From the NCBI GenBank assembly GCA_031835245.1, contig JAVKOQ010000029.1:1-64000 (forward strand): DNA of 64,000 nt, read 5' to 3'. Every line of letters starts with the position of its first letter. The first letter of the stretch is position 1. The stretch is from Balamuthia mandrillaris. Its lineage: Eukaryota; Discosea; Longamoebia; Balamuthiidae. The notes under the pieces were generated by a model. The model saw only the letters and a program-made list of their open reading frames with translations, did not search any database and was not told the DNA's origin. This document shows, in pieces, positions 1-64,000 of the stretch. Made by a program: the position numbers and the translations under genes.

Positions 1-153
1 AACCCTACTCAATATCATAACTATAGTTGAAAGTTACCAAAATGCCACCCAAAACTAACCAACATCTTACCCAGTCCAAGTCATAAACATCACAAATATC
101 CCTCCCATCAAAAATGCTTCTATTTACTAACCTTAAGCAAAGGTGTAGGAAAA

Positions 154-1509
154 ATGCGGAAAAATAGGACTCTGCCACGCAAGAGCACTGAATTGATTGA
201 CAGTCAGGAGAGGGAACAGGTCCTACGTCGATGGGTGGATCTGGCCATGAAGGAACGTCTTAGACTGGGGACCCTAAACGGTAATCGTTCGTGGAAGCCC
301 GCTTTGCAAGCTGTGCAATAAGAGGCAAAGATCCCCGAGTGTTTTGTCAAAGGGGACAAGCTAAATCAGTTTCTGGAGGAAGCGTTCAAGTTGGCGGTGG
401 AAAAGTATGGGCACCTGAACACTACCACAGTCAAGATTCCTTCTCCCAGGGTGAACCAAAAGGAGGAGGACGACAGAGGGGCAGAGGATCAGTGTAACTC
501 GGTAGCGGATTCGCCCCGCCGAGAGGAAGGGACAAGTGTTGTGCCCAAGGGGAAGATTGATTCGGACTCAGTCAGTGCAGCCGGCGTTAAGGAGCGAACC
601 AATAGTCAAGTGGCGCTGCTGTTTGATTGTATTAGCCGTGTTTCTCACGAGTGTGGTAAGCTCTCCGAGGCAGGCGTACTCTCACTCGCAGTGATTGTAC
701 GATTCAGGGACCTGATTGAATCCCTCGACAAGGAGATCAATAATCTTATGGTGGAAAAAGGAAGTGCAAATAGTACCAAAGGCGGCCTTACTCTGGGTTC
801 CCAACGGTCTTACGCGGAGGTGGTCGGATCCGCTCCGCGGTGTGATATGATTACTGCGGAAAGGAATTTCCCTCCAACGGCAACTACGGTCAGCGCGCCA
901 AGCTTGGAATACTGGAAGGAAGAAATGGCAAAGGAACAAGGGATATGTTGGCAGGATAACTCCAACATATACAGGAGGACGTGGACCAAAGATACAGTAA
1001 CCGACCCGAACTATTGGTCTACAGTAAAACCAAAGTATGGCTTTGCCAGTCCCTACTCCAAGGTAGGGGCGGTGGAGGGCAGATCGATTGTGGTGAGCGG
1101 TAAGGACCTTAAGAAGGAAAAGGTAAGTGAGAGGATCTTCGAGCTGGGGCTCAAGCACGTCGGAGTGTGGAAAGTAGGAGAGAAGAATGGCACGCAGCAT
1201 TGGGGAGTTACTTTGGAGCCGGCCCAGGCTGCCGAAGACATTATTGCGGAAAGAGCCAGGCTGTATGCTTTTACCCGCTGGTGGGTGGGCAAAGCCCGAA
1301 TTGAAGAAGCCAAGAATGAAGGTAAACCGCTGTGGAAGCCTAAAGAGCAAAGAAAGATGGAGAAGAAGAAGGAAAAGGAGGAGAATGTTGGAACAGTGGC
1401 CTTGGACAGCTCTTTGGAACTCTCAAGCATCGCGCTGGCTGAGGAGGTGTATCATGGTGCTGCCAACTGGTCTGACATTGTGGAGGAGGAAGGAGAGGAG
1501 ACCCAATGA
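154..1509 (+). pseudogene. LINE copy 1 ORF1, broken near the N-terminus
   Basis: The ATG at 154 opens the frame, which reaches a TAA at 319-321. The same frame continues from an ATG at 391 to the TGA at 1507-1509 (372 codons). Copy 3 reads through this place and encodes a Cys-x2-Cys motif (PACKLCKRGKDP). Copy 1 has small insertions there, net +6 nt, that create the stop and remove the motif. The rest is charged, with a Lys/Glu-rich C-terminus. By analogy with other LINEs this would be an RNA-binding protein, but I recognise no standard RRM or esterase domain. Either translation starts at 391 or this copy depends on ORF1 supplied by another. Confidence 0.7.
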
Positions 1510-4500
1510 CTTCAGTAGCGTTTGTCAACTCTAGGGGCTGGGGACAAGAGGAATTGGTCAGCTGTTGGGCTGACAGTAAGCAATTTGACATTATTGGAGT
1601 GTGCGAACATAGGAGGATGGTTGCCCCTCGATTGGAGGGGTATCGGTGGATGGGTGGAGGGGCTGCTCCAGGGAGGAGTGGCTATGGAAGGGGTGGCGCA
1701 GGTTTCTTTGTTCGAGAGGGCTTCAAGGGGAACATCAGAGAAAGGAAAGAGTGGCGAACACCCAACTCCACTTGGGTGGAACTGGCGGGACAGGGTTGCA
1801 TCTTTATAATCGGTATAGTGTATCTCCCTCCAGGAGGTACCGTGGACAACTTTAAGGTCACCTTGGCTGCGATTGAGAAAAGAATCCTGGACGTGGTCAA
1901 GGAAGGAAGACCCCTGATTATTGGAGGTGATTGGACCGCCAGGGTTGGAAAGGGATGGAATGGTAGAGGTGAATCTACTTACAACACGAGAGGAAAGGTG
2001 TTGGTGGAGGCTTTCAAAAGGCTGGCCCTCTCGTTGCCTCAGCTCGAAGAGGAAGCGCCAGTATTTACATGGAGAGCTGGAAAACGAAAGAGCATTGTGG
2101 ACTATGTGGTAGCATGGAGATGGACGGGCAAGGTAGTTGGTGACAGATGGCAAGCTTGGACCGATCATCGACCACTGGTAGTCGAGTTGAAGGCCCCAGC
2201 AGATAATTGTGGCGGGGTTTGGATGGAACGATGGAAGTGGAAGTCCTACTCGGAGGAAGATCGCAAGAGGAGGTGGAGGGAGTACAAACGCGGGTGCAAG
2301 CGTTTCTTCAAAGGAGAGGAATGGAAGGCCATGGTCAAGAAAACCCGGGAGGGAACAGCTACTGTTGAAGATCTTTGGAGCAAGTGGAAAAAAGGATTGT
2401 GGGATTGTGCAATGAGATGGTTTGGTAGAGAAAGGAGACTGATAGGAGCAACAACGAGCAGGGCAAGGAAGCCATGGTGGACAGCAGAGTTAACATCCTT
2501 GAACAAGCAGGTAGCGATAGCCCATGCTCAGTGGCTAAGAGAAGGAAAGAATGATGGAAAGGCCAGAGAGGAATTTGTGGAACTCAGGAAAAGGTTTGTG
2601 AAGTTGTGGAGAGCCAACAAATGGGACTGGATGAAGTGGAAAAGACAAGAGAACATCAAGGAAATGCAGAAATGGATCGGCAACATGTGGAGGATAGTGG
2701 CAAAGCGTAGAGCAGAGCCCAAAGCAGTTAGGGCGCACCACGGTAGCACGGCAGCCTTCAAGGAACATTGGGCAAAGCTGGGAAGGAAGGATTCTTCCAT
2801 TGGGAGCTTGCATCGAGAGGAAGCAGGTCCAGAAGGACTGCCTTGGTCTGGTAGTAACTGGCTTAAGAAGGAGAGTTTTAATCTTGCATGGAGGAAAAGA
2901 TTGAGGGTGGGCAAAGCAGCTGGGGTGGACAATATTGATGGGGAAATGATGAAGTATGGAGGCAAACATGTGCAAGATGCAACTTGGCCGCTGATCAAGG
3001 TCATTGAGAACCAAGGCATATTCCCCAAGGAGTGGAAACAGGGGGTGGTTATTCCCTTGCATAAGGCAGGAGATCCCCAGAATCCAGCAAACTATAGAGG
3101 TATTACTCTCCTATGCAATGCAGCCAAGGTGTTTGAAGGAGCTATCTTGGTACATTTGAACATACAAGCAAGAGAGCAAGGGTGGATAAGTAATTGCCAG
3201 GGTGGATTTAGAAAAGGAAGGGGAGTCATGGATCAGGTGTGGCGGTTGAAGAAATGCCTGATGAAGAGAAGCAAAGAACGTACCTATATTGCTCTGATGG
3301 ATATCAGCAAGGCATATGACATGCTTGACCATGACATACTGGCAAGGACATTACGCAAAAGAGGAGCAGAAGAGGCAGCAGTGGGTATCATTACAGAGTG
3401 GTACCATGGTATGACGAGTGTTATTCGCATGAATGGGCAGCTTTCAGAGGAATTTCTGGTGGAAAGAGGAGTTAAGCAAGGAGGAGTTTTGTCTCCATTC
3501 TTGTTCAATGTATACATTGATGTGGTGGCAAGAAAGCTACAAGCTGCAGAGGAGAAGGAAAGAGGAGATAAAGCAAGGAATGTTTGCTTGTTGTTTGCAG
3601 ATGACTTGGCAGTGGTGGCCAGCGACCCATTTGAGCTTCAGAGAAGATTGAATGTAGCAGTGGAGGCAGTGAATGCTCTGGGACTTCAGTTCAATGCAAA
3701 GAAATCAGTGGTGCTAGTACAAGGAAAGAAGGCTCATTTTCAAGAGTGGAGACTGAAGGGGGAGGCTGGGAAACGGGTGAAGGAGGCCAAGTACCTGGGA
3801 CTGTGGTTTGAAGAAAGTGGGGAATGGACAACTCATGCCAAGGAGAGGATCACCAAGGCCAAGCAAGCCCTCTACAGCCTTAGGCAGCGGGGAGCCAATG
3901 CCCAAGGCCTTGGTACACGCACTGCCCAGATTGCTGCAGAGGCTATTGTCAAGTCTACCTTGTCATATGGATTATGTATGACAGAGCTTTCCAAATCATG
4001 GTGGAAGAAGATCGAAGCAGTGTGGAATGAGACAGCAAGAAGTGTATTGCAAGTTCATCGAAGGACTGTGGCGGGGGTTTGTAGAGCAGAATTGGGCTGG
4101 TTGACCATCAAGGCCTGCTGTGAGTTGGAAAGACAAGCAGTAATTCATCATGCTGAGAGGCAAGATGGCCACTTTGAGCTACTTGAAGAGGTAAGCCAAG
4201 CAAGTGAAGAGGAAGGGGAGAAGAATGAAGGTGAGGGAGGTGACGGAACGACAGTTGTTGAAAAGAAAGCCATGAGGATGAGGGCCTTAACTCGAGTAGC
4301 CAAGATGGAGTATGCAGCTGAAGGAGAAAGAGGAACAAGAGCATGGCTATGGCATAACTTCTTGACAAATGGAAGATGTTTGGTTGGACAACAACGGAGC
4401 TTAGTGATTACCAACCCAAGGAAAGAACGTTTGATGAATGCTATTCGCTGTGGTGGCCTGCCTATTGGAAAAAAGTGGGGATCCATTCAGCAGTCTGAGG

Positions 4501-4811
4501 TGGATAGCAAGTGCCCTGCATGTGATGCTGAGGAAGAAACAGCAGAACACTTCCTGTTAAGGTGTCCTAACCTTTGGGAAGATCGCTTTAGAATCTGGAG
4601 TGTGGACAATGGAAGTGAAGAACAAGTCAGAAAGCTGATTATTGAAGACTGTACAACAAAGCTCATGTCAAGTGGAAAGAAATGTAACAGAGCTCAAGAG
4701 ATGGAACAATGTAAGCAAAGTTGTAAACGAGTCTGGAGATTATGGGCAGCAAGAGCAAGTTGGAAGCATGGAAGTTCTTCTGCATTTTATCAGTCTTTGG
4801 AAGTAATGTAA
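1506..4811 (+). CDS. LINE copy 1 ORF2: endonuclease-reverse transcriptase
   Basis: This 1101-residue protein has the usual LINE order. An APE-like endonuclease occupies about residues 1-240, with motifs VNSRGWG, GVCEHRR, YLPPGG, GGDW, SIVDYV and TDHRPL. The reverse transcriptase covers about 480-830, with [15 protein letters not shown], the motif-A aspartate in [19 protein letters not shown] and the catalytic FADD. A CX2CX8HX4C zinc motif ([18 protein letters not shown]) lies near residue 1000. The ATG overlaps the ORF1 stop as ATGA, so translation is probably coupled by termination and reinitiation. The conserved Asn of the endonuclease GDxN motif is Thr here (GGDWTAR), whereas copies 2 and 3 keep Asn. 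This copy is probably endonuclease-defective although its frame is open. Confidence 0.93.
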   Translation: MTSVAFVNSRGWGQEELVSCWADSKQFDIIGVCEHRRMVAPRLEGYRWMGGGAAPGRSGYGRGGAGFFVREGFKGNIRERKEWRTPNSTWVELAGQGCIFIIGIVYLPPGGTVDNFKVTLAAIEKRILDVVKEGRPLIIGGDWTARVGKGWNGRGESTYNTRGKVLVEAFKRLALSLPQLEEEAPVFTWRAGKRKSIVDYVVAWRWTGKVVGDRWQAWTDHRPLVVELKAPADNCGGVWMERWKWKSYSEEDRKRRWREYKRGCKRFFKGEEWKAMVKKTREGTATVEDLWSKWKKGLWDCAMRWFGRERRLIGATTSRARKPWWTAELTSLNKQVAIAHAQWLREGKNDGKAREEFVELRKRFVKLWRANKWDWMKWKRQENIKEMQKWIGNMWRIVAKRRAEPKAVRAHHGSTAAFKEHWAKLGRKDSSIGSLHREEAGPEGLPWSGSNWLKKESFNLAWRKRLRVGKAAGVDNIDGEMMKYGGKHVQDATWPLIKVIENQGIFPKEWKQGVVIPLHKAGDPQNPANYRGITLLCNAAKVFEGAILVHLNIQAREQGWISNCQGGFRKGRGVMDQVWRLKKCLMKRSKERTYIALMDISKAYDMLDHDILARTLRKRGAEEAAVGIITEWYHGMTSVIRMNGQLSEEFLVERGVKQGGVLSPFLFNVYIDVVARKLQAAEEKERGDKARNVCLLFADDLAVVASDPFELQRRLNVAVEAVNALGLQFNAKKSVVLVQGKKAHFQEWRLKGEAGKRVKEAKYLGLWFEESGEWTTHAKERITKAKQALYSLRQRGANAQGLGTRTAQIAAEAIVKSTLSYGLCMTELSKSWWKKIEAVWNETARSVLQVHRRTVAGVCRAELGWLTIKACCELERQAVIHHAERQDGHFELLEEVSQASEEEGEKNEGEGGDGTTVVEKKAMRMRALTRVAKMEYAAEGERGTRAWLWHNFLTNGRCLVGQQRSLVITNPRKERLMNAIRCGGLPIGKKWGSIQQSEVDSKCPACDAEEETAEHFLLRCPNLWEDRFRIWSVDNGSEEQVRKLIIEDCTTKLMSSGKKCNRAQEMEQCKQSCKRVWRLWAARASWKHGSSSAFYQSLEVM

Positions 4812-5042
4812 GCAAGGAAAAGAGGAAAAAGGAAAGGGAAAGAAAAGGATAGCTAGATGATACAAAGTTGGTCTGAAATCTCATTAAACACCTTTCACTT
4901 GTGAATTGAGTAACAATTGGGAAGGCATTGAGGATGAGGGAGTAAGAAAAGTAAGAGTACACTATGTATGTACAAGGCTTACTTTTTATGTATAGATTGG
5001 TGTTGCTCTCAGAGCAAATAAACTTTTTATTACTACTACTAC

Positions 5043-5858
5043 CTACCCAGCACTTTCAAGTTTTCCACTTGTTTGATGTGAGAAAATACTGATAAACTCA
5101 GAATTTTGGAAAAACTTGATTATGCACAGTAATATCTATAATGCAAATAATTATTTTTATTTTTTTTCTAGTTGTGTAGGAAAAGTTCTTCTTGAGTTTT
5201 ACCTTTTTGACACTGGGCTCAAACTACTTGATAGTCCCTTGAAGAATGACTTAAGTAGGCAGACAGTCCCTTTTCTCTCCCTCTCTCTTTTTCTCTCTCT
5301 TATTCTTTCTTCTCCCTTGTCTTCCAGTCTTGAACATGGGTTCTGAGCCGGTTCTGTTTTTGGGTGGTAAGTTGAGAAAGAGGAAGAAAGAAGTGAAAAG
5401 AGCTGTGGGTGAAGGGAGAGAGGGAGGAGAGGAAGAAAGTGAGGGAGAGGAAAAGAGAAAGGAGAGAGGGAGAGAAATGAGACCTTCTTTCTTTCATTCT
5501 ATTAAAGGTCTTCTCCACACCCATCCCTGGGAGTCACTCTTTGGTTGACTGTCAGGCCAATAATCATGATACTACTCTCCAAAATGCCTGGACCACAAGG
5601 AAACAAAGGTGACAAGAAGGAAGAATATGTGTGTAATGCTAACTAAAAGAAGAAAGGAGATAACGGAATAAAAGGAGGAAGGCTGGTGATATGACAGCAG
5701 CAATTAATGCACATCATGGATGTCAATAGGAAGAAAGGAAGTACTCAACACTTTGTTTAGAGCAAATTGTTCCAGGGCTCTCTGGCAAGGGAGTGTTTGT
5801 GATGAAAGCAATGTTGAGTTTTAACCCATTTTCATTCAGAAATTGAACAAGCAAAAAA
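5043..5858. other. Intergenic spacer with CT- and GA-rich stretches
   Basis: This spacer separates LINE copy 1 from the 3' end of the CLC gene. It holds a CT-rich run at about 5271-5325 and a purine-rich run at about 5376-5480. ORFs across these runs have repetitive composition and no recognisable domain. I see no RNA gene here. Confidence 0.5.
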
Positions 5859-10735
<4,877 letters not shown>

Positions 10736-10982
10736 TAGCTTGCTCGTTTTGGTCTTTCTTTTTCTGGTTTTTTTTAAAAGAAAAAAAAAACAACAGAGGA
10801 AAAACAACAAAAAAAACAGACAAAAAACAAAACTGAGCAGTGCGACTTGCAAAACGCAGAAAAACAGGTTGGTGGTTTCGTTTTTTTTTTTTTTTTCATT
10901 CTTGTAAACAAACAATGCAGCAAAAGAAAGATAGTGTGGAGCCCAACCATCAAGGCAAAAGGGAAAAAGAGTGTAAATGTAA

Positions 10983-13900
10983 CTACTTGCCCCTGCCTCT
11001 TTTTCGTTGCGCAATCCTTCGTGTTTTGCTTGTGTGGGTGGGCTCAGGAGAGCTCTCTGATTCATGAGCTTCTTGTTCATATTTGTGTTCTTGCTCTTCA
11101 CTGCTGAGTTGTTGCTGCATCGTGCCCTTCTTCTGAGCGCAGTAAAAGTCAGGAAAAAGTAAAGCAGAATGGTCCGAGTGCAATACATTCAAGTACCTTT
11201 GTATTCTTGCTTTTAACTGTTTTTTTGGGCTTTTTGGGATGGGAACCTTCAATGTGAGCAATTGTAGTGGTAGAGGGAGTCACCTTTCGTTTCCTGTCAG
11301 AGGGTTAGCCAAGCTACTTCTGATGAGGCGAAGGGAAACCTACCGCTTGGCTACACGTCGACTGGCAGCTATTTTTCCCGTTTCCATTTCTTCCTTTGCT
11401 TCTTTCTCTTTTACGCCTTCCTCCTCCTTCTCTTTCTCGCTCTCCTCCTCTTCCTCTTCCTCCTCTTCCTCTTCCTCCTCTTCCTCCTCTTCCTCACTAC
11501 TGGAATGTTCTTTAAGTGATAGCCCACGTTTAGCCTTTCTGTCAACAGATGTTCGGCGCTGTGTAGGCTTATTTTTAGAAGGATCCAAATAGGTATCTTC
11601 CTCCATTTTGTTCTATTGTGGTTTGTTAAACACTTGTTTGCCCATGGTGTATGCGGAAGCCAGCTTTCTTACCTTTTTGGCCCTTTTGGTGCTAGCGATC
11701 TGTTTGGCAGCAGCTACCTAGATGTTTCCATTCTAAGGTAAAGAAATTTTGTAGGTGCAAGGAAGGGAAAGGGTTTAAGTACCGGTGGTGTCTTTCTCTT
11801 GGGATTTTCAGCTAAGGAAGTATCAGTGCTCTGAGATATGTATGAGGAGCAAAGACAAGAACGTTGTTGATCGTAACACAAAGAGCAACAAAATGGAGAG
11901 AGAGAGAGAGAGAGGGTTTTTCACCTTCGCAGGCGCACTTTCGTAAATAAGTCTGTGTCTAGCACCAGTTGGCAAGGAAAAGTCCGCAGGTAGATACTTC
12001 CGATTTTGGTAGGAAAAATGCGGAAAAATAGGACTCTGCCACGCAAGAGCACTGAATTGATTGACAGTCAGGAGAGGGAACAGGTCCTACGTCGATGGGT
12101 GGATCTGGCCATGAAGGAACGTCTTAGACTGGGGACCCTAAACGGTAATCGTTCGTGGAAGCCCGCTTTGCAAGCTGTGCAATAAGAGGCAAAGATCCCC
12201 GAGTGTTTTGTCAAAGGGGACAAGCTAAATCAGTTTCTGGAGGAAGCGTTCAAGTTGGCGGTGGAAAAGTATGGGCACCTGAACACTACCACAGTCAAGA
12301 TTCCTTCTCCCAGGGTGCACCAAAAGGAGGAGGACGACAGAGGGGCAGAGGATCAGTGTAACTCGGTAGCGGATTCGCCCCGCCGAGAGGAAGGGACAAG
12401 TGTTGTGCCCAAGGGGAAGATTGATTCGGACTCAGGCAGTGCAGACGGCGTTAAGGAGCGAACCAATAGTCAAGTGGCGCTGCTGTTTGATTGTATTAGC
12501 CGTGTTTCTCACGAGTGTGGTAAGCTCTCCGAGGCAGGCGTACTCTCACTCGCAGTGATTGTACGATTCAGGGACCTGATTGAATCCCTCGACAAGGAGA
12601 TCAATAATCTTATGGTGGAAAAGGAAGTGCAAATAGTACCAAAGGCGGCCTTACTCTGGGTTCCCAACGGTCTTACGCGGAGGTGGTCGGATCAGCTCCG
12701 CGGTGTGATATGATTACTGCGGAAAGGAATTTCCCTCCAACGGCAACTACGGTCAGCGCGCCAAGCTTGGAATACTGGAAGGAAGAAATGGCAAAGGAAC
12801 AAGGGATATGTTGGCAGGATAACTCCAACATATACAGGAGGACGTGGACCAAAGATACAGTAACCGACCCGAACTATTGGTCTACAGTAAAACCAAAGTA
12901 TGGCTTTGCCAGTCCCTACTCCAAGGTAGGGGCGGTGGAGGGCAGATCGATTGGGGTGAGCGGTAAGGACCTTAAGAAGGAAAAGGTAAGTGAGAGGATC
13001 TTCGAGCTGGGGCTCAAGCACGTCGGAGTGTGGAAAGTAGGAGAGAAGAATGGCACGCAGCATTGGGGAGTTACTTTGGAGACGGCCCAGGCTGCCGAAG
13101 ACATTATTGCGGAAAGAGCCAGGCTGTATGGTTTTACCCGCTGGTGGGTGGGCAAAGCCCGAATTGAAGAAGCCAAGAATGAAGGTAAACCGCTGTGGAA
13201 GCCTAAAGAGCAAAGAAAGATGGAGAAGAAGAAGGAAAAGGAGGAGAATGTTGGAACAGTGGCCTTGGACAGCTCTTTGGAACTCTCAAGCATCGCGCTG
13301 GCGGAGGAGGAGTATCATGGTGCTGCCAACTGGTCTGACATTGTGGAGGAGGAAGGAGAGGAGACCCAATGACTTCAGTAGCGTTTGTCAACTCTAGGGG
13401 CTGGGGACAAGAGGAATTGGTCAGCTGTTGGGCTGACAGTAAGCAATTTGACATTATTGGAGTGTGCGAACATAGGAGGATGGTTGCCCCTCGATTGGTG
13501 GGGTATCGGTGGATGGGTGGAGGGGCTGCTCCAGGGAGGAGTGGCTATGGAAGGGGTGGCGCAGGTTTCTTTGTTCGAGAGGGCTTCAAGGGGAACATCG
13601 GAGAAAGGAAAGAGTGGCGAACACCCAACTCCACTTGGGTGGAACTGGCGGGACAGGGTTGCATCTTTATAATCGGTATAGTGTATCTCCCTCCAGGAGG
13701 TACCGTGGACAACTTTAAGGTCACCTTGGCTGCGATTGAGAAAAGAATCCTGGACGTGGTCAAGGAAGGAAGACCCCTGATTATTGGAGGGGATTGGAAC
13801 GCCAGGGTTGGAAAGGGATGGAATGGTAGAGGTGAATCTACTTACAACACGAGAGGAAAGGTGTTGGTGGAGGCTTTCAAAAGGCTGGCCCTCTCGTTGC

Positions 13901-16900
13901 CTCAGCTCGAAGAGGAAGCGCCAGTATTTACATGGAGAGCTGGAAAACGAAAGAGCATTGTGGACTATGTGGTAGCATGGAGATGGACGGGCAAGGTAGT
14001 TGGGGACAGATGGCAAGCTTGGACCGATCATCGACCACTGGTAGTCGAGTTGAAGGACCCAGCAGATAATTGTGGCGGGGTTTGGATGGAACGATGGAAG
14101 TGGAAGTCCTACTCGGAGGAAGATCGCAAGAGGAGGTGGAGGGAGTACAAACGCGGGTGCAAGCGTTTCTTCAAAGGAGAGGAATGGAAGGCCATGGTCA
14201 AGAAAACACGGGAGGGAACAGCTACTGTTGAAGATCTTTGGAGCAAGTGGAAAAAAGGATGGTGGGATTGTGCAATGAGATGGTTTGGTAGAGAAAGGAG
14301 ACTGATAGGAGCAACAACGAGCAGGGCAAGGAAGCCATGGTGGACAGCAGAGTTAACATCCTTGAACAAGCAGGTAGTGATAGCCCATGCTCAGTGGCTA
14401 AGAGAAGGAAAGAATGATGGAAAGGCCAGAGAGGAATTTGTGGAACTCAGGAAAAGGTTTGTGAAGTTGTGGAGCGCCAACAAATGGGACTGGATGAAGT
14501 GGAAAAGACAAGAGAACATCAAGGAAATGCAGAAATGGATCGGCAACATGTGGAGGATAGTGGCAAAGCGTAGAGCAGAGCCCAAAGCAGTTAGGGAGCA
14601 CCACGGTAGCACGGCAGCCTTCAAGGAACATTGGGCAAAGCTGGGAAGGAAGGATTCTTCCATTGGGAGCTTGCATCGAGAGGAAGCAGGTCCAGAAGGA
14701 CTGCCGTGGTCTGGTAGTAACTGGCTTAAGAAGGAGAGTTTTAATCTTGCATGGAGGAAAAGATTGAGGGTGGGCAAAGCAGCTGGGGTGGACAATATTG
14801 ATGGGGAAATGATGAAGTATGGAGGCAAACATGTGCAAGATGCAACTTGGCCGCTGATCAAGGTCATTGAGAACCAAGGCATATTCCCCAAGGAGTGGAA
14901 ACAGGGGGTGGTTATTCCCTTGCATAAGGCAGGAGATCCCCAGAATCCAGCAAACTATAGAGGTATTACTCTCCTATGCAATGCAGCCAAGGTGTTTGAA
15001 GGAGCTATCTTGGTACAATTTAACATACAAGCAAGAGAGCAAGGGTGGATAAGTAATTGCCAGGGTGGATTTAGAAAAGGAAGGGGAGTCATGGATCAGG
15101 TGTGGCGGTTGAAGAAATGCCTGATGAAGAGAAGCAAAGAACGTACCTATATTGCTCTGATGGATATCAGCAAGGCATATGACATGCTTGACCATGACAT
15201 ACTGGCAAGGACATTACGCAAAAGAGGAGCAGAAGAGGCAGCAGTGGGTATCATTACAGAGTGGTACCATGGTATGACGAGTGTTATTCGCATGAATGGG
15301 CAGCTTTCAGAGGAATTTCTGGGGGAAAGAGGAGTTAAGCAAGGAGGAGTTTTGTCTCCATTCTTGTTCAATGTATACATTGATGTGGTGGCAAGAAAGC
15401 TACAAGCTGCAGAGGAGAAGGAAAGAGGAGATAAAGCAAGGAATGTTTGCTTGTTGTTTGCAGATGACTTGGCAGTGGTGGCCAGCGACCCATTTGAGCT
15501 TCAGAGAAGATTGAATGTAGCAGTGGAGGCAGTGAATGCTCTGGGACTTCAGTTCAATGCAAAGAAATCAGTGGTGCTAGTACAAGGAAAGAAGGCTCAT
15601 TTTCAAGAGTGGAGACTGAAGGGGGAGGCTGTGAAACGGGTGAAGGAGGCCAAGTACCTGGGACTGTGGTTTGAAGAAAGTGGGGAATGGACAACTCATG
15701 CCAAGGAGAGGATCACCAAGGCCAAGCAAGCCCTCTACAGCCTTAGGCAGCGGGGAGCCATTGCCCAAGGCCTTGGTACACGCACTGCCCAGATTGCTGC
15801 AGAGGCTATTGTCAAGTCTACCTTGTCATATGGATTATGTATGACAGAGCTTTCCAAATCATGGTGGAAGAAGATCGAAGCAGTGTGGAATGAGACAGCA
15901 AGAAGTGTATTGCAAGTTCATCGAAGGCCTGTGGCGGGGGTTTGTAGAGCAGAATTGGGCTGGTTGACCATCAAGGCCTACTGTGAGTTGGAAAGACAAG
16001 CAGTAATTCATCATGCTGAGAGGCAAGATGGCCACTTTGAGCTACTTGAAGAGGTAAGCCAAGCAAGTGAAGAGGAAGGGGAGAAGAATGAAGGTGAGGG
16101 AGGTGCCGGAACGACAGTTGTTGAAAAGAAAGCCAAGAGGATGAGGGCCTTAACTCGAGTAGCCAAGATGGAGTATGCAGCTGAAGGAGAAAGAGGAACA
16201 AGAGCATGGCTATGGCATAACTTCTTGACAAATGGAAGATGTTTGGTTGGACAACAACGGTGCTTAGTGATTACCAACCCAAGGAAAGAACGTTTGATGA
16301 ATGCTATTCGCTGTGGTGGACTGCCTATTGGAAAAAAGTGGGGATCCATTCAGCAGTCTGAGGTGGATAGCAAGTGCCCTGCATGTGATGCTGAGGAAGA
16401 AACAGCAGAACACTTCCTGTTAAGGTGTCCTACCCTTTGGGAAGATCGCTTTAGAATCTGGAGTGTGGACAATGGAAGTGAAGAACAAGTCAGAAAGCTG
16501 ATTATTGAAGACTGTACAACAAAGCTCCTGTCAAGTGGAAAGAAATGTAACAGAGCTCAAGAGATGGAACAATGTAAGCAAAGTTGTAAACGAGTGTGGA
16601 GATTATGGGCAGCAAGAGCAAGTTGGAAGCATGGAAGTTCTTCTGCATTTTATCAGTCTTTGGAAGTAATGTAAGCAAGGAAAAGAGGAAAAAGGAAAGG
16701 GAAAGAAAAGGATAGCTAGATGATACAAAGTTGGTCTGAAATCTCATTCAACACCTTTCACTTGTGAATTGAGTAACAATTGGGAAGGCATTGAGGATGA
16801 GGGAGTAAGAAAAGTAAGAGTACACTATGTATGTACAAGGCTTACTTTTTATGTATAGATTGGTGTTGCTCTCAGAGCAAATAAACTTTTTATTACTACT

Positions 16901-19900
16901 ACTACTACTTCCGATTTTGTTGTGCTGCAATCTCTTGGTCGCCTTCAGGCAAAATAAACAAGTCTCGTGGCAGATAAACGCTAGCACTAGGGGTGTGGTC
17001 CGACCACGCTTTCTTATTTGATTTTTCTTCAACGAACCGTAAAGCTATTTCGCACAGAATCCTAATATGCTAGTTTGAAAAAGTCAAGGACTGACCTTGT
17101 GATATCTTAACAAGGAGAGGCTACGAACCTCATCACAAGCTGGTTTTTGGGCATCTTCCGTTTGCATCATGAAGCCAAGCAACTGTCGCAAGAAAGTGAA
17201 ATTATCCCCATGGCTGAGCACTGGCTCCAGAAAGTAAATCAGATACCTGGATGATGTGAGAAGAAGTCAACAACTCATTAATCGACAAATAGCACACACA
17301 AGAAACAAGGTTGGAACATTACTTAGCGGAGTTCGTATAGTGAGGGGTGTCCTCCTTCCAATCTTTTCGATGGGCCAATAGGTGAATCAAGTAAGGCAAC
17401 GCATATTCCGGTAACAATGCAGGCAAGATACTAGCTGACGATTTATTACTGCTTGATAATGCCTTGAGCTTCTCTCTTCGCACTCTAATACAAGCGGTCA
17501 AATAGCTCTTGGCCTGGACAAATATAGAGGTCAGAAGGAAGCAAACGCGAGAGCAACAAAGCCATGTATCCTACCTTGTGTGCCAGCTTACGTTGCGGAT
17601 CTAATGCAGCCAAAGCAAAAAAGCTTAAGTACTTCAGCGGCAGTTTCAAATCCTTCAAACCCTTCCACAACTCATCCAACATGGCGTCACGCACTTCAAA
17701 TGAAGGGTGCTGTTGATTGCTTGGTTAAAAAACGAAGAAGGCAAAGATAGCAAAGAGAACAAACAAGGACAATATGTGCTTCACCTTGAGTACCATCGCA
17801 ATAGCTTGGATTTGTTCCGGTGACATTAAGCGGTCGTAATATTTGTAACGTGCCAACTTTAGAATAGAGGAGCTGGCACATTGCACCAACTTCTCAGCGT
17901 CTGCAGTGCTTGTGTTCGCTACAATCTCTCCATTCTTTTCAATTATATCATAGGCCAATTCTAGTGCTTGTTTTGGAACGTTAAGGTCCACGTCCTCTCC
18001 TTCTGCGTCATGGCAAGCTCTTAGATAGTTCACCAGTAATTTCATACCAAGCACCTTCGTCACAAAAAACGGGTCAACAAGTGTAAGACTTCGGGAAAAA
18101 AAAAATAATGTTGAACAAGAAAAATTAAGAAGAGTGCTTTTAAATTTATCCCACCTTTTTTATGCATAGTTTCGAAGGTTTATCCCTGCTATTTTTAGTC
18201 CTGGGAAATGCCTCCACGATTAACTCTTCCATTACAAATGAGACAACCCGGTCTTGCGAAGGGGAGGATAGGAATGTATCTGCATCCATTTTCGCCAATT
18301 GAGCTAACGACTGCAATGCAGAGGGAGCAACCTTGCTAGGGTCCGTAATCAATGAAAACAAGTTCTGTAAACAAAATGGTAAGTGGCAGTGAATACAAGG
18401 TATTGAAGCATGAAGTTATTCATAAGAATGCAAAGAAAAAAAGCACCCTCATCAATTTGGCAAGCATTCCTTTATCTTCTCTGCAGACCGAGTGGATTGC
18501 CTTCACAGCACACTTGGCCTGCGACACGGAGCCTTCCATTGCAAACTGACACAAACGCTTTTCAAGGGTCCTGCGGGCAATGAAATAGAAAATGAGAAGG
18601 CAGTATGAGGAAGGAAGAGATATGCGGATACTTTTTCAGCCTCGAGGTTCGTTTGAGCTGGCCGCCAACGCTAGCAAAGATTTCCAAAACAGTATCCACC
18701 AACAAAGGATCCTCGTCTTCAAGGAGTGTTGAGAGATCAGAGAGAGATCCCTTAAACAGCGACGGGAAAGTAGATGACAGTTCCTAATGCAATATCTTGA
18801 TAAATAGCAAAAAAAAAAACTAACAAACCCACAAGAGACATGATGGCAATTACCTTCAAGAATTTCAAGGCTGCTTGAGCACTTTTTTCTTGGTCGGATT
18901 GTTTCCCTAAACTCTTCAATTCGGCAAAAAGGAAGGGTAGGCAATCCTGGCTCACGATATTCATTGAAAGTTTTTGCACCACCAACTTTAAGTACTCCAT
19001 TCCTGCACTTGATTTAGATCGATAACCCTTGAAGATATCTTCCTATTGTATTACAGTAAAGTTATGGGCCAATAAATATAACAATAATTGCAGCACAGGT
19101 CAGTGAAGAAAGTGAAAATACCTCTGCTGTAACCACTTGTTGGTACTCTACGTCAGTGTCGGCCAAAAGAGCAAGACCTTTCCAAATTTGGCTGACTTTC
19201 AAATTATGTAAGGCTTGGAATCTTGCAGTACTCCCAGGCAGCTTGTTTGCCAGAGAAGTAATCCTGTTTGTTATCTGTTCGTCTATTTGACGGTCATCCC
19301 CATCACTCTGTGTGAATACAGGTGAGAGACAATTCAATGCCAAGTCCCAAAACTATATATAGAAATAATATCACCTTTGTGAGGCGGCTTCGCGCTTTTA
19401 GATAAGCTTGAAACTCGGTTTGGAATCTGAGGGGAAGAATAGGGATTGGTTATCCCGTACTTTATCTATATTTATAAATATTGTACGTACGTTTTCTTGT
19501 CTTTTAGGATCCTTGATAATGCAATAACTGCATGCTCGTCTAGACTAGGAAGCAGGTTAACTAGAATTCTAGTGCGTTCCTCCACTTCAGCACCCTTGGG
19601 TAACAACTCTTCAGCTAAAATTTGTTCCACCAGTAGCCTATAGAGCACATGAGCGGGAATATTTCAGAGGTGAGTGAGAGGGGAGGGGGAGGGAAGAGAC
19701 TACCGTATAGCCATATCCGTCTGGTAACAGCAATGCAAAATGCTGTTTGGAATCCAGCCAAACTTGTTCTGGTGAGAAGGTTTCCAAGAAATCTGAGGAC
19801 CCCATTTTTCCACAAGCTCTCTATAAAGAACAGCAAGCTTGGTAATTGCTGCTGTGCGAATGGATAGCTGAAAGATCCCAACATTTTAGATACACGCCTG

Positions 19901-20375
19901 GTCCTCAAAAATCGGAGGAACTTACTTTCTTGTCTCGCATGCGCAAGCCTATTTCCTGCAATATTTGATTCGTGAGGGCTTGGGGGTCGAAGATAGCAGA
20001 CTCACAAACAGCCACTACAGCGGCTTCCCTAACTTTTTCGTCCAAATCCCGCAGGCGTTTTTGTAGGGCCTCTGCAGAGACATATGTGTTAATTAACACG
20101 GCTGGGAAGAACCAAAATAAACATAGAGAGCAGTTCTACCATTGATTGATTTGTGGGAGGCGGGGTGGTTCTTGATGAACTGAGGGACGTACTGGATCAT
20201 CAGCAAGCGTATATCTGGTTCAATATCATTAAATCTGCTGATGAAGGTATTGAAGAGTTGGGGATAGCTTGTTGGCAACAAAGAACCCTCTGCCGAAAAC
20301 ATTTCTCCAAGCAGTTTAACAACACTTTTTCTTTTGCTTAAATCCTCTACCTGTTATCAACAAATTTATTTGCTG

Positions 20376-20424
<49 letters not shown>

Positions 20425-21537
20425 AGGAAGAGCTATAGGGAAGGACCTTAAGTTCTCGCTCCAACTCGGGAAGAACATAAAGCAAAATGGTAGGGGATAT
20501 TTTGTTGAGCTCCCAAATGAGTTCATGGGCGTAGTCTTTGAGCTCGCTTTCGGAGGTATTGGCGTCAACCAAGGCGCTCTGCAGGAACTGGGTAATGGCA
20601 GCCTGTAGGAGTTCAGCACATCCTTGGACCAGCTGTCTGGCGAGCAAATACGATGGAGGATGTTCTTGCTGCGCACCAAATAAGTAAGTGAGCGAAACTA
20701 CATGACGGTGGAGTTGAGAAGAAGAGAATTACCTTATTTTTTGCCAAAAGGTTCACAAGTATTGCATCCAGTAGCTCTAAAGGTATCTCTTCGCATTCTT
20801 CTAAGCAGCTAGTCATGATATCCAACATATGAGTAACCACAAGTACAGAGTGTTCTGGCCTAGAAAAAACAGACACGCAAAAATGGTTATCCTACCATCC
20901 AACAACAGAGAGAAAGGAAAGGCATGGGAACAAACGTTATTGCGTCAAAAAACGTCTTAAAAACTTGGACCAAAAGTTCGTCTTCTTTGTCCACGAGGAT
21001 GATAAAAGCCTTGACCACAGCCAACTTTTCTAAAAGGGCAAAGCGTAGGTGAAAGGACTCGTCCTCCACCTCCCCAATCCTTTGCAGTTGTTGAATAAAA
21101 AGTTGGAATACTTGCTAACCATATTTTAAATTACAGGCAAGTCAGTTAAACGCGAGGTTCCAACGAGAGGTCGCAAGTACCGATATCATGGAATGATCAT
21201 ACGGCGCGTCTGGGGCATAGATACGGATTATGTCAGCAAGACAACACGCGGTCAACAGTCGCACTTCCGAATTCTTGTGAGTAAGCAGCTCTTTTTGAAC
21301 AAGCGTTGCAGCGGTGGAATCGAGCATAGATTTTGATCTGTTATCTTGTTTCATGCTTTTCAAAAACTTATAGAGTTTCTATTTGAAGCAGCGAAAAGAA
21401 GATGATGAGCGAGAGTGCTAGTACACAATAAATAGTGCGCATGAACGTACCCCAAGGCGACGAAGCAACTCTGCCTTGGACAGAGAGGCAGAGACAAACT
21501 CTGCCGTCAACAACTTGCTCTCCTGTTGCTGACTCAT
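10983..21537 (-). CDS. PDS5: PDS5 sister-chromatid cohesion regulator, split by LINE copy 2
   Basis: PDS5 is a HEAT-repeat protein that binds the cohesin ring and controls its loading and release. The ATG at 21537 starts [10 protein letters not shown]. The PDS5 signature [20 protein letters not shown] lies near 21220. HEAT repeats follow across 21120-17100, including [18 protein letters not shown] near 20230 and [17 protein letters not shown] near 20050. The C-terminus is a charged nuclear-type tail: an acidic Glu run at 11430-11500, then basic ...[12 protein letters not shown] and a stop at 10983. One exon reads [15 protein letters not shown] (16940-16985) and [20 protein letters not shown] (11942-12000); LINE copy 2 lies between these pieces in antisense. 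All tail introns are in phase. Without the LINE the exon would be about 177 nt, from 17012 to 11925. Confidence 0.85.
11995..12008. repeat. Target-site duplication, 5' side of LINE copy 2
   Basis: tacttccgattttg is repeated exactly at 16906-16919, on the other side of the element. The first t is ambiguous with the TAC tail. Confidence 0.93.
12018..13372 (+). pseudogene. LINE copy 2 ORF1, stop plus frameshift
   Basis: The ATG at 12018 meets the same early TAA as copy 1, then the frame is open from 12255. A one-base loss in an A run near 12622 (four A instead of five) shifts the frame. The original frame resumes and ends in TGA at 13370-13372, overlapping the ORF2 start. The copy therefore shares one lesion with copy 1 and has one of its own. 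Confidence 0.85.
13369..16674 (+). CDS. LINE copy 2 ORF2: intact endonuclease-reverse transcriptase
   Basis: This open 1101-codon frame has the same layout as copy 1. The endonuclease keeps GGDWNAR with the catalytic Asn, plus SIVDYV and TDHRPL. The reverse transcriptase has [16 protein letters not shown] and FADD, and the C-terminal CCHC is present. The start overlaps the ORF1 stop as ATGA. It is the best candidate in this window for an active ORF2, although ORF1 of the same copy is broken. Confidence 0.95.
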   Translation: MTSVAFVNSRGWGQEELVSCWADSKQFDIIGVCEHRRMVAPRLVGYRWMGGGAAPGRSGYGRGGAGFFVREGFKGNIGERKEWRTPNSTWVELAGQGCIFIIGIVYLPPGGTVDNFKVTLAAIEKRILDVVKEGRPLIIGGDWNARVGKGWNGRGESTYNTRGKVLVEAFKRLALSLPQLEEEAPVFTWRAGKRKSIVDYVVAWRWTGKVVGDRWQAWTDHRPLVVELKDPADNCGGVWMERWKWKSYSEEDRKRRWREYKRGCKRFFKGEEWKAMVKKTREGTATVEDLWSKWKKGWWDCAMRWFGRERRLIGATTSRARKPWWTAELTSLNKQVVIAHAQWLREGKNDGKAREEFVELRKRFVKLWSANKWDWMKWKRQENIKEMQKWIGNMWRIVAKRRAEPKAVREHHGSTAAFKEHWAKLGRKDSSIGSLHREEAGPEGLPWSGSNWLKKESFNLAWRKRLRVGKAAGVDNIDGEMMKYGGKHVQDATWPLIKVIENQGIFPKEWKQGVVIPLHKAGDPQNPANYRGITLLCNAAKVFEGAILVQFNIQAREQGWISNCQGGFRKGRGVMDQVWRLKKCLMKRSKERTYIALMDISKAYDMLDHDILARTLRKRGAEEAAVGIITEWYHGMTSVIRMNGQLSEEFLGERGVKQGGVLSPFLFNVYIDVVARKLQAAEEKERGDKARNVCLLFADDLAVVASDPFELQRRLNVAVEAVNALGLQFNAKKSVVLVQGKKAHFQEWRLKGEAVKRVKEAKYLGLWFEESGEWTTHAKERITKAKQALYSLRQRGAIAQGLGTRTAQIAAEAIVKSTLSYGLCMTELSKSWWKKIEAVWNETARSVLQVHRRPVAGVCRAELGWLTIKAYCELERQAVIHHAERQDGHFELLEEVSQASEEEGEKNEGEGGAGTTVVEKKAKRMRALTRVAKMEYAAEGERGTRAWLWHNFLTNGRCLVGQQRCLVITNPRKERLMNAIRCGGLPIGKKWGSIQQSEVDSKCPACDAEEETAEHFLLRCPTLWEDRFRIWSVDNGSEEQVRKLIIEDCTTKLLSSGKKCNRAQEMEQCKQSCKRVWRLWAARASWKHGSSSAFYQSLEVM
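16906..16919. repeat. Target-site duplication, 3' side of LINE copy 2
   Basis: Exact repeat of 11995-12008. On the minus strand it encodes part of the interrupted PDS5 exon (...QNRKY...). Confidence 0.93.
20380..20424. repeat. (GA)n/(CT)n microsatellite in a PDS5 intron
   Basis: A short GA run, CT in the PDS5 transcript, lies in the intron between the exon ending ELERELKV and the next. Confidence 0.9.
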
Positions 21538-22034
21538 CTGTGCAAGAGATACACTCCTCTCAATCAATTGACAGCAATCCAAAGAGAAGCCCAAAAAAAA
21601 AACCAGTCGGCCCGTTGGGAGGTGTACGTACGTTGGCAGCCGCTACTACCTTTTTTTTTTAACGTTTGGTTCAAAAAAGAAACCAAGCCAGCAGCAGGTT
21701 TGGCGCCAAATTTTGTTCCCCCCAGTCCCGCAGTTTTTTTTTTTTTGCCGCTCTAATTCTTTCCAAGAATGTTTTCCTTTGCCCAGAAGCATTTATTTAT
21801 TTCTTGTGTTGCCTCAGCGCGAGGCGCTCAACTGCCTTCTTCTGAAACGAAAAAAATGATGAGCTGAGATGAGGTGAAGAAGCCCACCCAAAGTATGAAG
21901 CTGGAGGTATGTTGTGTTTTGTGCGTTTTTTTTTTCTGCCTTTTTCCCGTACTAATTTTGCTCCGTTGTCCCATTGATCTGACTGATCCTGGCGCCGCTT
22001 TAGTGTGCAGTTTTACCCTTGTGGTTTTTTTTCA
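21538..22034. other. Spacer between PDS5 and the PDCD2-like gene
   Basis: This 0.5-kb spacer separates the PDS5 start from the stop of the PDCD2-like gene, both on the minus strand. It contains homopolymer T runs (21650-21660, 21726-21746, 21929-21936) and should hold the PDS5 promoter. No gene is visible. Confidence 0.5.
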
Positions 22035-23030
22035 TCACAGACTTGCCTCTTGGAAGGCAAACTCCTGCACAAACCCTGCTGTTGATGCGGATGGTTGGCA
22101 ACTTGCGCTGCACGAGAAGGCCGCGACGGTGGAAAAATCTAGCGTGCAGGGCATGACGTGTGCATGCTGATGAATGAGGTAGATGAAAGTTGGCAGAAGT
22201 TGGAACTCAAATATCCTAGGAAAACCACAGTGCCAACAGGGAGGAACCTGGTCTGGCTCTATGCCTTTGTTGGCAACCCACATGCATTCCCCATTTAAAA
22301 TATACCTGGAGAGAAAGCAGCATCGGTAAGGCAATGAAGTAGTCTGCAAATTGCAAATTAGGTTCAATGGATGGAGGTTAGTTACCGCAGACACTGTTCT
22401 GGGTTCTCCTCCATGTATCGCTGGAATCTCAAAAAGGCCTTGTCGGATGCCTCTGTGGCTTCGTATTCTTCATCTCCTCCTGTTCCATCCATCTCCTCTA
22501 TAGCGCTAAGTGCTTCTGAATATTTGGCAAGCAATTGCTTGTCTTGCTGATTCTTTTTCTGCGTATTACGCTTGCATACGGGCCGTATTTCCTCCTCCAT
22601 GTAGTATGCTGTGAAGTGGTCGTTGCTCGTCCTCCCAATACCTCTTTCACCACCATTGCCGCCTGTTGTTTTACCTGGTGTGGCAAAATCTGACGAATCA
22701 TGCCGCGCCTTTGTCTTTGCGTCTTTGGGACTTTCGTTAAGGTTGAGCAACGCCTCAAACCCTTTTTCTAGTTCTTCGTCATCCAGTTGACTTTCCCAAG
22801 AGGAACCACCCCAATCCTCGTTCCCGCCACCCGAAGCCCAATCGCCTATCTTAAATTCGGTGCATTGTGCCTCATCCTCGTCCACCTCTTGCTGTTTTAA
22901 TTGTTCACGGTTTTCCATCGTCGTACGCTGCCACCGTAGTAGTCGCCAGCTAACAACAACAACGAGAATAGCTTTAGCGAGAGAGTAAGAGCGAAAAGAG
23001 AGTATGAGCGAGGAGATAGGGAGGGGGAGA

Positions 23031-23069
<39 letters not shown>

Positions 23070-23496
23070 TGGAGAAAAAATTGAGCGAGAGGGCGAGGGA
23101 GGGAAGAACGGATACCTCAGTGTTGGATCCTCAACTGATGAGCATCCCTCTTTTGGGCATACAAACAGAAAGAGAATACGCTCCTTTTCAGGTGCGTGGG
23201 GTAAAGGGGCGTACAACTGAGTTACAAGGACCATTTCTGAGCCGCAGCACTCACAACATAAAAGAGAAAGCGGTGGAGAGACATCCTCCACCCAACACTG
23301 TCGGAAAGCAAAGAGGTCAGATCAAAAAAGGCTGGTTTGGGTGGGTGTGAATGAGCCAAACGGAAAGTACCGGAAGACCACCGAATTTAGAACAATAAGC
23401 GTCCAGCTGATCGACAACTTCCTCACCAAGAAAGCCAAGTACCTCCTCCGTAGGCACTTCCGCTGGCGGCGGTGCAAACCCCTCTGGTGCGTTCAT
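22035..23496 (-). CDS. PDCD2/PDCD2L family protein
   Basis: PDCD2 relatives chaperone ribosomal protein uS5 during 40S assembly. Exon 1 (23496-23371) encodes GFLGEEVVDQLDAYCSKFGGLP, matching the PDCD2 N-terminal 'GG.P' region. Exon 2 carries CCECCGSEMVLVTQLYAPLP and FLFVCPKEGC, the zinc-binding part. Exon 3 holds a long acidic linker with DWGGSSWES and the start of the C-terminal domain (DKAFLRFQRYMEENPEQCLR). Exon 4 (22310-22035) gives GECMWV, CWHCGFPRIFEFQLLPTF and FSCSASC, typical of PDCD2_C. The start was chosen at the ATG at 23496; a frame seen further upstream opens on TTG. The gene is divergent from the P-loop gene at 23670, with 173 bp between the starts. Confidence 0.88.
23029..23064. 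repeat. (GA)n/(CT)n microsatellite in a PDCD2-like intron
   Basis: GA on the plus strand, CT in the sense of the gene, inside intron 2. Confidence 0.9.
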
Positions 23497-23669
23497 GGCA
23501 GTCTCGAATCCTTTCAATCTCTCGTAATTATTGCCTATGAATAAGACTATCGATAATTATCGCGAAATAGTTATTCATGGGCGATAAAAAAAAGAGTCTC
23601 TAACTCCCCCCCCAAAAAAAAGCAGCAACAGAACAACCACCAAGCCTACCAAACAACAAAAGAACAAAA
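23497..23669. promoter_or_regulatory. Probable bidirectional promoter
   Basis: Only 173 bp separate the starts of two divergent genes (PDCD2-like on minus, P-loop ATPase-like on plus). The spacer includes a palindrome-rich stretch around 23535-23575 and a C/A-rich run at 23607-23625. The promoter role is inferred from the layout. Confidence 0.45.
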
Positions 23670-25031
23670 ATGTGGAGGAGGAGCGTTGTTGGGGCGAAGG
23701 TGGCACCGCTGGCCTGCGGCTTTGTTGCCCACTCTGGGCGCTCACTGCCGCAGGTTGTATCGTTGCGCGGGCCTGCCTTGCGAGCAGTAAACCTGGGCAT
23801 GAGTGGTGCCGGTTGGAGAACTGTTACCTCTCGGCGTTGCTTTGCCGCCACTCCCGGCGGCCCACCTGGAGGAAGAGTTCTTGGGACGGGTCCGAGCCTC
23901 GATCAGTTGGCCAAGAAGGGAATGACTGAGGAAGAAATACTAAAGATGGTGGCTCAGAAGACCAAACCGACGAGGTTTTCCTTCATGTCAACCCATCGCG
24001 CTGTTCTGGAATACGTTGTTGGCGTGGCTTGTGGCCTGTGTACGTTGCAGCCTCACTTTGCGTTGGCAGTCTCACTTTCGTCTTACCCCATATCCAACGC
24101 CAATTCACAATGAAGGTGTGGGTTATGGACTCTTCGCCGAGAATGGGTTCTTAAACCCAAAGGCCCAAGAAAAGCAGAAGGACCTGTTGGCCCAGTTAAT
24201 GCTTGAAAGAAGCCGAAATGTGTACACAGTGGTGCTCACGGGTGGCCCCTGTGGTGGCAAGTCCTCTGCCATGGAGCACTTTATCAAACACTTTGAGCAA
24301 CAAGGCTTTGTTGTGCTAACCCTCCCAGAAGTACCGACCTTGCTTTTCCAATGTACTCTTCTTTCCTATTGCATGCTCGTCTCTGGTGTGAGTGGGGGGG
24401 GGGCTTTTGTTTCTTCTTTTATTATTATTCGTTCCTTCTTCTTACTTCTGTGTACACACAACAAAATTCAAATGTAGCTGGTGTACCAAGAGATTTATCT
24501 AAGTACACCCCAGAGCAGCTGTTTACTTTTGAGCAAGAGGTGTTAAATACCCAGATAAGGCTTGAGGATGCTGCTGTTGGTGTAGCCAATAGTCTTGGCA
24601 GGAAGTGCTTGATATTGTTGGATCGAGGAGTACTTGACATTTCCGCCTACTTGCCTCCGTCTCTTTGGCATCAGCTGCTTGACAAGTCAGGTCTGACTGA
24701 GCATGCTCTGAGACAACGCTATGATGCTGTGGTCCACCTTATAACAGCAGCCCAGGGCGCAGCAGCGTTTTACACCACTGCCAATAATGCTGCTCGCACT
24801 GAAACTGTTGAAGAGGCCATTGCACTTGACAAGAAAGTGCAACAAGCATGGTTGGCGCATCCTCGCCATTGTATTGTTGACAACTCCACTTCCTTCAAGG
24901 AAAAACTTCAGAGAAGTTCAGCCCTTCTTGAAGATGCTTTGCAAAGAACAGACAAAAGACCTGTGGGCGCGGAGCAGGCTCAAGGGTCTAATACAAGAGA
25001 TACACTGACTGCAAACAACACTACCAAGTAA
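23670..25031 (+). CDS. P-loop protein, AAA_28/TTD14-like, with mitochondrial-type leader
   Basis: Exons 23670-24039, 24116-24352 and 24478-25031 join in phase to 386 codons. The first 60 residues (MWRRSVVGAKVAPLACGFVA...) are Arg/Ala/Ser-rich without acidic residues, as in a mitochondrial presequence. A Walker A motif, TGGPCGGKSS, sits near residue 165. It is followed by LPEVPTLLF, LILLDRGVLDISAYLP (Walker-B-like Asp) and YDAVVHLITAAQGAAAFYT, with NNAARTE and a HCIVDNSTSF block. This order matches the AAA_28 group that includes insect TTD14. Those proteins bind GTP and phosphoinositide in the studied case; the substrate here is unknown. Confidence 0.85.
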
Positions 25032-25548
25032 AAATCATTCTTTTTTTGTTTGGGAGAGCGTGCGTGCGAGGTTTACCAGTTCAGTTCAGTTCAAAATAGT
25101 TTTATTGCTTTTCCGTTGGACTGATTTGGTCAGCAAATTTAGATACAACCAGTGAGGTTGACCTTTAACGGTGTGTGCAATGGGGAAATACAAGTGGGTA
25201 TTGGCCTCTAAGGAGGAATCACGATGTAAACGCTATCCTGGTAGGCTCTTGGGAGGGGTCGTTGAAAGCATCCCCTTTGGCTTGGTTTGTGTGGGTGGGA
25301 TGCGGGTGCGAGGTTTACCTATTCTCTTGTCGACAGCGCCACTGTTCAATAAAGAGTCAATGAAACGTCGTTGAAAACCGCTGGAAAAAAGCTCTAAGCC
25401 ACCAATGGGGTTTGCCGGCAATATACCCCCCCTTGCAGGGGCAAATATTAAAGGCAGCACCGGGCCTGCCCTCCGTTTTGTTTATTTTTACCGCTCAACC
25501 CCACCACACTTCTACTACCTCTCAACAGCTCCCTTCAAACATCACAAC
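25032..25548. other. Spacer upstream of the CBS-domain gene
   Basis: Half a kilobase with no recognisable gene. An ATG at 25405 is in frame with the CBS protein and would add 48 residues. Those residues are low in conservation signs, so 25549 is preferred. Confidence 0.45.
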
Positions 25549-26493
25549 ATGCAAGACACCCGTGTTTGCGATCTGACCACCCACACCAAAACTATTCATG
25601 TGGTCAAGCGAGACGATACAATAGGACAAGTGCTGGACACGCTGTATAAATACGACATTACGGCAGTGCCGGTGATCGACTACGAGAGCAAAGTGCACGG
25701 CATGCTGGACAACCTTGATCTCCTGGCATTTCTCGTGAACATAACTAGCCAAGGCAAGCGTCCCGTCTCACAGGTGCTCGCAAGAGAGGATTTGGAGCAA
25801 TTCTACGAGACCTCCAAAAACTGGACACTGAGCACGGTGGACCAAGGAAAGAGCGTGCTGGAAAGCCTTGGCCAAAGGAACCCTTGGCTACCCTGCACTA
25901 CGGGAGTGCCCCTTTCTGCAGTGCTGCAGGTGTTTGCAGATGGGATTCACCGCCTTCCTGTCGTCAATAGCGATGCTCCCAATGAAGTAGTCAACATTAT
26001 AACTCAGTCTGACGTGAATTGTTTCTTGGCCCAAGACCCCCTAAAGTATTTGGCTGCCAAGGCCGAGGCTACCCTTCAAGATCTCCACCTCCTACAAGGT
26101 GAGCAGGCCATCAGCAAGGTCACCGCTGACGTGCCAGCTATCGACGCCTTTGTGAAGATGTACGACGAAGAACGGAGCTCCATCGCTGTGGTTGACGCAA
26201 GCGGCATTCTGCTTGGTTGCATTAGCGCCACCGACCTCAAGTACATCCGAAACTTCAACTTCCAACAACTGTTACGTCCCTCCTTTGACTTTATTCAGGA
26301 GGTTCGTAAGAATCAAGCTAAAGTCAAGGACTACCTCGTGACGGTCCCGCCTACTGCCACTCTGCAGGATGTCGTCACAACTCTCGCTAAAAAGCGCGTC
26401 CATCGCCTCTACGTCATCAACGAAGAAAACCATCCTATCGGCCTTGTCTCTCTCACTGACATAGCCAAGGTCCTCTCCTCTGCGACCCATTAA
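25549..26493 (+). CDS. Four-CBS-domain protein, AMPK-gamma (SNF4)-like
   Basis: This single-exon gene of 314 residues starts MQDTRVCDLTTH and consists of four tandem CBS motifs in two Bateman pairs (about 8-65, 110-165, 180-240 and 250-312). Each shows the typical strand-Asp pattern: ITAVPVIDYESKVHGMLDN, HRLPVVN...IITQSDV, SSIAVVDASGILLGCISATD and HRLYVINEENHPIGLVSLTD. The order and length resemble the AMPK gamma subunit, which senses AMP/ATP, but I cannot confirm the phosphate-binding basic residues. A stand-alone CBS protein is the alternative. The gene converges on the IMP2-like gene, with 212 bp between stops. Confidence 0.8.
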   Translation: MQDTRVCDLTTHTKTIHVVKRDDTIGQVLDTLYKYDITAVPVIDYESKVHGMLDNLDLLAFLVNITSQGKRPVSQVLAREDLEQFYETSKNWTLSTVDQGKSVLESLGQRNPWLPCTTGVPLSAVLQVFADGIHRLPVVNSDAPNEVVNIITQSDVNCFLAQDPLKYLAAKAEATLQDLHLLQGEQAISKVTADVPAIDAFVKMYDEERSSIAVVDASGILLGCISATDLKYIRNFNFQQLLRPSFDFIQEVRKNQAKVKDYLVTVPPTATLQDVVTTLAKKRVHRLYVINEENHPIGLVSLTDIAKVLSSATH

Positions 26494-26705
26494 CCTCTTC
26501 TTCTCTGCTTCTACCGTCGGTTGCTGCCGTTTCTCTTTCTATTTCTTTGTTAAAATGTAAAAACACCTTGGGTTGGGGTATTGCTATTCCAGTTTCTCTC
26601 CTCCCTCTCTTCTCCTCTTCTCTCAGCCCCAGAGGGTATATGTGATGATGGATGGATGCCTCCTGGTGAAAAAGGGATTGAACGAAAGGGATGAGCAAAC
26701 AACAA

Positions 26706-27472
26706 CTACAGACGAGGTATCGTGGGTGGACGGATGGGAGGAGAGAGCCGTGTGACTTTCCACCCTTTGCCAATGCGGTGGGTGGCGCATCCCTGTATCA
26801 AACCAAGCGCCACCTGTTACACAACGCAGTAAGCAAGACCAAAGGGGGTTGCAGTGATGCTGGTGGAGGGAACCAACCGGTCCATATTCTCGGCTGTCGA
26901 GGCTGTTCTTGGGATTGTCTCCTTCTAGCCAGCAATGGCCTAGCGGTACTGATACTTGAACGTCCATGCCATCATCTGTGCTCTGCCACCGAGCGTCCCC
27001 TTGTAAGCCTGTTATCCGCTTGATGACCAACGTGTCCGGGTCATACGGTGCCCTATCGTTGTGCAGATAGTCAGAGAGTAGCAACAGCAGCTAGTGCTTG
27101 AAAGCAATACGTACTTTAAGACAACCACCCTCCCTTGTTGTGGTTTTCGGCCTGAAGGTTAGATTTCAATACAACCAACCGGGTCTGGATCGCGAGACCA
27201 AACAAACCTTTGTGCAAAGTACACCGCCGGTTGAGCAAGACCCAATCGCCCTGTTCCAAGGTTGGATACATCGACCGACCTTCCACTGTGTTGATGCCAA
27301 AGCCAGCCAGGTCAAACACAGCCACCCCTACTGGAGCCCAAAGTAAAACCCCCGCTGCTGCCTTACGTTGGAACCAGAAAGCGTAGCATGAGCATCTCCC
27401 CGCAACACAACTGCAGCTGCGTACCTTCACCCTTGCGAATAGCGTGGCACCGCCTCCTGTCGCTCCCGCCAT
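26706..27472 (-). CDS. Mitochondrial inner membrane peptidase subunit 2-like (S26 family)
   Basis: Signal-peptidase-family enzyme that would remove inter-membrane-space sorting signals. Exon 1 (27472-27425) encodes [16 protein letters not shown]. Exon 2 carries a hydrophobic anchor and the catalytic-serine box [19 protein letters not shown] later exon has [11 protein letters not shown] with the catalytic Lys, then [20 protein letters not shown]. The last exon gives [18 protein letters not shown], matching the IMP2 ending, and stops at TAG 26708-26706. The boundary of the exon containing [10 protein letters not shown] (about 27140-27190) is uncertain. Confidence 0.8.
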
Positions 27473-27874
27473 CTCTTTCCTTCTTTCTCTCCTCTCTCCT
27501 CGCTCTCTCCTCTCTCCTCTCTCCTCTCTCCTCTCTCCTCTCTCCTCTCTCCTCTCTCCTCCTCTCCTCTCTCTCTCTCTCTCTCCTCTCTCCTCTCTCC
27601 TCTCTCCTCTCTCCTCTCTCCTCTCTCTCTCCTCTCTCCTCTCTCCTCTCTCCTCTCTCTCTCTCTCCTCTCTCCTCTCTCCTCTCTCCTCTCTCTCTCT
27701 CTCCTCTCTGTCTCTCCTCTCTCCTCTCTGCTCTCTCCTCTCTCCTCCATGCTCTCTGCTCTCTGCTCCCTGCTCTCCTCTCTCCTCTCGCATCGGTTTG
27801 TGCTCACCGGAAAAAACAAAAAGAGGGGGGAAGGCAGAGCAAACAAGATTCTTCTTCTTCTTGTAAACAAGAGG
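27473..27874. repeat. (CTCTCTCC)n pyrimidine satellite between the IMP2-like and LIM genes
   Basis: From about 27478 to 27790 the plus strand is nearly pure C/T in CTCTC and CTCCT units. The region separates the LIM stop (27875) from the IMP2-like start (27472), so the IMP2-like promoter must lie in or across it. Translations on both strands (Leu/Ser and Arg/Glu strings) are not genes. Confidence 0.9.
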
Positions 27875-28419
27875 TTAGGCGACCTGGTTGCCACAAGAAG
27901 AACAGAAAAGACCGCCGCTGTGTTTGGCGCCACAAAAAGAGCAGAAGGTAGGGCCGCTGGGTGCGGAAGAGGCAGGTCCTTGTGGCGCAACCTGAACCTG
28001 GGTCTGTCCCTTTTTCTGCCTGCGTGTGGAATAATTATAGTCGTCACAGGTTAACATGTGATACACATGGGTTGCCCATTCTTTAACCACTTGCTCTCTC
28101 TCGCCACTCTCTCTCGCTCTCTCTTCCCTGCGAGCTCTTTTTCTGTATTCTGGGTGTGGTACAAAGAAACGTACTGAGTGTGCATCATGGCACCTTGCCC
28201 TCCAGAACGGAAGCCGGTAGGTCCGAAATGGGTACCATGGCAAGGCGCGCAGTAGAGTTCGCCGTCGTGGTCAGCCGCAGTGGTGGAGTCAAGCCTCTTG
28301 TTACAACTTTTGCAGGTGAAGCATTGCTTGTGCCAGTCCTTGCCAACACCAACCACCTTTTCAGCAGCGTAAACAGACTTGCCGCAACGTGGGCATTTGG
28401 GGGCTCCGCCGAATTTCAT
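27875..28419 (-). CDS. Small LIM-domain protein with C-terminal zinc ribbon
   Basis: Exons 28419-28175 and 28019-27875 join in phase to 129 residues. One LIM domain spans residues 9-60 with all eight zinc ligands (C9, C12, H30, C33, C36, C39, C57, C60), resembling cysteine-rich proteins (CRP). A Gln/Ser/Pro linker leads to a second zinc motif, [19 protein letters not shown], at the C-terminus. LIM proteins of this size usually dock on actin or signalling complexes. The LIM plus C-terminal ribbon pairing is less usual. Confidence 0.88.
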
Positions 28420-28776
28420 CTTGGTTTTTGTTGGGTGGTTTGCGGTGGTTGGGGTTGTGGTTTGTGGTCGATTGCGGTGGTGTTGCTTTTGGGTGTGCTT
28501 CCCCCGTTTTTTTGTGTGCGCAATATTTTTTTATGGCGACATAATTTAGGGTTTCCATAGCGACACATCTTATTTGTTCACCAGGCGACCGGAGCGTCCT
28601 GCTTGGCCAGCGCACATTCAGCCACAAAGTAAACCGTTGAACAAATGATAACTAATTAATTAAGTCTTGTACAAGCAACAGCGTAAAGGCAGAAGCGAGA
28701 AGCAAGCTTGGCTGCGAAACGCCAAACATATCATTGCTGCTTTTGTTGTGGTTCAGCGCTGTTGGATATCTTGAAG
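28420..28776. promoter_or_regulatory. Divergent intergenic region, LIM / SAM genes
   Basis: 357 bp lie between two divergent starts. It contains a T run at 28509-28532 and an AT-rich stretch (28646-28662). A shared promoter is inferred only from position. Confidence 0.35.
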
Positions 28777-31671
28777 ATGAGCCGCGAGGCAGCGGCAGCG
28801 GAACATAATCACGGAGGGGTCACAGTGAGGGAATGGTTGAGCGTAATTGGGCTAAGTGAATACGCTTCCACATTTGAAAGGGAGGGCTACGACGACCTTG
28901 TTGTCGTTTCTGAGCTGGAAGAAGAAGACTTGGACGCGCTCAAAATTACCAAGAAAGGCACCAGAAAAAAGCTTCTATTGCGAGCAAAACAACTAAAGAA
29001 TGCACTGGAGAAAGGTATGACGGCCAATAACTCGTCTCCTTCCTCTTCTTCTAGGTCTTCTTCGTGTTATTGATCTTGTTAATTTTTCTTCTTATCCTTC
29101 TTATATTATTTTTCCGTTATTGGGTTAGACCCAGCCGTTGACCTTCTGCAGCACCTCGTTCAGAGAATGAGTCAAACCGTGCCTGCTATACCCTTGTTGT
29201 TGGACACAACCTCCTCCTTGACCGCTTCTACTTCTGCGCTCTCTTCCTCGCGGACAACATCATCTACTCTTCCACCGGCTGCCACTCCATTTGCGAGTGG
29301 AAGCGCAGGAGTAGGCAGTGACGGTAGTGGCTCCCCTCTGATGATTGCCCAACAGGACGTAGAACCTAACGTAGAAGAATGTTTACTTCAGGAAAAGGAG
29401 AAAAGAATGAAACGAGTTGAACAGCTTGCAATGGCGTTGACTTCTCCGCGCGACATTTACTCCACAAGCCCCTCTCCTTCTCCTAGGAGCATCTCTCCTC
29501 GGAGAGGCCCTCCCTCCGCCGTTCCTTCCTCCTCCTCTTCGCCCTATACCACCATTCAACCTCTACGGCCAAAAGATGAAGTAGAAGAATCTAAGTCCGC
29601 CACTGCTGGAGATACCGCGCAGTGGCAGGCGCAGGAATCAAATGCAATGGCGTCAAACAGCAATGGCACTAAATGTAACTACACCCATCAGTCAGCTCAT
29701 GTTACGGTTCGTCCTCCTGCGCAACCAACAAACGGTGAGTTCCCACCACCACCACAGCTGTCATCATAGGCCTAACTCTCTTGTATTTCACATACCATAG
29801 ATAAGGAACAAAGTGATAAGGCGGTGTTATCTCGGCAGTTCAGCTTCCGGTCCGTTAAAGATAGATGGGAAAAACAATCAGGCTCAATGCCTGCTGTTCA
29901 ATCCAATGCCTCAACCAACCAAAGTCATCTACGTTCCCATTCCCGTGCCAGTTCTGTCCATACAGCTGGCACTCCGAGCATCACAAACCCACTCCCAGCC
30001 GCTGTAGAAGGAAGAGAGAGAAAAGTACTAGACACATACGAAGATAGCTGCGGACTAGCAGAAGTTATTCCTGCAACTTTTGCTTCTTCAAAGGTCACAG
30101 AAGCAAAGCGAAAGATTACTAGTGACGGTGATGGTGAAGCCGCTGGCTCGGTAGAGGCGGCCTTCGCAGAGAGCTGTTGGGGCAAGACCGGCAAACGATG
30201 GGATAATGGCAACTCCAAACCAGGGGTTAGCAACAGCAGAAAAAGTACCACCAAGCAGAAGAGTTACAAAAAAGACGATTCGGAACACAAACCCGATACA
30301 GACGAGGAACAGACTGAGCTCATTAGCGGCCGAGGTAGCCGCCGCTCCTATCAACGATCACAAGAAATAGAGGATAAGGTAGAAGAGGAAATGCGAAGGA
30401 TTGAAGAGGAAATACAGGCCGAGAAAGAACGAAGGATGCGACGAGTAGAGGAGTTAAGCAATCAATTAATTGCAAGCGAACAGCAAGGAAAGAAGGGCAC
30501 AGAAAAAACGACGAGTGATGGACGGCCTCCGCAACTCTCTCAGGTAGATAACGAAGTAAGTGACGGGGAAGAGTTTGAAAGTAAAGTGGATCAGCTGGCC
30601 TCCCGGATGAAAGCTGTGGTGATGACGCGGATGAGTAACTCTGGTTCCTCTCCTGCGGTGGCGCCGGCCGCATCGGATGATGGTGATGCCTTGAGAAGGA
30701 AGTTCCTGCAGCGAATGGAAGAAAGAAAACGTCTCCATAGGGAGAAAAAGGAAAGGGAAGCACGGGCCAGGGAAGGAGCGCAACAAAAGGAGTTAAACCA
30801 GAACGATGCCATGCCACCGGTGGATATGTCTAGCAGTGCCTCAACTGTGGGCCACGACGACGGTAATGGCGGTGGTTGCGTTAGAGAAATTGCTGGTAGA
30901 GGAGGAAAACGCTGTGAAAAGATAGTGAAGGAAACGGAGAACAATGTGGATACATTACCTGCCGGTGATGACCACCCAGAAACCGGCCAACCTTCCCTCA
31001 AGAAAACAGCATCCAAGAAAAAACGAAAAAGCCAAATGAAGCAAGCCTCCACTAAAAGGGCTTCGCCACCCACCCCAACAGCTCTCAATGGTGCTGATAG
31101 CGTTCATCCTATGGTGCAGGAGAAGAAAGGAAAGACTGCTCTACATAAACACGGGGCGACGGAGACTAAGGAAGGGCGTATGTCCTTTGAACCTAGTCAG
31201 TCTTCTAGACGGAAAGACAGCCACGGAACAAAGGCTAACAAGAAGGCCACCAGGGCCAGCATGGCATCCAGCGACGGCGAAGACCCGTGCCAACAAGAAT
31301 CCAAGCACCGGAACAACTCAAAGCTAACCCATACGCAGTCTGAACAAAGCCTTACCACCAAAAAAAACTCCCATCATCAACGACATAATCGCCGCCCTCA
31401 CTCCGAGAAGGGTAGCAGTCCTGCACATGCCCCCCAGCAACGGCCACCCTCTCTTCCTCCCTACTCCCCTGTTGCGGCTTCCACTTCGTTATTAACCCCG
31501 ATCAGCCCGCGCAACTCCTCTACGACATCCAAACCAAAACCTGTCGTTGGCACTGCTGTCGATGCCACTGCGACTGGTTCCTCCTCGACCGTGCTTGGCC
31601 AAGCAGATGAGAACGATTCTGCCGACTCTGCGCCTAACAGACGTCCAGTTATGTCCATGTGGTTTATCTAA
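28777..31671 (+). CDS. SAM-domain, coiled-coil protein
   Basis: Exons 28777-29014, 29129-29734 and 29801-31671 join in phase to 904 residues. A SAM domain occupies about residues 15-78: TVREWLSVIGLSEYASTFER, then DDLVVVSELEEEDLDALKI. The rest is low-complexity Ser/Pro/Lys-rich sequence with two basic-acidic helices likely to form coiled coils (EDKVEEEMRRIEEEIQAEKE near 30370 and RRKFLQRMEERKRLHREKKE near 30700). It probably acts as a scaffold; no catalytic domain is visible. The ATG at 28777 is the first in the frame that contains the SAM domain. Confidence 0.8.
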
Positions 31672-32002
31672 GGATAGGGCGCAACTATGTACATACATAC
31701 ACAGATTGGTGGATGCTCCTGCTGCTGGTACAGGCGGTGGGTGCTGCCCTTCAAAACGAAATATTTGCTGCTAATAATAAATGCTGCTGCCAAGGTGAAG
31801 CTGCGTCACCTTCATCTTGGCTGTCTTTTTGTAATGCCATGCATGCCCGCCCCTCAGATTTCCATTTCTCAGTTACGAGAGGAGGGAGGGAGAAGAGAGG
31901 GAGAAGAGAGGGAGAAGAGAGAGAAGAGAGAGAAGAGAGGGAAGAACAAGAGAACATAAAGCCTTGAGTTTTAGGGTTGCAGAAGGAAAGGTAACAACAC
32001 CA
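31672..32002. other. Spacer with GAGGGA/GAGAA purine repeat
   Basis: The 3' flank of the SAM gene, containing a purine run at 31877-31945 just before the next gene. No gene seen. Confidence 0.5.
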
Positions 32003-32975
32003 ATGGATAGAGTGCAACGGATAGTTGCCAGACAACAAGAGCGGGAACGCCGCATGAGGGAAAAAGAAGCTGAACAGCAGCGTAAAGAGGCAGAGAAGAG
32101 GGACAAGGTGGTCAAAGTCTACCGCAAAGGTTCTGAGCTTCCTGTCTCTGTTTCTATGGTTGGTAGCCTCTTTTCTCTTTTGCAGTTTTTTGTTCATGTG
32201 GATAACAACAACGGCTCCTCTGCTCCCTTCGTCTCGTTCTGCTCTCGTATGCTACGGTGCTCACTTCTGCCAATATATGGCCGTTGTAACGCCAACAACA
32301 CCAACAAAAACAAGCCTGCCATTGCCCCTAAGAAGACTCTTGAGCAACTGGAGTTGGAACTAGCCGAGTCCAAGTGGAAAAAATTAGCAGAGGAAGAGCT
32401 TGGCCCTTCGCCTTCTACTGGGGACATTGGTGGTACTCTGCGTTCCCAGGGCAAATGGCAGAGAGCTACAGAAGCAGAGCATATTCCCCCCACTGACCTC
32501 TTCTCTCCACTTGAAAGGGCTGACCCGTTGCCGCAGTGTGTAGTTTACTTTTTCTCGTTTTTTATTTTTTGTTGAAGCTCCATTGACACCAGCTGACGCA
32601 GCTTGGCGCCAGTGCAGCTGGACAGCGTAGTCAGCACTACCCGCTGGCACAAAGATGACTACGGTTGGGCCAGACGAGACCAAGCCATGCGTACTATAGT
32701 AAGACCGCCTCCTACTACTTCTGCTGGTAATGCTGTCATCGTAAACGGCGGTGGAGAGTTGATGGGTGGGGGGACTGCACTTGCTACTCCTACCTCGCTA
32801 CCTGCTGAAGTGCGTATTGTTGTTTGCCTTTCTTACGAAGGCTCCACTAAAGCCCTCTCTCTGTGGCAGGTGTACATGAGCTTAAACATATCAAAGGCTC
32901 TCAAAAATGCTGACAACTTTTGTATTGGATGTAAATTGTTGAGCTTGGTGCTGGAGCAATGGTACTATTCACTGA

Positions 32976-33011
<36 letters not shown>

Positions 33012-34053
33012 CAGAGACACAGAGAAAGGAAAATGTTGGAAGGTACTATTACTGAACTTTGTCTTGCCTCAGGTATGGACAATTGAGCAATCTATCAGCC
33101 CAGAACATGATTTATAAAGACTTAAACACAGTGCACGGGATGATAGCAAGCCAAACAGCAAGCTCTGACTATGCGGTCAGTCATTTCCCTGATTCAAATT
33201 TTATGTGTCGTCTGCCTTCTTATCGGTAATGACAGAAGAGATCACATGTGTTGGCTGCATTGGACACATTCCAATCCGCTGTTAATGTTTTGCGAGAAAT
33301 ATTGGTAAAAAGTAACATTGATGAACGCCAGCAAGTGTGGCCTGCGCAAACGACCAATTTAGGTGAGTGGCAAGAGCCAGAAAACGTAGCAGAGGAAAAC
33401 AAGGAGGACCATTGGACATGTCAAAAGTGCACTTTTGTTAATTATGAGGATATGGAAAGATGTGATATGTGTCAACGTTCAAGAGAAGAGCAAGAAAAGG
33501 CTGAGCGTCGAGAAAGAGAACTTAGGCGTCAAGAACAGGTGTGGCAAGAAAAAAACAGAAAAAAATTTGCAAAGGAACTCAAAAGGTACCACCTCCAATT
33601 ACAATATGCACAGGAACAACACCAAGCCCTACAACAAATTCTCTTAACAAACTACAGCCTTGGTACTATTGTATCATTCATTCTTCAGTACTTTTGGTGC
33701 AAAGACATCTTCCTGACAATGCATTGCTAAAATCAGATATTTATCCACCGAAGGGGGTAGAAGAGTCTGGCGACATCAGCTTCTTTTGTAAAATTCCTGA
33801 TGAAATTTTATTGCAAATATTTGTTCACTTGGATTGTTTCCAAGACATCAAAGCGTGTAGCCTCGTCTGCAAGCAATTCTACCGCATAGTCTCTGATGAT
33901 CTGCTCTATAAGTTGTTGCTGAGTACTCGCTCCCAGCAGTTGTACTCATCCACGCCACCAGCATTATCGCCCTCTTTGTCATCAACCCAGCTGCCATCAG
34001 GCTGCTCCTCTTGGAAGCAGGTTTACTTGCTGTTGCTAGAAAGTAAGTAGATT

Positions 34054-34091
<38 letters not shown>

Positions 34092-34298
34092 AGAAACTGA
34101 TTTTTGAACACAGCAACAAACAGAACAACGGGAACATGTCTGTGCAGCTGCTGTGGGCAGCTGTGTTGGCGCTTTCAAGAGCAGTGCGCAAACTGTGCCG
34201 CAACTGAGTTTCGAAGGAACAGCAGGCCCCTTCCGGTGAGGGCTGTGATGGCAATTCTTCTGGGTCAGCCAATTGCACAACTCAATGTAACGCAATAA
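32003..34298 (+). CDS. RanBP2-type zinc finger and F-box protein, multi-exon
   Basis: The N-terminus (ATG 32003) is a charged helix, RQQERERRMREKEAEQQRKE. Helical exons follow (LNISKALKNADNFCIGC near 32880; AALDTFQSAVNVLREIL near 33250), a region I do not recognise. At 33410-33475 a RanBP2/Npl4-type finger reads WTCQKCTFVNYEDMERCDMC, followed by a long Glu/Arg coiled coil. An F-box follows at 33790-33920 (KIPDEILLQIFVHLDCF, SLVCKQFYRIVSDDLLYKLL). The last exon (about 34118-34298) is Cys-rich (CLCSCCGQLCWRFQEQCANC) and ends in TAA. An F-box suggests an SCF ubiquitin-ligase adaptor, and this finger type often binds ubiquitin or RNA. The 33663-33688 intron is 26 nt. Boundaries between 32159 and 32340 are unclear. 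Confidence 0.7.
32973..33020. repeat. (GA)n then (GACA)n microsatellite in an intron
   Basis: Purine-rich in the sense strand of the zinc-finger/F-box gene, the one clear exception to the CT-in-sense rule in this window. Confidence 0.9.
33663..33688 (+). other. 26-nt intron in the zinc-finger/F-box gene
   Basis: gtactattgt...ttcttcag has a GT donor and AG acceptor. Splicing it joins the coiled-coil exon (ILLTNYSL) to the F-box exon (VQRHLPDNALLKSDIYPP), which lies in another frame. It is the same size as the CLC 26-nt intron. Confidence 0.6.
34053..34090. repeat. (CT)n microsatellite in the last intron of the F-box gene
   Basis: CT in the sense strand, between the donor after LLLES and the acceptor at about 34117. 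Confidence 0.9.
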
Positions 34299-34473
34299 CA
34301 ATACAATGCAATATCAATTCACTCTTTTTGGCAGACAGACACTCAAAATGAATTCGTTGTGCCCATTGAAAAGGTATCAAATGTAGGAAAAGAGTGCATT
34401 GTTGATTCTCTGGTGTATAAGGGGTGGGGCAGGAAGAAGAGGGAAACCAAAGGGACAAAAGGTAATGGCGCTC

Positions 34474-37400
34474 TTACTTGGAAGAACTAAGCTCGGTGGC
34501 CATTAAGTTAAGCGCAGAGCCAGCCTTGAACCATTTGATCTGGTTTTCGTTCATGGAATGGTTGGCCTTGATATCAAAGGAAGGACCTCCATTGGCGGGC
34601 TTGACAGTGAGGATAAGGGGCTTGCCTGGGGAAAGGCTTTGCAATCCTTTCAGTGTCACTCTGTCGTTTCCAGTGATCTTGTCATAATCACTTGGGTCCG
34701 CAAAGGTGAGTGGTAAGATGCCTTGCTTCTTCAGATTGGTTTCGTGGATGCGGGCAAAGCTACGGACAAGTACCACGCGGCCTCCCAAGTAACGAGGCTA
34801 ATATGAGCCACAGGCAGGGGGTGCAGCGACCAAGTGCAAAAGAGGGTTAAACCTTTACCAAACAGATAAAAGAGATGAATGGAAGAGAGTGGCGTACCTC
34901 AAGTGCAGCATGCTCACGACTGCTGCCTTCGCCATAATTCTCGTCTCCAATAACCATCCAAGGGGTGTTGTTCTTCTTGTAGAAACGGGCAACATCGGGA
35001 ACAGCACCAAACTCGCCGGTAATCTGATTTTTGACCGAATTGGCTTTGCCATTTTCTGCATTGATGGCTCCAATGAACATGTTGTTGGATATGTTGTCGA
35101 TGTGTCCTCGGTATTTCAGCCAAGGCCCTGCCATGCTGATGTGATCAGTGGTGCATTTGCCCTTGGCTTTTATGAGCACAGGCATGTCAGACACCTCATC
35201 TTTGCCATCCCAAGGCGCGAACTTCGGCAGTGTCTGCAATCTTTGGCTGCTAGGATCGATACGGACCTGCACAGCAGAGGCATCTTTAGCAGGTGGCTGG
35301 TAAGTGTTGGCTCCGGGGTCGAATCCACGGGCAGGTAGCTCGTCTCCGTAGGGGCTACTGAGCTTGAAGGACTTGCCATCGGCTCCAGTAAGGGTGTCCT
35401 TCACAGGATTAAAGGTTAAGTCACCCGCCAGAGTCATAGCGGTAACCAGCTAAATGAACAACACCAAGCCGAGTAGTGAGTTATGGGGCTTAGTACGACT
35501 CGAGGGAGGGAGGGAGGGGGAGGGAGGGAGGAGGGAGGGAGGGAGGAGGGAGGGAGGGAGGGAGGGAGGGAGGGAGGGAGGGAGGGAGGGAGGGGAGGGA
35601 GGGAGGGAGGGAGGGAGGGAGGAGGGAGGGAGGAGGGAGGAGGGAGGGAGGGAGGGGAGGGAGGGAGGGAGGGAGGAGGGAGGGAGGGAGGGAGGGAGGG
35701 AGGGAGGGAGGGAGGGAGGGAGGGAGGGAGGGGAGGGAGGGAGGGAGGGAGGGAGGGAGGGAGGGAGGGAGGGACGTGCCTCAGGGGACGCTACAAAAGC
35801 GTGAGTTTCGGGATTAGCGTCATTGCGTCCGGTAAAGTTACGGTTGTAAGACGTGATGATGGAGTTGCGTTCACCCTTCTTAATGTCATCCCTCTTCCAC
35901 TGACCGATACATGGGCCGCAGGCATTGGCCAGAACTTTTCCACCAACATCCTCAAAGACTTTCATCAAGCCATCCCTTTCGATAGTGGCACGAATTTGTT
36001 CAGAACCAGGTGTCACGGTAAAGGCCGCCTTAGCTTTGACTCCGCGATCAAGAGCCTGCTTGGCGACGCTGGCCGAACGAGCCATATCCTCATAGGAGGA
36101 GTTAGTGCAGCTGCCGATAAGACCTACATGCAACTTCGCCGGCCAATTGTTTTTCTTTACAGCGTCAGCAAAGGAGGAGAGAGGAGTGGCGAGATCAGGT
36201 GTGAAGGGTCCGTTGATATGAGGCTCCAATTCGCTCAAATTGATTTCGATGACGCGGTCATAGATTTTCTCTTCTTCGCAACCTTTGTCAGCTACGAGGT
36301 TTTCTTTGAAGGCCATGGCAGCTTCAGCAATCTCCTTGCGACCGGTGGCGCTAAGATAGTCCACCATCCTTGAGTTGAAGGGGAAAAGTGAAGTAGTAGC
36401 ACCGATCTCAGCACCCATGTTGCAGATGGTACCCATGCCCGTGCAGGAAATAGAGTCAACGCCAGGACCAAAGTACTCCACTATATAGCCCGTGCCACCT
36501 TTCACCGTCAAGATGCCTGCTAGCTTCAGGATGACGTCCTTCGGTGAGGACCAACCTGAAAGAGAGCCAGTCAACTTCACACCAAGGATTTTGGGTGCCT
36601 TGAGCTCCCAAGGCATGCCGGCCATCACATCCACCGCATCCGCTCCTCCCACGCCGATGGCCACCATTCCCAATCCGCCGGCATTGGGAGTATGACTGTC
36701 CGTGCCTATCATGAGTCCGCCGGGGAAGGCATAATTCTCGAGCACAATTTGATGGATAATACCACTACCCGGTTTCCAAAACCCTATTCCATATTTCTGA
36801 GAAGCGCTTGCTAGAAAATCGTACACCTCCTATTGCCATTGCAGCCGAAGCAATCAGAAGCATGTTCCAAACGTACATAAACCACAAAAAAAAAAAGAGT
36901 ATGACCCACCTTGTTTGTCGTTACGGCGTTTTTGAGATCCTCTTTGCCGCCAGCGTGGGCTTCAATCAAATGGTCACAGTGAATGGTGGTGGGAACTGCA
37001 GTTTTTGGTATTCCCGAGGACATGAATTGCAGGACGGCCATTTGGGCAGTGGCATCCTGCATGGCCACCCTATCCGGACGTAATTTCAGGTAGGATTTTC
37101 CCGGCTTGATTTCTGTACAGCCAGCACCAACAAAACAGCACAAGAAACGATAAAAAAAAAACAACATTAAAAACAATGAAAACGACTCACTCATAGGTAA
37201 AGGGGAGCACCTTGGGCGGGATCATCCAAGTGTGCGTACAATATTTTCTCTGATTAAAAGCGTGGTGTTAACAAAGAGCACGAGAGAGAGAAGAGAGTGA
37301 ATAATTTACCAGCTAGCGTCATGGGCCTGTTAAGATTTTTCCGCACAGATTTCAAAGTTTGCACCATGGAGGCATAGGGAAGGTCCACGCCCTCAAAACG

Positions 37401-37670
37401 GCTCATGCTGGCGTAGCTACGACGCACGCAGCTTGGGCCAACATGCCACTGAATGCAGAGCGTGAGCGAGGTACAAGACAGGCGAAGCAGCACAGAGGAA
37501 GAAACGTACAAGAGAGGAACCAAGACCCAGACCACGCAGCATGCTGTGTGTGTTGTGTGCACGTTTGTGTGGGGCTATGCTTACCGCCTGCTGCTGCCTT
37601 TTTCAGGAAATGAAGCGGAATTGACAAGAGGTTGAGCTGCAAGGAAGGTCGAATCAACCGCCCCAATCAT
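34474..37670 (-). CDS. ACO2: Mitochondrial aconitate hydratase
   Basis: TCA-cycle enzyme isomerising citrate to isocitrate with a 4Fe-4S cluster. The cluster cysteines are visible in [11 protein letters not shown] and [11 protein letters not shown]; substrate motifs include [25 protein letters not shown] and [20 protein letters not shown] 37670 starts a leader that runs, across an intron, into [20 protein letters not shown], like a mitochondrial presequence. This uses an acceptor giving ...GSSRR|CVRR in phase; the nearby alternative acceptor causes a stop. At least seven exons are present. The 35450-35790 intron is mostly a TCCC repeat. The protein ends [12 protein letters not shown], stop at 34474. 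The start is divergent from the V-ATPase gene by 233 bp. Confidence 0.93.
35503..35775. repeat. (GGGA)n/(TCCC)n array in an aconitase intron
   Basis: About 270 bp of GGGA with GGA and GGGGA variants. It reads as TCCC in the aconitase transcript. Translations (Ser/Leu/Pro, Gly/Arg/Glu) are not coding. Confidence 0.95.
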
Positions 37671-37903
37671 AAATCAAAGTTTTGAATTAAGGCTTTACAC
37701 GAGGGTTGTTTGTTTGGAAAAGGCGTCCGAGGGTTGCTCCTTTGCTTTTTTTGCAGAGGAGGCAAAAAAGCAAACCGAGAAAAAGCAAGGCGCACCCCAC
37801 ACACACACAAAAAATCATTCAGGGTTTCTCTTTTTCTGACGGCAAGTGCGCACACTCCTAAACACTCCCCCACCTGATTTCGATTATTTTTTTTTTTTGC
37901 AAA
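37671..37903. promoter_or_regulatory. Divergent promoter region, aconitase / V-ATPase proteolipid
   Basis: 233 bp between two divergent housekeeping starts, with a CACACACA run and a T9-T10 run directly before the V-ATPase ATG. Inferred from layout. Confidence 0.45.
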
Positions 37904-38551
37904 ATGTTGGACGTGTTGCTCTCTTCCTCTACTTTGTTGGCTTCCGACGATGCTCCCCCCTCCTCTGCCTACTTTTTTGGATTTATGGGCTGTGCTTCTG
38001 CTCTCGTCTTTGCTTGTGCGTTTATCACTCGGGGTTCTTTCTTGTTTGTTGTCGCCATTGACACGAATTCATTTACTAGGTCTCGGCGCTGCTTATGGCA
38101 CTGCCAAAAGCGGAGTGGGCGTTGCCTCGATGGGTATCATGCGCCCAGACATGGTGATGAGGTCCATCATTCCCGTGGTCATGGCTGGTGTGATCGGCAT
38201 CTACGGCCTGATCATTGCTGTCATCATTGCTACTGGAGGTATAAAGATTTTGTGCTCACCGTCTCCGCCCGCTCACTCAACAACCCCTCACCTTTACTCC
38301 TCTACCTTAACGCAGTGACTACCAAGTACAGCACCTTTAAAGGCTTCGCTCATTTGGGTTCAGGCCTTGCCGTCGGTCTTAGTGGTTTGGCTGCTGGAAT
38401 GTCTATTGGAATTGTGGGTGACGCTGGAGTCCGCGCTACCGCCCAACAACCTAAACTCTTCGTAGCTATGATCCTTATCCTCATTTTCGCCGAGGCTTTG
38501 GGTCTGTATGGTCTCATTGTTGCGTTGATCCTTTCCACCAAGTCAGACTAA
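37904..38551 (+). CDS. V-type H+-ATPase 16-kDa proteolipid (subunit c)
   Basis: Forms the membrane rotor ring that carries protons through the V-ATPase. Exons 37904-38015, 38080-38238 and 38316-38551 join in phase to 168 residues, the usual family length. Four membrane helices are evident: [20 protein letters not shown], the [18 protein letters not shown] helix, [18 protein letters not shown] and [20 protein letters not shown]. The proton-carrying glutamate is Glu150 in [13 protein letters not shown] stop at 38549-38551. Confidence 0.95.
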
Positions 38552-38940
38552 GACCGCAGCTATCAACCTGCCTGCCTTTGACATGAATAAACTTTGCCCG
38601 CTAGTATTTAAATGCAGCCCTCCCACTCCTCTTGCTGTTGACCGTCTTCGTTTCCTTTGAGAAAGCGAGCGCCTTGATTGAAGTCCGTGATTGTTGTGGT
38701 GCTCTCCAAGCCCAAAAGTTGAGACTAGCGAAGGTACATTATGGTTGGGGGTCCATTTCAATCAATCCGTTGTTTTTTTTTTGGTCTCTAGTTAACTTCA
38801 CCACAGTACCCTCATGCAAAGATAAAACAGGCAAGCAAACTCAACAACAGCCATTTTTATTGTGTGTCGTTGCAGGGTAATCCAAAGGTTTGTTCTCTCA
38901 GTAGCCTTGGCGAACACGTTCAGGGAGCCTCTACTGCCAT
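38552..38940. other. Convergent spacer, V-ATPase / PGK
   Basis: 3' ends of two convergent genes with a T9 run at 38774. No gene seen. Confidence 0.5.
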
Positions 38941-41053
38941 TTAGAGAGATGCGGCGTCACTTAAGGCATCGATGGCCGGGAGGCTCTTCCCTGTGTGGGA
39001 CAATGGAGAAAGTCATTTCTCAGGTGAGGGAGAATAAGAAGTAGAGTGCTGGAACCCACCTTCCAACAACATGAGACTAACACCACCACCAGTGCTGACA
39101 AAGGATACCTTGTCCATTGTTCCCCACTGTTTGCAAGCTGTGGCAGTGTCGCCCCCGCCTGTAAACAGTGTTAGGAGAGGGAAGGGGGGGGGGGGGGAGA
39201 GACAGAGAGAGATAGGAGTATTAAGGAAATAAAAGCGTTGGCCTACCAATGATTGTAGTGGCGCCATTTTTGGTAGCCTCGACGACAGCATCCATTGCTG
39301 ATTTAGTGCCTGCGCTGAACTTGTCCATCTCAAAGACACCCAAAGGTCTTTTCACGGAGTGCAGCACAAAGACCAAGAATTAACAAGCAAATTAAAGAAC
39401 CACTACCATGATCGCCTTCACAAGGAGAAAGCGAGAATGAGAACTTTCTTACCCGTTCCATATGATAGTTTTAGCTCTGCTAATGGCCTCTTTGAAAATT
39501 TCACTACTCTTGGGCCCACAATCTAAGCCTAATTGTAGACAAAAAATAAAAAAAGCGATCAACATAACGACGAGCAAAATTGGATGACCGCGGAGGACCC
39601 AAAGCCCTCCACAATGATGACAGAAAGGGATACCTTGCCAGCCAGCAGGAATACCAGTGTCGTCCGTAGCCTCCCCAACCTGGGCATCGTTGCTGAATTT
39701 ATCAGCCGTTACATAGTCCACAGGAAAGTGAATCTTGACGTTGTTGCGCTTTGCCTTTTCCAGCATAGCCTCAACCTTAGAGGCCCCATCCGCGTCAAAA
39801 ATAGAATTACCGATCTGAATATTAAGGGTACAATAAGCACTACAGCGATAAAGGGCACAACAAGTCATGGTCATGGCACGTACCTCCACCCCAAAGCACA
39901 CTTTCTTGAAGGTGTAGGCCATGCCCCCGCCAATGATCATTTCATCGACCTTGTCTAACAAGTTGTCAATCATGGGGAGCTTATCACTGACCTTGGCACT
40001 AATAAGAATGGATATTAAATTCTGGGACAAAAGGTATGCAACGGAGTGGCACTCTCTTACCCTCCCAGAATCGACAGTAAAGGACGATCGGGTTTTTCTA
40101 GCACTCCAGCAAAGGCGTCAAGTTCCTTCTTCACCAAGAAACCTGCGCACCTCTGCGGTAGTTTTACTCCTACCATGGAACTGGGTTTGGTTTGGTGCAT
40201 GTTAACTTCACTACTCGCCGATAAATAAACACAAAGTAATGTTACCTGTGAGCTCTGTGGCAAGTGCCAAAGGCGTCATTGACATAGACATCACCCAGCT
40301 TTGTAAGGCTTTCCCTAAACCTTTCAATGTCTTCCTTGGAAGCGGAGACCTAGGACACCGTAATTTTTGTGGTTAGTTTCATTTGCTTCACCAGTGAAAC
40401 GCAACCCTCTTCCTTGTTCTCTCATTCTCTCTTTCTTGAAGCTTTCTGCACTTGTTAAGAACAGGGCAAAATGGGCTCTCACTTCCCCAAAGGTTGGCTG
40501 ATCGTACCTTCTTTCCTTCGGCATCAAATCCCTTGCCTTCTTCCTCCAGGTGGAAGCGGAGGTTCTCCAATAGAACAACCTCACCAGGAGCAAGCTGGGA
40601 ACAGGCTTGTTCAACCTCTGGCCCCACACAGTCGGGTAAAAACTTAACTGGTACGTTGAGCAGCCCTTCAAGTTTTTTAGCCACAGGCTCCAAGGATAGC
40701 TCCTTCTGTGGTCTACCATCAGGGCGGCCGAGGTGGCTCATAAGTACCACACTGGCTCCTACAACGGCGATAAGTCATCTTTTCCTCAATGGGGTGGTCA
40801 GACCAGCTAAAGAATAATTACACCATACCGTGATCAAGAGCGTACTGGATGGTGGGCAGAGCCGCCTCAATGCGTTGGGTGTTGCTTATTTGACCATTTT
40901 TAAAGGGCACATTAAAATCCACCCTGGATTACGTGCAACACATAAAGCCTGTCAGTCAGTGTGCTGCTACCCACATGCACACAAACTCGCCCACCTGATG
41001 AGAACTCGCTTGCCTTCCACTTGTACTTGATCAATAGAAAGCTTGTTAGCCAT
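38941..41053 (-). CDS. PGK: Phosphoglycerate kinase
   Basis: Glycolytic enzyme transferring phosphate from 1,3-bisphosphoglycerate to ADP. ATG 41053 starts [20 protein letters not shown]. Conserved blocks follow: [80 protein letters not shown], and the nucleotide-loop region [13 protein letters not shown] with [17 protein letters not shown]. The last exon gives [15 protein letters not shown] and stops at 38943-38941. At least eight exons with short introns. The first residues carry no obvious targeting signal, so a cytosolic enzyme is likely. Confidence 0.94.
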
Positions 41054-41272
41054 GTTTCACTCTGAGCGGTTGCTGAAGTAGCAGCTTGAAAGCCAGCAGC
41101 AGGAGCCTGTGGAGGGTTTGTGGGGAGTATGTTTTATTTTTGGCCCGCCCCCCCCTTTTTTTTTGCGTGAGATTACAAAGCAGTTTTCTTTTGATTTTCT
41201 TTCAATCAGAGGAATCAATGGTTAGGGGCCCTTCAAGGGAATGCAAGTGCCAATAAATAAATAAATATAATT

Positions 41273-41890
41273 TTATGAAAGAGTGTCTTCCTCATCCTCA
41301 AAGTCAGCAGAATTGTCATCAAACGGGTCGCTAAAGAAAGAATCGCCAGCACCCCACACCTCATCACCGTAATCTTGCTTCTCTGGCTGAGGTTTGCTAC
41401 CCCCAAAGAGGTTTTTCCACAAGGCCCTAACACCTGTGTCTTCCTCGACGTTCAACGTGTCTTCCTCCAATGGCATCAAAGCCACATCATTGGCTGGTGC
41501 TTTCCGAGAAAGATAGAAGGCTGCTCCTTCGATGGCGGCAAGGATAAAACCACCAGCCACCGCTGAGGTCAAAGCCGCTCGCGGACCCCTGTTGATGGAA
41601 AGAAAACCACCCGTTATTGCTCCTGACATAATTGAGTTCCAAGCGTCTTCCACCCCTCGCGCATAGGAGGCCACGCAGTCACAACTTGAGAACAGTCCGC
41701 CCCACACAGCAAAGCTCCCTGCAAACCCAATGTTAGTTGTTTTTTTAAAAAAGCACTGCGAGACACTTACCTCCTGTCCGTGGGGCTTTCTCTCTGACTC
41801 CAGACACTACCTGTCCCCATCGTTGTAGAATACTTCGCGCGAAAGTCTGGAAAGAGGACACCGTGTAAGCAGAAAGAAGTGGGCGGAGAA

Positions 41891-41935
<45 letters not shown>

Positions 41936-42095
41936 AATATAAATTTAAGCACGGCCATACCTCTCTGCCCCCTCCCGCGCTGTTCCGCAGAGCAGACACT
42001 CCGTGCCACACCCCTCCTCCTATGCTACCCATTGCGAAGCCGCTCCCAACGTCGTGCACGATCCGCCAAGGGCATGGTTCTCTCATGGCATCCAT
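41273..42095 (-). CDS. TIM17-family mitochondrial import translocase subunit
   Basis: Component of the TIM23 presequence channel in the inner membrane. Exon 1 (from ATG 42095) gives REPCPWRIVHDVGSGFAMGS and GGGVWHGVSALRNS, matching the TIM17 N-terminus. Exon 2 reads TFARSILQRWGQVVSGVREK. The last exon reads GSFAVWGGLFSSCDC, then EDAWNSIMSGAITGGFLS and a further membrane helix. The C-terminal tail beyond the fourth helix is long and acidic (EEDTLNVEEDTG ... DFEDEEDTLS). A (GA)n/(CT)n tract fills much of intron 1. Confidence 0.9.
41891..41931. repeat. (GA)n/(CT)n microsatellite in TIM17 intron 1
   Basis: CT in the sense of the gene. Confidence 0.9.
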
Positions 42096-42679
42096 GGTGG
42101 TATTTGATGGTCTTGGTAAGCAAACACTGACAGGCAGAAGGTTAGGCGGAGAAGATCTGCGCCCTGGCTGGAGCGAGCAGTGAAAAATAAATTTAAATCC
42201 TTCCTTCTCGTTCTTCTTTTCTTTTTTCCGAGGGCCAGAATGGATGAGGGGTGGATGAGGGGGATAGGCAGAAAGCCTTCTTCTCAGAATTGATCGGTTT
42301 TTTAGATCAGCGGGTGAGTGATCACTTTCGGGACGACACAAGAGAAAAATGAGAGAGAAATCCAAGTGGATAAGAGATAGAGGAATAAGGGAGAGGATAA
42401 GAGATAGAGGATAAGGGATAGAGGATAAGGGATAGAGGATAAGGGAGAGGATAAGGGAGAGGATAAGAGATAGAGGATACGGGAAATCCCGATGACATTC
42501 GTCTTTTGGGCCAATGAGCATTTTTCCCGCCAAAACAACCCTTCCTTCTCCCACGTCTTCGAAGGCAAAGTGGTGGGTTGGGGTGTGGGGTGGGGTGAAT
42601 GGAATGGATGCTCATGCTGCTGCCGCCAATAAACTTTTGGTACTCGTCATTCGCCTTGACACTTTTTTTTTTGGTCAGG
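42096..42679. other. Spacer with GGATAAGGGATA minisatellite
   Basis: Between TIM17 and Fanzor relic A. A minisatellite of about 12-bp units (ggataagggata/gaggataagaga) covers about 42365-42482. No gene is supported. Confidence 0.6.
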
Positions 42680-43052
42680 AACTTCTCCCTCATCCTTCTG
42701 CCAGAGTTCAGGAGCCAGCAGATGGTGCGGCGAGGCCACCGACGCATTGGCTCACGAACGGCCAGAGCCATGCTCACCTGGTCCCACTATCGCTTCAGGC
42801 AGAGGCTCCTCAACAAGGCCAAGCAATTTCCGTCCTGTACGGTCTGCCTCTGCGATGAGGAATACACCTCCAAGACCTGCGGCAAGTGCGGCCAAGTCCA
42901 CCACCAGTTGGGGGGAAACAAGACCTTTCGGTGCCCAACCCGAGTGTGGCTACCAGGCCGATCGAGATGCCAACGCCGCCCGAAACATCTTGATCCGCTT
43001 TTTTACGTTACAAGCACTTACCACCTCCTCCTCCTCTGTGAGGGGGCGGTAG
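42680..43052 (+). pseudogene. Fanzor (eukaryotic TnpB) C-terminal relic A
   Basis: Fanzors are eukaryotic relatives of bacterial TnpB, RNA-guided nucleases linked to transposons. The fragment reads NFSLILLPEFRSQQMV (RuvC-II glutamate in PEF), then RAMLTWSHYRFRQRLL, the zinc-ribbon half TSKTCGKCGQVHHQLGG...FRCP, and, one frame over, ECGYQADRDANAARNI with the RuvC-III aspartate in DRDANAARN. A single extra C in a CCC run near 42940 causes the shift. The RuvC-I half is absent upstream, so this is a 5'-truncated, frameshifted remnant. It converges on the gene at 43114-44800. Confidence 0.8.
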
Positions 43053-43113
43053 GCGGTAAGGTTGCTTTGGTGCCGGCACCGTTGCTTATAGCGAGTCGTA
43101 AGACAAGCCGTGA

Positions 43114-44800
43114 TTACACCCCAAACTTGAACCTGCTGCGGTACGCCTCGTACCATGTGCTTGAGGTTGAGGTTGTGGTGAGGGGAGCGGCAGGGATGTC
43201 ACGGGCCTGGCGTGCTTGGCCCAGTGCCTGGAATGAAAGGTAATCTGCGCAGTCAACTTCACCCACGAACCGAAACTTGAGCGGGTGACCCAGCAAGGAC
43301 CTGACGAAGGTAGGATTGTAGTAGGAAAGCCCGATTTTGCCTGCGGAGCTAAGCCTTGCTTTGAGAACCGCTCCGCGTGTTTTGTTCTCCCCGAGCTTGA
43401 ACGAGGCACCAACGGTGAGCCGTGGGATAGTCTCCCAATGATATTCCATTGGCGCATGTTGGTTTGACTCGTCTTCATCGTTTTCGTGCAGTGGCCCTTG
43501 GTTGGGTTTGTGATCCTCAGCCTGGTAACTTTGCTTGGCCCAAGTTACTTCTGCTGCCAAGGAGAACCTGTCGGTGATACTCTCGTAATATCGTGCCCCC
43601 ACAGAGGCGCAGGACCCATACCCTTGACTAAACAGGGTTAGTCGGTAGGTGCGATATCCATCCACATCACTGCCATTATCAACGGTTGCAGTACTCCTTT
43701 GGATGTGTGCTGCCAACGACAGGGCCAGCTTTTCTTGCTCAACGCTTCCTTCCTCCAAATCAGAAGCCAGTTGGCATCCCGCGACTAGTTGGTAGTAAGA
43801 GGTCTTACCACTGTTGCTCTGATCCATCTTCTCCTTCTCCTGCTGGATGGAGGACCCGTTGTTGCCGGCAAGGCGGTGGTTCCACAAGGCAAGGCAAAGT
43901 TTAGCCCTTGCGGTTTGTTGGGGCAGTCGCAGATGGGCGTAGAGGTGATACCAGTTGGTGGCGTGAGTTAGCATTACTTTGGAGGCCCACTTGTTCTTTT
44001 TTTGGTGGCGTCTGAGCCAATGTCCTCGCACACCCAGCTTCACACCCTCGATGTCCTTATTGCCGAGAGTAATGTCGATATCATCATGCTGTAGCTCGTA
44101 GGCCAACATGCCCACTTCCTTCTTTTCAGTCGGCAGAAGATAACCTGTGGCGTGGAGCTCACCCTCAAGCCCTTCCACTCCAAGAAAGTCTTCCGCCATG
44201 ACGGCGCCACTCAGCTTGTCCCATCCATTAGGTTCAAGACCAGCCTTGTTCACGAAGGTGAGTCCGCTAGACCCGTGTACATACTTTAAGCCAAGGGACG
44301 CAGCATCGAAGGTGTCAACCCCACAAACCTTGCCTATGCTCCCTGCTTTCCTATTCCGCCTGCCCACGAAAAACAGCCCCTCTCGGCGTTGCTCGCAAGT
44401 GAAGGACTTCAAAGTCAAACCACCCACCCACCCAGTAAGTTCAGTAGTTTGAATGGAACGAACGAGAGGAGGTGCCTACCATTCCCTTCACCTTTGGCAA
44501 TGGCAAGCGTACATAGCTATTTAGACCTGAACAAGACCAGTTGGACCGAAACAACAAATCTAAAACAATTATGGCGGTCAGAAAGTAGTAGCCGTAGTCG
44601 TAGTAGTAGGGGGGCGCAAAGAGATCAAAAAAAATAAAATAAACGAAGAGAAAGAGAAAAAGAAAAAGAAAAAGAAAAAGAAAAAGAAAAGAGAAGAGAA
44701 GAAAAGAATAGCAAGTACCTTCACAGCTGTCGGAAAGTTCCTCAAAAGCGGGCACTTCTTCCCAGGGATCATCCTCTGTGGCAGCGTAGTTGGTAAACAT
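43114..44800 (-). CDS. Unrecognised protein, possibly an outer-membrane beta-barrel
   Basis: Exons 44800-44719, about 44560-44485, and a long 3' exon ending at 43114. The short acidic N-terminus (MFTNYAATEDDPWEEVP) leads to YVRLPLPKVKGM, then about 420 residues of alternating polar/hydrophobic stretches (for example GVKLGVRGHWLRRH, LTVGASFKLGENKT, AVLKARLSSAGKIGLSYYNP) and the terminal strand AYRSRFKFGV. This resembles beta-barrel proteins such as the Tom40/porin or Mdm10 types, but I find no signature, so the function is open. Two Fanzor relics flank it. An intron carries a CTTTTT repeat. Confidence 0.6.
44640..44700. repeat. (AAAAAG)n/(CTTTTT)n microsatellite
   Basis: Lies in intron 1 of the gene at 43114-44800 and reads CTTTTT in its transcript. 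Confidence 0.9.
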
Positions 44801-44879
44801 TACAGCTTTTCTGTTCTTTTTCTTGTTGTTGGTTTTATTTTGTTTATTATTTGCTTAACAAATTTTCGAAACAAAAAAA

Positions 44880-45205
44880 TGAGCAGACAAAATAACCACA
44901 GGGAGGCCATTGGAAGGTCTTGTTTCCCCCCAACTGGTGGTGGACTTGGCTGCACTTCCCGCAGGTCTTGGAGGTGTATGCTTCATCGCAGAGGCAGACT
45001 GTACAGGACGGAAATTGCTTGGCCTAGTTGAGGAGCCTCTGCCTGAAATGATAGTGGACCAGGTGAGCATGGCTCTGGCCAACGTGGCTGTGGTCTTGCC
45101 GCACCATCTGTTGGCTCCTCGGACCAAGACCTCCTCTGCATGAGATCCAGCTAGGCGTAGCTTACTGATCCGTTTGAAGTCCTCTTTGTCCCATTCAAGG
45201 AATGC
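44880..45205 (-). pseudogene. Fanzor (eukaryotic TnpB) relic B, C-terminal part
   Basis: Homologous to relic A but on the opposite strand. It contains WDKEDFKRISKLR, a block typical of the region between RuvC-I and RuvC-II, then ARAMLTWS, TSKTCGKCSQVHHQLGG and FQWPPCGY. The frame is broken more than once and the RuvC-III end is missing. It shares about 200 bp of close nucleotide similarity with relic A, including gaggagccaacagatggtgcgg. Confidence 0.75.
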
Positions 45206-45224
45206 CACTGAAGGAGATAAAAGA

Positions 45225-45471
45225 TCAAGTTCCTTAACAACGGCAATGGAGAGGACAATAGCCTGTTGGAAACTCCTCAGTGCTACCGCAGTGACGCCGT
45301 TGGCTGGGCCATTACTACCTCTGTGTCACAGCATTGAAGCTCATAGGTGAGAGCCAAGCCCGTGAGCACCAAAGGAGAGAAGCAGGCATCATCACCTTGG
45401 ACCCAGGAGTTCACACTTTCATGTTTATAGTGGAACTCGCCATGGAAATTGTCTTTGCCCTTATAGGAAAG
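45225..45471 (+). pseudogene. Fanzor RuvC-I fragment, inverted next to relic B
   Basis: On the plus strand, REAGIITLDPGVHTFMFI carries the DPG motif of TnpB/Fanzor RuvC-I (Asp codon 45400-45402), and the frame closes at a TGA near 45470. An upstream frame (SLLETPQCYRSDAVGWAI) may belong to it. It lies head-to-head with relic B, so the 5' part of one element appears inverted relative to its 3' part. Confidence 0.6.
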
Positions 45472-45830
45472 GAAAAAAAATGATTTCTTTGATAATGTAT
45501 CATTGTTTTGGCACTTGAAAGTAATGTAAAAAAAGTCTTGATTTCAAATTTCAATAATATTATTAATCTTTATATATTATTTGCTAGTCTACATTCTAAT
45601 TGTTTAGAATTAATCACAAAGCCAATGAACACTTTATTTGATTTGATGATATAGCATTTGAGTTTGATTATCAGTTAAGGCCATTATTTTTGATAAAAAC
45701 TTAAATTTGATATGTTATAATAAGGTTAAGTAAAGAATAATGCCTTTCCAATTGTTTACTATCTAGTAGTCATCACTGTGACATGAAGATATCTTCATCA
45801 TCCATTCTTCAAGCACACTACCCTCAATCT
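45472..45830. other. AT-rich spacer
   Basis: Strongly AT-rich, no coding signal that I can see. It marks the start of the transposon-rich segment. Confidence 0.5.
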
Positions 45831-46956
45831 CTTTGGCCCCTTTCCAAAGGATGCTAAAGACTTACCCTTATCTTCATTGACACAGCCACTCATTTCACCT
45901 TCCTTCACTAGATAACTCTAGTCATACCATGGCCCATGCTCCTTGGTAACTATGGTTTTCCTAAGATTGTTCAATTTATGGTCCTGAAGTTATTGACAAG
46001 ATCAGGGCCATCCTATGTCACATTGTTAGCTTTGACCATCATTTCATCTTGGTATATCATTCTCATGCCAACAGTGCTCCTGAGAGCCATGTTAAGCTAA
46101 GAGTACATTACTCAAAATGATATATGGATAAACTTGGGCAATGAGTCAACCTTTCTTTTTGTAGAACAGTTTGTGGTCTGCACTTGTTCTTAGGCTCGTT
46201 GGTGAGTTGGAAGGTGAATATCCATTGCTCAAAGCATACTCTCTCCTTGTACTTGTGGAACCATATCTTTTTGTAATGCTTCTCAAAGAAGGACATCACC
46301 TTTTTTTTAATTTTAAGATACAAAGAAGAAATGAATGTTACTACTACTACCAAACAAGTCTTCTCCCTTCAAGCTTTTCTTTGGGCCTGTGACTCCTTGA
46401 CAATTATTCTAAAGTCTATTCAGATTCTGTTTCTTCTTTTGAGTACTATTCCCAAATTGACTAGCTCCATTCCTTAGTTGTGCCTGCTATTGGGAAGCTA
46501 TAAATGATTACAACAACAAGCTAGCCTTTTTCTACAATCGCCTTCAGCACTCTGCTGAGTTTGCTCCAGGTGATACTTTGCAACTCTAGTGCTAAGACTA
46601 TGACAGTTCCTAAGTACCCAAGTCCCTTTGTTGTCAAGAAAAGGAATCGTACTGATGCTTATGTTTGTTCTTCAAGACATCCCTAGTTCTATTATTCCTA
46701 ACCAGTGCCTCCTTCTCTCCTCAAGAGAGCTAGCCTCTCCTCTGCTCTAGTGGAACATCTTCCTGTCTTTGATAATCACTATAAAGTGGAAAAGGTCTTG
46801 GACCATGATGACCACTCAACAATTGCCATTATATTGTTTGTTTAAAAGGCTATGATGCAGATGAAGACTCCTGGGTCATTGCCTTTGACTTTGATTACCT
46901 CAATCATCAAGTATTGGAAAAGCATACAAATACTTCACAAAGGAGGGAGGAAGTGA
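45831..46956 (+). pseudogene. Chromovirus (Ty3/gypsy) integrase and chromodomain relic
   Basis: Decayed 3' part of a chromodomain-bearing LTR retrotransposon. Integrase pieces in several frames: LIFIDTATHFTFLH (first catalytic Asp), YGFPKIVQ, FDHHFILVYHSHANSAPES (third catalytic Glu region), NNKLAFFYNRLQHSAEFAPGD, and PKYPSPFVVKKRNRTDAY (the GPY/F-type C-terminus). A chromodomain follows at 46777-46932: HYKVEKVLDHDD, then, one frame over, HYIVCLKGYDADEDSWV and DFDYLNHQVLEKH. At 46939-46956 lies a polypurine tract, directly followed by an LTR start. About 250 bp of unrelated sequence (46110-46360) splits the integrase. Confidence 0.82.
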
Positions 46957-47040
46957 TGTTGGCAACTGCCAAAATATTCAACATGTTGCTTCTTTCTTCT
47001 TTTTTCCTCAGCTTATGTCAGTACCTAGGTTTGAGGATGA
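46957..47040 (+). repeat. LTR fragment (family A) after the polypurine tract
   Basis: Starts TGTTGGCAACTGCCAA, like the LTR at 59817, immediately after the polypurine tract. Truncated after about 80 bp. Confidence 0.65.
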
Positions 47041-47059
47041 ATAGCACTCATCAAACATA

Positions 47060-47347
47060 GTAAACTGCTTATTAGAGAAAAGTGGAAAGGTATTCAGCAA
47101 TTTGAAGAGAATAGTAAGTGCTCTACATACAAGCTGAGGAAGAAACAATAAAACACTACCTGTTAAGAAGTCCTAATCTTTGGGAAGATTGCTTTAAAAG
47201 AAGTTTATTTTCTCTTAGAGCAACACCACACTATACAAAAAAAGTAAGTGTTGTACTTACACAGTGTACTCTTACTTTTCTTACTCCGTCATCCTCAATG
47301 CCTTCCCAATTATTATGATAGTTCACAAGTGAAAGGTGTTGAATGAA
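47060..47347. mobile_element. LINE fragments joined tail-to-tail
   Basis: 47060-47198 matches the end of LINE ORF2 in plus orientation (GAGGAAGAAACA ... CTTTGGGAAGA). 47199-47347 matches the LINE 3' UTR in minus orientation, beginning at the 3' end (aagtttatt) and running to ggtgttgaatga. Both are diverged. Confidence 0.7.
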
Positions 47348-47549
47348 GTAGTAGGTATGTTTTAATAGTGTAGAGTTGGTTTGTTTGAGAGTTTGACTCA
47401 TGTGTTTCTGCCAGGTCTTGGATAGAAAATGAGCTTGGAAGGTGAAACACTGGTATTTGATGCACTATGGTTCAGAGTAGCAGTGAGTAGATTTTCATTC
47501 TGTAAAGTTTGTCTGCAAGAGAGTTTATGGCCTTTTTTTTCCTATGTAG

Positions 47550-47760
47550 TGTTGATGAGAGATAAACCCTGTGGATCAACAAAGGGACAGCACGTAAGTG
47601 ACTCTGGGTTTATTTACAAGAAAAGAGGTGTGGACCAAAGTGTGTGCTTTGAGTGTGTCGCCCAGAAAAAGGGAAAATAAAAAAGGATGAGAGAATTTGG
47701 GGTATCCAGGGAGAGTGTCAACAGGAAGTCATAATGATGCAAATTGTTGGTTTTCCAACA
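47550..47760. repeat. Solo LTR-like repeat, family B, copy 1
   Basis: 211 bp starting TGTTGATGAG and ending CCAACA, closely similar to 50774-50985. The last 18 bp, ttgttggttttccaacaa, are a perfect inverted repeat with a 4-nt centre. Flanks are gtag/atag, a decayed 4-bp duplication at best. Confidence 0.6.
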
Positions 47761-47904
47761 ATAGCAACCTGTGCTCTACTGCCACTGCTATCTCAGGTAG
47801 AAAATGAGTTTAGAAGGAAAACCACTTGTGGTTGATGTGCCATGATACAGAGTAGTGAAGGGTATGCTCTCATGGTGTTGTTGGTTTAAAGAGAGCTAGG
47901 TTTT

Positions 47905-48135
47905 GTTAGAACCTGAGCATAGAACCAAGACAGGAACAAAGAGAAAGATGGGAACCAAACATATTTAAAGAGAACAAGTGTGTTTTTCTGTGTTGAAAAA
48001 GTATTTATAATTGAGAAGGCAACCAAGGACTTCTTGGTTTCTCTGTTTTTAAGTTCTAGGCTCAGGAAAGTTCCTTGGGAAAGTTCCAGGGAAGGCAAGA
48101 GAAAGATCTTTAGAATGGCTTGGTATTGACATGCT
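47905..48135 (-). repeat. LTR fragment (family A), 3' LTR of the minus-strand gypsy relic
   Basis: Starts TGTTAGAACCTGAGCATAGAACC, the complement of the end of the LTR at 60207. It contains the same internal blocks (tatttataattgagaag, caaggacttcttggtttc). It adjoins the end of the integrase relic. Confidence 0.7.
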
Positions 48136-50093
48136 TTATGATTGATGGGCAGATCAACTTTCTTCAAGAGGAAAGGTGGAACTAAATCACGAACAGGTTG
48201 ACCGATGAGATCTTCTAGGCAATAAGCACTATAAAAAGGACCAAGGTACTTTGGATCAGTTTTAGTGTTAACACCAAAGTTTACAAGCATTATAGTGTCA
48301 CCAGAAGCAAAGGAGACAAGAGGAGCTTTCTTGTTAAGCAGTGAAGATTTCATCCTCATTGATCATCTGGTGTTTGTCCAGAGATTTGAGGAGCTTGTCC
48401 TGTGAGGCCTTGAGGAGTTGGATGGAAGCTTGCTCCTTTTAAATGAGAAGACGAAATCTGTGGGGGATGATTCATCCCAACATTGAGCACTGTGCTTGTC
48501 ATTGTCGCTCATTGTGGTGAGGTTGCTTTTTTGCTTGATCAATACAGTGTTGGTAAACTCTGTACTATTATCTGATTGGGAAAACCAAAATCACAGATAA
48601 CTAGTATAGCGATAAGAGTGCTTTTGTCAGAGAGAGGCCAAAGAAGAGTGAAGTGAATAGCCATATCAACTAGCACCAGTATGTAGGAAAAGCCATGTTT
48701 GTCAGAAGGCCAGAAGTATCATTCATTCCAGATTCAATTGAAGATATGGGAAGCACCTTTATGAGTTTCAAAGTGAAACTTGTAAAGAAGTTCTTGTTGT
48801 TGTTCCAATGAGTCTTATCCTGGAATGTCATGACAAAGGCAGAAAAATCTTTCAATAAAGAAGAAAAAGAGATGATGAGAGATGATGACTCTTGTGCAGA
48901 CAAGGTGAAAGATGAAGATGAGGAGGTCTTAGCACCAGACAGAGTCTTTGCAGATTGAGGGATTATCCCCTGATTAGACCAACTGAATCATCCTCTTCCC
49001 AAAATTCTTCAAATAGAGTCAAGAGAAGCAGTTTTCCAGGATCATTTGTACTCAAGGATAATGTAGGCCCAGTTAAGCATATAGTGTTTAGAAGTAAAGA
49101 GATAAGTGAGCCTTGTGATTGGTGAAAAGGGTTAGATGTCATCCACTTAAACAGAATTGATAGCCCAAGGGACAATATAAACACATACTGCAGTAAGTTA
49201 ACCAGAAGTTTCCTTTTTGGGAATGGCAAGGATGGGACTGTTCAAAGGGCAATCATCTGGGGCAGGAATGATGACTTGATGCTTGGCCCAGGATTCAATT
49301 TGCTCATTAACAGCATGGTAGGCGTTAGGAAGGAGATACTGGTGTTGGAATATGGGTTGATGATTATTCATATTGAGATGCAACATCCTAGTGAAGAGGA
49401 GAAGAAAGCCCAATTGGAAGCTGTTGGTTAATATTAGAGGTCTTAGATAGCATTGACAATATGTTGCTACTCAGATGAAAGAAGAGAGACTTCTCACAAA
49501 TTGCTTGAAAGTCAGAAGACATTGGAATAGTCAAGAGGCAAAGTAAAAAGCAGAAGGGAAATTGATGAGAATACCACTCATTTCAAAGCTCAATTTCTTC
49601 AGCATATCACAGCCAAAAATGACTGTCTCACTTTGAGAGAGCAAAAGAATGTTGAAGTGATGATAAAAACAAAACTTTCCACATGCAATCAAAACAGAGA
49701 GGGCTACACCATGAACTTCTGCTACCAAGTTGTTAGCGCCCAGGGTCATGAATGATTTCATTGGATGTGGAACTTCTTAGCAGTTTCCAAGTTGATAAAT
49801 GAGCAAGAAGCACCAATATCAAGAAAAGTGGAAACTGGATGGTTGTTCACTAATGCAGGAACACTTGAAGGAAGAGGCATTGCTGGCGTCAAGCTGAAAA
49901 AGAGAATCAGCTTGGAGCTGGTTGATAGCACAATTATATTCCTCATACAAATCAGTATGAAGAGTGAACAAAGAATCATTGCATAGGAGAGGTAGGAGCC
50001 AAGTCATCAACAGAGTTAAGCAAAGTTGGTAGCTTCTTCTTAGGGAGCAGGCACTCATTGGAGTAATGGCCTTTCTGGTTATAGTTACAGCAT

Positions 50094-50477
50094 TGTTGGT
50101 AATTACTAACATAATCAACTCTTTCTTTGTTTCTTTCTTCATTCCTTTCTCCTTTTCTTTGACAGTCTCACATCAGCTATCATCAATCTTTTATGACAAC
50201 ACTGAGCCATTCCAAAGATCTTTCTCCTGCCTGGACTTTCTCAAGCCTAGAACTGAAGAACAAAGAAACCAAGAAGTCTCTTCTCAACCCCGAGCCCCTG
50301 TCCTTCCTTGGTTGTCTTCTCAACAGAAAATACTTTTCCCACAACCAAGAACAAACAGACAAACAAACGAAGAAACAACTCACTCACAAACATACTTGTT
50401 TTCTCCATCTCATTAAATACATTTGGCTCCTGTCTTTCTCTTTGTTCCTGTCTTGGTTCTATGCTCAGGTTCTAACA
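50094..50477 (+). mobile_element. Solo LTR (family A) with 4-bp target duplication
   Basis: 384 bp from TGTTGGTAATTACTAAC to GGTTCTAACA, flanked by gcat on both sides (50090-50093 and 50478-50481). It lies between the two zinc-knuckle segments of the older minus-strand gypsy relic, so it inserted there later. The attaaata near its end may be the LTR poly(A) signal. Confidence 0.85.
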
Positions 50478-50773
50478 GCATGCAACATAGCTCTTGGAAC
50501 AAAGTTGCTAGGGATGGTCCAGAAGAGGAGGGACCAGAAGGAGTAGATGAAGTACCAGACGATGATAAAAAGGTGTTAGCTGAACCATTGGGCTGTTTCC
50601 TGCATCAGAGCACATGACAATTAGATTTCTCATGTCCAAATGTCTTGTGGATCTTACAGTAAAGTCGCTGCTTCTTCTTTTTGCTATCATTGTCAGTAGG
50701 AGTCGTTTAATTAGGGTGGTCCCAGAGGTTGCTTTTAATCGCCTGGGTGATATTGATTGCTTTATCTAAGGAG

Positions 50774-50985
50774 TCTTGATGGGGGATAAACCCTGTGAAT
50801 CAAGAAAGGGACTGCATGTAAGTGACTCTGGGTTTATTCACAAGAAAAGAGGTGTGGACCAAAGTGTGTGCTTTGAGTGTATCACGAGGAGAAAGGGAAA
50901 ATAAAAAGGGTTGAGAGAATTTGGAGGGTATCCAGGGAAAGTGTTGACAGGAAGTCATAATGACGCGAATTGTTGTTTTCCAACA
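50774..50985. mobile_element. Solo LTR, family B, copy 2, with 4-bp target duplication
   Basis: 212 bp similar to 47550-47760, flanked by ggag at 50770-50773 and 50986-50989. It interrupts the gag part of the minus-strand gypsy relic; gag resumes with DKAINITQAIKSNLWDHP. Confidence 0.75.
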
Positions 50986-51303
50986 GGAGCAAGGAGCCTT
51001 TGAAAGGACAGTACCAATGTATATGCATCAAATGTCCTTAGGAAGGGCTTGTTTACCAGCTGGTCACAGAGGGATTGATGTCAATGGCCAAAAGCTCAAA
51101 CAGTCTCACTAGGTTTGGCCTTGAAACTGTGATACTCATCTTGAAGCTTGGATTCATACTCAGGAGATGTAAAGATGCCAAACCACCAGCAGAAGTAGGC
51201 AGTGGCGGTTGATTAGTGTTTCCTGTGGCTGTGCTTTGTACCTGTTGCTGTTGTGTCTGTTGTGAAGCTTCCATCATCAAATGGTTTGACTCATCAAAAA
51301 AAA

Positions 51304-51380
51304 ATGTTAGAACCAAAACAGGAACAAAGAGAAAGATAGGAGCCAAATGTATTTAATGAGAAGAAGAGAACATGTAGCAA
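51304..51380 (-). repeat. LTR fragment (family A), 5' LTR of the gypsy relic
   Basis: Starts TGTTAGAACCAAAACAGGAAC on the plus strand, the terminal part of family A in minus orientation, directly before the relic gag. The rest of this LTR is lost. Confidence 0.65.
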
Positions 51381-51887
51381 AAGTTCACACTTAGTAGCAG
51401 GATAGTTCTGCTGAGCCTTGTTCAGCACTTTGTAAAGGAGATGTATTGTCAAGAGCTATACCCACTAGGAAGGATAAAGAAGAATCAGGCTTGCTGAGCA
51501 CTGGTGACAAAAAGCATCCAGCAGGACAGTAAGGCTAGTAAACAGAGGAATGAAGCCACAAAGAAAGTTAACAAAACTAAGGAACACTATGAAAATGTGA
51601 GCCTAGATGCATACCAAAGAGAAATAGAGGAAGGAACACACATGTGGATTAATCCATCAATGTAATGAGTAGCACATATTAATATCCAGCAAGACAACAG
51701 CAATGAAATATTGCACAGCAGCAGAAACCTCATCTTGATGCCAAAAGGAGCTTCAATGGCTGCACCTGCCTTGATCTTCATGCTCTCAAGGTCCTCTTCT
51801 TTTCCATCCCTTCAGTGCTTTCTGTTGTGGAGAATGTTCTTGGCTTCAAAGTTACTAGCTTTCTTTGTTGAGAATTACTCTCAATAT
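51381..51887. other. AT-rich unassigned sequence
   Basis: Half a kilobase between the gypsy relic and the LINE ORF1 relic. I recognise nothing in it. Confidence 0.45.
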
Positions 51888-52500
51888 AGGAAAAATGCAG
51901 AAAAATAGAGCCCTGACAGGCAAAAGCACTGAAGTGATTGACAGTCAGGAGAGGGAATAGGTCCTGCATCAATGAGTGAATCTGGCCATGAAGGAATGTA
52001 TTAGACTGGGGACCCAAAATGGTTTTCGTTTGGGAAAGCCTACTTTGCAAGCTGTGCAAAAAGAGACAAAGATCACCAGAGGAGCATTCAAGTTGGCAGT
52101 GGAAAAGTATGAGCACTTGAATACTACCACAGTCAAGTTTCCTCCTTCCCAAAGGGCTAACCAAAAGGAGAACAAAGGTGCAGAGGATTAGCATAACTTA
52201 GTAGTGGATTCGCCCTGCTGAGAGGCAGGAACCAGTGTTGCACCCAGGAAGAAGAATGATTTGGACTCAGTCAGTGTGGAAGTCGTTAAGGAGCAAACCA
52301 ACAGGCAAGTGGAACTGCTGTTTGATAATGTTAGCAGTGTTTCTTGTGAGTGTGGTAAGCTCTCTGAGAGGCAGGTGTACTTTCACTCTCAGTGATTGTA
52401 CAATTCAGGAACCTGATTGAATATCTTCACCACGAGATCAATAATCTTATAGTGGGAGGAAAAAGGAAGTGCAAAGGGTACCAAAGGCAGAGGAAAAAGG
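51888..52500 (+). mobile_element. Diverged LINE ORF1 relic
   Basis: Begins with the same taggaaaaATG as the full copies, then gcagaaaaatagagccctgac. It can be followed through most of ORF1 (tattagactggggaccc, actaccacagtcaag, attgtacaattcagg, atcaataatcttatag) with many substitutions, gaps and stops. It ends within ORF1 near 52500. The 5' end is intact and the 3' part lost, the reverse of normal LINE 5' truncation. Confidence 0.85.
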
Positions 52501-53356
52501 AAGTGCATTAAATAATACTTTTTGGCCTCAGTCATGTTATTCATCCATTCTAGCACAGCCTTGACTGTCCTTCTTCTAGAAATCTTCACTGATATCCCCA
52601 GTAGATAACACACATTTTTGACAACAATATTCATAAATACTGTCCTTCCATTAGCATCATCCTTCTTGACAGGGAACCAAGGATACTTGTCTGCTGTCCT
52701 CTGGACTTGCAGTGAGCTCTTTGACTGATGACCTATGCTTTATTTCATGTGTTGTTATTTTTGCATCTATAAGAGTTAGTAAGATGTTACCTTTTGTTCA
52801 TTCTTACTTGAGAAAGCAGTGAAAGACATCAGCATCATCATAACATTGTCCTTCAAAGTGGCTAACTCCAGCCAGTGGTCAAACGAGGTCAAAAAGATGT
52901 CCGAGTTCTTGGTGGTTTGCCATGAAATGTTAGTCACATTCCTACAGTAAACAGCAGACTTTGTATCTGTCAATTATCATCTAAGCTATTATGAGCTTTG
53001 TGTTTCATGTTGTCATAAATCTTGACTACCAGCATTGATGTTAGCATCCTGGAATTGAGCATAGATTATCTCTTCACCTTATCTTTTCCTGCTTCTTTCT
53101 TCTCTTTGTAAGATGATGAAGAGTTGGGCCTTGAGCCAAGATTATCATCCTTCTGACTGTTGTTTGCAAGTTGAGCCTTGAGAAGATTTTGCAGTTCAGA
53201 GATTGAGTCATTAAGCCTCAACTGTTGCACAGGTAAAAGAAAATCAAAGATGTTGTTGGCAACTGTGTTGGAAAACTCCAACATAATAGCCCTTCTTCTC
53301 TTCCTGTCGACCTCTCCCTCATGCCTGTCGACCTGAGGAAACCTCTCGGTGTCCAA
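52501..53356 (-). pseudogene. Unrecognised coding relic
   Basis: Minus-strand frames look protein-like: an ATG at 53356 opens 96 codons (MDTERFPQVDRHEGEVDRKR, a leucine-rich stretch, then a Lys-rich end). These are followed by WQTTKNSDIFLTSFDHWLEL near 52900 and DKYPWFPVKKDANGRTVFMN near 52650. A GT...TACTAAC...AG intron-like gap lies at about 52736-52790. It sits among retroelement remains and could be a gag or a captured gene. I do not recognise it. Confidence 0.35.
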
Positions 53357-53624
53357 CTTCTCCTTTCTTGAACTTCTCCTTTTTTGTTGTTTTCTCTCTC
53401 TGCCCTTTTATGCTGATATTCTCTGTTCTTCTTTTTTGGATAATTGTTCTAGCTTAAATACTGCCTCTCCTTGCTTCTTCTTCTTCTTCTTTTTCCTCTC
53501 AGGACAACTTACAACAAAACACAAGATACTTTACTATCACTTGTACTCTTCACTTTTAGTAAATTAAGTTCGGGTCTCGTACTTACTTTGTCTCCGCTAT
53601 CATTCCCGTTCTTATTTTTTACGA

Positions 53625-53890
53625 CAACTGCCAACATAACCAATACATTGCTTCTTTCTTCGTTCTTCCTCAGCTTACATCAGCACCTAGCCCACATTAG
53701 CATCTTGTGATTTCCCATGGATTTTTTCTTGTAGGACTAAGGAACTTCCCTTCTTCTTTTGATTGGTTCTTTTTCTCATTCATTTTGTCTCTTTCTTTCT
53801 TTATCTTCTCTTTTCTTTTTCTCTCTTTCTTTTTCTCTCAGAACAAGAACAATTAAGAAACAAACACACACACTGTCAGAACACTTTCCT
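53625..53890 (+). repeat. Possible LTR remnant, third subfamily
   Basis: acaactgccaacataacc matches the start of family A, then the sequence follows the variant seen at 46975-47030 (cttctttcttcgttcttcctcagctta). Followed by CT-rich DNA and ttttattaaaa. Confidence 0.45.
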
Positions 53891-53905
53891 TTTATTAAAA
53901 GCCTA

Positions 53906-53956
53906 GGCTGTGTACAGTCTTCTATAATTAGCTTTCTGACTGGTTCTTCATCTCTG
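53906..53956 (-). mobile_element. Short LINE ORF2 relic beside LINE copy 3
   Basis: gtcttctataattagctttc and ttcttcatc match the C-terminal end of ORF2 (compare 54349-54395) in the same orientation as copy 3, outside its target duplication. It belongs to an older element. Confidence 0.6.
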
Positions 53957-53969
53957 CTTACTTGTATAT
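53957..53969. repeat. Target-site duplication, 3' side of LINE copy 3
   Basis: cttacttgtatat is repeated exactly at 58840-58852. Confidence 0.9.
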
Positions 53970-54195
53970 GGTAGTAATAAGAAGTTTATTTGCTCTGAGA
54001 GCAACACCAATCTATACATAAAAAGTAAGCATCGTACATACATAGTGTACTCTTACTTTTCTTACTCCCTCATCCTCAATGCCTTCCCAATTGTTACTCA
54101 AATTCACAAGTGAAAGGTGTTGAATGAGATTTCAGACTAACTTTGTATCATCTAGCTTTCCCTTTCCTTTCTTCTCTTTTCCTTGCTATTACATT

Positions 54196-57100
54196 ACTTC
54201 CAAAGATTGATAGAATGCAGAAGAACTTCCATGCTTCCAACTTGCTCTTGCTGCCCATAATCACCAGACTCGTTTACAACTTTGCTACATTGTTCCATCT
54301 CTTGAGCTCTGTTGCATTTCTTTCCACTTGACAGGAGCTTTGTTATACAGTCTTCAATAATCAGCTTTCTGACTTGTTCTTCACTTCCATTGTCCACACT
54401 CCAGATTCTAAAGCGATCTTCTCAAAGGTTAGGACACCTTAACAGGAAGTATTCCGCTGTTTTTTCCTCAGCATCACATGCAGGGCACTTGCTATCCTCC
54501 TCAGACTGCTGAATGGCTCCCCACTTTTTCCCAATAGGCAGTCCACCACAACGAATAGCATTCATCAAACATTCTTTCCTTGGGTTGGTAATCACTAAGC
54601 TCTGTTGTTGTCCAACCAAACATCTTCCATTTGTCAAGAAGTTATGCCATAGCCATGCTCTTGTTCCTTTTTCTCCTTCAGCTGCATACTCCATCTTGGC
54701 TACTCGAGTTAAGGCCCTCATCCTCTTGGCTTTCTTTTCAACAACACTCGTCCTGTCACCTCCCTCACCTTCATTCTTCTCCCCTTCCTCTTCACTTGCT
54801 TGGCTTACCTCTTCAAGTAGCTCAAAGTGGCCATCTTGCCTCTCAGCATGATGGTACTGCTTGTCTTTCAACTCACAGTGAGCCTTGATGGTCAACCAGC
54901 CCAATTCTGCTCTACAAACCCCCGCCACAGTCCTTCGATGAACTTGCAATACACTTCTTGCTGTCTCATTCCACACTGCTTCGATCTTCTTCCACCATGA
55001 TTTGGAAAGCTCTGTCATACATAATCCATATGACAAGGTAGACTTGACAATAGCCTCTGCAGCAATCTGGGCAGTGCGTGTACCAAGGCCTTTGGCAATG
55101 GCTCCCCGCTGCCTAAGGCTGTAGAGGGCTTGCTTGGCCTTGGTGATCCTCTCCTTGGCATGAGTTGTCCATTCCCCACTTTCTTCAAACCACAGTCCCA
55201 GGTACTTGGCCTCCTTCACACGTTTCACAGCCTCCCCCTTCAGACTCCACTCTTGAAAATGAGCCTTCTTTCCTTGTACTAGCACCACTGATTTCTTTGC
55301 ATTGAATTGAAGTCCCAGAGCATTCACTGCCTTCACTGCTACATTCAACCTTCTCTGAAGCTCAAACGGATTGCTGGCCACCACTGCCAAGTCATCTGCA
55401 AACAACAAGCAAACATTCCTTGCTTTATCTCCTCTTTCCTTCTCCTCTGCCACTTGTAGCTTTCTTGCCACCACATCAATGTATACATTGAACAAGAATG
55501 GAGACAAAACTCCTCCTTGCTTAACTCCTCTTTCCACCAGAAATTCCTCTGAGAGCTGCCCATTCATGTGAATAACACTCGTCATACCACGGTACCACTC
55601 TGTAATGATACCCACAGCTGCCTCTTCTGCTCCTCTTTTGCATAATGTCCTTGCCAGTATGTCATGGTCGAGCATGTCATATGCCTTGCTGATATCCAAC
55701 AGAGCAATATAGGTGTGTTCTTTGCTTCTCTTCATTTCTTCAACCGCCACACCTGATCCATGACTCCCCTTCCTTTTCTAAATCCACCCTGGCAATTACT
55801 TATCCACCCTTGCTCTCTTGCTTGTATGTTCAATTGTACCAAGATAGCTCCTTCAAACACCTTGGCTGCATTGCATAGGAGAGTAATACCTCTATAGTTT
55901 GCTGGATTCTGGGGATCTCCTGCCTTATGCAAGGGAATAACCACCCCCTGTTTCCACTCCTTGGGGAATATGCCTTGGTTCTCAATGACCTTGATCAGCG
56001 TCCAAGTTGCATCTTGCACATGTTTGCCTCCATACTTCATCATTTCCCCATCAATATTGTCCACCCCAGCTGCTTTGCCCACCCTCAATCTTTTCCTCCA
56101 TGCAAGATTAAAACTCTCCTTCTTAAGCCAGTTACTACCAGACCAAGGCAGTCCTTCTGGACCTGCTTCCTCTCGATGCAAGCTCCCAATGGAAGAATCC
56201 TTCCTTCCCAGCTTTGCCCAATGTTCCTTGAAGGCTGCCGTGCTACCGTGGTGCTCCCTAACTGCTTTGGGCTCTGCTCTACGCTTTGCCACTATCCTCC
56301 ACATGTTGCCGATCCATTTCTGCATTTCCTTGATGTTCTCTTGTCTTTTCCACTTCATCCAGTCCCATTTGTTGGCTCTCCACAACTTCACAAACCTTTT
56401 CCTGAGTTCCACAAATTCCTCTCTGGCCTTTCCATCATTCTTTCCTTCTCTTAGCCACTGAGCATGGGCTATCACTACCTGCTTGTTCAAGGATGTTAAC
56501 TCTGCTGTCCACCATGGCTTCCTTGCCCTGCTCGTTGTTGCTCCTATCAGTCTCCTTTCTCTACCAAACCATCTCATTGCACAATCCCACAATCCTTTTT
56601 TCCACTTGCTCCAAAGATCTTCAACAGTAGCTGTTCCCTCCCGTGTTTTCTTGACCATGGCCTTCCATTCCTCTCCTTTGAAGAAACGCTTGCACCCGCG
56701 TTTGTACTCCCTCCACCTCCTCTTGCGATCTTCCTCCGAGTAGGACTTCCACTTCCATCGTTCCATCCAAACCCCGCCACAATTATCTGCTGGGTCCTTC
56801 AACTCGACTACCAGTGGGCGATGATCGGTCCAAGCTTGCCATCTGTCACCAACTACCTTGCCCGTCCATCTCCATGCTACCACATAGTCCACAATGCTCT
56901 TTCGTTTTCCAGCTCTCCATGTAAATACTGGCGCTTCCTCTTCGAGCTGAGGCAACGAGAGGGCCAGCCTTTTGAAAGACTCCACCAACACCTTTCCTCT
57001 CGCGTTGTAAGTAGATTCACCTCTACCATTCCATCCCTTTCCAACCCTGGCGTTCCAATCTCCTCCAATAATCAGGGGTCTTCCTTCCTTGACCACGTCC

Positions 57101-57483
57101 AGGATTCTTTTCTCAATCGCAGCCAAGGTGACCTTAAAGTCGTCCACGGTACCTCCTGGAGGGAGATACACTATACTGATTATAAAGATGCAACTCTGTC
57201 CCGCCAGTTCCACCCAAGTGGAGTTAGGCGTTCGCCACTCTTTCCTTTCTCTGATGTTCCCCTTGAAGCCCTCTCGAACAAAGAAACCTGCGCCACCCCT
57301 TCCATAGCCACTCCTCCCTGGAGCAGCCCCTCCACCCATCCACCGATACCCCTCCAAGCTAGGGGCAACCATCCTCCTATGTTCGCACACTCCAATAATG
57401 TCAAATTGCTTACTGTCAGCCCAACAGCTGACCAATTCCTCTTGTCCCCAGCCCCTAGAGTTGACAAACGCTACTGAAGTCAT
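54196..57483 (-). pseudogene. LINE copy 3 ORF2, inactivated
   Basis: Reads like the other ORF2 copies from the ATG at 57483, with GGDWNAR, SIVDYV and TDHRPL. At about 55735 a 7-bp deletion between two ATG triplets shifts the frame just before motif A. The reverse transcriptase then continues in another frame ([20 protein letters not shown]). A TGG-to-TGA change after CPNL, near 54434, ends that frame. The C-terminal tail has further shifts. Confidence 0.92.
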
Positions 57484-58829
57484 TGGGTCTCCTCTCCTTC
57501 CTCCTCCACAATGTCAGACCAGTTGGCAGCACCATGATACTCCTCCTCAGCCAGCGCGATGCTTGAGAGATCCAAAGAGCTGTCCAAGGCCACTGTTCCA
57601 ACATTCTCCTCCTTTTCCTTCTTCTTCTCCATCTTTCTTTGCTCTTTAGGCTTCCACAGCGGTTTACCTTCATTCTTGGCTTCTTCAATTCGGGCTTTGC
57701 CCACCCACCAGCGGGTAAAACCATACAGCCTGGCTCTTTCCGCAATAATGTCTTCGGCAGCCTGGGCCGTCTCCAAAGTAACTCCCCAATGCTGCGTGCC
57801 ATTCTTCTCTCCTACTTTCCACACTCCGACGTGCTTGAGCCCCAGCTCGAAGATCCTCTCACTTACCTTTTCCTTCTTAAGGTCCTTACCGCTCACCACA
57901 ATCGATCTGCCCTCCACCGCCCCTACCTTGGAGTAGGGACTGGCAAAGCCATACTTTGGTTTTACTGTAGACCAATAGTTCGGGTCGGTTACTGTATCTT
58001 TGGTCCACGTCCTCCTGTATATGTTGGAGTTATCCTGCCAACATATCCCTTGTTCCTTTGCCATTTATTCCTTCCAGTATTCCAAGCTTGGCGCGCTGAC
58101 CGTAGTTGCCGTTGGAGGGAAATTCCTTTCCGCAGTAATCATATCACACCGCGGAGCTGATCCGACCACCTCCGCGTAAGACCGTTGGGAACCCAGAGTA
58201 AGGCCGCCTTTGGTACTATTTGCACTTCCTTTTTCCACCATAAGATTATTGATCTCCTTGTCGAGGGATTCAATCAGGTCCCTGAATCGTACAATCACTG
58301 CGAGTGAGAGTACGCCTGCCTCGGAGAGCTTACCACACTCGTGAGAAACACGGCTAATACAATCAAACAGCAGCGCCACTTGACTATTGGTTCGCTCCTT
58401 AACGCCGTCTGCACTGACTGAGTCCGAATCAATCTTCCCCTTGGGCACAACACTTGTCCCTTCCTCTCGGCGGGGCGAATCCGCTACCGAGTTACACTGA
58501 TCCTCTGCCCCTCTGTCGTCCTCCTCCTTTTGGTTCACCCTGGGAGAAGGAATCTTGACTGTGGTAGTGTTCAGGTGCCCATACTTTTGCACCGCCAACT
58601 TGAACGCTTCCTCCAGAAACTGATTTAGCTTGTCCCCTTTGACAAAAACAGGATCTTTGCCTCTTTTGCACAGCTTGCAAGCGGGCTTCCACGAACGATT
58701 ACCGTTTAGGGTCCCCAGTCTAAGACGTTCCTTCATGGCCAGATCCACCCATCGACGTAGGACCTGTTCCCTCTCCTGACTGTCAATCAATTCAGTGCTC
58801 TTGCGTGGCAGAGTCCTATTTTTCCGCAT
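57480..58829 (-). pseudogene. LINE copy 3 ORF1 with one nonsense codon
   Basis: The ATG at 58829 opens a frame to 58065, where GAA has become TAA (YWKE-stop). The same frame continues from 58064 to 57480. The N-terminus is intact and includes PACKLCKRGKDPVFVKGD, with a Cys-x2-Cys pair absent from copies 1 and 2. This shows the ancestral start of ORF1. Confidence 0.9.
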
Positions 58830-58839
58830 TTTTCCCCCT

Positions 58840-58852
58840 CTTACTTGTATAT
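58840..58852. repeat. Target-site duplication, 5' side of LINE copy 3
   Basis: Exact repeat of 53957-53969. Confidence 0.9.
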
Positions 58853-58886
58853 ATATCTCCTCAACTCTGGTCCCATTGTTGAAGAG

Positions 58887-59145
58887 TGTTGGAATCTATG
58901 CATGAACCAAGAACAAACCAAAGAGAAATTGGACCAAAAGTATTTGATGAAAGAAAAGAGAATGAGTACTTGTGAGTATGTTTTTATGGAGAAGAGAGGA
59001 TTTATAATTGAAAGGCAAACCAAGGAAAGAAAGAGGCTCAAAGATGAAGCATAGCTTCCTAGTTTCTTAAGTTCTAGGTTCAGAAAAGATCTTTGGAATA
59101 GTGATACTGATGGTTATTATAAGATTGTCAACAAAAAGACCTTCT
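58887..59145 (-). repeat. Diverged LTR (family A)
   Basis: Starts TGTTGGAATCTATGCATGAACC and keeps the internal blocks of family A (tttataattgaaaggcaacc-like, cttaagttctaggttcag, aaagatctttgg). Confidence 0.6.
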
Positions 59146-59444
59146 ATTATTTTCCTTTTTTCAATTAACTCTACTTCAAGGCAAACAACTTTGTGTTTCT
59201 TCTTCCTCCATCATCATTCTTTCTCAACCAACATAGATAGACCAAGGAAAACAATGAAAGGAGTAGAATGTTTGTAGTTATCAACAAATTGCTTGCAAGG
59301 AAGTACTTTCTTTCTATTTGTTTGTTTGACTGTCTCAACTGTTTGCCACAGAACAATCTATTTATCAATTCATAGCAAAGCAAAAAGGCAGAGACTCAGT
59401 GCCCTTGAAATCATTTTTCATCTTCATTGAGGTATTGTTTTGTT
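59146..59444. other. AT-rich unassigned sequence
   Basis: No gene or repeat that I recognise. Confidence 0.4.
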
Positions 59445-59660
59445 ATACCATTCTATTGGAAAACCAAGGATTTACTTCAGTATGACTTCCTGTTGATGAT
59501 CGCCTTGGATACCCCAAATTCTCTTATCCCTTTTTATTTTCCCTTTCTCCTTATGACACATTCAAAGCACACACTTGGGTTCACACCCATTTTTCTTGTG
59601 AATAAACCCACAGTTGCTTACATGTCATCCCTTGATCTGCAGGGCTTATTCCCTGTCCAC
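59445..59660. repeat. Diverged LTR-like repeat, family B, copy 3
   Basis: Opposite orientation to 47550 and 50774: tatgacttcctgttgat, ttttattttccctttctcc, gtgaataaaccca. Boundaries are blurred. Confidence 0.5.
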
Positions 59661-59816
59661 AATTCTCTTAATACTTATCCCTATCTCTCCTTGTTTATAT
59701 ATATTTCTTTCTTTCATTCTTATAAAAGGTTTTTCCTTATGTCCATTAAGTTGGTGTCTGTTAGGCTGTTTTCCTACTAGCCTGATCACAAGGCTATAAC
59801 AAAGGTAGTGTAATTT

Positions 59817-60207
59817 TGTTGGCAACTGCCAACATAACCAACTCTTTCTTTGTTTCTTTCTTCATTTCTTTTCTCTTTTCTGTCGACAATCTCACGTCAG
59901 CTATCATCGATCTTTTATGTCAACACCAAGCCATTCCGAAGATCTTTCTCCTGCCTTCCCTGGAACTTTCCCAAGCCTAGAACTTAAGAACAAAGAAACC
60001 AAGAAGTCACTCCCCAACCCCGAGCCCCTTTCCTTCCTTGGTTGCCTTCTCAACTATAAATACTTTTCCCACAACCAAGAACACACAGACGAACGAATGA
60101 AGAAACAACACACTCACAAACACACTTGTTTTCTTCCTCTCATTAAATACGTTTGGCTCCCATCTTTCTCTTGGTTCCTGTCTTGGTTCTATGCTCAGGT
60201 TCTAACA
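59817..60207 (+). mobile_element. Solo LTR (family A), well preserved
   Basis: 391 bp from TGTTGGCAACTGCCAACATAACC to GGTTCTAACA. attt flanks both ends (59813-59816 and 60208-60211), a 4-bp target duplication. It contains a TATA-like ctataaata near 60055 and attaaata near 60143. Same family as 50094-50477. Confidence 0.85.
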
Positions 60208-60592
60208 ATTTCCTTTTACTTGCTGGAATTATCCTTTTTCAAAATGGTAGATACATCTTGAGCTCTTTCTTCCCAGGTGATTAGGTTTCACTCTTTCTTT
60301 TTCTTCCAAAATATGTTCAAAACACCTTACAATTGCTTGGTGCATAAAAAGTTCCCAGTATAAAAAGATTTTCTGGGGCACTGTTTGTGTTCATAATTGA
60401 CTGAAAAAAAATGGTTGGGGAACGAGCCGCTTCAATTTGGTCCTATCATGTCGACATGAGGCACGCCAAAGTTCTCGTGTCGACAAACCAAAAGAAGGAA
60501 ACTTTAAAAAAAAGATTCGTTCAACTTTACCCAAGATTAAAGACCAGTCCCCACAAACCAAAAAAAAAATACAAACAAAAAATACACACATA
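60208..60592. other. Spacer upstream of the transposase-like gene
   Basis: Follows the solo LTR. Includes A-rich runs just before the ATG at 60593. No separate gene is supported. Confidence 0.45.
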
Positions 60593-61200
60593 ATGGGCAA
60601 GCTTGTTACGCAACAGGGGATCACCGCCAGCAAAGAACGCTTTTTGTTACTACGAAACCAAGCTTTTGGAAAACAAAAGGGAGGCCAACGTAAACGGACT
60701 GTGGCGCAGAGCAAGCGTTTGCTTGAGGAACTTAGTGGAGGTTTGTTCTACCTGCAATGCTGACGCTCTGTTGGTTCATGGTGCAGCTGTTCACCACTTT
60801 GTGTTAACCAAATCCATTCACACAACTGGATGAAGGTGAGGTTGGAAAACTGCTGAGCGAGCTTCTTCAAAGCAACTGGGGCCGCCCAGTCTTGCAGGAG
60901 ATCGAAGAAAACGCCTTCCGTCCCATTGCCCAAGCCATTCAACTCGGTTACAAGGCTTCTAAAAGGCGGCAACGGTCCCAGTGGTTGTCTGTCCTGCGCA
61001 GTGCTGCTATCTTTGTCTCTGCCAAGGAATGGCGAAGCCTTGGGGCTGACTTTACAAGCAAGGCATGGTACGTTCTCTTTTGTTACTATGGAGTACTTGT
61101 TCCTTACACCATTTATTGCTCACTACACATTGCTGTTGTCATCGCCATCGCCATCGCCATCGCCATCGCCATCGCCATCGCCATCGCCATCGCCCACTTG

Positions 61201-61241
<41 letters not shown>

Positions 61242-63034
61242 ATCATTTCTGTTTCTTTCGTTATTAACATATTTATTTCTCACTGTTTCTCTTTCTCTTT
61301 TTTCCTTCCTTTCTCCCTTTCTTTCTCTTTTTACTCTACAGGACTCAAGCTGGTCATCATTTGAGAAAATATGGAGGAGGGTCTCCTGTGCCAAAGCCAG
61401 TGCCGCCTATGTTCCTGCGCAAAGTATCTGATGACGTTATTGCAACTGTTCAGGACTACTGCATGAAGAACTCCCGCCCAGCCGACAACAAAACAGTAAC
61501 GCTCAAAAGAAAACAAAAAGCACAGCCCGCTGAAGTTGTTCCCCTCCGTTATTGGAATAAGAGCATCATCGCTGTCTGGCAGTCCTTCCAAAAGGTCTTT
61601 CCTGAGACAGACATTAGCCTAAAAACCTTTCGAAAGTATGCTCCTCCACAAATCAAACGCTGCAAAAGACGAACAGCTGTCTGCAGCAAATGCCTCAACA
61701 GAGCAAAGTGTGAACAACAGCTGAAACAGCTTCTACGAAAGATGGAGGCTTCCACAGAAGAAGGAAGACAGCTTCAAGCCTTGCGAAAGGAAGAAGAGGA
61801 GGTCACAAGCCTTCCACGTTCCTGTCTCCTTGGGTTGTGTGCTCATGACCTGCACCAAAACCCATCCACAACTGCTTCTGTCTCTTCCTCTTCCATCTCT
61901 TCCTCCCTCATTGCTCCAATCCCTTTCGTTGGAACAACTTCCACTCTCACAACTGCACCAGCTGACCTTCTTCTTGAAGCTGAAACTTGGCCAAAACACA
62001 TTACTTGCTTACGAAGAGAAGTGGAACACTATTACCACCACCAAGAACATGTAGAACAGCAAAAACAAAGCTATCGTCAACAAAAAGAGCAACTCAAAGC
62101 TCAAACAGAAGGCATTCTTGTGTTGGACTACAAAGAAACTCTTCGCCTAGGACAGAGTCTGGATGAAGAAACACGAACCTTCTATAAACAGCCACAACGA
62201 GCAGTCTTTGGTGCTGTTCTCTTGTACCGGGAGGCAGAGGGACAACCTTTGCGTATGCACTACTTTGATGTGGTGTCTGCTGTGCTGATGAATAACTCTT
62301 GGATCACGGTGCGATGGCTAAGGGAGATCTTCGCATGTCCTGAATGGAAGCAGTTCAACTTCAAAACGATACATGTGTGGATGGACAATGGACCGAGCCA
62401 CTTTCGTACAGGAGAGACCTTCTTTTATTTTCTTTCAATGATGTGTAAAGACGCTGGCATTGCTGATAAGCTCTCTATCAACTTTTATGCAGATAACCAC
62501 GGCAAGAGTATCTGTGACTGTCACTTCTCCATGGTATCGAAGGCTGTTTCCAAGTGGACTAAACATCAAAACGAAGAGGGCATCAACAACGAACTGTGGA
62601 CATCACAGGACCTCAAGGCTTGCCTTGACCAGAAGTTCTCCGAGTGGCAAGAGCAAACAAAACAAAAAAACAAACGATGAAGAAAAAGCACAAAGCCAAA
62701 GAAGGAGTGGAATTACTCTGTGTTGATTCGTGATGATACTCCTCTTACCACCAACTCCTCTCACTCTTCTTACAATCAAGCTCTTCCTAACGACTTGAAA
62801 GTGTATCATCACTTCCTCATCTTCGCCAATCCATCCTATCAGCCTTCATCTTCACTTCCAGAAACAGTCCTTGCCGCTATTTGGTCCAGTCATACAACTC
62901 TCACGCCTGTAAAACTCAAGTACAAGCACACCTCTCCACCTCTTCTCTCAAGCGCTCAATTTCTCCACCAACTTTGTGGACTGTTGGAAAAGGTTTGCTG
63001 GCCCGTGAAGCAAAGCGTCGAAGAATACTGCAAG
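60593..63034 (+). CDS. Transposase-like RNase-H-fold protein, spliced, with in-frame TGA
   Basis: Exons 60593-60740, 60836-61067 and 61342 onward join in phase. The N-terminus (MGKLVTQQGITASKERF) and exon 2 are helical and basic. Exon 3 holds a Cys pair (CSKCLNRAKC near 61690), then LVLDYKETLRLG (Asp codon about 62126), VWMDNGPSHFRTGETFF (Asp about 62384) and NFYADNHGKSICDCHFSMV (Asp about 62515). This three-Asp order with an HGK box resembles an uncharacterised DDE-type family carrying a 'SDG..HF...HGKG..D' pattern. TGA at 62678-62680 interrupts the frame, which then stays open (KKEWNYSVLIRDD...) to a donor at 63034. Window genes use TGA as stop, so this is either the true end or a nonsense mutation. 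No terminal inverted repeats found. Confidence 0.65.
61138..61195. repeat. (CGCCAT)n hexanucleotide repeat in an intron
   Basis: About nine units, directly followed by a CT run at 61201-61240, both inside intron 2 of the transposase-like gene. Confidence 0.95.
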
Positions 63035-63121
63035 GTTAGTAATGCTAAGTTTATTTATTTTAAAATATTAACAGTTGTCTTTTGTTAAATAGACACACAT
63101 AGCAAGGAAGAACAAAGATAC

Positions 63122-63480
63122 ATGAACCCAAATGCAAATGAAAACACAAACAAAAACGAATACAGAAACCAAAACGGAAACAAAAACGAAAACGGAAACA
63201 AAAATGAAAACAGAAATGAAAACGAAAACGGAAACAGAAACACAAACATAAATGAAAACGAAAACAAAAACGAAAATGGAAATGGAAAAAAAAACAGAAA
63301 CGAAAACAAAAACAAATACGAAAACGAAAACGGAAACAAAAACGAAAACGGAAACAAAAACGAAAACAGAAACGAAAACAAAAATGAAAACGAAAATGGA
63401 AACAAAAACAGAAATGGAAACAAAAACGGAAACAAAACCAGGAACAGCAATAGAAACTCAAACAAAAACGAAAAAGAAAA
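63122..63480. repeat. A-rich (AAACGA/AAATGA)n minisatellite
   Basis: Units of 6 bp (aaacga, aaacgg, aaacag, aaatga) for about 360 bp, with almost no T outside atg. All three plus frames are open through it (Asn/Lys/Glu, Lys/Thr, and so on), so coding status cannot be judged from frame openness. Flanked by plain A-rich sequence to 63660. Confidence 0.9.
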
Positions 63481-63675
63481 AGAAAAAGAAAAAGAACTGA
63501 ACAAGAAAAAACAAGAGAAAGAAACAAAAAAGAACAACAAAGAACAAAAAAAATCAAACAAAAACAAAAAAAGAATCCAACATCAACAAAAACAAAACCA
63601 CAAACCAAAAAAAAGAAAAAACCAAAAAAAAAGAAAAACCAAAAAGAAAAAACACAAAGAGAACAAGAGTGCTGG

Positions 63676-64000
63676 ATGAGAGATAAAGAAATTGATGATT
63701 GGGTAGCATCAATAACGCAACTAAAAGAAGCAGAAGAAACAGAAGAAGAAAAAGAAGAAAGGCAAAGAGAGCAAGAGAGTCAGATGCGAAATCAAGAAAT
63801 TGACAATTGGGTAACACAACTTCCACAATCTACAGAAGACCTAATGGAACTAGAAGATCAACCAGAGCGGACAGACCAAGGATCAGTGCTAAACCCACTC
63901 ACAATACATCCAGATAATATCCTTTTCCCTTTCTTTGCTTTGTCTACACCATCCTATTCTTTTAGCTTTCCTAAAGATCCAAATTTTATTTTGCCTTCGC
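63676..64000 (+). CDS. Partial ORF running off the window
   Basis: Open from the ATG at 63676 (and upstream into the A-rich array) to the window end, 108 codons. It contains two related blocks, KEIDDWVASITQL and QEIDNWVTQLPQS, separated by a Glu-rich stretch (EAEETEEEKEERQREQE), then a Phe/Pro-rich end. No family recognised. It may be another exon of the transposase-like gene, whose last visible donor is at 63034. Confidence 0.4.
   Translation, partial: MRDKEIDDWVASITQLKEAEETEEEKEERQREQESQMRNQEIDNWVTQLPQSTEDLMELEDQPERTDQGSVLNPLTIHPDNILFPFFALSTPSYSFSFPKDPNFILPS

Follow-up and report, generated by a model that had tools for sequence, protein, structure and literature searches.

An antisense LINE was identified inside a coding exon of the PDS5 gene of Balamuthia mandrillaris, and the same exon was found without it on a second contig of the same assembly. 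Very probably, a recently active APE-type LINE was inserted by target-primed reverse transcription, in antisense, into PDS5 exon 20; the genome would be heterozygous and may be polyploid, and one of its haplotypes (or homeologues) would carry the insertion. Directly observed were the element with its 14-bp duplication, the exact empty counterpart on contig C494, and predicted frames that are open in both alleles once the insertion is disregarded. The window analysed here is a stretch of 64,000 nucleotides at the start of the 328-kb contig C28, and the assembly searched comprised 64.8 Mb in 775 contigs. The GC content of the window was 45.9%, and 46.4% is given for the ITSON01 genome in an excerpt of PMC10471605.

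The LINE, a non-LTR retrotransposon of 4,897 bp, occupied positions 12009-16905 on the plus strand, antisense to PDS5, and its 5' end was the same as in other long copies. It was bordered by two exact copies of the 14-bp target-site duplication TACTTCCGATTTTG, recognised as a 14-mer match at 11995-12008 (left) and 16906-16919 (right). The initial annotation had described a LINE lying in antisense between these 14-mers within a PDS5 coding exon, and both the duplication and the intervening LINE were confirmed; its claim that the two exon halves share one frame also held when the minus strand was read. The initial bases TA (or TAC) of the duplication were indistinguishable from the end of the (TAC)n tail of the element. 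The 12-bp core of the duplication occurred twice in the window and in 0 of 100 shuffles.

Two coding regions were recognised in the element. The ORF1 region (12019-13374, plus strand) was interrupted in this copy by a stop after 55 codons, its span being taken from copies open for 451 codons. In 31 loci, a set which includes L028, L029 and L050 with only 493-778 nt of the element each, ORF1 was open for 451 codons in 15 and interrupted after 55 codons in six, the PDS5 copy included. ORF2 (13369-16674, plus strand; open frame 13339-16674, first ATG at 13369) would encode an endonuclease and a reverse transcriptase. The reverse transcriptase matched PF00078 (RVT_1) with an E value of 2.3e-31, and the endonuclease, upstream of it at residues 114-233 of the ORF2 frame, matched PF14529 (Exo_endo_phos_2) with 29.9 bits against a cut-off of 27.4, while PF03372 stayed below threshold (19.7 against 24.5). 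No long terminal repeats were found when the element was compared with the window, its own ends not matching each other at E 1e-5. From these sequence features, namely endonuclease, reverse transcriptase, no LTRs, target-site duplication and a 3' simple-repeat tail, the element is classed as an APE-type LINE. It resembles such LINEs in having both enzymes, variable duplications, a short tandem-repeat tail and many young copies, whereas its tail was (TAC)n and not poly(A). The best 120 of 730 protein relatives were just 27-37% identical to it in the reverse transcriptase. By the sequence of that domain, the nearest solved relatives scored about equally, with 78.2 bits for PDB 8gh6, which we take to be an R2-type protein, and 76.3 bits for human LINE-1 ORF2p (PDB 8sxt).

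The family to which the element belongs is young, as judged by the identity among its copies. At least 40 LINE 5' ends in the assembly, the PDS5 copy included, were 99-100% identical, a lower bound since 40 were scored among 109 candidates. Over its longest aligned stretch (493-1992 nt), each of the 35 other loci examined was 98.8-99.6% identical to the PDS5 copy; this comparison counts both ends of some copies and includes L028, L029 and L050. Two further near-full copies were matched within the window, one at 145-5042 (plus strand, 99.2% identical to the PDS5 copy) and the other at 58835-53971 (minus strand, 97.7% identical, with a 13-bp duplication). Clear target-site duplications of 12-16 bp were present in nine of 17 copies examined. 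Of the remaining eight, C96 (8 bp) and C344 (match inside the tail repeat) were counted as unclear, and no duplication was found in the other six (C764, C176, C254, C7, C159 and window 145). The copy at 145-5042, with no recognisable target-site duplication and with C494 beginning at its 3' edge (window 5045), may have recombined or may be the product of a chimeric join. At the 5' junctions of C26, C105, C124, C203, C448, C242, C8 and window 58835, 1-20 extra bases, often G runs, were observed between the duplication and the element match, and none at the PDS5 insertion. Some LINE matches begin at element nt 3-6, and the extra bases may partly be altered element ends.

The coding part of the interrupted gene (10983-21537, minus strand) contained 25 predicted exons, with the insertion in exon 20; the exon model was built only from splice signals, frame and homology. 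The uninterrupted allele (C494:5564-11139, minus strand) likewise had 25 exons, separated by 24 introns of 50-97 nt, all GT-AG, and its predicted protein was 1304 aa long. This protein matched Pfam PF20168 (PDS5) over residues 23-1077 (E 1.4e-257), the family profile covering the whole folded part, and human PDS5B (PDB 5hdt) matched its HEAT-repeat region at residues 15-1096 (E 2.4e-121). By these matches the gene is PDS5, and its role in cohesion is predicted from family membership; it differs from other PDS5 cohesin regulators in having its window allele broken after residue 1093.

Exon 20 was delimited by splice signals, frame and conservation. Its 5' part, upstream of the insertion, lies at 16906-17061 (minus strand), and its 3' part at 11925-12008 (minus strand), which includes the second duplication copy (11995-12008) and runs to a phase-0 donor. 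When the duplication is counted a single time, 17061-16906 plus 12008-11925 make an exon of 226 nt that starts in phase 2 and ends in phase 0. The preceding intron was 50 nt long and in phase 2, with its acceptor at 17061. An exon of 177 nt with phase-0 splice sites on both sides had been proposed before; the phase-0 donor at its 3' end stood, while the 5' side proved to be phase 2. The 177-nt exon was rejected because its 5' boundary would discard conserved sequence upstream of 17012, where a 16-residue stretch aligned with human PDS5B and most of 28 homologues; the outer ends of the exon are thus 11925 and 17061.

Several other candidates were rejected during modelling of the gene. A start of exon 16 at C494:7713 gave a stop and a seeming frameshift (a 5-T run on C494 against a 6-T run in the window); the acceptor 33 nt further on, at C494:7680, restored the frame, so the difference in the T run would be intronic. 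An NCBI protein of 997 aa, named 'Sister chromatid cohesion protein pds5, variant 3 [Balamuthia mandrillaris]', matched the PDS5 encoded by the window allele. Its end coincided with the border of exon 18, as though intron 18 had been read, upstream of the insertion, and it is therefore uninformative on the exon 20 part of the model. Used as query for a second PDS5 gene that could serve as backup, it matched only C28 and C494, besides two exon-4-like pieces. These pieces (C36:49609-49728 and C174:108872-108991) were exon-sized duplicates, 93% identical to PDS5 residues 154-193 (exon 4), and neither contig had any PDS5 match beyond them. The idea that the downstream half has an annotated protein of its own was also discarded, as the last 307 residues of PDS5, used as sole query in a length-limited search, gave no match at E <= 1e-3. 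The transcriptome paper of the species (PMC8569187) does not mention cohesin, Pds5, ploidy or allele.

The site without the element was located by searching the assembly with window 16800-17300, which gave a match on C494 starting at position 16906 with 99% identity. C494 (32,718 bp) followed window 5045-41263 collinearly, with a blastn identity of about 94-97%, except opposite window 25035-25308, where it has about 2 kb of different sequence. Around the insertion it was collinear with window 5045-12008 and 16906-25035, with the element absent, and C494:6536-6549 was a single copy of the 14-mer between the same flanks, an exact empty site. The two contigs were identical there for 113 bases leftwards (14-mer included) and 178 bases rightwards. 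For window 11000-11994, the 3' part of PDS5, long matches in the assembly were restricted to C28 and C494. Because the exact empty site lies in a collinear contig, the LINE is placed on just one of the two haplotypes or homeologues that were assembled. Its presence in the same assembly supports one of the options raised in the initial annotation, that the interrupted exon is one allele in a genome that is polymorphic or polyploid.

The same contig bears on whether the LINE was misplaced into PDS5 by the assembler. Such a chimera would be in keeping with the several contigs that terminate at LINE ends, and with the copy at 145-5042, which lacks a duplication and at whose edge C494 begins. It is nevertheless hardly credible, as both flanks of the PDS5 LINE were contiguous in C494 and an exact 14-bp duplication was present, which a chimeric join is not expected to make.

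After removal of the element and one duplication, both PDS5 alleles had 25 exons, with all introns GT-AG and no stops. Between C28 and C494, 29 substitutions were counted in 3,915 aligned exon bases (0.74%) and 26 in 1,648 intron bases (1.58%), and by manual reading the proteins differed at nine amino acids outside exon 23. Exon 23 (11344-11612) contains a glutamate-rich repeat whose length differs between the alleles; in the window allele this exon exceeds its C494 counterpart by 45 nt, and it shows other differences too. The pair C28/C494 may, judging from the sequences, represent two alleles, two homeologues or a mixed culture. That the genome is polyploid and the two contigs carry homeologous or duplicated loci, and not alleles, is possible though doubtful, and overlaps with one branch of the preferred explanation. 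It agrees with the 'indication of hyperploidy' reported in an excerpt of the V039 genome paper (PMC4582570), and with the second loci of two other insertion sites, which were less alike (83-86% on at least one side). The divergence of PDS5 in exons and introns, however, fits alleles, and C494 is a short contig with its start at the margin of a different LINE copy, as expected of an unpurged haplotig. If the loci were homeologous, the cell would never be without an intact PDS5 gene, and fixation of the insertion would be possible.

Second loci in the assembly were looked for at eight insertion sites (PDS5, C203, C26, C8, C242, C124, window 58835 and window 145). The C203 insertion had a close empty counterpart on C21, with 92-98% identity, and the C26 and C8 insertions had more distant ones (83-85% and 86-96%), with the element absent at the junction. 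No close second locus was found in the assembly for C242, C124, window 58835 (5' flank) or the left flank of window 145; the flank of C124 is a repeat in its own right, and C494 starts at the right flank of window 145. With four of the eight sites lacking a close second locus, haplotypes were therefore not separated throughout the assembly. In addition, the contig pairs C39/C43 and C424/C549 showed matches at identical coordinates within each pair, which suggests duplicated haplotype contigs.

On the preferred reading, an insertion on one haplotype or homeologue, target-primed reverse transcription would have put the LINE into exon 20, and the consequence for the interrupted allele can be predicted. 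On the gene strand, codon 1093 was followed directly by six TAG codons at the junction, therefore the interrupted allele can encode at most residues 1-1093 of 1304. Its predicted product is a protein of 1093 aa without the last 211 aa, the charged tail included. Behind the in-frame TAG stops, 12 nt into the element on the gene strand, lies an AATAAA (16889-16894, minus strand), a possible signal for premature polyadenylation, so the transcript might also end there. Full-length PDS5 would be supplied by the other allele.

The lost 211 aa open with a conserved YL just past the insertion point. YL was present in 20 of 28 homologues (another residue before L in six, YV in one and a gap in one), and the fuller motif YLP in nine of 28. 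The solved human PDS5B chain aligned to just beyond the insertion point, so that the loss starts at the margin of the solved region. According to an excerpt of PMC4996973, the charged C-terminal tail of human PDS5B is predicted to be unstructured and is dispensable for cohesin binding, and it lies near SA1 and Scc1. By analogy, it is possible that the lost tail is dispensable, as the initial annotation had offered in its third option, though the conserved YL goes too. For the interrupted allele, a truncated and partly working PDS5 and a loss of function appear equally possible from the sequence.

Removal of the element from the transcript, by splicing or by exon skipping, which was the second option of the initial annotation, would leave a working PDS5 from the interrupted allele, and the name 'variant 3' does suggest that several transcripts are annotated. 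This is very unlikely. All 24 predicted introns were 50-97 nt long against 4.9 kb for the element, so splicing it out would take an intron about fifty times the longest in the gene. Since exon 20 (226 nt) starts in phase 2 and ends in phase 0, skipping it would shift the frame and end the protein after 1047 aa. More speculative than the insertion itself, and rather improbable, is a further idea about its outcome: the 3' end of the LINE in antisense could act as a ready-made gene trap, with stops of the repeat tail in one frame and the host-strand AATAAA 12 nt in, and a stable tail-less PDS5 from one haplotype would be made beside the full-length form. If this were true, insertions of the same LINE family would cut host messages short cleanly.

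In kind, the PDS5 event is ordinary: a young LINE has disrupted a conserved gene in one of its copies. It is a new instance, and an unusually well documented one. Disease-causing human L1 insertions are comparable, being heterozygous and exonic, with a recent insertion and its target-site duplication breaking one allele while the other stays intact. The present case differs from them in that a full-length antisense element is involved, in a free-living amoeba with a suspected polyploid genome. Among the papers searched on transposable elements of Balamuthia, judged from titles and opening abstract lines, none was about a LINE of the species; a Ty3/Gypsy-like element is described in an excerpt of PMC4665321. 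The polymorphism of a LINE insertion in Balamuthia mandrillaris points to recent activity of the element. Moreover, the occupied and empty PDS5 sites would give a simple marker to distinguish haplotypes and strains in a species whose ploidy is unsettled.
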